This document shows positions 1-34,106 of a DNA stretch of 34,106 nt, one piece after another. Positions within the stretch are counted from its first letter, which is position 1, and each line of letters begins with the position of its first letter. The DNA comes from a virus. The DNA is taken from the IMG/VR virus record IMGVR_UViG_3300032246_000095, positions 1-34,106 of that record. One strand, 5' to 3'. Below the pieces are notes generated by a model, which was not told where the DNA came from, ran no database searches, and saw only the letters and a list, made by a program, of their open reading frames with translations. The position numbers were made by a program, and so were the translations under genes.

Positions 1-657
1 ATCTACACCTACCAAGCGGGTTCTACAACGCCCCTAGCGTCATACACCACTATCAATGGCAACATTGCCAACACCAACCCTATCGTCTTAGACGCATCAG
101 GCAGACCGCCTACAGATGTGTGGTTGACCTATGGTGTTTTTTACAAGTTTGTGGTTAAAACAAGTGCAGCAGTCACCATAGGCACTTACGACAACATTTA
201 TGGAATCATAGGTGTGCAAGGTTCAACAGGAACCACGATTCCAACGGGTCTTATTTCTTTGTGGTCAGGCGCTATTGGTAGTGTTCCTACTGGCTGGTAT
301 CTTTGCGATGGAACAAATGGAACGCCCGATTTGCGTGACCGATTTATTATCGGCGCAGGTTCAAGTTATGCGGTCAATGCAACTGGTGGCGCTACATCTG
401 TAACGCTGACAACCAGCAATATGCCAGCGCATACGCATACAGTTACAGACCCAACACATACCCATGTCCAAGGTGGTACAGCACTCAATATTGCATCAGG
501 AAATTATGTTCAGGGTGGCGCTAGTAATCAAGTTCCTTATAGCACAACAAGCACAGCCGCTGCATCAACAGGAATTAGCATTAACACCGCTGGTTCAGGC
601 ACTTCATTTAGCATATTGAATCCATACTACGCCTTGGCCTACGTAATGAAGGCTTGA
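1..657 (+). CDS. Tail fibre with C-terminal phage tail collar domain (5' end missing)
   Basis: The reading frame is open from base 1, so the gene is cut by the window edge; 218 residues remain. The first part (about residues 1-75) resembles the head-binding or neck region of the tailspike at 21020, with the shared pattern IYTYxAGxTTP, NPIxLxxxGRxPT and YDNIxGI. A collar domain follows (GLISLWSG, PxGWYLCDGxNGTPDLRDRF, GGA, and a histidine-rich PAHTHTVTDPTHTH stretch that in this family binds metal). The C-terminus NPYYALAYVMKA is the usual end of collar-domain fibres. It is expected to sit at the virion tail and contact the host surface. An internal ATG at 118 is not the real start, because the homologous region lies upstream of it. 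The next gene starts 1 base after its stop. Confidence 0.85.
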   Translation: MYTYQAGSTTPLASYTTINGNIANTNPIVLDASGRPPTDVWLTYGVFYKFVVKTSAAVTIGTYDNIYGIIGVQGSTGTTIPTGLISLWSGAIGSVPTGWYLCDGTNGTPDLRDRFIIGAGSSYAVNATGGATSVTLTTSNMPAHTHTVTDPTHTHVQGGTALNIASGNYVQGGASNQVPYSTTSTAAASTGISINTAGSGTSFSILNPYYALAYVMKA

Positions 658-658
658 C

Positions 659-880
659 ATGGACAACCAGCAAATATTCAATATTGTGGTTTCCTGTGCG
701 GGTTTCTTGGCAGGGTGGGTGCTGAACAACATTACTAAAAGCCTGAATCGATTAGAAGACAGGCTAGAAGATGTCCATGTGCGCTACGTCACCAAAGACG
801 ATTACCGCAGGGACATTGATGAGCTTAAAGACATCTGCAAGCAGATTTTTGACAAGTTGGACAAAAAGGCTGACAAATGA
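659..880 (+). CDS. Small membrane-anchored coiled-coil protein, copy 1 (lysis cassette)
   Basis: 73 aa. One hydrophobic segment at about residues 7-25 (FNIVVSCAGFLAGWVL) is followed by a charged, heptad-like tail rich in Asp, Lys and Leu. It starts 1 base after the collar fibre stop and overlaps the next gene by 4 bases, so it belongs to the lysis cassette. Single-span proteins with a cytoplasmic charged tail in this place are often called holin-like or spanin-like, but I see no lipobox and no family motif that decides. A diverged second copy lies at 33625-33846 with 9 of 73 residues changed, several of them clustered in the linker after the membrane segment (VHV against FPQ). Confidence 0.7.
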   Translation: MDNQQIFNIVVSCAGFLAGWVLNNITKSLNRLEDRLEDVHVRYVTKDDYRRDIDELKDICKQIFDKLDKKADK

Positions 881-1344
881 TTGAGCAAGCCGCCAAAGCC
901 ATAGGAGCAGTTGCTGCGGCGGTGGCGGCGATAGGCGGGTCTTATACGCTTGCTGACAAGATGGGCCTATTCCGTGACCCCATTCTGAAATGGTCGCCCG
1001 AGCATTTTGAGATTTCTAACGGCAAAGCCAGCGGCGAGTTTAAGGTGGTGGTGGCTCGACAAAAGATTCGGGATGACTGTGAAGTCACTAATTTCAAAAT
1101 CGAGGTCAAAGATGCGGATTTTGTCGTCCATCCAGCCGCGCCAAGCATTTCTACGTTTAGTGGGCCAGCTTCAGATGTTGTGGATAAGTTTGGGTATAAA
1201 TTTACGTTTACGCCCGAGGTGCAGAAAAAGATTGCCCACGGTGACGCAACGCTGATGGCGCACATCAAATACAAGTGTCCCGAAGGTGAGGTGGTCATCA
1301 ATTACCCGAACCACAAAAATCTAACTTTTAGGATTGCATCATGA
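877..1344 (+). CDS. Unknown protein with N-terminal membrane segment and beta-rich exported domain, copy 1
   Basis: 155 aa. An Ala- and Gly-rich hydrophobic helix (about residues 5-25) could act as a membrane anchor or uncleaved signal. The rest looks like a small beta-sandwich: alternating polar and hydrophobic strands such as GEFKVVVARQKI and KFTFTPEV, with two cysteines (in DDCEV and KYKCPEG) that could form a disulfide outside the cytoplasm. It overlaps the upstream gene by 4 bases and the putative holin gene by 4 bases. Its position suggests a role in lysis or envelope passage. I do not recognise a named family. A partial second copy begins at 33843. Confidence 0.7.
   Translation: MIEQAAKAIGAVAAAVAAIGGSYTLADKMGLFRDPILKWSPEHFEISNGKASGEFKVVVARQKIRDDCEVTNFKIEVKDADFVVHPAAPSISTFSGPASDVVDKFGYKFTFTPEVQKKIAHGDATLMAHIKYKCPEGEVVINYPNHKNLTFRIAS
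1033..1140 (+). repeat. First copy of the 108-base exact terminal repeat
   Basis: See 33999-34106. This copy is internal, 1032 bases from the window start, so the window is not a simple terminally redundant molecule. Confidence 0.9.
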
Positions 1345-1856
1345 TTACTTTACTGTCCACCATCGTGTCATTCTTAATGGGCGGCTTGCCCAAGCTGTTA
1401 GAAGCATTCCAAGACCGTGCTGACAAAAAGCATGAGCTTGCTTTAGCCCAAATGCAGATTCAGCGTGAGCTAGAAATGCGTAAAGCAGGGTTTGAGGCGC
1501 AAGAACGCATTGAACACATCAAGTCTGAGCAGCTAGAAATTGAAACAAAATCGTCAGAAAAAACGGCTTTAATTGGCGCACAGCAAGCGGAGATGCAAGC
1601 TATCTATGCTCACGATATGAGCCTGAACGAAGGGACTAGCCAATGGATGCACAATTTAAGAGCGTCAGTAAGGCCCGTTATCACTTACGGCTTCTTCTTT
1701 CTCCTAGTGGCAATCGACCTGACCCTAGCATGGCATGGTATTGCTTCTGGCGTTACTTTTGAAAAGCTAGCAGAGCAACTTTGGGATAACGAAACCCAAA
1801 CCTTGTTTGCGTCCATCATAGCGTTTCACTTTGGCGGCAGAGCATTTGGCAAATGA
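1341..1856 (+). CDS. Putative holin (GTA-holin 3TM-like)
   Basis: 171 aa. A short hydrophobic N-terminus (LLSTIVSFLMGGLPKLL) is followed by a long charged helix (about residues 25-100, rich in Glu, Gln and Lys). Two C-terminal hydrophobic segments follow: VITYGFFFLLVAIDLTLAWHG and the region around TLFASIIAFHFGGRAFG. The motif WMHNLRASVRPVITY and the C-terminal FHFGGRAF resemble the holin-of-3TMs family first described from gene transfer agents. It directly precedes and overlaps the endolysin gene by 4 bases. The endolysin lacks any export signal, so a holin must be close by, and this is the best candidate. Confidence 0.7.
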   Translation: MITLLSTIVSFLMGGLPKLLEAFQDRADKKHELALAQMQIQRELEMRKAGFEAQERIEHIKSEQLEIETKSSEKTALIGAQQAEMQAIYAHDMSLNEGTSQWMHNLRASVRPVITYGFFFLLVAIDLTLAWHGIASGVTFEKLAEQLWDNETQTLFASIIAFHFGGRAFGK

Positions 1857-2332
1857 ACGTCAGCGCCAAAGCCCTGAAGGTCATTAAGCACCATGAAGGC
1901 ATAAGGTTTACCCCATACCGCTGCCCCGCAAAGCTGTGGACTATTGGTGTGGGCCATGTGCTTTACCCTGAACAGGGCAAGCTAAAGATAGAAGAACGTG
2001 ATGCATATCTTCTACGACCTGAAGACAACCGCAAGTTTTCTGTAGAAGAAGTAGATTCCATACTTGCGGCAGACTTACAGCGGTTTGAGCGTGGCGTAGA
2101 AAAGTTTGTGCCTGTACATTTAACACAAGGTCAGTTTGATGCCCTGGTGTCGTTTTCGTTCAATGTAGGGCTAGGCACACTCCAACGATCTACGCTACGT
2201 CAAAAAGCCCTGCGTGGCGATATGGCAGGCTCAGCAGATGAGCTACTTAAATATTGCATGGCAGGTGGCAAAATTCTTAAAGGGCTTCAAAACAGGCGCA
2301 TAGATGAACGCGCCATGTTTCTTAGTCTTTAA
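1853..2332 (+). CDS. Endolysin, T4-type lysozyme family GH24
   Basis: 159 aa. Hydrolyses the glycan strand of peptidoglycan to release progeny. Glycoside hydrolase 24 signature: HHEG with catalytic Glu15, then PYRCP, then WTIGVGH. The spacing Glu15-8 residues-Cys24-5 residues-Thr30 matches the family triad, with Cys where T4 lysozyme has Asp20; that substitution is common in phage endolysins. The later DALVSFSFNVG and LLKYCMAGGKILKGLQNRR motifs are typical. There is no signal peptide and no N-terminal signal-anchor, so the enzyme depends on a holin. Last plus-strand gene before the convergent leftward operon. Confidence 0.95.
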   Translation: MNVSAKALKVIKHHEGIRFTPYRCPAKLWTIGVGHVLYPEQGKLKIEERDAYLLRPEDNRKFSVEEVDSILAADLQRFERGVEKFVPVHLTQGQFDALVSFSFNVGLGTLQRSTLRQKALRGDMAGSADELLKYCMAGGKILKGLQNRRIDERAMFLSL

Positions 2333-2408
2333 GAATGTGGATGGCGACCAACACCGCCAGCACCAGCACCGCACCGCCAAGCAATAAGAGTAAAAAGATT
2401 TCTAGCAT
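2322..2408 (-). CDS. Possible 28-aa single-span membrane peptide
   Basis: Reads MLEIFLLLLL-GGAVLVLAVL-VAIHILKD: almost entirely hydrophobic, one transmembrane helix with a short charged end. Its ATG (2406-2408) overlaps the stop of the winged-helix gene by 7 bases, the same coupled pattern as the other genes in this operon, and its 3' end overlaps the convergent endolysin gene by 11 bases. Nothing else occupies 2333-2401. Without homologs this could be a chance open frame; the clean hydrophobic composition and coupling argue for it. Confidence 0.4.
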   Translation of the reverse strand: MLEIFLLLLLGGAVLVLAVLVAIHILKD

Positions 2409-2698
2409 GGTATTGCCAAGCGCCATTCACGTTCTTGGTTGCCTGTACTGGATTTGACGGTCTTGCCCGTAAGCAGAATCAACCCATCTTTTTGCAGTTC
2501 AGGCAACCGCCTAGAAATCTGAACGCCATCAAGCCCTGTGTGTTTGGCTATGCCATCCTTGCCTAACGGCCCGTGCTTTGCCAAGCACTCCATAATTGTA
2601 TTAACGTGCTTGTTGGCAAATTTAGGGGCAGCGTCAGCCGCCATGAATGATGTGATGGGGTCGCTGCTACGCGCCCTAATGTGTTCAAAACTCATCAT
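2402..2698 (-). CDS. Winged-helix DNA-binding protein (conserved phage HTH)
   Basis: 98 aa from the ATG at 2698. Begins MMSFEHIRARSSDPITSFMAADAA, and the second half carries a winged helix-turn-helix: CLAKHGPLGKDGIAKHTGL (helix-turn-helix), VQISRRLPELQKDG (recognition helix and wing) and a basic end. Such proteins are frequent in phage recombination operons; a regulatory role is inference. The frame stays open to an ATG at 2728, but the start at 2698 (or 2695) overlaps only the last bases of the upstream gene, fits the coupling seen elsewhere in the operon, and matches where the conserved part begins. Confidence 0.7.
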   Translation of the reverse strand: MMSFEHIRARSSDPITSFMAADAAPKFANKHVNTIMECLAKHGPLGKDGIAKHTGLDGVQISRRLPELQKDGLILLTGKTVKSSTGNQEREWRLAIPC

Positions 2699-2906
2699 CA
2701 AACCCCAAATCTTTTGGTTTAGGGTCATTCAGGTAAGCCCAACCGTCCCACCCGCCATCTTTAAGCGGGATAACGTCTAGCTTCAGCATATCGCCATTCT
2801 TTGTCTCGATAATTGAGCCGATGCGTTGGTAGCGGTTCTTAGAAGCACCTTGGGCATTGGTGTACTGCCCTACAATGCACGATATTTCTTTTTTGAGCTT
2901 AGACAT
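2685..2906 (-). CDS. Small conserved phage protein of the recombination operon
   Basis: 73 aa, with an AGGA ribosome site 9 bases before the ATG. Pattern: ISCIVGQYTNxxGxxKNRYQRIGSII, then a strand-rich middle (GDMLKLDVIPLKDGGWDGWAYL) and an acidic tail (KDLGFDDEF). Compact beta proteins with an acidic C-terminus beside an annealase and an exonuclease are sometimes single-stranded DNA-binding proteins. I cannot show an OB fold, so that stays a suggestion. Overlaps the exonuclease gene by 8 bases. Confidence 0.65.
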   Translation of the reverse strand: MSKLKKEISCIVGQYTNAQGASKNRYQRIGSIIETKNGDMLKLDVIPLKDGGWDGWAYLNDPKPKDLGFDDEF

Positions 2907-3531
2907 TTGGGTTTCCTAGTGAGTTAAGTAAATTAACCTTGGATTCGACTTCTGCAAGAAAAGTCTGAATTTCATCTTCTATGTGGGCAATGTAGTCTTC
3001 ATCACGTTCTATGCGTGTGACAAAGAGTTGCAAATGTTTAGGCATACGAGGGTCAAATACCACGTAGTCGCAAAACACCCTGTCCGTGCAAGCAAGCTGG
3101 AACTGGATTTGCGTGAAATACTTTTGTGGGCATTTCTTGGTCAGCAGGGTTTCAATCATGGTTGCCGTATTTGGGCACTTAATCTCTACCAGGCCATTGA
3201 CCCCCACAAACCCGTCAGGTGAAGCCCCTGCCATCGGAATGTTGGGGTGAGGCACAAAACCCACCTCTTCCACCATTACGTCTTTGGCTAACTCATAAGC
3301 AGCCCTAGCAAACGGCTCTTGATCTGTACCCCATTGCATAGCTGCGTTGCTGTAAGACTCTGTGGGCTTTTGGGTCATACGTTCTACGACCAGTTGGGCC
3401 ATGTAGTTTTCACGGCTGGTGCTGTAACCTGTCTTGGTCTTGGCTATTACGTCAGCGACCCTAGAGGCCGTGACCTTGCCCAAACGTGCGGTAAACCATT
3501 CGTCTGTACGTTGTTCTATCATTTCTATCAT
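2899..3531 (-). CDS. YqaJ-type (lambda exonuclease fold) phage recombination exonuclease
   Basis: 210 aa. Degrades one strand of double-stranded DNA ends 5' to 3' to give the single strand used by the annealase. Motifs: N-terminal QRTDEWFTARLGKVTAS, Glu72 in DQEPFARAAYE, GASPDG with Asp106, EIKCP with Glu116 and Lys118 (the PD-(D/E)XK centre), and YFTQIQFQL near residue 140. The start at 3531 has a strong AAAGGAG ribosome site. The Erf gene ends at the adjacent base. Together they form a two-component recombination system like lambda Red or P22 Erf/Arf, which in P22-like phages circularises incoming DNA. Confidence 0.92.
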   Translation of the reverse strand: MIEMIEQRTDEWFTARLGKVTASRVADVIAKTKTGYSTSRENYMAQLVVERMTQKPTESYSNAAMQWGTDQEPFARAAYELAKDVMVEEVGFVPHPNIPMAGASPDGFVGVNGLVEIKCPNTATMIETLLTKKCPQKYFTQIQFQLACTDRVFCDYVVFDPRMPKHLQLFVTRIERDEDYIAHIEDEIQTFLAEVESKVNLLNSLGNPNV

Positions 3532-4092
3532 TTATTGCTCCTTTGCTTTCTTAATACGTGCGGCCTTTGCAGCCATCACCCGTGATTGCCATGTTTGATC
3601 GCCATTACAGGCTTCATAGGCGGCGGCATAGGCGGTTTGCAGTTCTTCTTTGTTGGTAGTTGCATCAATTGCTGCCAAGTGGTCAGCCATCAGTTTTGCG
3701 CTAACCTTTGGCTCTTGTTTGCGGCTGGCGGCGTTGCCGTCATCGTCTTCAGGTGCTATCCCACAAGCCGCCATCAGGCTGTAGCGCCTGGCATACGTTA
3801 AAGCCGAGCCGTAGCCCTGTGGGTCTTGTTTGGCAGCAGGGACATGGAGCTTGCCGCTAGACAGGCTTTCGCCTGACTCATGCAAGAACAAAGTCTCAAC
3901 AATTACCCCGTCTAAACATTCGCTGGTTTGCTGCATCAAGAACACCCCATTTGCATTCAATGCATCTACCACGGCCTCCACACACGCACTCAAATCGGCG
4001 TATTTGCTCCTGAAGTGCGGGTTCGTATTGCTCTTGAGGGCTGGCCCAAACTGATTTTGGGCTTTGACTAACGCTGTTGCTATTTTGTTCAT
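3532..4092 (-). CDS. erf: Erf-family single-strand annealing protein
   Basis: 186 aa from ATG 4092. Anneals complementary single strands; in P22 it circularises the terminally redundant genome after injection. ERF family signature: IATALVKAQNQFGPALKSNTNPHF, RSKYADLSACVEAVVDALNANG, and the core DPQGYGSALTYARRYSLMAACGI followed by PEDDDGNAAS. The C-terminal third is Ala- and Lys-rich and variable. I chose the ATG at 4092 because it has an AGGA ribosome site and matches the family N-terminus; a longer frame reaches a TTG at 4143 but adds 17 residues of no family character. It sits directly upstream of the exonuclease. Confidence 0.92.
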   Translation of the reverse strand: MNKIATALVKAQNQFGPALKSNTNPHFRSKYADLSACVEAVVDALNANGVFLMQQTSECLDGVIVETLFLHESGESLSSGKLHVPAAKQDPQGYGSALTYARRYSLMAACGIAPEDDDGNAASRKQEPKVSAKLMADHLAAIDATTNKEELQTAYAAAYEACNGDQTWQSRVMAAKAARIKKAKEQ

Positions 4093-4139
4093 AAAGTTCC
4101 TGCAGTTGTTTGGTTTCGTAAAATTGTTGTTGGGACATA

Positions 4140-4406
4140 TCAATAGACGTATTTAGGGCCGCAGGTCACTTCTATTACCGTTTCCACGGAATAGCCTGCA
4201 ATCTGCCGTTTGGCGTACAAAGGTATGGCACGTAAGCCTGATGTCTCGCATTGCTTTACAGCATCAATGACTTCATTGCGGCCCATAGGGGCTACACGGG
4301 CATCCACAACCAATTCTTGATTGGGCGGTTTGGGTGGCTGGAACGTGCTGCAACCTGTGGTGATTACAGCCAACCAGCAGAGTAGGGGGTAAGTAATCAC
4401 TCGCAT
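4140..4406 (-). CDS. Small lipoprotein encoded in the early leftward operon
   Basis: 88 aa. The N-terminus MRVITYPLLCWLAVITTGCS is a lipoprotein signal: basic residue, hydrophobic core, then ITTGC as lipobox with the modified Cys about residue 19. The mature part (about 70 aa) has a proline-rich linker and then a small domain (NEVIDAVKQCETSGLRAIPLYAKRQIAGYSVETVIEVTCGPKYV) with two cysteines that may form a disulfide. Start at ATG 4406 with a perfect GGAGG ribosome site; its start overlaps the stop of the coiled-coil gene (TGATG). Phage lipoproteins made early can block superinfection at the envelope (for example Llp of T5); that function here is inference. Confidence 0.75.
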   Translation of the reverse strand: MRVITYPLLCWLAVITTGCSTFQPPKPPNQELVVDARVAPMGRNEVIDAVKQCETSGLRAIPLYAKRQIAGYSVETVIEVTCGPKYVY

Positions 4407-4591
4407 CAATCCTCCAAAATCTGTATGACTTCTTGAACTTCCTGTTGAAGACTGTCCAAAAGGTAAACGTATTCACGAATCTTGGACTCCAGCATTCCGA
4501 CTTGGAAAGCCAGGCGGTCAACAGCGGGTTGCCCTGCGTACATACGGTCAGCCGTGGCTGATATGTTGGCAATAATTTGATTGGCAGTCAT
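4406..4591 (-). CDS. 61-aa coiled-coil protein
   Basis: Begins MTANQIIANISATADRM and then runs as one amphipathic helix with heptad spacing of Leu, Ile and Val (LAFQVGMLESKIREYVYLL and DSLQQEVQEVIQILED). Start at ATG 4591 behind a GGAGG ribosome site, overlapping the stop of the upstream membrane-protein gene; a longer frame to 4651 would overlap that gene by 61 bases and has no comparable site. Likely a dimer or oligomer. I do not recognise a family. It lies between a membrane peptide and a lipoprotein. Confidence 0.65.
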   Translation of the reverse strand: MTANQIIANISATADRMYAGQPAVDRLAFQVGMLESKIREYVYLLDSLQQEVQEVIQILED

Positions 4592-4713
4592 TACGGCCTC
4601 CACAAGAAAAGGTCTAGGGCAACGATGGCAAGTGCCACCAACGTAAGGCAAGTGATGATGCGGTCAACCTTGCGCTTTTTCTGATTGGGATATGGGCCTT
4701 GAATTTCGAACAT
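4591..4713 (-). CDS. 40-aa single-span membrane protein
   Basis: MFEIQGPYPNQKKRKVDRII followed by the hydrophobic segment TCLTLVALAIVALDLFLW and a short RP end. The basic cluster KKRK before the helix predicts the N-terminus inside and the helix spanning the inner membrane. Start at ATG 4713 with a GGAGT ribosome site; the in-frame region upstream (to 4773) would overlap the first operon gene. Unknown function; see the neighbouring coiled-coil and lipoprotein genes. Confidence 0.6.
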   Translation of the reverse strand: MFEIQGPYPNQKKRKVDRIITCLTLVALAIVALDLFLWRP

Positions 4714-4751
4714 GGTGTACTCCATAAGATGGGGCCGAAGCCCCGTTGGTT

Positions 4752-4946
4752 TTATTCTGTGCAGCTTTTGCAAGTGCAGGGGATAACGTCAGTTTTAACA
4801 GCTTGACGAAGTTCTTTCATGGTGTCGTAACCACAAACATGAACAAGGTCATCACTAAACCGAAACCCTCTAGGCAAGTTAAGGATGTAACTGCCAGGCT
4901 CATCGGCATCTACATCTCTTGCTACGTTAAGTTTGTATTTGGTCAT
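4752..4946 (-). CDS. First gene of the leftward early operon, unknown 64-aa protein
   Basis: MTKYKLNVARDVDADEPGSY then an acidic and hydrophobic mix (FRFSDDLVHVCGYDTMKELRQAV) and a C-terminal CTCKSC motif that could bind metal together with the earlier Cys. AGGAGT ribosome site 6 bases before the ATG. It is the promoter-proximal leftward gene, the place where P22-like phages keep small anti-host or regulatory proteins. No family recognised. Confidence 0.65.
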   Translation of the reverse strand: MTKYKLNVARDVDADEPGSYILNLPRGFRFSDDLVHVCGYDTMKELRQAVKTDVIPCTCKSCTE

Positions 4947-4991
4947 CTGCTTACTCCTAAAAAGACCCCGAGAAGTTCAGGGCATGGGTAA

Positions 4992-5019
4992 ATTGTATAG
5001 CAATCTAAACACTATGCAA
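4992..5019 (-). promoter_or_regulatory. Leftward early promoter (sigma-70 type)
   Basis: On the minus strand: TTGCAT (-35, at 5014-5019), 16-base spacer, TACAAT (-10, at 4992-4997). Directly upstream of the -35 lies an A/T tract (5025-5040) that could serve as an UP element. Predicted start near 4985 gives a leader of about 38 bases before the ATG at 4946. Confidence 0.6.
4996..5016. promoter_or_regulatory. Operator-like site 1 (over leftward promoter)
   Basis: TATAGCAATCTAAACACTATG is an imperfect inverted repeat (TATAG at one end, CTATG at the other). It matches 15 of 21 positions with a second site at 5077-5097, on the same strand. It covers the spacer of the leftward promoter, so a bound Cro-like dimer would block that promoter. 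Sequence similarity seen; binding is inferred. Confidence 0.45.
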
Positions 5020-5028
5020 GCACTTTTT

Positions 5029-5040
5029 AAAAATATTTTT
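5029..5040. repeat. A/T palindrome between the divergent promoters
   Basis: AAAAATATTTTT is a perfect 12-base palindrome in a longer A/T tract between the two operator-like sites. It could be an UP element, a bend or a melting-prone segment. Confidence 0.5.
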
Positions 5041-5076
5041 TAGGTAGTTTCCCTAATCTTTGGCTTTTGGGCAAAG

Positions 5077-5097
5077 TATAGTAAACTTAACACATGG
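5077..5097. promoter_or_regulatory. Operator-like site 2 overlapping the -10 and start codon of the Cro-like gene
   Basis: TATAGTAAACTTAACACATGG, 15 of 21 identical to site 1. Its first six bases (TATAGT, 5077-5082) are the only good -10 box upstream of the Cro-like gene, and its end includes the ATG at 5094. No recognisable -35 at the correct distance, so the promoter would be weak. Binding of the Cro-like protein here would give self-repression. Confidence 0.45.
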
Positions 5098-5261
5098 ATA
5101 AAGAACAAGCAATAAAACTGGCAGGTTCACAGAGTGAGCTTGCAAGGATTTTGGGCATCACCCGTGGCGCAGTAAACCAATGGAAAACCATTCCAGAGGG
5201 CCGAATGTGGCAGTTAAAAAATTTGCGCCCTGAATGGTTCAAGCGGAAAGTTTGTGTATAG
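5094..5261 (+). CDS. cro: Cro-like repressor (55 aa)
   Basis: 55 aa, one helix-turn-helix and little else, as in P22 Cro: DKEQAIKLAGSQSELARILG, then ITRGAVNQWKTIPEGRMWQL with the hallmark xxAVxQWK of the recognition helix, and a short basic tail (PEWFKRKVCV). It begins the rightward early operon and faces the leftward operon across a 147-base control region with two related operator-like sites. There is no ribosome site before the ATG, and the -10 box ends 11 bases upstream, so the message may be nearly leaderless. No CI partner gene is visible in the window. Confidence 0.8.
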   Translation: MDKEQAIKLAGSQSELARILGITRGAVNQWKTIPEGRMWQLKNLRPEWFKRKVCV

Positions 5262-5356
5262 TTGAGACACGGCTACCTTTAGCGGGGGAAAAGGCGATTC
5301 GTTACCGCCCTGCCGATGTTTCTTTTCAGTAACGTCAACCAAGAACGTAAGGTTTA
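5262..5356 (+). promoter_or_regulatory. Leader between the Cro-like gene and the replication gene, with two competing hairpins
   Basis: GGCG (5293-5296) can pair with CGCC (5306-5309), and CGTTAC (5300-5305) can pair with GTAACG (5329-5334). The second uses bases in the loop of the first, so they are mutually exclusive unless a pseudoknot forms. The replication gene follows with an AAGG ribosome site at 5349-5352. No open frame of interest in this 95-base stretch. Confidence 0.35.
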
Positions 5357-6115
5357 ATGCACTACTATCAACACCATATTGGTGACTTCATTAAGGCCAC
5401 GGCAAGGCTTACTGATGGTCAATCTATGGCTTATTTGCGGCTTTTGTGGATGTACTACGACACAGAAAAACCCCTTAAGCCCGACATCAAAGTTTTGGCT
5501 TTTCAGATTGGCGCAACCATCGAAGAGACTGAATTGCTTTTAGATTCGTTTTTTTGGTTGGCAGAAAGCGGCTGGCATCACACAAGATGCGACCAAGAAA
5601 TTGCAGATTACCGTGCATTTCTTGAGAAAAAATCCAACGCTGGTCGAGCATCTGCTGAACGAAGGAAGAACAATAGTTCAACAGGTGATGAACAGGTGTT
5701 TAACAGCAGTTCAACAGACGTTCAACTAACCAATAACCACAAACCACTAACCACTAACCAAGAAAATACAGAACCTACGGTTCTTGTTGTCTCGCCAAGC
5801 GAGAAAACGCCATCAGCGCCAATTGCTGAAATTGTTGACCTGTACAACAGCCGCTTGCCAATGCTTCCACGGGTGACTGTGGTTAGCGATTCCCGAAAGC
5901 GTTTGGTGGCGGCAAGATGGCGTGATGTGGTTTCTGCTGACAAGCTGGACAGGGAAAGAGGGCTAGAGTTTTTTGATTGGTTTTTTGTCCATGTAGGCAA
6001 ATCCAAGTTTTTGACAGGCAGATCAAAAGATTGGAAAGCCAATTTTGAGTTTCTTTTTACGGCAAGCAAATTCCCCCGAATTGTTGAAGGCGCATATCAC
6101 CAGGAGCAAACATGA
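5357..6115 (+). CDS. Replication initiator or helicase-loader-like protein (N-terminal DUF1376)
   Basis: 252 aa. Residues 1-90 are DUF1376: HYYQHHIGDFIKATARLTDG, AYLRLLWMYYDTEKPL, and later WHHTRCDQEIADYRAF. A low-complexity linker rich in Thr, Asn and Ser (about 95-150) carries heptamer repeats in its DNA. The C-terminal part (IVDLYNSRLPMLPRV ... FDWFFVHVGKSKFLTG ... DWKANFEFLFTASKFPRIVEG) is the domain found at the end of many phage replication proteins that recruit the host helicase. No polymerase or helicase gene is present, so the phage must use the host replisome. It overlaps the next gene by 4 bases. Confidence 0.85.
   Translation: MHYYQHHIGDFIKATARLTDGQSMAYLRLLWMYYDTEKPLKPDIKVLAFQIGATIEETELLLDSFFWLAESGWHHTRCDQEIADYRAFLEKKSNAGRASAERRKNNSSTGDEQVFNSSSTDVQLTNNHKPLTTNQENTEPTVLVVSPSEKTPSAPIAEIVDLYNSRLPMLPRVTVVSDSRKRLVAARWRDVVSADKLDRERGLEFFDWFFVHVGKSKFLTGRSKDWKANFEFLFTASKFPRIVEGAYHQEQT
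5726..5760 (+). repeat. Five tandem heptamers inside the replication gene: candidate origin iterons
   Basis: CTAACCA, ATAACCA, CAAACCA, CTAACCA, CTAACCA in direct tandem (consensus NWAACCA), followed by an A-rich stretch. Just upstream a 10-base direct repeat AGTTCAACAG occurs at 5675-5684 and 5708-5717. They lie in the linker-coding part of the initiator gene, the same place as the origins of lambda (in O) and P22 (in gene 18). Confidence 0.5.
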
Positions 6116-6501
6116 GTTACGTTCAAGCAAAACAGAAACACGAATCCCAAACCGAAGACAAACACAACGACCTGCAATGCACGGCCTTTGAATGCCCGAA
6201 TCGGTGGTCGGTGGATAAGGGCAGAAAATTGTGCAGCGCACACGCATGGTCAGAACCGCACGAATGGGCAAAAATTACCCAAGGCCTGTACTCAGCCGCC
6301 ATCGTCAAAATTAAACGCAACCAAGACCCGATTAGACCCCTTACTGAGCAAGAAAAAAGGGAGGCAATCCAGCGCATCCACAACTTACCGCCAGTTGACC
6401 CCAAAAAATGGGCTTACAAACTTAAAGACCGTGAGGAAAGTGGTGAGCATTTAAGCCAACTACAGAAAAAGTCATGGCGTGTAGCTTTGAGGGTTGTATG
6501 A
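6112..6501 (+). CDS. Small protein with CCCH-type zinc-binding pattern
   Basis: 129 aa. Cys23, Cys28, Cys41 and His44 (QCTAFECPNRW ... KLCSAHAW) look like a treble-clef or zinc-ribbon metal site. The rest is charged and helical (PIRPLTEQEKREAIQRIHNL). It overlaps the replication gene and the next gene by 4 bases each, so it is translated as part of the early replication operon. Such proteins are common beside DUF1376 genes in betaproteobacterial phages; function unknown to me. Confidence 0.65.
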   Translation: MSYVQAKQKHESQTEDKHNDLQCTAFECPNRWSVDKGRKLCSAHAWSEPHEWAKITQGLYSAAIVKIKRNQDPIRPLTEQEKREAIQRIHNLPPVDPKKWAYKLKDREESGEHLSQLQKKSWRVALRVV

Positions 6502-6779
6502 ACTACTACCAAGCCCATGCCATCCTAGACAAGGTGAAAGATGGTACAAATTACCCCCCACAGATCGTATTGAAAGCATTGGAGATGACAGGTGACGCAG
6601 GAGCAGATAGAACACATGAGGGATTGCGAGGCAAGGGAATGGATGAGCAGGTACAGCAAAAGGATGCAAATGGGCGATGCCCGAGCGTGGTGGCAAAAAA
6701 TATCATCAGACATAGCCAAATTTCGTGGGGAATCGGCATTAGCCGACCTACGGAGCAGAATGAATCGGTTGAGGCATGA
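6498..6779 (+). CDS. Unknown small protein overlapping the next frame (possible frameshift partner)
   Basis: 93 aa if read to its stop. Residues 1-33 (MNYYQAHAILDKVKDGTNYP and PQIVLKALEMTGD) look like a normal conserved phage protein. After TGD at about base 6596 the translation turns into low-quality sequence (DRTHEGLRGKGMDEQVQQKD) that looks like a shadow of the gene starting at 6592. The start overlaps the previous stop (ATGA), and its stop overlaps the start of the VRR-NUC gene. Either the real product is short, or a +1 shift joins it to the 6592 frame, or both frames are used. Confidence 0.4.
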   Translation: MNYYQAHAILDKVKDGTNYPPQIVLKALEMTGDAGADRTHEGLRGKGMDEQVQQKDANGRCPSVVAKNIIRHSQISWGIGISRPTEQNESVEA

Positions 6780-6795
6780 GGGCGGCACGGACTGA
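6592..6795 (+). CDS. Conserved small phage protein (EARxWMxRY ... AWW type)
   Basis: 67 aa from a GTG at 6592. Pattern: QEQIEHMRDCEAREWMSRY, GDARAWWQKISSDIAKFRG and ADLRSRMNRLRHE. Helical and basic; I recognise this arrangement from early operons of Burkholderiales phages but know no function. No ATG lies at the family start, and the GTG sits within the upstream frame (6498), which overlaps it by about 190 bases. A real gene seems likely; whether it is translated alone or as the second half of a shifted product is open. Confidence 0.6.
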   Translation: MTQEQIEHMRDCEAREWMSRYSKRMQMGDARAWWQKISSDIAKFRGESALADLRSRMNRLRHEGGTD

Positions 6796-7060
6796 TGCCA
6801 ACCATCTTCAGGTTGTATCGGCTTTACGTGCCGCTGGCGCTACGGTTCAATCCTTGGCTGCCGTTGGCAAAGGCGTACCTGACCTTTTGGTTTCGTTCAA
6901 GGGTGTAAACCTTTTAATGGAAGTTAAAGATGGCAACAAATCACCATCACGCCAAAAACTTACAGAAGACCAAATTAAATTTCATGGGACATGGCAAGGC
7001 CCAATTTCTGTTGTTGACGGGCCTGAAGCAGCTTTAAGAGCATTGGGGGTGATTAAATGA
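6776..7060 (+). CDS. VRR-NUC-like nuclease (Holliday-junction resolvase type)
   Basis: 94 aa. Core motifs: DANHLQVVSALRAAGATVQSL, then VGKGVPDLLVSFKG with the catalytic Asp, then LLMEVKDG with the Glu-x-Lys pair, then QKLTEDQIKFH. These are the PD-(D/E)XK residues of the VRR-NUC family, and the length is the usual single-domain phage form. It likely cleaves branched DNA during replication or before packaging, in partnership with the Erf system. ATGA overlap with the following gene. Confidence 0.85.
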   Translation: MRAARTDANHLQVVSALRAAGATVQSLAAVGKGVPDLLVSFKGVNLLMEVKDGNKSPSRQKLTEDQIKFHGTWQGPISVVDGPEAALRALGVIK

Positions 7061-7383
7061 TTGAGCAAAAGACGCAAGACATTCGGGACAAAGCCCCCGC
7101 CTACGGCGCAGCCAAAGCGCAAAGGGTGTACTTGGAGGAATTCCGTAAATCCAAGAAAGCCCTGCTGATGAAAGAAGCCCTGACGATGGGTTACGAGGCC
7201 GCCAACGCACAGGAACGTGAAGCGTATGCTGACCCTAGCTACCAACAGCTTCTTAAAGGCTTGGCTGCTGCAATTGAACAAGAGGAAACTTTGCGGTGGG
7301 AACTAGAATCTTTGCGCTTGGACTGCGAAATTTGGAGAACCCAACAAGCTAATAACAGGATGCAGGACAAATCCCATCAATGA
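7057..7383 (+). CDS. Conserved helical early phage protein
   Basis: 108 aa, almost all helical and charged: AAKAQRVYLEEFRKSKKALL, NAQEREAYADPSYQQLLKGL and an ending with ETLRWELESLRLDCEIWRTQ. The AKAxRVYLEEFRKSxKAxLM ... AQEREAYAxPxY pattern is widespread in proteobacterial phages next to replication genes. No catalytic motif visible. Overlaps both neighbours by 4 bases. Confidence 0.7.
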   Translation: MIEQKTQDIRDKAPAYGAAKAQRVYLEEFRKSKKALLMKEALTMGYEAANAQEREAYADPSYQQLLKGLAAAIEQEETLRWELESLRLDCEIWRTQQANNRMQDKSHQ

Positions 7384-7697
7384 TTCCCAAACACCAATAC
7401 GTAAGAAGCCGAAAGCTGCTTAAGCTGGTGACTGAGCTACCCTGCCAGCATTGCGGTGCGGAGCATATGGTGCAGGCAGCGCATAGCAATTGGGGCGGCG
7501 GCAAGGGACGGGGCGTAAAGGCTGACGACAACCTAGTGGCGGCGCTATGCCTAAACTGCCACTACGAAATAGACCAAGGTAAAAATCTGAGTAAGCTAGA
7601 TAGACAAATCATGTGGAACAACGCCCACAGAGCTACGGTTTTTTTGCTTTGTAAGCGTGGTTTGTGGCCTGCTGATGTACCATTGCCAAGTGGTTAG
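7380..7697 (+). CDS. HNH-like zinc protein (YbcO/DUF1364 or DUF968 type nuclease)
   Basis: 105 aa. Cys22 and Cys25 (PCQHCGA), His35 in QAAHSNWGGGKGRGVKADDN, then ALCLNCHYEIDQG with Cys57, Cys60 and His61. This is the layout of small HNH-fold phage nucleases of the YbcO kind. The start overlaps the previous stop (ATGA). Last gene of the rightward early operon; a strong terminator follows 17 bases after the stop. Likely a structure-specific or single-strand endonuclease for recombination or packaging. Confidence 0.75.
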   Translation: MIPKHQYVRSRKLLKLVTELPCQHCGAEHMVQAAHSNWGGGKGRGVKADDNLVAALCLNCHYEIDQGKNLSKLDRQIMWNNAHRATVFLLCKRGLWPADVPLPSG

Positions 7698-7713
7698 CAG
7701 TTGCCACATTTCA

Positions 7714-7740
7714 GGGGGGTATTGCGCCCCCCACTTTTTT
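7714..7740 (+). terminator. Rho-independent terminator closing the rightward early operon
   Basis: Six G (7714-7719), loop TATTGCG, six C (7727-7732), then AC and six T (7735-7740). A pure G:C stem with a T tract. Confidence 0.85.
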
Positions 7741-7742
7741 GA

Positions 7743-7748
7743 TATAGT
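7743..7748 (+). promoter_or_regulatory. -10 box directly after the terminator
   Basis: TATAGT begins 3 bases after the T tract and ends 6 bases before the ATG at 7755, so a transcript would start at about the A of the start codon (leaderless). A weak -35 (TTGCGC, 7722-7727) would lie inside the terminator stem with a 15-base spacer. The same TATAGT hexamer precedes the Cro-like gene. Confidence 0.4.
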
Positions 7749-7754
7749 GCAACA

Positions 7755-8120
7755 ATGAAAAATGCCGAAGTTGCGGAATTTATTGCTACCCTGTTTCACG
7801 CAGGGACAATTACGCATTTCCAGCACTTACAGACCCGTGAATATCCTGTGCATAAAGCACTAGGAAAGTTCTATCCTAAGATTGTTGACTTAGCTGACAG
7901 CCTGGCAGAAAGCTACCAAGGCCGCTACAACACCCGCATGGAGCGTTTTCCTGATGAGCTACATCAGCCGCAGGAAAGCCCAACAGACTACCTGACCCAG
8001 CTTAAGGGTTTTGTAGAGGAAGCAAGGCAAGAAATCCCCCAAGATACTGAATTGCAGAATTTGGTGGATGAGATTGCCGATTTGATCAATTCAACCCTTT
8101 ATCTCTTAACCCTTAAGTGA
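7755..8120 (+). CDS. Helical-bundle protein (DUF5856-like, ferritin-like)
   Basis: 121 aa. VAEFIATLFHAGTITHFQHL, QTREYPVHKALGKFYPKIVD, LADSLAESYQGRYN, and a last helix LVDEIADLINSTLYLLTLK. Glu and His are spaced along amphipathic helices in the way of Dps- or ferritin-like proteins, and the FHxxTxxHxxHLxTxxYxxHKAL motif is what I remember of DUF5856 from aquatic phages. Metal binding is inference. No ribosome site precedes the ATG. First gene after the early terminator. Confidence 0.6.
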   Translation: MKNAEVAEFIATLFHAGTITHFQHLQTREYPVHKALGKFYPKIVDLADSLAESYQGRYNTRMERFPDELHQPQESPTDYLTQLKGFVEEARQEIPQDTELQNLVDEIADLINSTLYLLTLK

Positions 8121-8127
8121 GGAAATT

Positions 8128-8334
8128 ATGGCAAACATGATGAAAAACGAACCTAAAGGCTACGGCGCACAAGTGTCTATGCCAAGCAACCCTGCTTCTG
8201 ACATAAAAAAAACAGGCATGGTCAAAAAGAACATTCCTGACGCTATGACCAACCAAACTGGCAAAGACGCTAAGTTTGATGGCGGTAAAATGAATGGCTG
8301 CTGTTACACACACGATCGTAAGTCGTACCAGTAA
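8128..8334 (+). CDS. Small basic protein, unknown
   Basis: 68 aa, rich in Lys, Asn, Met and Gly, with no hydrophobic core: likely unstructured. Ends with GGKMNGCCYTHDRKSYQ. GAGG ribosome site 5 to 9 bases before the ATG. Small Lys- and Gly-rich proteins of this kind are frequent just before the packaging genes of freshwater phages. Confidence 0.55.
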   Translation: MANMMKNEPKGYGAQVSMPSNPASDIKKTGMVKKNIPDAMTNQTGKDAKFDGGKMNGCCYTHDRKSYQ

Positions 8335-8340
8335 AAGCGA

Positions 8341-8373
8341 AAACCCCACGGTGTGCAGACCGCAGGGCTTTCT
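8341..8373 (+). terminator. Weak hairpin, possible terminator or attenuator
   Basis: CCC (8344-8346) and CGGT (8349-8352) can pair with ACCG (8359-8362) and GGG (8365-8367) around a 2x2 internal loop, loop GTGCAG; followed by CTTTCT. The T tract is short. Confidence 0.35.
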
Positions 8374-8395
8374 AACCAAACAAAGGACATTTTGA

Positions 8396-8629
8396 ATGGC
8401 TGATCGGAATTGTAAAACTTGCGAGTTCTTTAAGAACCAGCAAATCATGGGCATTTGCAGACGCTACCCCATGCACAACAACAAACATGAAAATGATTGG
8501 TGTGGTGAACACACGCTAAAAATGGTGGAAGTTATACCGCTTCAGGTGTACGACATCACCACAGACCAAACCACCGAAGTCAAAAAACGCAAATACGTGA
8601 GGAAGCCAAATGCTCAAGCCGCTGCGTGA
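8396..8629 (+). CDS. Four-cysteine zinc-binding small protein
   Basis: 77 aa. Cys6, Cys9, Cys21 and Cys36 (CKTCEFF ... GICRRYP ... NDWCGEH) form a probable zinc knuckle in the first half; the tail (KKRKYVRKP) is very basic. AAAGGA ribosome site. The GxCRRxP ... ENDWCGE pattern is common in aquatic phages. Nucleic-acid binding is plausible but not shown. Overlaps the GroES-like gene by 20 bases. Confidence 0.65.
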   Translation: MADRNCKTCEFFKNQQIMGICRRYPMHNNKHENDWCGEHTLKMVEVIPLQVYDITTDQTTEVKKRKYVRKPNAQAAA

Positions 8630-8867
8630 TCGTGTGGTAGTACGTCCCCAAGTACGTACATTGTCTGAAATCATCTATGTGGACAACAAAGAACCCTTTA
8701 ATGAGGGTACAGTCATGTCTGTAGGCCCAATGGTGACAGAAACCCAAGTGGGTGACTTCATCAAATACGGCAATGGCGACTACCTGAAGTGGCCTACCCA
8801 TATGATTGACGGTCAGATGTATCAAATCATTCAAGAAGCGGACATTTGCGCCGTTGTGGAGGCTTAA
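8610..8867 (+). CDS. GroES-like co-chaperonin (Cpn10 family)
   Basis: 85 aa, slightly shorter than bacterial GroES (about 95-97). Pattern: KPLRDRVVVRP at the N-terminus, FNEGTVMSVGPM (the beta-barrel GxVxxVGxG region), VGDFIKYGNGDYLKW and YQIIQEADICAVVE at the end, as in Cpn10. The mobile-loop region (about residues 17-29, RTLSEIIYVDNKE) differs from bacterial GroES but keeps an EIIY hydrophobic tripeptide where GroES has its GroEL-contacting IVL. It would cap host GroEL to fold a phage protein, as T4 gp31 does for the coat. Start chosen for its GAGGAAG ribosome site. Confidence 0.8.
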   Translation: MLKPLRDRVVVRPQVRTLSEIIYVDNKEPFNEGTVMSVGPMVTETQVGDFIKYGNGDYLKWPTHMIDGQMYQIIQEADICAVVEA

Positions 8868-9029
8868 ATGGCAAAACAAGGGCTTTATGCCAACATCCAT
8901 GCCAAGCAAGAGCGCATCGAGCGCCAAAAAGCTGCAGGCAAGACCCCTGAACGCATGAGAACGCCAGGCTCAAAAGGCGCACCTACGGCAGCAGCGTTCA
9001 AGCAATCTGCCAAAACCGCCAAGAAATAA
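8868..9029 (+). CDS. Conserved 53-aa basic phage protein
   Basis: Begins MAKQGLYANIHAKQERIERQ and ends with KGAPTAAAFKQSAKTAKK. Highly basic, helical at the start, then disordered. Starts right at the stop of the GroES-like gene (TAAATG). I recognise the xKxGLYANIHAKxxRI ... GAPTAxAFKQxAKTAKK pattern from many aquatic phages; function unknown, nucleic-acid binding or a virion role are possible. Confidence 0.75.
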   Translation: MAKQGLYANIHAKQERIERQKAAGKTPERMRTPGSKGAPTAAAFKQSAKTAKK

Positions 9030-9031
9030 TC

Positions 9032-9310
9032 ATGGCTACTAAAAAGCACGACAAGCCCATACCGCACAAGACCACGGGTAAGGGCAAAACCTACAACCCT
9101 ACGGAAAAAGGCGCAGGAATGACCGCTAAAGGTCGTGCTGAATACAACGCCAAGAACAACGCAAACCTAAAACCACCCGCACCCAATCCCAAAACAAAAG
9201 CCGATGCAGGTAGAAAAGCATCATTTTGTGCAAGAATGGAGGGGGTAGTTAAAAACGCCAAAGGCCCAGCAGAACGGGCCAAGGCATCCCTTAAAAACTG
9301 GAATTGTTAA
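9032..9310 (+). CDS. Basic protein of the DUF6321 type
   Basis: 92 aa. Lys-, Gly- and Ala-rich: KGAGMTAKGRAEYNAKNNAN, then KASFCARMEGV and the C-terminus LKNWNC. GLTAKGRxxYN ... KSFCARM ... WNC is the signature I associate with DUF6321, a family common in marine and freshwater podoviruses upstream of structural genes. Function not known to me; the basic, proline-rich composition suits DNA or RNA contact. Confidence 0.7.
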   Translation: MATKKHDKPIPHKTTGKGKTYNPTEKGAGMTAKGRAEYNAKNNANLKPPAPNPKTKADAGRKASFCARMEGVVKNAKGPAERAKASLKNWNC

Positions 9311-9322
9311 AAGGAGTTAATC

Positions 9323-9739
9323 ATGTCTAATTCAGTAGCAACAGGCGTAGCCTACTCTGATCCCGAATTTACAACTTGCTATGCAAGCGCAGAAATTGGT
9401 TATGCAACTAGCGCTCAAGGCACAGTAACCCAACTGACCGATAAATCAACAGGCGTGACTTTGAACAAGTCTGCTGGTCGCATCACAATGAACAATGCGG
9501 CTTTGGCTGGCGCTACTGCTGTGTCATTTATATTGACCAATAGCTTAATTTCAGCTAATGACACAATGATTGTAAATATTGGAAGCAATACCACTGGTAG
9601 TGCTGCTGGTGCTTACACCACTTATGTTTCATATTTGTCTGCTGGTTCTGCTTTGATTACTTTGCGTAACTTGACTGCGGCAACTTCATATTCTGAAGCC
9701 GTGGTGATCAATTTTGCAATCATTCACGGCGCATCATGA
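9323..9739 (+). CDS. Beta-rich small structural protein (decoration or spike-tip like)
   Basis: 138 aa, rich in Ala, Ser, Thr and Asn with regular beta strands: GTVTQLTDKSTGVTLNKSAG, RITMNNAALAGATAVSFILT and ends [13 protein letters not shown]. The GxVTQxTxKSTGVTLN ... ITMNNAALA ... FxxTNS pattern recurs in virion proteins of many environmental phages. Good ribosome site (AAAGGAG). Its place, before the terminase, is outside the main structural row, which suggests an accessory virion part. Confidence 0.6.
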   Translation: MSNSVATGVAYSDPEFTTCYASAEIGYATSAQGTVTQLTDKSTGVTLNKSAGRITMNNAALAGATAVSFILTNSLISANDTMIVNIGSNTTGSAAGAYTTYVSYLSAGSALITLRNLTAATSYSEAVVINFAIIHGAS

Positions 9740-9903
9740 CCGTAGAGCAAATTGAAAAGCGCATTGAAGAACTAAGAAGCACAGCCAAGCAACACGAAGC
9801 TGTGCTGCTTCAGATCAGCGGCGCTATCCAAGAGTTAACCAATTGGCTCTCACAGGAGAAATCAAATGCCGTTGATAGCATCGATGACACCAAAGGCTCT
9901 TAA
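9736..9903 (+). CDS. 55-aa helical protein
   Basis: [20 protein letters not shown] then [17 protein letters not shown] and a short acidic end. Two amphipathic helices, likely a coiled-coil hairpin. ATGA overlap with the upstream stop, and its last 38 bases are overlapped in another frame by the next gene. No family recognised. Confidence 0.6.
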
Positions 9904-10012
9904 GGCCAACATCAAAAAAGAGATAGAAGCAGGTAAGCCACCTAAACAAGCGGTGGCTATTGCCTATTCTGTGCAGCGTAAGGCCAAAGAAGACAAAAAG
10001 CCCAAAAAGTGA
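9866..10012 (+). CDS. 48-aa basic phage protein (KQAVAIAY type)
   Basis: [20 protein letters not shown] then [20 protein letters not shown] and a Lys-rich end. The NIKxExxAGKPxKQAVAIAxxxxRKA pattern is very common in phages and prophages as a small basic protein of unknown function. CAGGAG ribosome site lies inside the previous gene. Its stop overlaps the GTG start of the methyltransferase (GTGA). Confidence 0.7.
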
Positions 10013-11223
10013 AAATTACCCAAAAGAAGGTCACAGAGCTAATTCCATATGTAAAAAACAGCCGCACCCATAGCGATGAGCAAGTGGCTCAAATAGCGGC
10101 AAGCATTAAGGAATTTGGCTGGACTAACCCAATACTGGTAGACGGTTCAAACGGCATCATTGCAGGGCATGGCCGCCTCATGGCTGCACGTAAGCTAGGC
10201 TATACAGAAGTTCCAACCATTGAGCTTGCAGACCTAACCGAAACCCAAAAAAAAGCCTACATCATTGCCGACAACCGCCTGGCGTTAAACGCAGGGTGGG
10301 ACAATGAAATGCTGACCATCGAGCTTAACGACTTGCTGGCAGATGGCTTTGCGTTAGAAATATTAGGCTTTGACCCTAAAGAGCTTGATGCGTTGCTCGA
10401 GCCTGAAATGGTAGAGGGGCTAACGGATGAGGATGCTATCCCTGACGTTCCTGAAGAGCCTAAGACCAAGCTAGGCGACATTTACCAATTAGGCAAACAC
10501 CGCCTGATGTGCGGGGATTCCACAAGCATTGACGCTGTGGATAAGTTGATGCCCGAAACGGCTAATATGATCTTTACCGATCCTCCATATTTGATGGACT
10601 TTACTGGTGGCATCCATGCGGACGGTAGTAAATCGTTTAATTCAAAACATGGCGGTATCAAAAACGACAAAATGTCGGAAAAGGATGGCAACGACTTTTT
10701 GGACGCTATAAATAGCGTAATAACATCTAAAGTTGACGGTGCGTTTTACATAACCTTTTACCGTTTAGGCATCAACAAGTACTTTGCTAGTATGGATCGA
10801 ACAGGCCTTAAATGCCGTTCATTGGTAATTTGGGATAAAGGCAATCACACACTAAGCAATAGTGATTACATGAGCATGTATGAGCCTATGTTCTATGGGT
10901 GGGTGAACAATCATAAATTTTATGGCGGTAAAAATGGAATGGATATTTGGCGAATCAAACGAACAGCCAAAAACGATTTACACCCCACAATGAAGCCTGT
11001 TGAATTGGTTGAAAAAGCTGTACTGGACGGAAGCGCAATTAACGGTATTGTGTTGGGTTTGTTTGGTGGTAGCGGCAGCACTATGATTGCTTGCGAAAAG
11101 CAAAACCGACACGCTAGGCTTATGGAGCTAGACCCAAAATATTGCGATGTAATCGTAAGGCGGTGGGAAGACTTCACGGGCAAAAAAGCCGTTCTTTTGA
11201 CAGAAACGACAGAAACTGCTTAA
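10009..11223 (+). CDS. ParB/Srx-domain fused DNA methyltransferase (N6-adenine or N4-cytosine, beta class)
   Basis: 404 aa from a GTG. Residues 1-110 form a ParB/sulfiredoxin-like domain ([46 protein letters not shown]). The methyltransferase domain has catalytic motif IV DPPY at residue 191 and the S-adenosylmethionine motif FGGSGST at 352, followed by [20 protein letters not shown]. Motif IV before motif I gives a beta-class order. No restriction enzyme is adjacent, so it is an orphan, expected to protect phage DNA from host restriction or mark it. The ParB-like part may supply a DNA contact. It lies directly upstream of the terminase genes. Confidence 0.9.
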
Positions 11224-11248
11224 ATTTGACCGAGTTCCCCTATATAAA

Positions 11249-11599
11249 ATGCCAATCATTCCCCAAGAGGCTCATCAGCCAACCGAAGAAACTAAAAAGC
11301 TGGTCGAAAGCACCAGCGGGTTGGGCTTGCCTCACGAGCAAATAGCCATATTGGTTGGTATAGACGACAAGACCCTGCGGAAGTATTACCGTGCTGAGCT
11401 TGATATGGGGAAGGCCAAAGCCAACGGGCAGATAGCCAAGACGCTATTCAGCAAGGCCACTAGCGGCGACACCACGGCCCTGATTTGGTGGACTAAGACC
11501 CAGCTAAAGTGGGCTGAAACCGTCAAACAGGAAATAACAGGTAAAGACGGTGAGCCGTTGCAGGGCATACAGGTTAGCTTTGTGAAGCCAAATGAGTGA
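11249..11599 (+). CDS. terS: Terminase small subunit
   Basis: 116 aa. N-terminal helix-turn-helix (GLGLPHEQIAILVGIDDKTL and RKYYRAELD) for pac-site recognition, then a helical oligomerisation part (KANGQIAKTLFSKATSGDTT, ALIWWTKTQLKWAE). The pattern is that of phage terminase small subunits with this HTH. The start at ATG 11249 has no obvious ribosome site. It overlaps the large subunit by 8 bases, so the two are translationally coupled. Confidence 0.88.
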   Translation: MPIIPQEAHQPTEETKKLVESTSGLGLPHEQIAILVGIDDKTLRKYYRAELDMGKAKANGQIAKTLFSKATSGDTTALIWWTKTQLKWAETVKQEITGKDGEPLQGIQVSFVKPNE

Positions 11600-12863
11600 T
11601 GTCCAAGACGCAATAGCAAGGGCAGAATTCCCAATCAAGCTAGAAGGCTTGTTTAAGAAAAGCCGTTACAAAGTCTTACACGGCGGCAGGGGTGGAGCAA
11701 AGAGTTGGGGCATAGCTAGGGCGCTTTTAATCTTAGGGGCAAAAAACCCCATCCGCATTCTGTGCGCCCGAGAGTTCATGACTTCCATGCGGGATTCGGT
11801 ACACAAGCTGTTGTGTGACCAAATCGAAAGCCTGGGACTGCTCAACTTCTACGAAATCACCCAAGCCAGCATTAGGGGCAAGAACGGAACAGAGTTTGCG
11901 TTTGTTGGCCTTAAGAACAACGTAGCCAACGTCAAATCTTATGAGGGCATAGACATTTGTTGGGTTGAAGAAGCCCAAACAGTTAGCCGTCTGAGTTGGA
12001 ACGTCCTAATCCCAACCATCCGTAAGGCAGGTTCAGAGATATGGGTGAGCTTCAATCCCGAGCTAGAAACGGATGAAACCTACCAGCGGTTTGTAGCCAA
12101 TCCCCCTGAAGATTGCATTTCAATGCGGGTGAACTGGTACGACAATCCGTGGTTTCCCGAAACCCTGCGGATGGAAAAGGATGCCCTAAAAGCAAGGGAT
12201 GAGGAAGCCTACAACCAGGTTTGGGAAGGGTTGTGCAGACAGACGGTGGACGGGGCTATCTTTGCCAAAGAAATGCAGCAGGCAGAAAAGGATGGGCGCA
12301 TCACCAAAGTGCCTTATGACGCTACCAAGCCTGTCCATGCCGTATTTGACTTAGGTTGGTCTGACAGCACCGCCATTTGGTTTCTGCAGTTTGTGGGCAT
12401 GGAAACTCGCCTGATTCGGTACATAGAAGACAGCCAAAAGACCATCAGCTTCTACCTGGCCACCATGCAAACCTTTGGCTATGTGTACGAAACCATTTGG
12501 CTACCCCATGACGCTGAGAACAAAACCCTAGCGGCGGCAGGGCGCAGCATTGACGACATTGTTAGGGCGGCAGGCTTTAAAACCAACATCTTGCCTAGAG
12601 TGCCAATCCTAGACTCCATCAACGCTGCTAGGACGATATTCCCTAACTGCTGGTTTGACCGTGAACACGCTGCCGATGGCTTGGCCTGTCTGCGGCACTA
12701 TCGGTATGACGTTGACCCCGACACCAAGCAATTCAGCCGCAACCCCCTACATGATCATTACTCACACGGTGCTGACGCATTTAGGTACATTGCGCTTATG
12801 ATTAAAGAACCTGTTAAACGCAAAAAACAGCAAGTAGCAACCGCTGGCTCATGGATGGGATAA
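11592..12863 (+). CDS. terL: Terminase large subunit (Terminase_3/PBSX type)
   Basis: 423 aa. ATPase and nuclease that pumps DNA into the prohead and cuts it. Walker A GGRGGAKS (residues 31-38), Walker B ICWVEEAQ (about 122-129), coupling motif near VSFNPE, then an RNase H-like nuclease with FDLGWSDSTA (about 253), DAENK, and HGADAFRY near the end as the acidic triad. Shorter than P22 gp2 (499 aa), but a usual length for this family. This type is associated with headful packaging, which fits a circularly permuted genome without cohesive ends. Confidence 0.95.
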   Translation: MSDVQDAIARAEFPIKLEGLFKKSRYKVLHGGRGGAKSWGIARALLILGAKNPIRILCAREFMTSMRDSVHKLLCDQIESLGLLNFYEITQASIRGKNGTEFAFVGLKNNVANVKSYEGIDICWVEEAQTVSRLSWNVLIPTIRKAGSEIWVSFNPELETDETYQRFVANPPEDCISMRVNWYDNPWFPETLRMEKDALKARDEEAYNQVWEGLCRQTVDGAIFAKEMQQAEKDGRITKVPYDATKPVHAVFDLGWSDSTAIWFLQFVGMETRLIRYIEDSQKTISFYLATMQTFGYVYETIWLPHDAENKTLAAAGRSIDDIVRAAGFKTNILPRVPILDSINAARTIFPNCWFDREHAADGLACLRHYRYDVDPDTKQFSRNPLHDHYSHGADAFRYIALMIKEPVKRKKQQVATAGSWMG

Positions 12864-12866
12864 AAC

Positions 12867-14990
12867 ATGGCATACCAAGACACAAACAACGACAAAATCA
12901 CCGAAGCCATCAAGTTTTGGCGCTTGGTGAATGATTCTGACTCTACTAACCGAGCCGAAGCCCTGCAAGACGTTAGGTTTGCAGCAGGCGACCAATGGCC
13001 CGTAGAGATTCAAAACAGCCGTAACCTTGAATCACGTCCATGCCTGACCATCAACAAGATTGATGCCTACATCCGTCAGGTAACCAACCAGCAGCGGATG
13101 CAGCGCCCCCGCATCAAAGTTCACCCTGTGAATAATCTGGCTGATTACAAAATCGCCCAAGTTATTGAAGGCATCACCCGCCATATTGAAACAAATAGCA
13201 ACGCAGACACCGCTTATGACACCGCCTTTGACTATGCGGTAAGGATGGGTTGGGGTTATTGGCGTGTCAACTACAAATACGTTAGCGAAGACAGCTTTGA
13301 CCAAGAAATCTACATAGACGCTATTGACAATCCGTTTACCGTTTACTTTGACCCTAACAGCGTCCGACCTGATGGCTCTGATGCCGAGCGATGCCTAATC
13401 ACTACGGTTTTGGACAAGAAGATATTTAGGGAAATGTACCCAGGCGCTGACGATGGGGCTAACTTCCAACAACGCAGTACGGGTGACGACACCGCTTCTT
13501 GGGTAACCAAGGAAGACATACGCCTTGCTGAATACTTCTACATCGAGCGTGAAAAGGCTAGATTGTTTCTATTGAGCGATGGCACAAGTGCATTTGCCGA
13601 TTCCGACAGCTTTTTTGAGCGTGTAGAAGCCGCAGGGCTAACCGTTGTGGATGAGCGTGACTCATTCCGTAAGGCCGTGAAGTGGTGCAAGATGACCGCT
13701 ATGGAAGTCTTGGAGGAAAAGACCTGGGCAGGCAAATACATTCCTATTGTGCCTTGCTATGGCGCACAGGTCATTGTGGACGACAAACGCAAGAAGTACG
13801 GTTTAGTGCGGTTTGCCAAAGACCCGCAGCGGATGTACAACTTTTGGCGCACATCCATGACCGAATCCGTGGCATTGGCTCCAAAAGCCAAATGGCTGCT
13901 TGCAGAAGGTCAGGATGAGGGTCATGAAAACGAATGGGCAATGGCAAACATCAAGTCTATGCCTGTGCTGCGTTACAAGCAAAAAGACATTGAGGGTCAG
14001 CCTGCCCCTGCGCCACAACGGTTGCAACCCGAGCCGCCACCCGCAGGCATCATGGAAGCCGCTGGCGCTATCTCTGCCGACCTACAGATGGTGTTGGGCA
14101 TCCTAGACCCTAACCAACTGCCAAGCGGCAACATATCGGGCAAGGCATTGATGGGGCAACAAAACCAAGTTGACCTGTCTAACTTCCATTTCTACGACAA
14201 CATGACCCGTTCCATTAAACACACGGGCAAAATCATCCTAGACCTAATTCCTAAAATCTACGACACCCAACGTGTCATGCGGATTATTGGTTCAGATGGT
14301 CAACCTGACATGACAGTTATTAATGAGCGTAGCGCAATTGGTGAGGTCTTGAATGATGTGACCGTAGGCGAATACGATGTAGTGATGGACACAGGCCCAG
14401 GCTTCCAATCTAGACGACAACAAGCAGTAGAAGCCATGATGCCCCTGCTTACAGGCAATGCCGAGCTATTCAATATTGCGGGTGACCTAGTATTTAGGAA
14501 CATGGATTTCCCTGGCGCAGACGTGATTGCTGACCGCCTAGCCGCCTTGAACCCAATGGCGCAGATTGATGAAAAATCCGATATACCGCCTGAAATTCAG
14601 ATGAAATTGGCTCAATCCCAAAAGATGATTGAGGAACTTCAACAGCAGTTACAGGCTGCAGGGTTGGAGATTAACAACCGTATGCAAGTGGCGCAGATCA
14701 AAGAGGAAGGCGCTACCAAGCGCAAACTCATGGATGTGACCGCAAAAGCGCACAACACCGAAACAATGGCAGAGGTTCGGGTTAATGACCAAAACACCCG
14801 CAGCGTTACAAGCCAAAACAAGACTGAGATTGATGCGTTGGTCAAAATGCTTATTGCAAGAATGCCGCCTGACCAATTGCTTGCTGAGATTGAACGTTTG
14901 AATGCGGAGCAGTTTGGATTTGCCCAAGTTGCAGCACAAGATATTAGCCAAGGCGCAAGCCCATTTGTGCAGCAAGAAAATTTAATGTAA
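12867..14990 (+). CDS. Portal protein (P22 gp1 family)
   Basis: 707 aa, against 725 in P22. Dodecameric ring at the packaging vertex. Recognisable stretches: KFWRLVNDSDSTNRAEALQD, FAAGDQWPVEIQ, RPCLTINKIDAYIRQVTNQQ (family N-terminus), the WGYWRVNYKY strand, and SGKALMGQQNQVDLSNFHFY. The C-terminal 120 residues are a long Gln- and Glu-rich helix, corresponding to the barrel that extends into the P22 head. Starts 3 bases after the terminase stop. Confidence 0.95.
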   Translation: MAYQDTNNDKITEAIKFWRLVNDSDSTNRAEALQDVRFAAGDQWPVEIQNSRNLESRPCLTINKIDAYIRQVTNQQRMQRPRIKVHPVNNLADYKIAQVIEGITRHIETNSNADTAYDTAFDYAVRMGWGYWRVNYKYVSEDSFDQEIYIDAIDNPFTVYFDPNSVRPDGSDAERCLITTVLDKKIFREMYPGADDGANFQQRSTGDDTASWVTKEDIRLAEYFYIEREKARLFLLSDGTSAFADSDSFFERVEAAGLTVVDERDSFRKAVKWCKMTAMEVLEEKTWAGKYIPIVPCYGAQVIVDDKRKKYGLVRFAKDPQRMYNFWRTSMTESVALAPKAKWLLAEGQDEGHENEWAMANIKSMPVLRYKQKDIEGQPAPAPQRLQPEPPPAGIMEAAGAISADLQMVLGILDPNQLPSGNISGKALMGQQNQVDLSNFHFYDNMTRSIKHTGKIILDLIPKIYDTQRVMRIIGSDGQPDMTVINERSAIGEVLNDVTVGEYDVVMDTGPGFQSRRQQAVEAMMPLLTGNAELFNIAGDLVFRNMDFPGADVIADRLAALNPMAQIDEKSDIPPEIQMKLAQSQKMIEELQQQLQAAGLEINNRMQVAQIKEEGATKRKLMDVTAKAHNTETMAEVRVNDQNTRSVTSQNKTEIDALVKMLIARMPPDQLLAEIERLNAEQFGFAQVAAQDISQGASPFVQQENLM

Positions 14991-15004
14991 TATGTAAACA
15001 CCTA

Positions 15005-15021
15005 CCCGTGGGTTACACGGG
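15005..15021 (+). promoter_or_regulatory. Hairpin in the leader of the scaffold gene
   Basis: CCCGTG, loop GGTTA, CACGGG, with flanking bases able to extend it. It lies in the 53-base gap between portal and scaffold, 22 bases before the scaffold ATG, with the GAGG ribosome site between. No T tract follows, so it is not a standard terminator; a processing or translation-control role is possible. Confidence 0.5.
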
Positions 15022-15043
15022 GTTAATTCTTTGAGGTAACTCA

Positions 15044-15940
15044 ATGTCGGAAGTTGCAGAAAGACTTGCTGCCAATGTGGTGACAAGTGAAAATTTAGCT
15101 GAGTTCAATGCTAAAAAAATGGGTTTAGCTGATAGAGCGCCTGCCGAGGCTGTAGTTGAGAATGCTCCTACAGAGCCGACAGAAACGTCAAATCAGAGTG
15201 AGCCGAAAGCTGAGAGTGAAGCGACAGCAACAGAGGAAAAAAAGAATCCTAAGTTGGAAAAGCGGTTTTCAGATATTACCAAGCAACGCGAAGAAGCTAG
15301 GGCAGAAGCCAAGCGGGAACGGGAAGCAAGGGAATCTTTGGAAGCACGGTTAAGGGAACTTGAATCTAAGGCACAACCAAAAGCGCCTGAAGCTGCAGAG
15401 GAACCTAAACCTGAACAGTTTAGCGATATGTACGAATATGCGAAAGCATTGACGGACTATCGGGTAGAGCAGAGGTTACAAGAGGAAAAGGTTAAGGAAT
15501 CTCAGGCAAAAGCTGAAGCGGAGCGCCAAAAAGTGATCAACACTTGGTCAGACCGTGTTAAAGCAGCCAAGTCTGAAATGCCTGATTTTGAAGACATGGT
15601 GGGGTCTGCTGACGTTGTTGTGAGCAACGAAGTGCGTGACGCTATCTTTGAATCAGAAGTTGGGCCAAGAATCCTGTACCACCTTGCGGAAAACCCTGAA
15701 ATTGCCGAAAAACTGCAAGGTATGACCGTAACAAGTGCTTTAAGAGCTATTGGGAAACTTGAGGCGCAGTTTGAAAAGACTGAGGCCAAACCTGTTGTTG
15801 GTAGAAGTAAAGCGCCAGCGCCGATAAACCCAATCAAATCGGCTGCTAACGGACGCGATGTAAACCTGACTGCCGATGGGCAATTTCATGGTTCATATCA
15901 GTCTTGGAAAGCAGCACGTTTGGCAGGGCGAATCCGCTAA
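15044..15940 (+). CDS. Scaffolding protein (P22 gp8-like)
   Basis: 298 aa, against 303 in P22. Highly charged and helical, rich in Glu, Ala and Lys (long stretch about 50-180), with no catalytic motif. The C-terminus has the basic, compact segment expected to bind coat (KSAANGRDVNLTADGQFHGS and YQSWKAARLAGRIR). The place between portal and coat is the P22 order. It directs prohead assembly and leaves the head before DNA enters. Confidence 0.88.
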   Translation: MSEVAERLAANVVTSENLAEFNAKKMGLADRAPAEAVVENAPTEPTETSNQSEPKAESEATATEEKKNPKLEKRFSDITKQREEARAEAKREREARESLEARLRELESKAQPKAPEAAEEPKPEQFSDMYEYAKALTDYRVEQRLQEEKVKESQAKAEAERQKVINTWSDRVKAAKSEMPDFEDMVGSADVVVSNEVRDAIFESEVGPRILYHLAENPEIAEKLQGMTVTSALRAIGKLEAQFEKTEAKPVVGRSKAPAPINPIKSAANGRDVNLTADGQFHGSYQSWKAARLAGRIR

Positions 15941-15964
15941 AACCATTTTTTATAAGGAATTGAT

Positions 15965-17212
15965 ATGAGTAATCAGCTTTTGACGATTTCAATGATCACA
16001 AATGAAGCTTTGATGGTCTTGGAAAACGAATTGACTTTCTCTAGCGAAGTCGAGCGTAACTATGACGACCAGTTCGCTGTGTCAGGTGCAAAAATCGGTA
16101 ACACCCTGAACGTTCGCCGTCCAGGTCGTTTTATCGGTACTACAGGCCCCGCTTTGAACGTTGAAGACTTCAACGAGACTAGCGTACCTGTTACCTTGTC
16201 CACACAGTTCCACGTTGACACCCAATTCACTAGCCAAGACTTGGCTTTGTCTTTGGATATGTTCTCTGACCGTGTTCTGAAGCCTGCTGTTGCCGCCGTA
16301 GCCAACAAGATTGACTTTGACGGTTTGACCATGGCCAAGAACAGCACCGCCAACATCGTTGGTACTGCTGGCACACCCCCCACATCCTTGCTGACCTACC
16401 TGACCGCAGGCGCTTACTTGGATGCTGAAGGCGCACCCCGTGATGGCCGCCGTTCATGTATCGTTGAGCCCTTCACAGGCGCAACCATTGTGGACAGCCT
16501 GAAAGGTTTGTTTGTTCCATCCGATGTGATTGGCAAGCAATACCAAAAAGGCATGATGGGCCGTGACTCTGCTGGCATGAACTGGAAGATGGATCAGAAC
16601 GTTGTGAACCAAACATTCGGTTCCTACGCTACTGCCACCCTGTCTTGCAACACTTCCACAGGCACAGGTTTCCTGTCCACAGGTTGGGCGCAAACTTCCA
16701 CTATCGCATTGACCGCAGCTACAGCTACCGCTGGCCTGCAAGTTGGCGATGTGATTCAGATTGCTGGCATCTACGCTGTCAACCCACAGAACCGTTCTGC
16801 TTATGGTTCAGGCAAGCTGCGTAACTTTGTTGTGACTCAAGCCACCACCGTGGCCACATCAGGCACAACTTCCGTTACCGTTAGCCCTGCCGTTATCACA
16901 GGCGGTCAGTTCCAAAACGTGACCGTGACCAGCACCAGCAGCACCGCTGTAGTGACCCCGTTCAACAACACAGGTACTGTTAGCCCACAGAACATCGTGA
17001 TGCACAAAAATGCTTTCACTTTGGCTACTGCTGACTTGGAACTGCCTGATGGCGTGGTATTCGCAGGTCGTGCTTCCGATAAGGAACTTGGTCTGTCCAT
17101 GCGTGTTGTGCGTCAGTACACCATCAACAACGACTCCATTCCTACCCGTGTGGACGTTCTGTATGGTTGGGCGCCCCTGTATCCTGAACTTGCCTGCCGT
17201 GTTGCAGCTTAA
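15965..17212 (+). CDS. Major coat protein (P22 gp5 family)
   Basis: 415 aa, against 430 in P22. HK97-type fold. N-terminus ITNEALMVLENELTFSSEVE, then GNTLNVRRPGRFIGTTG and FTSQDLALSLDMFSDRVLKP, which are family landmarks. The Thr- and Val-rich stretch at about 240-335 fits the inserted telokin-like domain of P22 coat. Good AAGGA ribosome site 24 bases after the scaffold stop. Confidence 0.93.
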   Translation: MSNQLLTISMITNEALMVLENELTFSSEVERNYDDQFAVSGAKIGNTLNVRRPGRFIGTTGPALNVEDFNETSVPVTLSTQFHVDTQFTSQDLALSLDMFSDRVLKPAVAAVANKIDFDGLTMAKNSTANIVGTAGTPPTSLLTYLTAGAYLDAEGAPRDGRRSCIVEPFTGATIVDSLKGLFVPSDVIGKQYQKGMMGRDSAGMNWKMDQNVVNQTFGSYATATLSCNTSTGTGFLSTGWAQTSTIALTAATATAGLQVGDVIQIAGIYAVNPQNRSAYGSGKLRNFVVTQATTVATSGTTSVTVSPAVITGGQFQNVTVTSTSSTAVVTPFNNTGTVSPQNIVMHKNAFTLATADLELPDGVVFAGRASDKELGLSMRVVRQYTINNDSIPTRVDVLYGWAPLYPELACRVAA

Positions 17213-17237
17213 TCATTAACATTTAGGAGTAACTATC

Positions 17238-17660
17238 ATGGCAAATCCAGGCGCAGCAACCACCGTAACCAATCACCCAAGTAATTTGGCAACCAATCAA
17301 GCCTTGCGCTTGATCGCCTCTGCACAAGGTGTGAACATGAACCTAGTAGCCGACACCGTTGCACCCATTTTGGTTGCAGGTAACGTCAGCGTACAAAGCA
17401 TTATTGTTGCCAACGCAAGCACCAGCTTGACCACCGCACAATTGGCTGTGTACACAGGCCCAGGCGCAACAGGTACAGCCGTTAAATCTGCATATGCATT
17501 GTCGGGCAATAGCTCGACTACCGCAGTTGTGGTGACAGCGGCAACTTCTACCAACTCGATTACAAGCACACCCTTGTATATTCGCAACACTACCGTTCAA
17601 GGCGCAGCAGCTACCGCTGATGTGTTCATCTACGGTTACGACCTGACTTTCCTGCCCTAA
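17238..17660 (+). CDS. Small beta-rich virion protein after the coat (decoration candidate)
   Basis: 140 aa, Ala-, Thr- and Val-rich with regular strands (LVADTVAPILVAGNVSVQSI, AQLAVYTGPGATGTAVKSAY, AADVFIYGYDLTFLP). AGGAG ribosome site. It lies directly behind coat and before a terminator, so it is probably made in high amount. A head decoration or head-completion role is the natural guess; no family match that I can name. Confidence 0.6.
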   Translation: MANPGAATTVTNHPSNLATNQALRLIASAQGVNMNLVADTVAPILVAGNVSVQSIIVANASTSLTTAQLAVYTGPGATGTAVKSAYALSGNSSTTAVVVTAATSTNSITSTPLYIRNTTVQGAAATADVFIYGYDLTFLP

Positions 17661-17680
17661 TCAGGCATGAAATAACTAGG

Positions 17681-17715
17681 AAGGCCATCCTCAAAAGGGA
17701 TGGCTTTTCTTTTTT
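17681..17715 (+). terminator. Rho-independent terminator after the coat operon
   Basis: AAGGCCATCC pairs with GGATGGCTTT (10 base pairs including one G:T) around a 7-base loop, followed by TTTTCTTTTTT. Confidence 0.88.
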
Positions 17716-17722
17716 GTAAGTC

Positions 17723-17728
17723 TATAAT
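17723..17728 (+). promoter_or_regulatory. -10 box of a promoter for the fibre cluster
   Basis: TATAAT, 8 bases after the terminator T tract; predicted start near 17735, ribosome site AAAGGGA at 17740-17746, ATG at 17751. The -35 region (around 17700-17706) falls in the terminator stem and is poor (TGGCTT), so the promoter may need an activator. This repeats the terminator-then-promoter arrangement at 7714-7748. Confidence 0.5.
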
Positions 17729-17750
17729 TTGACGACTGAAAGGGATAGTC

Positions 17751-18014
17751 ATGTCCAATTACGCACAAATTTCTGCAACTTCTTTGGTGAAAAACCAACC
17801 TGGCAAGCTAAAAGGCATTTTTGTCAGCACAGTTACCAGCAGCCCCACCATCACCATTTACGATGCCCAAACTGCTGATACAAGCGTCAAAATCATTGAC
17901 ACGTTCACCATGACTGCGGCAACAAACCTGATTTTTTTTGATGGGATTAACTGCGAAAACGGCCTGTATGTCGTGATTAGCGGAACTGCAAGCCTGACCG
18001 TTTACTTTGAGTAA
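17751..18014 (+). CDS. Small beta-rich virion protein (fibre cluster start)
   Basis: 87 aa: LVKNQPGKLKGIFVSTVTSS, PTITIYDAQTADTSVKIIDT and ATNLIFFDGINCENGLYVVI. A compact beta-sandwich is likely. Similar small proteins often precede fibre genes in freshwater phages. It is the first gene after a strong terminator and a new -10 box. Confidence 0.6.
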   Translation: MSNYAQISATSLVKNQPGKLKGIFVSTVTSSPTITIYDAQTADTSVKIIDTFTMTAATNLIFFDGINCENGLYVVISGTASLTVYFE

Positions 18015-18017
18015 ACC

Positions 18018-20078
18018 ATGACCACAGCGGTCACGCAGACCATCAATTTTGTTCCTGTGCAGGGCGTTTTTGCGCCCGAGCCTACCTATGCCCTGCAATA
18101 CTTTGTCGGGCCTGCGGGTACGCCTTTCTATGGCCCTGCAAACGCATCGTTTACCAACATCAGCACGGTAACAGGAACAATCACCACAACCCCTGTTGGC
18201 GACACCGACATTGCCAACAAAGCCTATGTGGATTCCGTAGCCCAAGGCTTGGACATCAAGGCATCGTGCGTGTATTCCACTACAGGCAACATCACGTTGT
18301 CAGGTCTTGGAACTCAGGCAGGGGGTGATTGGCCTAGCACATTAACCGCAGGCGATAGGGTTTTGGTAAAAAACCAAAGTTCCAGTCAGTTTAACGGTAT
18401 CTATGTGGCGGCGGCAGGGACTTGGGCTAGGTCTGCAGACATGAATGTGTGGGCAGAAGTGCCATCCGCATTCACGTTTATCCAAACAGGCACAACGTTG
18501 GCTGACACGGGTTGGGTGTGTACCGCCAACAAAGGCGGCACAATTGATGTGACCGCTATGCCGTGGTCGCAGTTCAGCGGTGCGGGGTCTTATCTTGCAG
18601 GCACAGGGTTAACCCTAACAGGCAATACATTTAGCATTACCAACACAGGCGTTACCGCAACGGCCTATGGGTCTGCATCGAATGTTGGCACGTTTACCGT
18701 TAACGCACAGGGTCAAATCACCACCGCTGCTAACGTCAGCATAGCGATTGCAGCTAGCCAAATCACCAGCGGCACGATTGACACAGCCCGTATATCGGGA
18801 AGCTATACAGGCATTACGGGTCTTGGCACGTTGACAGGTTTAACTGTAACTAACCCAATATCAGGGTCGATTACAGGCAATGCAGCTACGGCAACATCTG
18901 CAACAAATCTTGCAGGGGGAACGGTTGGTGCAATTCCCTATCAAACTGGCTCTAGCGCAACAACATTTTTGAGTGCTGGAGCAAATGGGCAAGTTTTAAC
19001 GTTGGCGGGTGGTATTCCCTCATGGGCAACACCGACCACAGGAACGGTCACATCAGTAGCCCAAACATTTACGGGCGGCATCATTTCTGTTGGCGGCTCA
19101 CCCATCACCACAAATGGCACTTTGGCGTTGACGGTGGCAGGTACAAGTGGCGGCATACCTTATTTCACAAGTACATCTGCCTGGGCATCATCTGCGCTTT
19201 TGGCGGCAAATGCTTTGATGGTTGGCGGCGGGGCTGGTGTAGCGCCTAGCACGGTCACAACAGGCACGGGGGTAGTTACAGCCCTTGGTGTAAATACAGG
19301 CTCTGCTGGCGCTTTTGTGGTGAATGGCGGGGCGTTGGGTACTCCATCAAGCGGCACGGTCACTAACCTGACGGGTACAGCCGCAATTAACATTACAGGC
19401 ACGGCTAGTAATTTGGCAGCCGGTGCGGCGGCTTCTATTCCATACCAATCCGCAGCGGGAACTACAGCGTTTTTAGCGTCTAGCGCAGGGGATGCCAACA
19501 AAGTTCTGCAATCTAACGGCACAAGTGCGCCAAGTTGGGTAACTCCCACCGCCTATGCCACGGTTACAGACGACACCACCACCAATGCGGTGCGGTATCC
19601 CTTGTTTGCAAACCAAACAACGGGCAATCTGACCACAAATTACGTCAGTTCCACAAAATATAACTTCAACCCAAGCACAGGATTGTTGACCGCAACAGGG
19701 TTTAGCGGGTCGGGTGCTAACCTAACAAGCCTGCCTGCGGGTCAGTTATCAGGCACTATTCCTAGTGGCGTATTGGGCAATTCAAGCCTTTACATAGGCA
19801 CAACTTCTATTGCCCTAAATAGATCAAGCGCCAGCCAATCCCTGACAGGCGTGAACATTGACGGGTCAGCAGGGTCTGCGACTACAGCAACAACTGCTAC
19901 CAATGCAACCAACGTGGCAATTACGGATGACACCAGCACGGCAACCGATATGTATCCTACTTGGGTGACTACCACCACAGGAAATTTGCCAATGAAGGTA
20001 TCATCCACTAAACTCAAATTTAATCCATCCACAGGCGTTTTGACCGTAATAGGTGGAACAGGCGGGGGCACATTCTGA
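18018..20078 (+). CDS. Large repetitive tail fibre protein
   Basis: 686 aa, extremely rich in Thr, Gly, Ser and Ala. Residues 70-200 (NKAYVDSVAQGLDIKASC, VLVKNQSSSQFNGIYVAA) are a conserved fibre module. The middle contains repeated triangular-fibre motifs (GTxGGIPYxTSxSAxAxS, GGALGTPSSGTVTNLTGTA). Near the C-terminus two copies of an approximately 50-residue repeat appear: DDTTTNAVRYPLF with VSSTKYNFNPSTGLLTATGF, and DDTSTATDMYPTW with VSSTKLKFNPSTGVLTVIGG. It ends GGTGGGTF. There is no visible chaperone domain. Probably a trimeric fibre shaft. Confidence 0.8.
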   Translation: MTTAVTQTINFVPVQGVFAPEPTYALQYFVGPAGTPFYGPANASFTNISTVTGTITTTPVGDTDIANKAYVDSVAQGLDIKASCVYSTTGNITLSGLGTQAGGDWPSTLTAGDRVLVKNQSSSQFNGIYVAAAGTWARSADMNVWAEVPSAFTFIQTGTTLADTGWVCTANKGGTIDVTAMPWSQFSGAGSYLAGTGLTLTGNTFSITNTGVTATAYGSASNVGTFTVNAQGQITTAANVSIAIAASQITSGTIDTARISGSYTGITGLGTLTGLTVTNPISGSITGNAATATSATNLAGGTVGAIPYQTGSSATTFLSAGANGQVLTLAGGIPSWATPTTGTVTSVAQTFTGGIISVGGSPITTNGTLALTVAGTSGGIPYFTSTSAWASSALLAANALMVGGGAGVAPSTVTTGTGVVTALGVNTGSAGAFVVNGGALGTPSSGTVTNLTGTAAINITGTASNLAAGAAASIPYQSAAGTTAFLASSAGDANKVLQSNGTSAPSWVTPTAYATVTDDTTTNAVRYPLFANQTTGNLTTNYVSSTKYNFNPSTGLLTATGFSGSGANLTSLPAGQLSGTIPSGVLGNSSLYIGTTSIALNRSSASQSLTGVNIDGSAGSATTATTATNATNVAITDDTSTATDMYPTWVTTTTGNLPMKVSSTKLKFNPSTGVLTVIGGTGGGTF

Positions 20079-20350
20079 TGTGGAAAATTTTAGAAATTGA
20101 AGCTGATGCCGACCTAATTACAGGCGCAAGGTATTTTTGCGTCAGGAACAATGTGGAAACTGAAGGATGGTGGCGTTTTGCTGAACCCAAGCTGACCGTT
20201 CCATTTGCAGATGTGACCGAGGAAATGGTCATTGGTTGGGTAACAAAAGACATTGGCGCACAGGTTGAGGCTCGATTAGATGAGCAGGCCGTAACAAAAC
20301 CCAAAACCGTAGCGCCTTGGTTGCCCCAAACATTTACACCGAGCATATAA
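20078..20350 (+). CDS. Conserved small protein of the fibre cluster
   Basis: 90 aa. WKILEIEADADLITGARYFC, VETEGWWRFAEPKLTVPFAD and VTEEMVIGWVTKDIG, ending APWLPQTFTPSI. The TGARYxxxxxNVxTEGxWxF ... VxPWLPQTF pattern is familiar from phage fibre loci, where such proteins may help fibre assembly or act as an adaptor. TGATG overlap with the large fibre gene. Confidence 0.65.
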   Translation: MWKILEIEADADLITGARYFCVRNNVETEGWWRFAEPKLTVPFADVTEEMVIGWVTKDIGAQVEARLDEQAVTKPKTVAPWLPQTFTPSI

Positions 20351-21016
20351 ATGGCAGCAACAGGCTTTACGCCAATACAACTTTACAGCACTAGCACAGC
20401 GGCTGCTGTGCCACTAGCTGCAAACCTAACCAATAGCACATTGGGGTCTGAGCTTGCCATTAACATTACCGATGGCAAATTGTTCTATAAAGACAACGCC
20501 AACGCCATTCAAGTCATTGGTTGGAAAACCGTCCCTTACACGGCAGGCGGTACAGGGCTAACTGCAGCCCCTACAAGCGGTCAATTGCTCATAGGAAATG
20601 GGTCAGGCTACACATTAGCTACTTTGACTGCGGGTTCAGGTATTACTGTTACCAACGCATCAGGCTCAATTACGGTAGCAAGAAGCGGCGGCTCTTTTAG
20701 TAGCGCACCCGTTACAGCCACAAGCAACTACACCGTAGTGACAACAGACAGTTGGATTATCAACAACAAGACAGGCTCAAGCCTTACCGTGACTTTGCCA
20801 AGCGCAAGCACCAACACAGGGCGTGAACTGCGTTTCCAAAACTACCAGGCTTACACAGTTATTTCTGCATCAAGCAACGTAGTGCCACAAGGCGGCGGCG
20901 CAGCAGGTACGGCAATGCTGTCTGCAAGTGTTGGCGATGCAATGACTTTGGTTTCCGATGGCACAAATTGGGTCATGATGGAGTACATTTCTTACAACAA
21001 CTTGCTATTGGAATAA
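20351..21016 (+). CDS. Tail fibre protein (short, Thr- and Ser-rich)
   Basis: 221 aa. N-terminus AATGFTPIQLYSTSTAAAVP and ELAINITDGKLFYKDNANA, then a Gly- and Thr-rich spacer, then a domain (TSNYTVVTTDSWIINNKTGS, LTVTLPSASTNTGRELRFQN) found at the end of phage fibres. GxDGKLFYKDxxGxV is a common fibre start. It begins at the stop of the preceding gene. Confidence 0.75.
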   Translation: MAATGFTPIQLYSTSTAAAVPLAANLTNSTLGSELAINITDGKLFYKDNANAIQVIGWKTVPYTAGGTGLTAAPTSGQLLIGNGSGYTLATLTAGSGITVTNASGSITVARSGGSFSSAPVTATSNYTVVTTDSWIINNKTGSSLTVTLPSASTNTGRELRFQNYQAYTVISASSNVVPQGGGAAGTAMLSASVGDAMTLVSDGTNWVMMEYISYNNLLLE

Positions 21017-21019
21017 AAC

Positions 21020-22882
21020 ATGGCAGTCAATTTATCACCTGTTGGCGGCGTAGCAGCACAGTTTTTCAACAACGATGGAACTGTTCTGTCGGGCGGCAAG
21101 ATTTACACCTACACCGCAGGAACAACTACCCCCGCTACTACTTACACCACCAGCGCAGGGTCTATTGCCCATTCCAACCCAATTATCTTAACTTCAGCAG
21201 GGCGTGTGCCTACAGGCGAGATTTGGTTGACTGATGGCATTAACTACAAATTTGTGTTGAATGACGCAAATGACGCATTGATTGCCACATACGACAACAT
21301 CAGCGGCATTAACTCAAACTTTATTTCTTTTACCAATAGCCAACAGATTATTACGGCTACTGCTAATCAAACAGTATTCAATCTGTCAATCAACTACCAG
21401 CCTGGCACTAATAGCCTGTCTGTGTTTGTAGATGGCGTGAACCAGTACGGGCCAGGCGCACAATACGCCTACACTGAGACAAGTTCCACATCTGTGACGT
21501 TTACAAATGGTCTTCATGTTGGCGCTGTGGTTAAGTTCACCACAACTCAGCAACAAGGTGCAGGGGCAGTCAATGCTTCCCAAGTAACGTACAACCCCGC
21601 TGGCACTAATGCTGTGGCAACTAATGTGCAAGCCAAGTTGCGCCAGACTGTTAGTGTTAAAGATTTTGGTGCTGTAGGTGACGGCACAACTGATGATACA
21701 GCGGCTATTCAAGCTGCGCTAACCGCAGTATCGTCTACTGGTGGGGCTGTTCACCTTACAACAGGCCAATACTTAGTTAGTTCTTCATTGATTATTGGCG
21801 GCGTTGGTGTGTCTGTTTTTGGTGATGGCGCTGGGTCAGTAATTAAAGTCAATCTACCAGTCACTGTATTTTATTCCGTAGATTACGGAAACCATACTTT
21901 CCGTGATTTTACAATTGACGGTTCATTAGCTACCACAACTGGTTTTGTTGCGGGGCGCGGTGCTATTTTGATTCAATCAACAAGCATTGTTGAAACCAAT
22001 GTATCTAGCTTAATTGAAAATGTTCGAATTTTAGAAGTTAAAACAAGCGGTATTGTGACCGATTATTTTTCCCATGTAACGGCACAAAACAACTACATTT
22101 ATCGCGCTTACGAACATTCGTTTTATTCTGCTCAATACATTATTAATAACATTGTAATTGAATCAGGATATGCTTCTGGCACATCTCATTTAAGCGTTAA
22201 ACACCAAGACATGCGTTTGGGTGAAATTATTGGCAACAGTTTTGTCAACCCGACTAATACTTGCATTCAAGTACAAGGCACAACAGGTGCATACGGTACA
22301 ACAATTACCGACAATCGGTTTATTACAAACACTTCAAATTTTGCAATTAACATTGCAAGCGGGACTGAAATTGGCACAATTGAAAACAATTATTTTGTGC
22401 AAAGCGTTGCAGCAACTGCCATAAATATTGGAGGGGGTTCAAAGCACAGTATTTGCGGGAATAAATTTGCATTATTTAGCGGTGGTGTTGGTATTGACAT
22501 TTCTGGTTCGTATAGTTTGCAAAATTCAATCATTTGCAACAACGTGTTTGCAGATGCAGGAACTGGCGATGTGCTTACATTGCGTAATTCATCGTCCAAC
22601 AATTTAATATCAAACAATACATTTTCTAACGCTGCAATTGGAATTGTGTTTCAAGCAAGCACTAGCGGAAACATTGCAGTTGACAATATTTTTTCATCTG
22701 TCACAACGCCAATTTCTGATTCAGGAACAAACAACATAGGATCGGCAAAAACCAATGCTTCTACTGGCGTTGGGTCTGTAAAAATGGGTTCGGCTAATGC
22801 AGCTAACAATGCCGTATGGATTCCAATAAAGTACGCAAACACCATTTATTATGTCCCTGCGTGGACTAACGCAACTCCTTAA
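21020..22882 (+). CDS. Tailspike 1: head-binding region plus right-handed beta-helix
   Basis: 620 aa. Residues 1-100 form a P22 tailspike-like neck or head-binding domain (FFNNDGTVLSGGKIYTYTAG, NPIILTSAGRVPTGEIW, IATYDNISGIN). Residues 105-190 are a beta-rich spacer. From about 210 the pectate-lyase type beta-helix begins with VKDFGAVGDGTTDDTAAIQA, then typical rungs (GAVHLTTGQYLVSSSLIIGG and many Asn-rich turns). Such spikes bind and often cleave O-antigen or capsule. Catalytic residues cannot be assigned from sequence alone. Confidence 0.88.
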   Translation: MAVNLSPVGGVAAQFFNNDGTVLSGGKIYTYTAGTTTPATTYTTSAGSIAHSNPIILTSAGRVPTGEIWLTDGINYKFVLNDANDALIATYDNISGINSNFISFTNSQQIITATANQTVFNLSINYQPGTNSLSVFVDGVNQYGPGAQYAYTETSSTSVTFTNGLHVGAVVKFTTTQQQGAGAVNASQVTYNPAGTNAVATNVQAKLRQTVSVKDFGAVGDGTTDDTAAIQAALTAVSSTGGAVHLTTGQYLVSSSLIIGGVGVSVFGDGAGSVIKVNLPVTVFYSVDYGNHTFRDFTIDGSLATTTGFVAGRGAILIQSTSIVETNVSSLIENVRILEVKTSGIVTDYFSHVTAQNNYIYRAYEHSFYSAQYIINNIVIESGYASGTSHLSVKHQDMRLGEIIGNSFVNPTNTCIQVQGTTGAYGTTITDNRFITNTSNFAINIASGTEIGTIENNYFVQSVAATAINIGGGSKHSICGNKFALFSGGVGIDISGSYSLQNSIICNNVFADAGTGDVLTLRNSSSNNLISNNTFSNAAIGIVFQASTSGNIAVDNIFSSVTTPISDSGTNNIGSAKTNASTGVGSVKMGSANAANNAVWIPIKYANTIYYVPAWTNATP

Positions 22883-22892
22883 ATGATAAATC

Positions 22893-23795
22893 ATGGCAAA
22901 TAAAAAAATATCCGCATTAACTAGCGCATCGACTCCTTTAGCGGGAACGGAAGTTTTGCCGATTGTGCAAAGTAGTACAACAGTTAAAGCCACTATTGCT
23001 AACATTGTTGGTGCGGGAACATCGCCAGGAAGTTTTACTACGCTATCTGCTTCAGGGGATACAACTGTCACTTCTAGCACCGCAACTACTTTAAATCTTA
23101 ACTTAACCAATACCAAGGCTGCTGGTCAAGGCGATGCTTATTTCAACATAACCAAAGCGGCAAACGGAAACAGTAATGGTGTTCAGCTCCTTACTGGCGC
23201 AAGCCAAAAATGGGTTGTTGGCACAGGCATTACAGCCGTTAATGACAACTTTAAAATTTACAATGCTAATACTAGCGCAATTGCGTTAGAGATTCCAGTT
23301 GCGGGAACTAATGTCACTTTAAACACAGGCAACCTAGTCATCGGCACTTCAGGTCAAGGCATCGACTTTTCTGCCACACCAGGCACAGGCACAAGCGAGT
23401 TGTTTGCTGACTATGAAGAAGGAACTTGGACGCCAACTATATCTTTTGGCGGGGCGTCAGTTGGAATAACATATAGTTTTCAACAAGGCTCATATACAAA
23501 AGTTGGAAGATTAGTTACTGCTACTTGTGTAGTAAATCTTTCAGCAAAAGGAAGTTCAACGGGGACTGCGTATATTGAAGGTTTGCCTTATGCGGCTAAC
23601 GCTACCTATTACGCCGTTGGCGTAATTAGAATCGGTGCAATAACTTGTTCTGGGCCAGTTGCTGTGAACACAACTCCATCAGCAACCAATTTACTATATA
23701 CCACAACCTCTTTACTCGGCGTTATTTCCGTTATGACGGAAGCTAATTTTTCTAATACGTCAGCTACAATGATGACAATTTCGTATATTGTTTAA
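22893..23795 (+). CDS. Tail fibre or adhesin with EEGTWTP C-terminal module
   Basis: 300 aa. N-terminal ANKKISALTSASTPLAGTEV and LPIVQSSTTVKATIANI are the standard start of many phage fibres. The middle is a beta-rich shaft; the C-terminal domain begins with FADYEEGTWTPTISFGGASV and continues KVGRLVTATCVVNL, a tip module seen in many environmental phages. It lies between the two tailspikes. Confidence 0.78.
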   Translation: MANKKISALTSASTPLAGTEVLPIVQSSTTVKATIANIVGAGTSPGSFTTLSASGDTTVTSSTATTLNLNLTNTKAAGQGDAYFNITKAANGNSNGVQLLTGASQKWVVGTGITAVNDNFKIYNANTSAIALEIPVAGTNVTLNTGNLVIGTSGQGIDFSATPGTGTSELFADYEEGTWTPTISFGGASVGITYSFQQGSYTKVGRLVTATCVVNLSAKGSSTGTAYIEGLPYAANATYYAVGVIRIGAITCSGPVAVNTTPSATNLLYTTTSLLGVISVMTEANFSNTSATMMTISYIV

Positions 23796-23804
23796 GGAAA
23801 TATC

Positions 23805-25196
23805 ATGGCGCTTACAAGAGTTTCTTATTCAATGATTACTGGCGCTGTTGCCAATATCTTGGATTATGGTGCAGTAGCAGATTACAACGCGAGTGTACCT
23901 GGCTCTGGTACGGATAATTCGGCGGCTATTCAGGCGGCTGTTAATGCAGTAGATGCAAAATCAACTAACGGCGCTGTTTACATCCCCGCTGGCGCATACA
24001 AAATTCTGACGGCAATTAGTGTGCCTTATGGAGTTTCAATTTTTGGCGATGGCGGAACGGCTTCTATTTTACATTCTGAAGGTTGTAATGGTCTTAACTT
24101 TACAAGTTTTGGGTATTCTATTGGAAGTATGTTTTATGAAGATTTTGGGCTAACTGCCGCAACAGGAACAAACTTTGCTGCGGTTCAATCTATAAATAGC
24201 CCAACATCAGTAACTCAAGATGGGTTAAATTTTAACCGAGTGCGATTCTATGGTTGGAATCAATGTTTTATATTGTCAAGCACTTGGAACACCACCATAT
24301 CTAATTGCAGAGCCGAAAACATTAACAACTTTGTTACGCTATCGCAAAGTAATGGACAGGCAGTCATAACCAAAATTACACAAAACAATATTGTCTATGC
24401 TGCTGGTGGATTAGGAACAAATGTTAAGTACGCAATTAATATTGTAAACACAACAGGGTTTACAGAAACTGTACACATTTTTCAAAACTCAATATACGGT
24501 TTCCAGATATGCGTCAACGTAGATCAAGCAACATATGTCACCATAGGCAGCAATGATTTATCTGGCTCAGTAAAAGTTATTGCGTTTGTTACCCCTGCTG
24601 GCGGATATAACATTACCAACAATTATATTGAGGTTACTGGTTCTGGCACAGGTATTTTTGGGGCCGCACAGGGTTCTGAAACTCTTAATACCAGAACAAA
24701 CATTCAAGACAATTATTTTATCGGAACCGCATCAGCGGCTATTGGTTTGCAATTAGATACCGCTATTGCAACTTATCAATGGAACGCTGATATACGAGAT
24801 AACACATTTATTGGGTTTGCCAACAACGACATTTTGTTTTACAGCCCTGGAAAATCTATCCTTGACAACAATCGCTGTATGTCTACTGCGCCAACTAACA
24901 GCATTTATGTTGGTCAAGTATTGGGTTCGCCAGTCATTTTAACAAACAACTATTTTTACAAAGCGTTGTACATTGACGTACTTGCAGATTTTACAAACGG
25001 CAAATTGATTTTGCAAAACAATGTAGAAAACAACACATTCCAATCAACCCATCAATCTGCAGCACCGTCAACGGGCACATGGCGTGTTGGGGATATTGTG
25101 TACAACAACGCCCCTGCTTCTGCTGGTTACGTTGGATTTGTCTGCACAGTAGCTGGCACTCCTGGTACTTGGAAATCTTTTGGATTGATTGCTTAA
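23805..25196 (+). CDS. Tailspike 2: beta-helix (pectate lyase-like) protein without head-binding domain
   Basis: 463 aa. Starts MALTRVSYSMITGAVANILD, then YGAVADYNAS ... GTDNSAAIQAAVNAV, the beta-helix cap, followed by rungs to about residue 400 and a C-terminal module (APSTGTWRVGDIVYNNAPAS and GFVCTVAGTPGTWKSFG) that closes many spike proteins. It lacks the neck domain of tailspike 1, so it probably attaches through another fibre protein, as in branched spikes. Enzymatic activity is inference. Confidence 0.85.
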   Translation: MALTRVSYSMITGAVANILDYGAVADYNASVPGSGTDNSAAIQAAVNAVDAKSTNGAVYIPAGAYKILTAISVPYGVSIFGDGGTASILHSEGCNGLNFTSFGYSIGSMFYEDFGLTAATGTNFAAVQSINSPTSVTQDGLNFNRVRFYGWNQCFILSSTWNTTISNCRAENINNFVTLSQSNGQAVITKITQNNIVYAAGGLGTNVKYAINIVNTTGFTETVHIFQNSIYGFQICVNVDQATYVTIGSNDLSGSVKVIAFVTPAGGYNITNNYIEVTGSGTGIFGAAQGSETLNTRTNIQDNYFIGTASAAIGLQLDTAIATYQWNADIRDNTFIGFANNDILFYSPGKSILDNNRCMSTAPTNSIYVGQVLGSPVILTNNYFYKALYIDVLADFTNGKLILQNNVENNTFQSTHQSAAPSTGTWRVGDIVYNNAPASAGYVGFVCTVAGTPGTWKSFGLIA

Positions 25197-25202
25197 CCCG
25201 TA

Positions 25203-25246
25203 CTGGTGCGGCCCACCAGACTTAATGCCACGGTGGATGCCGTGGC
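25203..25246 (+). promoter_or_regulatory. Two tandem hairpins in the leader of the next gene
   Basis: Hairpin A: CTGGTG (25203-25208) with CACCAG (25214-25219), loop CGGCC. Hairpin B: GCCACGG (25227-25233) with CCGTGGC (25240-25246), loop TGGATG; seven perfect pairs. They are joined by ACTTAAT. They fill the 68-base gap after tailspike 2 and are followed by AAGGAA and the ATG at 25265. No T tract follows, so not terminators. A structured RNA element in a leader is the likely reading. Confidence 0.6.
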
Positions 25247-25264
25247 TGGAAACAAGGAAATGAT

Positions 25265-25519
25265 ATGTTAGAAAAAATTGTATCTGTCAATCTGATTGAA
25301 GTTGTTGAAAACGGCACACTTCAAGTTCGCACCAAAACCGCTATTAAAGAAGATGGCATTGAGATCAGCAGCAAATTCCACCGTCACGTTGTCGTGCCTG
25401 GTGCTGACGTAAGTGGCGAAGACGCTAAAGTGCAAGCTATTGCCGCATCTATCCATACACCTGAAGTGATTGCTGCATACCAAGCGGCGCAAGAAGCGGC
25501 ACAATTGCCACAAGGATAA
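25265..25519 (+). CDS. Small conserved protein before the tail accessory genes
   Basis: 84 aa. EKIVSVNLIEVVENGTLQVR and TKTAIKEDGIEISSKFHRHV followed by VVPGADVSGEDAKVQAIAA and a helical end. The VNxIEVxExGxIQVRTxT ... FHRxVxxPGxD pattern is common in aquatic phages near tail genes. Role unknown. Preceded by the double hairpin. Confidence 0.65.
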   Translation: MLEKIVSVNLIEVVENGTLQVRTKTAIKEDGIEISSKFHRHVVVPGADVSGEDAKVQAIAASIHTPEVIAAYQAAQEAAQLPQG

Positions 25520-25522
25520 GCC

Positions 25523-26497
25523 ATGACACAGCCCATAGACATCATCACCCGAGCCATGAAAGACATTGGCGCAGTTGCCGCTGGTGAAGTGCCTACGGCT
25601 GATGAAGCGCAAGATGGGCTAGATATGCTCAACGACATGGTGGCGCAATGGTCAAATGAAAACATGATGGTTTTCTACCGTTCTGAGATTATTTTCCCAA
25701 CGGTTCAAAACCAAGTTCAGTACACCATTGGCCCATCAGGTCAGGTAGGAGCTACTTTTACAGGCTCTATTGCAGGCACAACCCTGACCGTTCCTGCCAA
25801 CGGTGTGACCGCAGGCGGCATCAACATAGGCATGACCCTATCAGGCACAGGGGTCACATCAGGCACTAGGATTGTGGGCTTTACAACGGGCGCAGGCGGC
25901 AACGTTAATGAGGGTGGTACGTACACCGTAACCCCAAGCCAAACCGCTGCCAGCACCACAATTACAGCCTATTATGAGCGCCCCCTGACGATTGAATCAG
26001 GCTTTGTGCGTGTGGCTACCATGCAGGGTGGCTCTAACATTGCAGGCGGCTATTTGGATTACCCCGTGGCTATTTTTAGCCTTGAGGAATACGAATCTAT
26101 CGGCATCAAACAGTTAAATGGCCCTTGGGCTAAAGGCATTTATTACCAACCTGCTGAATTGTTGGGAACGATTTATGTTTATCCCAACCCACAACAAGGT
26201 GAGCTTCACCTTTTTACGCAAACCATATTTAGGGAATTTGCAAGCATCAACGACATCATCCAACTGCCGCAAGGCTACAACATGGCTTTGCGTTGGTGTC
26301 TTGCAGAGCGACTGATGCCCATGTTTGGCAAGGTCAATCAGATTCAAGCCGCCATGATCAACGGTTACGCAGCACAAGGCAAAGCCACCATTAAACGCAC
26401 CAATATGCGCCCTGCACAGATTTCACGTTACCCCGAGGCTTTGATGGTCGGCAGGGCTAGAGATGCTGGCTTCATTATGGATGGGGGCTTTCGCTAA
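25523..26497 (+). CDS. Tail accessory factor (P22 gp4-like) with an inserted beta domain
   Basis: 324 aa, against 166 in P22. The N-terminal part ([38 protein letters not shown]) is the gp4-type head-completion family, which seals the portal and carries gp10. At about residues 74-155 a Gly- and Thr-rich segment interrupts it ([51 protein letters not shown]); the family sequence resumes with [12 protein letters not shown] and [20 protein letters not shown]. Some phage gp4 homologs include muralytic activity; I see no catalytic motif to claim that here. Confidence 0.85.
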
Positions 26498-27975
26498 TGC
26501 CTGATTTTGGCTTTGTCGGCACAAGTTACGTTGCCCCATCTATCTACCAAGGTGACCAAGAGTGCATCAATTTCTTTGCTGAAATAGACACATCTAAACA
26601 GCCTGGCGATAGAGGCATTGTGGCGCTATATCCTACGCCTGGATTAGTTGAAGAAGCCCAACTTTTCCCAACTGAGGTGCGGGGAATGCATACTCTGTCA
26701 GGCGAAGACATCCTGATTGCGGTGGCAGGAAATCGGGTGTATCAAATAAACACTTCATTTGTTGCCACACAGATTGGAACGCTTACCACTAGCACGGGAC
26801 AAGTGTCCATATCCGACAATATTGACAATGGAACTGGCTTGACCGCCTACATTGTGGATGGCCCTAATCGATATACATGGGTTGCGGCAACCAACACATT
26901 CACCACGTTGCCCTCAACTGATGGCCCTTGGCAAGGTGCATCTGTGGTTGACGTAGTGGACAACTACAACATCTATAACGAGCCAGGAACGCAGAATTGG
27001 GCGTGTACTGACCTTGGGTCTAGTCTATCCACCCAAGCCCTATACGGAACGGCTGATGGCTCATCTGACTTGTTAGAAACTTTGATTGTCAACAATCGTC
27101 AGGTTTACCTGATTGGTGAGGTGACCACCGAGGTTTGGACAGATGTGGGCAACGTGATCGCAGGGATTACCACCTTTCCATTCCAACGAGTGCCAGGGAC
27201 AACCAGCCAATCAGGTATTGATGCCAAGTTTTCGTTAGCCCGTTTTGGGGAAACGTTTGTTTGTGTGGCAAAAGACAACCGAGGTTCTGCAACCATTGAA
27301 ATGATGCAGGGTTACACATGGGTCAGAATTAGCACCCATGCTGTTGAGCAGTCTTTGGTGGATTCGGTGACTTCTGATGCCATAGCCTACAGTTACCAAA
27401 TTGAAGGCCATGAAATGTATGTGGTCACTTTTCCTAGCGTTGGTGAATATGGCCTTACTTGGGTTTATGACCTGTCAACCAAAAGTTGGCACAAGTGGTT
27501 GTCTTGGGATTCAAATTTAGCTGTTTACAAGCGCCATAGGTCAAACTGTGCGGCATTTTTTGCCAATAAAAACCTTGTCGGTGATTACGAAAACGGCAAA
27601 ATTTACAGTTTGGACAATTCTGTATATACAGACAACGGCAACACAATCCGCAGATTGCGCCGAGCCGTTCACCTGACTCAAGACTTACAACGTCAGTATT
27701 TTGATTCTTTTCAAATTCAGTTCCAGCCTGGTGTTGGACTAAACACAGGGCAAGGCCAAGACCCCCAAGCCATGCTGCGTTGGTCAAACGATGGCGGTTC
27801 TACTTGGTCAAATGAGCATTGGGTCAGCATTGGCAAAATTGGTGGCTATGTCAACCGTGCTTTGTGGCGGCGGTTGGGTTGGTCTAGAGACAGGATTTTT
27901 GAGGTGGTGGTAAGCGACCCTGTAAAAGCCGTGATTGTGTCTGCCGAACTCAAAATGTCTGCTGGGGATAACTGA
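26497..27975 (+). CDS. Packaged DNA stabilisation protein (P22 gp10-like tail hub)
   Basis: 492 aa, against 472 in P22. Opens FVGTSYVAPSIYQGDQECIN with FFAEIDTS and LYPTPGLVEEA, the usual gp10-family start, then repeated beta motifs. It includes WVYDLSTKSWHKWLSW and MLRWSNDGGSTWSNEHW, which are characteristic of this family. It forms the tail tube section below gp4 and keeps DNA inside the head. Overlaps gp4 by 1 base and the following gene by 1 base. Confidence 0.88.
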   Translation: MPDFGFVGTSYVAPSIYQGDQECINFFAEIDTSKQPGDRGIVALYPTPGLVEEAQLFPTEVRGMHTLSGEDILIAVAGNRVYQINTSFVATQIGTLTTSTGQVSISDNIDNGTGLTAYIVDGPNRYTWVAATNTFTTLPSTDGPWQGASVVDVVDNYNIYNEPGTQNWACTDLGSSLSTQALYGTADGSSDLLETLIVNNRQVYLIGEVTTEVWTDVGNVIAGITTFPFQRVPGTTSQSGIDAKFSLARFGETFVCVAKDNRGSATIEMMQGYTWVRISTHAVEQSLVDSVTSDAIAYSYQIEGHEMYVVTFPSVGEYGLTWVYDLSTKSWHKWLSWDSNLAVYKRHRSNCAAFFANKNLVGDYENGKIYSLDNSVYTDNGNTIRRLRRAVHLTQDLQRQYFDSFQIQFQPGVGLNTGQGQDPQAMLRWSNDGGSTWSNEHWVSIGKIGGYVNRALWRRLGWSRDRIFEVVVSDPVKAVIVSAELKMSAGDN

Positions 27976-28253
27976 TGGCAACGGCAATTCCCAATTCAAA
28001 CATCACCATCCCCTATTCAGAGTTTATTGACCCTAGTACGGGACGGCCTAGCATCCCTTGGTTGCAATGGTTGATGAACCCCAACGTGATCACGCTGAAT
28101 GTGCAAAACACCAACATCACGGGCGGCACAATTAAAAATGTGAACATTACCAATAGCATAATCAACAGTTCCACCATTGGATTGACTACACCCGCAGCAG
28201 GTAAGTTCACAACCCTGACTGCTTTAAACGGGATCGGTGGGGGTACGTTTTGA
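27975..28253 (+). CDS. Small tail protein with beta-helix-like repeats (needle position)
   Basis: 92 aa. SEFIDPSTGRPSIPWLQWLM, then NVQNTNITGGTIKNVNITNS-IINSSTIG, a ladder of Asn, Ile and Thr that looks like beta-helix rungs, and ends TALNGIGGGTF. In P22 the needle gene 26 follows gp10 at this position. This protein is far shorter than gp26 (233 aa), so it may be a tip or plug, not a full needle. Its C-terminal GGGTF is shared with the large fibre protein at 18018. Confidence 0.6.
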   Translation: MATAIPNSNITIPYSEFIDPSTGRPSIPWLQWLMNPNVITLNVQNTNITGGTIKNVNITNSIINSSTIGLTTPAAGKFTTLTALNGIGGGTF

Positions 28254-28687
28254 ACGATTTAGAACTGCCCGACCATGTAAGCCGTGAGCAAGTTGACCGT
28301 TTGCAGGCAGAAATGGCTGCTATGCCGCAAGCCGAATTGGTGACTGAACATCAATTCAGCCCTGGTATGTATATGCGAAAGCTGTACCGTCCTGCTGGCA
28401 CTTTGATTGTGGGCAAAGTTCATAAAGAACCCCACTTTTTTTTATGTGCAAAAGGCGAGATAATTGCTTGGACTGAAAACGGCATGAAGCGTTTACAGGC
28501 GGGTGACGTTATCGAATCCAAGCCTAGTACTAAACGGGTGACTCTGGCTGTGACCGATGCAATAGGCATCACCATTCACAGAACTGATAAAACCGACCTT
28601 GATGAAATTGAGGCTGAATTGATCGAGCCAGATGTAACCGCACTTTTTGATGCTCGAAATGATCTCAAAAAGTTAACAGGAGAATGA
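28250..28687 (+). CDS. Cupin-like conserved phage protein
   Basis: 145 aa from a TTG that overlaps the previous stop. EHQFSPGMYMRKLYRPAGTL, then VGKVHKEPHFFLCAKGEIIA and WTENGMKRLQAGDVI, then TKRVTLAVTDAIGITIHRTD. The HK ... H, GE and G-D spacing is that of a cupin barrel, with His, His and Glu able to hold a metal. In P22-like phages of aquatic bacteria this gene lies between gp10 and the ejection proteins; function unknown. Confidence 0.7.
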   Translation: MNDLELPDHVSREQVDRLQAEMAAMPQAELVTEHQFSPGMYMRKLYRPAGTLIVGKVHKEPHFFLCAKGEIIAWTENGMKRLQAGDVIESKPSTKRVTLAVTDAIGITIHRTDKTDLDEIEAELIEPDVTALFDARNDLKKLTGE

Positions 28688-28688
28688 T

Positions 28689-29450
28689 ATGAGTTGGGTT
28701 GCCGTAGCAATTGGTGGAGGCGCAGTTTTAGGATACTTGGGTTCGCAACGGCAAGCTAGTGCTGCCGAATCTGCCGCCGCAGGTCAAGTTCAAGCCGCTA
28801 ATGAGGCAACACGCTTACAGCGTGAAATGTTTGACATTCAGAACGCCCAACAAGCGCCTTATCGTCAAGCAGGTTACGGTGCATTAACCAACATTCAACA
28901 GATGTTGCCTCAATTTACACGCACGTTTACTCCCGCTGATTTGCAATCAAATCTTGCGCCTAATTACGAATTCATTCGTCAGCAAGGATTGGGGGCGGTT
29001 AGCCAAAACATGAACGTTGGAAGCCCAGGCTCTAACGTTGATTTGGCAAGACAAAAATTTGCAACTGGATTGGCTCAAGGCGCATATCAAGATGCTTTAA
29101 GCAATTTTAGAAATCAACAAACGGATATTTACAATCGACTTTCTAATTTAGCTGGAATTGGTCAGACTGCACAAGGTCAAGCTCAAGCATTGGGTCAATC
29201 CACAGCCGCCAATATTGGGCAGTTGGGCATAGGCGGCGCTACAGCCGCAGGCGCAGGTCAAATTGGTGCAGCCAATGCGTATGCAAGTGGCTTGTCTAAC
29301 ATTGGCAATTCAGCAACTTTGGCATCTTTATTAAGAGGAAATACAAATACTGTTGCTGGTTTACAAAACCAATATGGTGTTGGTAATGTTTATGGCGCAG
29401 GAATTAACAATCCCTCACCTAGTTTTACCAACTTTACAAATTTTGAGTAA
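28689..29450 (+). CDS. Ejection protein (P22 gp7-like DNA transfer protein)
   Basis: 253 aa, against 229 in P22. N-terminal hydrophobic Gly- and Ala-rich segment (WVAVAIGGGAVLGYLGS), then a helical Gln- and Ala-rich body (QREMFDIQNAQQAPYRQAGY, LARQKFATGLAQGAYQDALS, IYNRLSNLAGIGQTAQG). The YRQAGYGALxxIQ ... GAYQDALxNFxxxQxxIYNRLxxLAGIGQ pattern is typical of phage proteins injected with the DNA. First of three. Confidence 0.8.
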   Translation: MSWVAVAIGGGAVLGYLGSQRQASAAESAAAGQVQAANEATRLQREMFDIQNAQQAPYRQAGYGALTNIQQMLPQFTRTFTPADLQSNLAPNYEFIRQQGLGAVSQNMNVGSPGSNVDLARQKFATGLAQGAYQDALSNFRNQQTDIYNRLSNLAGIGQTAQGQAQALGQSTAANIGQLGIGGATAAGAGQIGAANAYASGLSNIGNSATLASLLRGNTNTVAGLQNQYGVGNVYGAGINNPSPSFTNFTNFE

Positions 29451-29458
29451 GGCTAAAT

Positions 29459-30946
29459 ATGGCTGATTTCAATATCCAACCCATAGGCACAGAAGTTCGC
29501 CCAATTCAAGGCATGAGCCTTGGCGACATGATAAATGTTGCCCGTGGCGCACAACAATATCAACAAGCCCAACAAATTAATCCGTTGGAATTGCAAGCCA
29601 AACAACAAGCAACCCGCACGGGGGAAATTCAATTAGGCGTTGCCGAGCAAGCCGATAAAGAACGGCGCAATATGCAAACGTTTTTTGCTGATCCTAATAA
29701 TTTTCAGACCAACGGGCGCATAGACATTGACAAGATTAACAAAGTTGTCCCAAACATTGCCCCATTGACAGGTTCGGAGTACATCAACAAATACACCACG
29801 TTGGGCAATGCACAAACTACTGCAATTGATGCAAAGCAAAAATTGACACAAGATCAGCGGACTATGGTTGCCCAACGGTTTTCTATTCTTGGTCGCCTTG
29901 GTGTAAAAGACAAAAACGCATACATTGCAGAAATGGATTTGTTGAAAAAAGAAAATCCAGACAATCCCGACTTGTCTAGATTGATTGATTCATACAAAAC
30001 CATTTGGGAAAACACAATGCAATCAGGCGATGATTTGCCAGCAAAGGCAATAGCTGGAGCGCAAACATTGTTGACACCCGCACAGCAACAAACTGCATTT
30101 ACACCTAGCGTACAGACCACAGAAGCAGGCGCTACTGTTACCACTACGCCAGGCGTGGGCGCTGCAAAGCCAACCGTTGAAATTGGTAGGGCAGGTGGAT
30201 TGCAAGCCCCTGCGCCAACAGTTGCAGCAGGGCAAGAGGTTGCGCCTGGTATGCGAGTGCCTTACCCTGTGCGTAGGGCAGATCAACCCTACAGACCTGA
30301 ACCTACCGAAATTGCAGACCAAACGTCAGGCGTTGAATACCGTAACCGCATGGTAAACGCACAGGGCAATTTGCCTGAAAACCGCCGTAACGTAGAGGAA
30401 GTGATTAAACAAGCCAACCTTATCAATTCTGATCTATACGACATTGAAAAAGGTGGCGGTGTGATTGGTAAAGTAGGTCAAAAAATTCGTATGGCAATCA
30501 ATAGCGCCGAGTACGACATTTTGGCTAAAGACCTTGCACGGTTGGCTTTGTCTAACGCAAACGCTATGGGCGGTGCAGGCAATACCGTTTCAGGTTTGGA
30601 TATGCAGCAAGTAGCAAACGGCACAATTAAAATGCCTCCTGAAAAGCTAGTAGAAATTGCCCGTAGGGTGCAAGCTGACCAAACCAATCTTGATTTGCAA
30701 GCAAGGGGCGCACAGCAGTTTGCACAAAAATTTGGCGATAACAACATGAAGGCTTATCAGCAAGCATGGAATGCCAACGCTGACAGCAAAGTGTTTGAGG
30801 CCATGAACATCTACAACGCTATTTCTGACCCTGCAAAACGCAAAGAACAAATTGATAAATTGCTTGGAAGTGATGAAAGAAAGCGTAAAGAGTTTTTTGA
30901 CAAATACCAAAATATTCAAAAACTTTCTAAAACAGGGAGTTTGTAA
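29459..30946 (+). CDS. Ejection protein (P22 gp20 position)
   Basis: 495 aa, against 471 in P22 gp20. Largely helical and Gln-rich (MINVARGAQQYQQAQQINPL), a Thr- and Pro-rich middle (about 200-270), and a helical C-terminal part (NVEEVIKQANLINSDLYDIE, LAKDLARLALSNANAMGG). No catalytic motif. Assigned by place between the gp7-like and the transglycosylase-bearing ejection proteins and by composition; sequence identity to gp20 is not apparent. Confidence 0.72.
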   Translation: MADFNIQPIGTEVRPIQGMSLGDMINVARGAQQYQQAQQINPLELQAKQQATRTGEIQLGVAEQADKERRNMQTFFADPNNFQTNGRIDIDKINKVVPNIAPLTGSEYINKYTTLGNAQTTAIDAKQKLTQDQRTMVAQRFSILGRLGVKDKNAYIAEMDLLKKENPDNPDLSRLIDSYKTIWENTMQSGDDLPAKAIAGAQTLLTPAQQQTAFTPSVQTTEAGATVTTTPGVGAAKPTVEIGRAGGLQAPAPTVAAGQEVAPGMRVPYPVRRADQPYRPEPTEIADQTSGVEYRNRMVNAQGNLPENRRNVEEVIKQANLINSDLYDIEKGGGVIGKVGQKIRMAINSAEYDILAKDLARLALSNANAMGGAGNTVSGLDMQQVANGTIKMPPEKLVEIARRVQADQTNLDLQARGAQQFAQKFGDNNMKAYQQAWNANADSKVFEAMNIYNAISDPAKRKEQIDKLLGSDERKRKEFFDKYQNIQKLSKTGSL

Positions 30947-33625
30947 ATGGATGAGCTTGGCGCACTAATTTTGGGCAAAGCGCCCGAAACATCAGCTAAA
31001 CAGTTAACAGAAAAATCTGCATCTGTCATTACAGATCAGTTGCTAGACAGCTTGCGCCGTGTTGAAAGCGGCAAAGATCGGTTTGCCATCAACAAAGAGA
31101 CTAAGGCTATGGGGCCTTATCAATTCTTGCCTGAAACCGTGCAAATGCTTCATAAGCAGGGCATTGAGTTCAACCCATTTAATGAAGAACAATCAAGAGC
31201 AGCAGCCAAAACCTATCTTGAACAATTGGTACAACGCAACAAAGGCGATGTAAACAAAGCATTGGCGCAATACGGCGGGTTCATTACCAAAGACCCTACG
31301 GCTTACGTCAACAAAGTAACTAGCGGCGCACAAACGCCACAAATCGCACCTGAAAATGATTTGGGTTCATTGATACTTGGCAAGCCGCAAGCCCAACCAC
31401 AAGCCCAACCACAAGTTCAACCATCCCAAACCCCAATTGCAGGCCCTGAACAAATCCCAACAGGCGGTTTGACAGCGCCAGCACCACAGCCAACCGTAAT
31501 GGGTCAGTTGGTCAATAGATTTATGCAACCGCAAAAAGCTGTGCCATCAATGGTTGCGTCTGCTTTAGAAGCAAGGCAAAAAATTGGTGAACGTGTTGCT
31601 GGTGGCATAGACACTTTATATGGTGTTGTGCCGCAACTTTACGGCGCAGGGGTTCAAGCACTAGCTAGAACAGCCAACACGCCTGAACGTGCTGAACAGA
31701 TTGGACAGGCAGCGGCGACAACAATTGAAAAGCCGTTAGGCAGGGCATTGGGCATTACAGGCAAAGAAACATATCAGCAACCTTTGGGCGGCATTACAGA
31801 GCCAATTGCCAAAGAGATAAACAGAATGTTTAACGTGCTTGGCATGACCCCTGAACAGATTTCAGAGAAAACAGGCATACCTGCCGCCGACATTAGAAAC
31901 ATGGTGGTTATTGGTGGCGCAGCCGTACCACAGGCGTTAAGAGAGGCTGCGCCTGTTGCCAAGCAAGCAGCGCAGGCCGTAGCAAAACCTATCCGTGAAG
32001 CCGCTGCAGAGCTTGAGGTGGTCAGGCCATTGTCCAAAGAACAAGCGCAGGCGCAATTTCAAGCCAAACAAGCCCCTGCAGGTAGCGCAGGTGCGGCAGC
32101 GGTTCAAAACAATCCTTACTTTGGAAAATTTACAGGTGAGGAAACAGGCGGCAGAGAAACTTTCCCCGCTATCAAGCTGACCAAAACGCCAACTGATGTT
32201 CCTATTGCAGAGCAAAAACTTAGGTCTGAGCTATTTCAAGAAGTGTTGCCAGGTCTTAAGCCAAGGCCAGGCGTGGTGACGGGCAACGAAAACCTATTAC
32301 GCAATGAACACGCCTTGGCAAACATGGCAGAGCCATCAGAGCTTGGTTTGAAGATGAAGCAGCAAATTGCCAATGAACAGATTGGCCTCTCAAAGTTTGC
32401 TGAAGACCGTGTAAACGCCACAGGCGCATCACGCAGCTTAATCAATGATGAACAACGTGGTGGTCGCATCAATGATGTATTTCATGGAATTGACCCTAAT
32501 GAACCATCTTCTGCAAGCATTACAGGTTATTTGAATCAAGCCAAAAAACAAGTTTACGATTCAGCGTTTGAAAGAGTTGGCAACAATCAAATTAAAACCA
32601 CACACGTTGATGATTTGCTAAAAAACCCACAATGGGCGGCAGGTCTAAAAATTAAAGGCGTGGAAGGCGTACAAGCCGCAGCCAAAGAATATTTGACCCT
32701 TGCTAAAACAGTTGGGTTTGAAGATTTAACTGGCAAAATGCATCCACCTGGTTCTGTTGCTGCTTATGACGCTGTGCGTAAAGCCATGAATGCCGAGTGG
32801 TCTCCACAAAATTCTAGGGCAATTCAAAAAGTTAACGAAGCTATTGATAAAGACATAGCAGCGGTAGCTGATCCCAAACTTTACAAACTTGGCGACAAAA
32901 TTCATCAAGTAGAAAAAACCATTTTGGGTTCTAGTGGCATTAACAAATTATTTGGTGAGGTTGATGTAAATAATGTTCTTACATCATCAACACCATTAGA
33001 AAAAATCCCATCTAAGCTAAACAACTTACCTAAAGATCAATGGCGGCACATTCGGGACACATTGTCTGAATTGGCTAATGGCAGGGTCAGGGGTGCGCCT
33101 GAAGGTATGCCGCCTGTACCGCAAGAGTTACGTCAATCAGCCGCAGCCGCTGTTGCTGAAATTGATGGTGCTTTAGCCCGTGAAGTGTACGCAGCAGGTA
33201 CAAAAAATGCAGGCGAATGGAGTTCACAAAAAGCCAACAATGTTCTGAATTCAATCATAGGCCAAAAAATTGTAGAAACATTCCCACCTAGCGAAGTGCA
33301 GAAATTTCATGCATTGAACTATGTTGGTCACTACACACCACCACTAAAGTACGAAGGTGCTGCTTTGCAAGGCCGCCGTGTTGGTCTCATTGAAAAGGGC
33401 TTGCCTGCTACTGGAGCAACTGTTGGAGGCGCAATAGGTGCATTCTTGGGCGAGGAAGCTGGCGCAGGTGCAGGTGCATTTATTGGTCGTGAAGCGGGTG
33501 CAAGAATGCAAGCTGCTAGGGCCGCAAAAGCTGAAGCTAAAGCCGCAAAAAAAATGGAAAAAGAAATGGAAAAGGCTGCAAAATTGGGCCAACAAACTGG
33601 CAAAAACAAACTTAGCGATATGTAA
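30947..33625 (+). CDS. Ejection protein with N-terminal lytic transglycosylase domain (gp16 position)
   Basis: 892 aa, longer than P22 gp16 (609). Residues 25-115 form an SLT-type domain: LLDSLRRVESGKDRFAINKE (Glu in RVESGKD as the likely catalytic acid), MGPYQFLPETVQML, and NKGDVNKALAQYGG. A Pro- and Gln-rich linker (about 145-185) follows, then a long helical body with Ala-rich segments. Near the C-terminus a glycine zipper (GATVGGAIGAFLGEEAGAG and AGAFIG) could insert in membrane, followed by a Lys- and Ala-rich end. It would open the cell wall and form part of the DNA channel during injection. The next gene overlaps its stop by 1 base. Confidence 0.85.
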   Translation: MDELGALILGKAPETSAKQLTEKSASVITDQLLDSLRRVESGKDRFAINKETKAMGPYQFLPETVQMLHKQGIEFNPFNEEQSRAAAKTYLEQLVQRNKGDVNKALAQYGGFITKDPTAYVNKVTSGAQTPQIAPENDLGSLILGKPQAQPQAQPQVQPSQTPIAGPEQIPTGGLTAPAPQPTVMGQLVNRFMQPQKAVPSMVASALEARQKIGERVAGGIDTLYGVVPQLYGAGVQALARTANTPERAEQIGQAAATTIEKPLGRALGITGKETYQQPLGGITEPIAKEINRMFNVLGMTPEQISEKTGIPAADIRNMVVIGGAAVPQALREAAPVAKQAAQAVAKPIREAAAELEVVRPLSKEQAQAQFQAKQAPAGSAGAAAVQNNPYFGKFTGEETGGRETFPAIKLTKTPTDVPIAEQKLRSELFQEVLPGLKPRPGVVTGNENLLRNEHALANMAEPSELGLKMKQQIANEQIGLSKFAEDRVNATGASRSLINDEQRGGRINDVFHGIDPNEPSSASITGYLNQAKKQVYDSAFERVGNNQIKTTHVDDLLKNPQWAAGLKIKGVEGVQAAAKEYLTLAKTVGFEDLTGKMHPPGSVAAYDAVRKAMNAEWSPQNSRAIQKVNEAIDKDIAAVADPKLYKLGDKIHQVEKTILGSSGINKLFGEVDVNNVLTSSTPLEKIPSKLNNLPKDQWRHIRDTLSELANGRVRGAPEGMPPVPQELRQSAAAAVAEIDGALAREVYAAGTKNAGEWSSQKANNVLNSIIGQKIVETFPPSEVQKFHALNYVGHYTPPLKYEGAALQGRRVGLIEKGLPATGATVGGAIGAFLGEEAGAGAGAFIGREAGARMQAARAAKAEAKAAKKMEKEMEKAAKLGQQTGKNKLSDM

Positions 33626-33846
33626 TGGACAATCAGCAAATTTTTAACATCGTGGTGAGCTTTGCAGGCTTTTTGGCTGGCTGGGTGCTCAATAACATCA
33701 CCAAAGGTCTGTCACGTTTGGAAGATAGACTAGAAGAATTCCCGCAGCGTTACGTGGCTAAAGACGACTACCGCAGGGACATTGACGAGCTAAAAGAAAT
33801 CTGTAAACAGATTTTCGACAAGCTGGACAAAAAGGCTGACAAGTGA
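33625..33846 (+). CDS. Small membrane-anchored coiled-coil protein, copy 2
   Basis: 73 aa, ungapped diverged copy of the gene at 659-880 (64 of 73 residues identical). Same hydrophobic segment and same charged tail; changes cluster after the membrane segment. It directly follows the last ejection gene (TAATGG overlap), whereas copy 1 follows a collar fibre gene. Confidence 0.75.
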   Translation: MDNQQIFNIVVSFAGFLAGWVLNNITKGLSRLEDRLEEFPQRYVAKDDYRRDIDELKEICKQIFDKLDKKADK

Positions 33847-34106
33847 TTGAACAAGCTGCCAAAGCCATAGGAGCAGTTGCTGCGGCGGTGGCGGCAATAG
33901 GCGGGTCTTACACGCTTGCTGACAAGATGGGGCTATTTCGTGACCCTATCTTGAAGTGGTCGCCTGAGCATTTTCAAATTTCTAGCGGTAAAGCCAATGG
34001 CGAGTTTAAGGTGGTGGTGGCTCGACAAAAGATTCGGGATGACTGTGAAGTCACTAATTTCAAAATCGAGGTCAAAGATGCGGATTTTGTCGTCCATCCA
34101 GCCGCG
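33843..34106 (+). CDS. Membrane-anchored beta-rich protein, copy 2 (3' end cut by the window)
   Basis: 88 residues remain, starting from a GTG where copy 1 (877) has ATG. Ungapped alignment to 877-1140. The first 156 bases differ at scattered, mostly silent positions; the last 108 bases (33999-34106) are identical to 1033-1140. In a circular reading the gene continues at 1141. Confidence 0.7.
   Translation, partial: MIEQAAKAIGAVAAAVAAIGGSYTLADKMGLFRDPILKWSPEHFQISSGKANGEFKVVVARQKIRDDCEVTNFKIEVKDADFVVHPAA
33999..34106 (+). repeat. 108-base exact direct repeat of 1033-1140 at the window end
   Basis: Identical from GGCGAGTTTAAGG to CATCCAGCCGCG. It is the exact part of a 482-base ungapped similarity (33625-34106 to 659-1140). 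Mismatches resume directly upstream (AT at 33997-33998 against GC at 1031-1032). Confidence 0.9.

Follow-up and report, generated by a model that had tools for sequence, protein, structure and literature searches.

The 85-residue protein encoded at positions 8610-8867 of the viral record IMGVR_UViG_3300032246_000095 (34,106 bases, analysed at its full length and hereafter called the window) is, on the combined evidence of profile matches and a predicted structure, a phage co-chaperonin of the GroES/Cpn10 family. We put at roughly 0.6 the probability that it caps the GroEL of the host, in place of or next to the host GroES, for the folding of the P22-type coat protein encoded in the same record. 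The window carries a P22-like portal, a P22-type coat and a scaffold (Table 1), and its gene content is consistent with a podovirus. Head-closure, tailspike-like, lysozyme, and ERF and YqaJ recombination genes are among its other genes, and no tRNAs were found in its 34,106 bases. At each end of the record a reading frame runs off open (33843-34106 and 1-657), and the two would join in phase in a circular record.

Table 1. Genes of the window from position 7755 through the coat gene, in their order along the record, with segments of the co-chaperonin
Feature	Position	Strand	Basis or remark
DUF5856 protein	7755-8120		Pfam
68-residue open reading frame
Four-cysteine protein, 77 residues, basic tail	8396-8629	+	Last 20 nt shared with the start of the co-chaperonin gene
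Phage Cpn10/GroES-like co-chaperonin, 85 residues	8610-8867	+	PF00166, phrog_3188, AlphaFold2 model, PDB matches, purifying selection
Putative mobile-loop segment, residues 14-32	8649-8705	+	Alignment with E. coli, Burkholderiales and T4 proteins
Hydrophobic tripeptide I21-I22-Y23	8670-8678		In place of I-V-L or I-V-I of GroES
Shortened roof turn, residues 40-47	8727-8750	+	8 residues instead of 17
Conserved protein, 53 residues, downstream neighbour of the co-chaperonin	8868-9029	+	phrog_16028
DUF6321 protein, downstream neighbour	9032-9310	+	Pfam
138-residue protein
55-residue open reading frame
ParB-N / N6-N4 DNA methyltransferase fusion	10009-11223	+	Pfam, PHROGs
Terminase small subunit	11249-11599	+	phrog_309
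Terminase large subunit	11592-12863	+	PF04466
P22-like portal protein	12867-14990	+	PF16510, 590 bits
Head scaffolding protein	15044-15940	+	phrog_8865
P22-type coat protein, 415 residues, presumed main folding client	15965-17212	+	PF11651, 116 bits

Family membership and predicted fold

The open reading frame starts with an ATG at 8610, immediately preceded by a purine-rich aggaag, and runs for 85 codons on the plus strand to a stop that ends at 8867. Purifying selection marks it as a real gene, the overall pN/pS being 0.18 over 71 distinct nucleotide sequences, a ratio that is approximate like those that follow, as synonymous sites are near saturation (pS 0.61). By part, the ratio is 0.20 in the mobile loop, 0.58 in the roof turn, which is the most variable segment, and 0.12 in the rest of the protein. 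The product matches the Pfam Cpn10 family (PF00166) with an E-value of 1.1e-7 and 32.2 bits, above the curated cut-off of 21.1 bits, across profile positions 2-93 of 93, and it matches the PHROGs family phrog_3188, 'co-chaperonin GroES', with an E-value of 1.1e-8. A single-sequence phmmer search of the PDB retrieved GroES/Cpn10 chains only (best E-value 0.0019), and a profile built from 44 viral relatives retrieved co-chaperonin chains with E-values down to 1.5e-13. Profile-profile comparison with 21 bacterial GroES sequences, drawn from a family that holds a Burkholderiales bin, gave a probability of 99 and an E-value of 2.4e-18. Cpn10 was matched by each of 45 representatives of the phage family, and no other family was matched in them.

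An AlphaFold2 monomer model computed from the 44 viral sequences (pLDDT 85.1, pTM 0.75) has six strands and takes the Cpn10 beta-barrel fold. In a Foldseek search of the PDB with this model, all 31 matches with E-values up to 0.001 are GroES or Cpn10 (best E-value 2.3e-6), and T4 gp31 appears at rank 33. The top VIA-align match is likewise a Cpn10, with a Z-score of 11.3 and an RMSD of 2.4 over 82 residues, and gp31 scores between 8.0 and 8.3. Since the barrels of dehydrogenases begin at a Z-score of 7.8, the structural likeness to gp31 taken alone stands barely above background. Thus, the initial annotation, which had called the protein GroES-like and had proposed structure prediction as a check, agrees with the Pfam and PHROG assignments and with a monomer model for which GroES and Cpn10 rank first in the PDB.

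Mobile loop, roof turn and candidate hosts

Alignment of the window protein with E. coli GroES, a Burkholderiales GroES, T4 gp31 and other phage proteins shows that the N-terminal strand K-P-L-x-D-R-V and the C-terminal strand D-I-x-A-V-V-E are retained. The segment aligned with the mobile loop is 19 residues long, as against 23 in all 29 GroES sequences that could be parsed from candidate hosts (30 genomes of the family holding a Burkholderiales bin, one of which was not parsed), and it is 18-20 residues long in all 45 family representatives. All 55 unique close proteins have hydrophobic residues at positions 21 and 22, both of them Ile in 53. The hydrophobic tripeptide motif is therefore present, and GroEL binding through it is putative; we know of no role for the mobile-loop tripeptide other than GroEL binding. 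The view that the loop differs from that of bacterial GroES is thus borne out, both in length and in the replacement of I-V-I by I-I-Y.

The roof beta-hairpin of GroES is missing from the window protein in this alignment, the roof turn being reduced to 8 residues from 17. The hairpin is usual in bacteria but is also absent from gp31, and is hence not strictly defining for Cpn10/GroES. Among the 45 representatives, the roof turn has 8-10 residues in 33 and the bacterial length of 17 in the other 12, which accompany the same head genes. Accordingly, loss of the roof is not required for the role proposed below, and its interpretation as an adaptation to this particular coat protein is weakened.

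It had also been suggested that a comparison of the mobile loop with host GroES sequences could reveal the host. This expectation fails, because the loop hardly varies among the close phages and the candidate-host loops are themselves near-uniform (I-V-I in 27 and a length of 23 in 29 of the 29 parsed), so that neither side carries a host signal, and we reject this route to the host. A genome scan with the portal protein located two relatives, one in a Burkholderiales bin and one in a Fibrobacteres bin, which disagree and may be mis-binned; the co-chaperonin gene is carried by one of these two binned contigs.

Distribution, gene order and co-inheritance

The window protein, used as query against IMG/VR, found 434 stretches that encode relatives, and a relative 35% identical to it found 89; from each of these scans 80 were kept. 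A further scan with the portal protein yielded 80 loci, and the co-chaperonin gene lies upstream of the portal in 27 of the 27 close relatives that could be judged, namely those with at least 5 kb of upstream sequence; the other 53 were too short. Searches of named phage records with tblastn returned only two matches to the window protein. A whole-record profile search was applied to P22 and to 18 other P22-portal phages, chosen by hand from 232 matched, with T4 as a positive control that was detected. It identified Cpn10 in four of the 18 (MW202674, MW202520, Xanthomonas phage PBR31 and DSL-LC05) and found no Cpn10 match in P22 or in the remaining 14. Cpn10 genes also occur in unrelated phages, such as large Vibrio and Erwinia phages; GroES is described among the 13 core genes of the HTVC023P-type podoviral pelagiphages (PMC9599517), and a paper on a marine long-read virome likewise lists it (PMC6487183).

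The assertion of the initial annotation that a Cpn10-like protein is rare in phages of this size is contradicted by the 434 IMG/VR stretches, by its presence throughout the close clade, by PBR31, DSL-LC05 and the rest of the four P22-portal phages, and by the pelagiphage core gene, and we reject it. Such a co-chaperonin is not a luxury of large phages but part of the standard set in this clade of phages of about 34 kb. Our literature search found no paper on a GroES alongside P22-type heads, and neither GroES nor chaperon occurs in the main text of the PBR31 paper or of the Dishui Lake paper. Near-identical co-chaperonin genes were also observed at the two ends of one 38.8-kb contig (IMGVR_UViG_3300025598_000082; our loci L142 and L166), which probably reflects terminal redundancy or assembly.

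For the 33 loci in which both genes could be placed, the co-chaperonin gene starts 2.7-4.6 kb before the portal gene. A hand count of the loci that have 5 kb or more of downstream sequence puts terminase and portal near the co-chaperonin gene in every case, 44 of 44 among the close and 39 of 39 among the more distant ones. In PBR31 it stands just before the terminase, with one short gene between, and in DSL-LC05 the portal gene follows it directly. PBR31 shares 30% identity with the window in its terminase as against 55% in its coat and 46% in its portal, which indicates that the co-chaperonin gene tracks the head genes more than the terminase; the PBR31 paper also remarks on the unrelated terminase (PMC10975493). 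Distances between co-chaperonins correlate with those between portals (r 0.84) and between terminases (r 0.83) over 80 sequence sets, values reached in none of 500 permutations each, though for the portal a simple shared history would already be expected to yield as high a value over all 80. Within the 53 closest sets, the correlations are only 0.48 for the portal and 0.60 for the terminase. This co-inheritance with head genes fits a phage co-chaperonin that serves coat folding. The ParB-N/methyltransferase fusion, on the other hand, is found in only part of the relatives, sometimes elsewhere in the genome. In MW202674, the annotation splits the coat gene (16569-18084 of our locus L082) in two around a short open reading frame; the two parts correspond to residues 1-85 and 86-415 of the window coat, and the gene may be interrupted by an insertion, such as an intron or the like.

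Upstream of the co-chaperonin, an open reading frame of the four-cysteine type (about 65-90 residues, with a basic tail) is found in 171 of the 174 loci with enough sequence, as judged with a search motif derived from these same proteins. In 163 loci the end of this frame runs 4-20 nt into the co-chaperonin gene; in seven it stops 183 nt short of that gene and in one 2 nt short. Given the overlap, translational coupling of the two genes is likely. Four cysteines (C6, C9, C21 and C36) are invariant in 40 aligned proteins, in the pattern C-x2-C, G-x-C and C-G-E/Q. The protein fits no clear known family by its sequence: in the members of this type inspected against Pfam cut-offs, only a resemblance to HIPIP was seen, below the cut-off, a sequence search of the PDB gave no match, and its predicted model is poor (pLDDT 68, pTM 0.34). 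A functional partnership with the co-chaperonin is a guess. A scan of the window for sigma-70 promoters found four promoter-like sites as against 16.2 in shuffled sequence, and no claim of an operon therefore rests on it. A 14-pair hairpin at 8339-8372, upstream of the four-cysteine gene, is terminator-like on the minus strand only.

Proposed function and comparison with known systems

We propose that seven copies of the co-chaperonin would form a ring and that during infection this presumed heptamer would cap the host GroEL, either replacing the host GroES or working beside it. The P22-type coat protein, made in a large pulse, and perhaps portal or tailspike would thereby fold productively. 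No GroEL gene was seen among the window proteins scanned, so the co-chaperonin would need the GroEL of the host. Coat folding appears the likeliest role by analogy, given the gene order and the precedent of P22. The proposal is sensible in that the coat protein of P22 has been documented in vivo as a substrate of GroEL/S (PMC2267774, citing Nakonechny and Teschke 1998; PMC10986495); the initial annotation had invoked P22-family coats as GroEL/ES substrates, and on this point it agrees with the cited accounts and with the PF11651 match of the window coat. Several observations count against the proposal, among them the varied roof of the family, a loop that is shorter where that of gp31 is longer, and the weaker portal correlation within the close subfamily. 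P22 and 14 of the 18 other P22-portal phages lack a Cpn10 match, and P22-type coats can thus manage on the host GroES. Also, the co-chaperonin gene of this clade lies outside the head block, with some 3 to 5 kb between it and the portal downstream. Enlargement of the folding cage for an oversized coat is not favoured as an explanation: the P22 coat protein has 430 residues, and since the window coat, with 415, is no larger, the cage-enlarging rationale of gp31 does not apply here.

A broader take-over of GroEL, in which the phage lid outcompetes host GroES and the coat is just one client among many, is possible if somewhat doubtful. GroEL would then serve tail, replication and methyltransferase proteins, or would be kept going when host GroES falls short. 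Such a role would accord with the occurrence of Cpn10 genes in phages with otherwise unrelated genomes, among them the HTVC023P-type pelagiphages as described (PMC9599517) and the large Vibrio and Erwinia phages, and with the reported ability of gp31 to replace GroES for E. coli proteins (PMC6318259). The placement of the gene near terminase and portal in the clade, and its positions in PBR31 and DSL-LC05, point instead to head assembly. It is improbable that the protein acts as a decoy, binding GroEL without productive cycling and disturbing host folding or a GroEL-linked defence; a shortened and altered loop and a missing roof would suit such a function, but purifying selection has preserved both the hydrophobic tripeptide and the barrel, and nothing in the present analysis links the protein to defence. 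Reuse of the Cpn10 fold for another purpose, such as a virion or portal-associated protein, is very improbable, for while the family has diverged from E. coli GroES (24-29% identity), its genes lie near head genes and alcohol and quinone dehydrogenases, ranked further down in the fold searches, contain a related barrel, the loop tripeptide stays hydrophobic in all 55 unique close proteins and Cpn10 is the sole family matched in all 45 members.

Extending the preferred reading of a co-chaperonin for coat folding, one might suppose that the clade has freed coat folding from host GroES by fixing a short-loop, mostly roofless lid, its synthesis coupled in translation to that of the four-cysteine protein and perhaps controlled by it. 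We consider this extended scheme unlikely; if true, the co-chaperonin and the four-cysteine protein would constitute one head-folding module.

Compared with bacterial GroES/Cpn10, the window protein shares a match over the whole length of PF00166, the same predicted barrel and a hydrophobic loop tripeptide. It differs in being phage-encoded, in its 24-29% identity to E. coli GroES in structure alignments, in its loop of 19 rather than 23 residues and in the missing roof hairpin. With T4 gp31 it shares the phage origin, the Cpn10 fold and the lack of a roof hairpin, and gp31, which is described as replacing GroES and as required for folding of the coat protein gp23 (PMC6318259), is the precedent for coat folding. 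The two are only 14-18% identical in structure alignments and belong to different phage types, with different gene positions. According to the same account, gp31 lacks the roof loops and has a mobile loop of 22 residues as against 16 in GroES (PMC6318259). The gp31 loop is thus longer than that of GroES whereas that of the window protein is shorter, and of the combination that characterizes the gp31 family, a lengthened loop and a missing roof, the window protein has only the missing roof. The HTVC023P-type pelagiphages are, by their description, also podoviruses with GroES as a core gene (PMC9599517), but their genomes are about 59 kb and they form another lineage.

Other counterparts are the Manatee Spring phages MW202520 and MW202674, whose co-chaperonins are 38% and 35% identical to that of the window and lie in the same type of gene order; unlike the window protein, that of MW202674 and its kin has an insertion before D-E-Y-L and other loop residues. 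PBR31 (MT119766) and DSL-LC05 (OR003940) are P22-portal phages with coats 55% and 41% identical to the window coat and with co-chaperonins (Cpn10 matches of 64.7 and 30.5 bits) near terminase or portal. The PBR31 co-chaperonin retains a bacterial-type roof, unlike the window protein, and in both phages the gene annotated directly upstream of the co-chaperonin is other than the four-cysteine protein. As the P22 coat uses the host GroES and these relatives carry a lid of their own, the group provides a natural contrast for learning under what conditions a phage requires a GroES of its own, a question that the cultured relative PBR31 makes testable.

Follow-up and report, generated by a model that had tools for sequence, protein, structure and literature searches.

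The window analysed here, the whole 34,106-base virus record IMGVR_UViG_3300032246_000095 of IMG/VR, is very probably an assembly of a P22-like phage of about 33 kb from a sample that held at least two strains differing at one tail-fibre slot. We favour this explanation because relatives show both arrangements of the slot, because alleles of the adjacent gene are associated with the arrangement, because duplicates of the repeated genes were not found in relatives, and because both arrangements occur together in single metagenomes. The first strain would carry a tail-collar fibre gene in the slot, followed by its own allele of a gene for a 73-aa protein (1–1032); in the second strain, which would lack the fibre, the gene for an ejection protein would run straight into its own allele of the 73-aa gene (33625–33998). 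The two strains would share sequence from 1033 on, over 108 bp or more. The assembler may have entered through the fibre-plus branch, gone once around the circle, come back on the fibre-less branch and come to a stop within that shared sequence. Most likely, the true genome would then be a 32,966-bp circle (1141–34106) of the fibre-less strain, with 1–1032 as an overhang from the fibre-plus strain.

The window encodes a P22-type portal protein (PF16510, E = 5e-177), a P22-type coat protein (PF11651, E = 2e-33) and a large terminase subunit (PF04466, E = 5e-38), all matched in Pfam; by the criterion of portal, coat and terminase, its predicted proteins make it a P22-like podovirus. Two uncultivated P22-like phages from Manatee Spring, MW202520 (33.6 kb) and MW202674 (36.6 kb), both deposited as circular complete genomes, likewise have P22-type portal and coat proteins. 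Their terminases are 73–78% identical to that of the window, and the order of structural genes followed by lysis genes is common to all three. The last large gene of either phage matches the ejection protein of the window weakly or partially. At the position of the slot, MW202674 has a small gene directly after this last large gene, with nothing extra, and MW202520 has a gene for a tail spike that does not match the window fibre. A GroES-like co-chaperonin, encoded at 8610–8867 (plus strand; PF00166) of the window, is annotated in both phages too. At 10009–11223 (plus strand), the window also encodes a 404-aa protein in which a ParB-like N-terminal domain is fused to an N6/N4 DNA methylase (PF02195, PF01555). 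Among genome contigs, the nearest terminases from bacterial bins belong to a Burkholderiales MAG (L318, 70% aa identity) and a betaproteobacterial MAG (L319, 66%), hinting at a betaproteobacterial host.

In a self-comparison of the window, 33625–34106 aligns without gaps to 659–1140 over 482 bp, with 86.9% identity (E = 6e-168). This pair is the sole self-match within the window, which, together with the E-value, rules out chance similarity of the two copies. As the preliminary description had stated, the final 108 bases are identical (33999–34106 and 1033–1140) and the 374 bases before them are diverged, with 63 mismatches. The features at the two ends are as follows.

1–657, plus strand: 3′ part (218 codons) of the tail-collar fibre gene, fibre-plus haplotype (PHROGs tail fibre/tail collar: phrog_8469, E = 1e-29; phrog_1800, E = 2e-25)
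659–880, plus strand: 73-aa gene, allele A (fibre-plus clade), with 93–95% nucleotide identity to five fibre-plus relatives and 78–82% to fibre-less ones
877–1344, plus strand: gene for a 155-aa protein (open reading frame), allele A up to 1032 and shared from 1033
1033–1140, plus strand: 108-bp tract equal to the last 108 bases of the contig by self-alignment; the putative merge point
1341–1856, plus strand: 171-aa membrane protein, probable holin (phrog_6637, unknown function)
1853–2332, plus strand: endolysin, a phage lysozyme (PF00959, E = 7e-36; phrog_7)
30947–33625, plus strand: 892-aa ejection protein with a transglycosylase (SLT) domain (PF01464; phrog_2013/342)
33625–33846, plus strand: 73-aa gene, allele B (fibre-less clade), with 90–97% nucleotide identity to L083, L084, L252 and L248 and 80–82% to fibre-plus relatives
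33843–34106, plus strand: 5′ part of the 155-aa gene, allele B up to 33998; its last 108 bp equal 1033–1140, and the contig ends inside the gene

The mismatches fall at 46 of the 222 positions in the 73-aa gene and at 17 of the 152 positions at the start of the 155-aa gene. They change 9 of 73 residues in the former, the same figure as in the preliminary description, and 4 of 52 in the compared part of the latter, counting the ATG/GTG start. Had the divergence continued, the chance of 108 identical bases would be between about 3e-6 (at 11% divergence) and 2e-9 (at 17%). On the 5′ side of the copies, homology ends abruptly: the sequence upstream of 659, which is the 3′ end of the fibre gene (1–657), is unrelated to that upstream of 33625, which is the end of the ejection protein gene (30947–33625). 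The earlier view of the overlap as two diverged alleles merging at an identical tract is right but incomplete, since the alleles differ by a whole gene, the fibre found only on the 1–1032 side, and not just by substitutions.

The direct-terminal-repeat test of CheckV requires the two contig tips to share a repeat no shorter than 20 bp (PMC8116208). In the window, the longest prefix that equals a suffix is 0 bp, and the inverted terminal repeat at the tips is likewise 0 bp, ruling out a natural direct or inverted terminal repeat. Because an exact repeat is needed at both tips, a CheckV-type test would not call the window finished; the expectation that a terminal-repeat test would report a finished circle is therefore wrong for the standard exact test. 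Only an overhang-tolerant test would call the window circular.

Relatives were collected by scanning viral contigs with the 155-aa protein, the ejection protein C-terminus, the fibre and the 73-aa protein, which gave some 300 loci, or 261 after removal of duplicates. We restricted the count of slot contents to the 69 deduplicated loci in which the ejection gene is intact at its end and is followed by enough sequence. The region in relatives is a single gene run with one variable slot, flanked by the last ejection gene and the 73-aa gene; a tail-collar fibre of about 250 aa occupies it in 27 of the 69 loci and is absent from the other 42. The order ejection–fibre–73-aa, followed by lysis genes, is found in L004 and L085, and the fibre also lies ahead of the 73-aa gene in L003, L166, L242 and L246. 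The order ejection–73-aa, without the fibre, is found in L083, L084, L252 and L247. Each end of the window is thus an intact arrangement found repeatedly in relatives, fibre-plus on the left and fibre-less on the right. The window fibre, which lacks approximately its first 26 codons off the contig edge, has 65–69% aa identity to full-length genes (245–256 aa) in the same slot of close relatives. The slot is probably an accessory tail-fibre site that tunes host recognition. Different arrangements also co-occur in samples other than the window's own: metagenome 3300032330 contains both (fibre-less L084 and fibre-plus L166), and metagenome 3300023179 contains three (L004, L247 and L249). Given that the arrangements coexist in single metagenomes, a contig that starts fibre-plus and ends fibre-less is to be expected.

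In L250, L251, L244 and L249, genes of at least two other types, with the endings ...STVYIVQGEGM and ...GTVVKVPYYAV, occupy the slot 5′ of the 73-aa gene, which makes the slot a general insertion site. Further downstream, L083, L084, L085, L166, L246, L248, L251 and L252 have another gene in place of the 155-aa gene, between those for the 73-aa and 171-aa proteins. The replacement in most close relatives is an unrelated membrane/coiled-coil gene of about 107–111 aa (MSDE..KSALIEKITFAILPLLFSCVVYLM...), and L252 carries another gene, of about 90 aa, at this place. Judged by these gene orders, the lysis region contains a second slot whose gene can be swapped. The 155-aa protein itself has 95% aa identity to its counterparts in L003 and L004, and has no match in PHROGs or Pfam.

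The sequences flanking the slot follow its contents. On the right-hand side of the window, the ejection protein has 95–97% aa identity to those of fibre-less L083 and L084, with the same C-terminus; its gene ends in GKNKLSDM and overlaps the 73-aa gene in a TAATG stop/start, as it does in L083 and L084. By contrast, the ejection gene of fibre-plus L004 and L085 ends in TNKISDLK-TAA, and a spacer then leads to the fibre ATG. In a tree of the 73-aa gene, allele A groups with five fibre-plus loci and L244 in one clade (support 96/98), and allele B groups in another (support 97/98) with L083, L084, L252 and L248, all four of which lack the fibre at this place; bootstrap support for the two clades is 96–97%. 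In L248, the gene ahead of the 73-aa gene has no match to the ejection protein. Linkage between allele and arrangement is strong but not absolute, since L244 belongs to the allele A clade yet has a different tail gene in the slot, and L004 is fibre-plus yet has a 73-aa allele outside that clade. We conclude from the tree that the two 73-aa copies in the window are alleles of different lineages rather than sister paralogues.

Past the merge point, the genes at 1341–2332 have 93–95% nucleotide identity to fibre-less L083 and L084, compared with 84–91% to fibre-plus relatives. The first of these genes, which encodes the 171-aa protein, a probable holin given its hydrophobic C-terminal segment and its position before the endolysin, follows the same pattern (93–95% versus 88–91%). 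The greater similarity of 1341–2332 to L083 and L084 suggests that the body of the window comes from the fibre-less strain and that 1–1032 is the overhang. These values would also suit a false join, in which 1–1032 came from a quite different phage and had no true continuity at 1032/1033, and a tract of about 108 bp suffices to mislead an assembler. We consider such a join very unlikely, however, because fibre-plus L003 and L004 share the order fibre–73-aa–155-aa–171-aa–endolysin, with 84–94% nucleotide identity on both sides of 1032/1033, and the order associated with allele A is therefore a real natural order. A false join would differ from the mixture of two strains only in whether the allele A strain shares sequence after 1033.

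The left edge of the contig speaks for a mixture of two strains as well. Strains share a highly conserved 5′ segment of the fibre gene (identity of up to 100% over 78 bp), just before the first base of the window, and the sequence diverges from there on. The contig edge, lying exactly at the end of this segment, would be a natural branch point of the assembly graph, and the start of the identical tract (1033–1140) would be the other. CheckV describes odd k values such as 55, 77 and 99 (PMC8116208). We dropped an attempt to identify the assembler from the overlap length: 108 bp is no usual k and, although possibly k − 1 for k = 109, is not diagnostic.

The preliminary description had left a choice between two strains merging at the identical tract and a tandem duplication in one genome, and the relatives clearly favour the former. 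If the 73-aa/155-aa region were tandemly duplicated, the copies would be separated by unseen sequence, with the 5′ end of the fibre gene in it, and would have undergone divergence and partial homogenisation. The contig does contain two directly oriented copies, and gene conversion could leave an identical 108-bp tract beside diverged sequence. Nevertheless, none of the 86 loci carrying the 73-aa gene has a second copy of it, and none of the 85 carrying the 155-aa gene has a second copy of that gene; likewise, when 25 whole records (several of 27–36 kb) were searched, 18 matched, each with a single copy. In addition, the upstream neighbour of the fibre in relatives is the ejection gene and not a second 155-aa gene. 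A recent duplication would be expected to leave the window copies as nearest neighbours in the tree, yet each groups with different phages in a separate clade. We therefore regard a tandem duplication as highly improbable. There is, in our view, a very slight chance that the two 73-aa/155-aa copies of a single phage flank an accessory fibre gene as direct repeats, and that recombination between them lets the phage gain or lose the fibre; if so, the locus would be a reversible host-range switch. Near-copies in direct orientation at opposite ends would also be seen if the genome were linear with natural terminal repeats, or if a prophage edge lay there, but the probability of this is negligible, as the repeat does not include the first base of the contig and is preceded by 658 bp inside a truncated fibre gene, both ends lie inside coding genes, an exact terminal repeat is lacking (0 bp), and relatives are deposited as circular.

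A mixture of two strains connects the window to two known effects. Microdiversity and genomic islands, the latter enriched in host-recognition genes, break short-read viral metagenome assemblies (PMC6487183). As in those breaks, de Bruijn-graph assembly would be disrupted by a host-recognition gene that not all strains carry, and the alternative arrangements coexist; unlike them, the window keeps both branches as the tips of one contig, giving a near-circular overlap and not a simple gap. Separately, a circular assembly broken at a k-mer overlap gives terminal repeats of k-mer length (PMC8116208). Like such contigs, the window has an exact tract of roughly k-mer length near its opposite ends and would derive from a circular template; unlike them, its tract lies 1,032 bases inside the left tip, behind a diverged branch, leaving a terminal repeat of 0 bp. 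Exact terminal-repeat tests can thus miss a circular phage genome when strain variation sits at the break, and such circles would be recovered, and the variable gene exposed, by searching for a diverged repeat that runs into an exact tract. In aquatic P22-like phages, the tail-fibre slot, with its fibre present, absent or replaced, offers a host-range locus that lends itself to testing. Specialists will find neither the missed circle nor the slot surprising. Very probably, the near-circular contig arose through ordinary mixing of strains and is not a new type of genome end; it would combine a break at a host-recognition island (PMC6487183) with the k-mer-length repeat of a circular template (PMC8116208).
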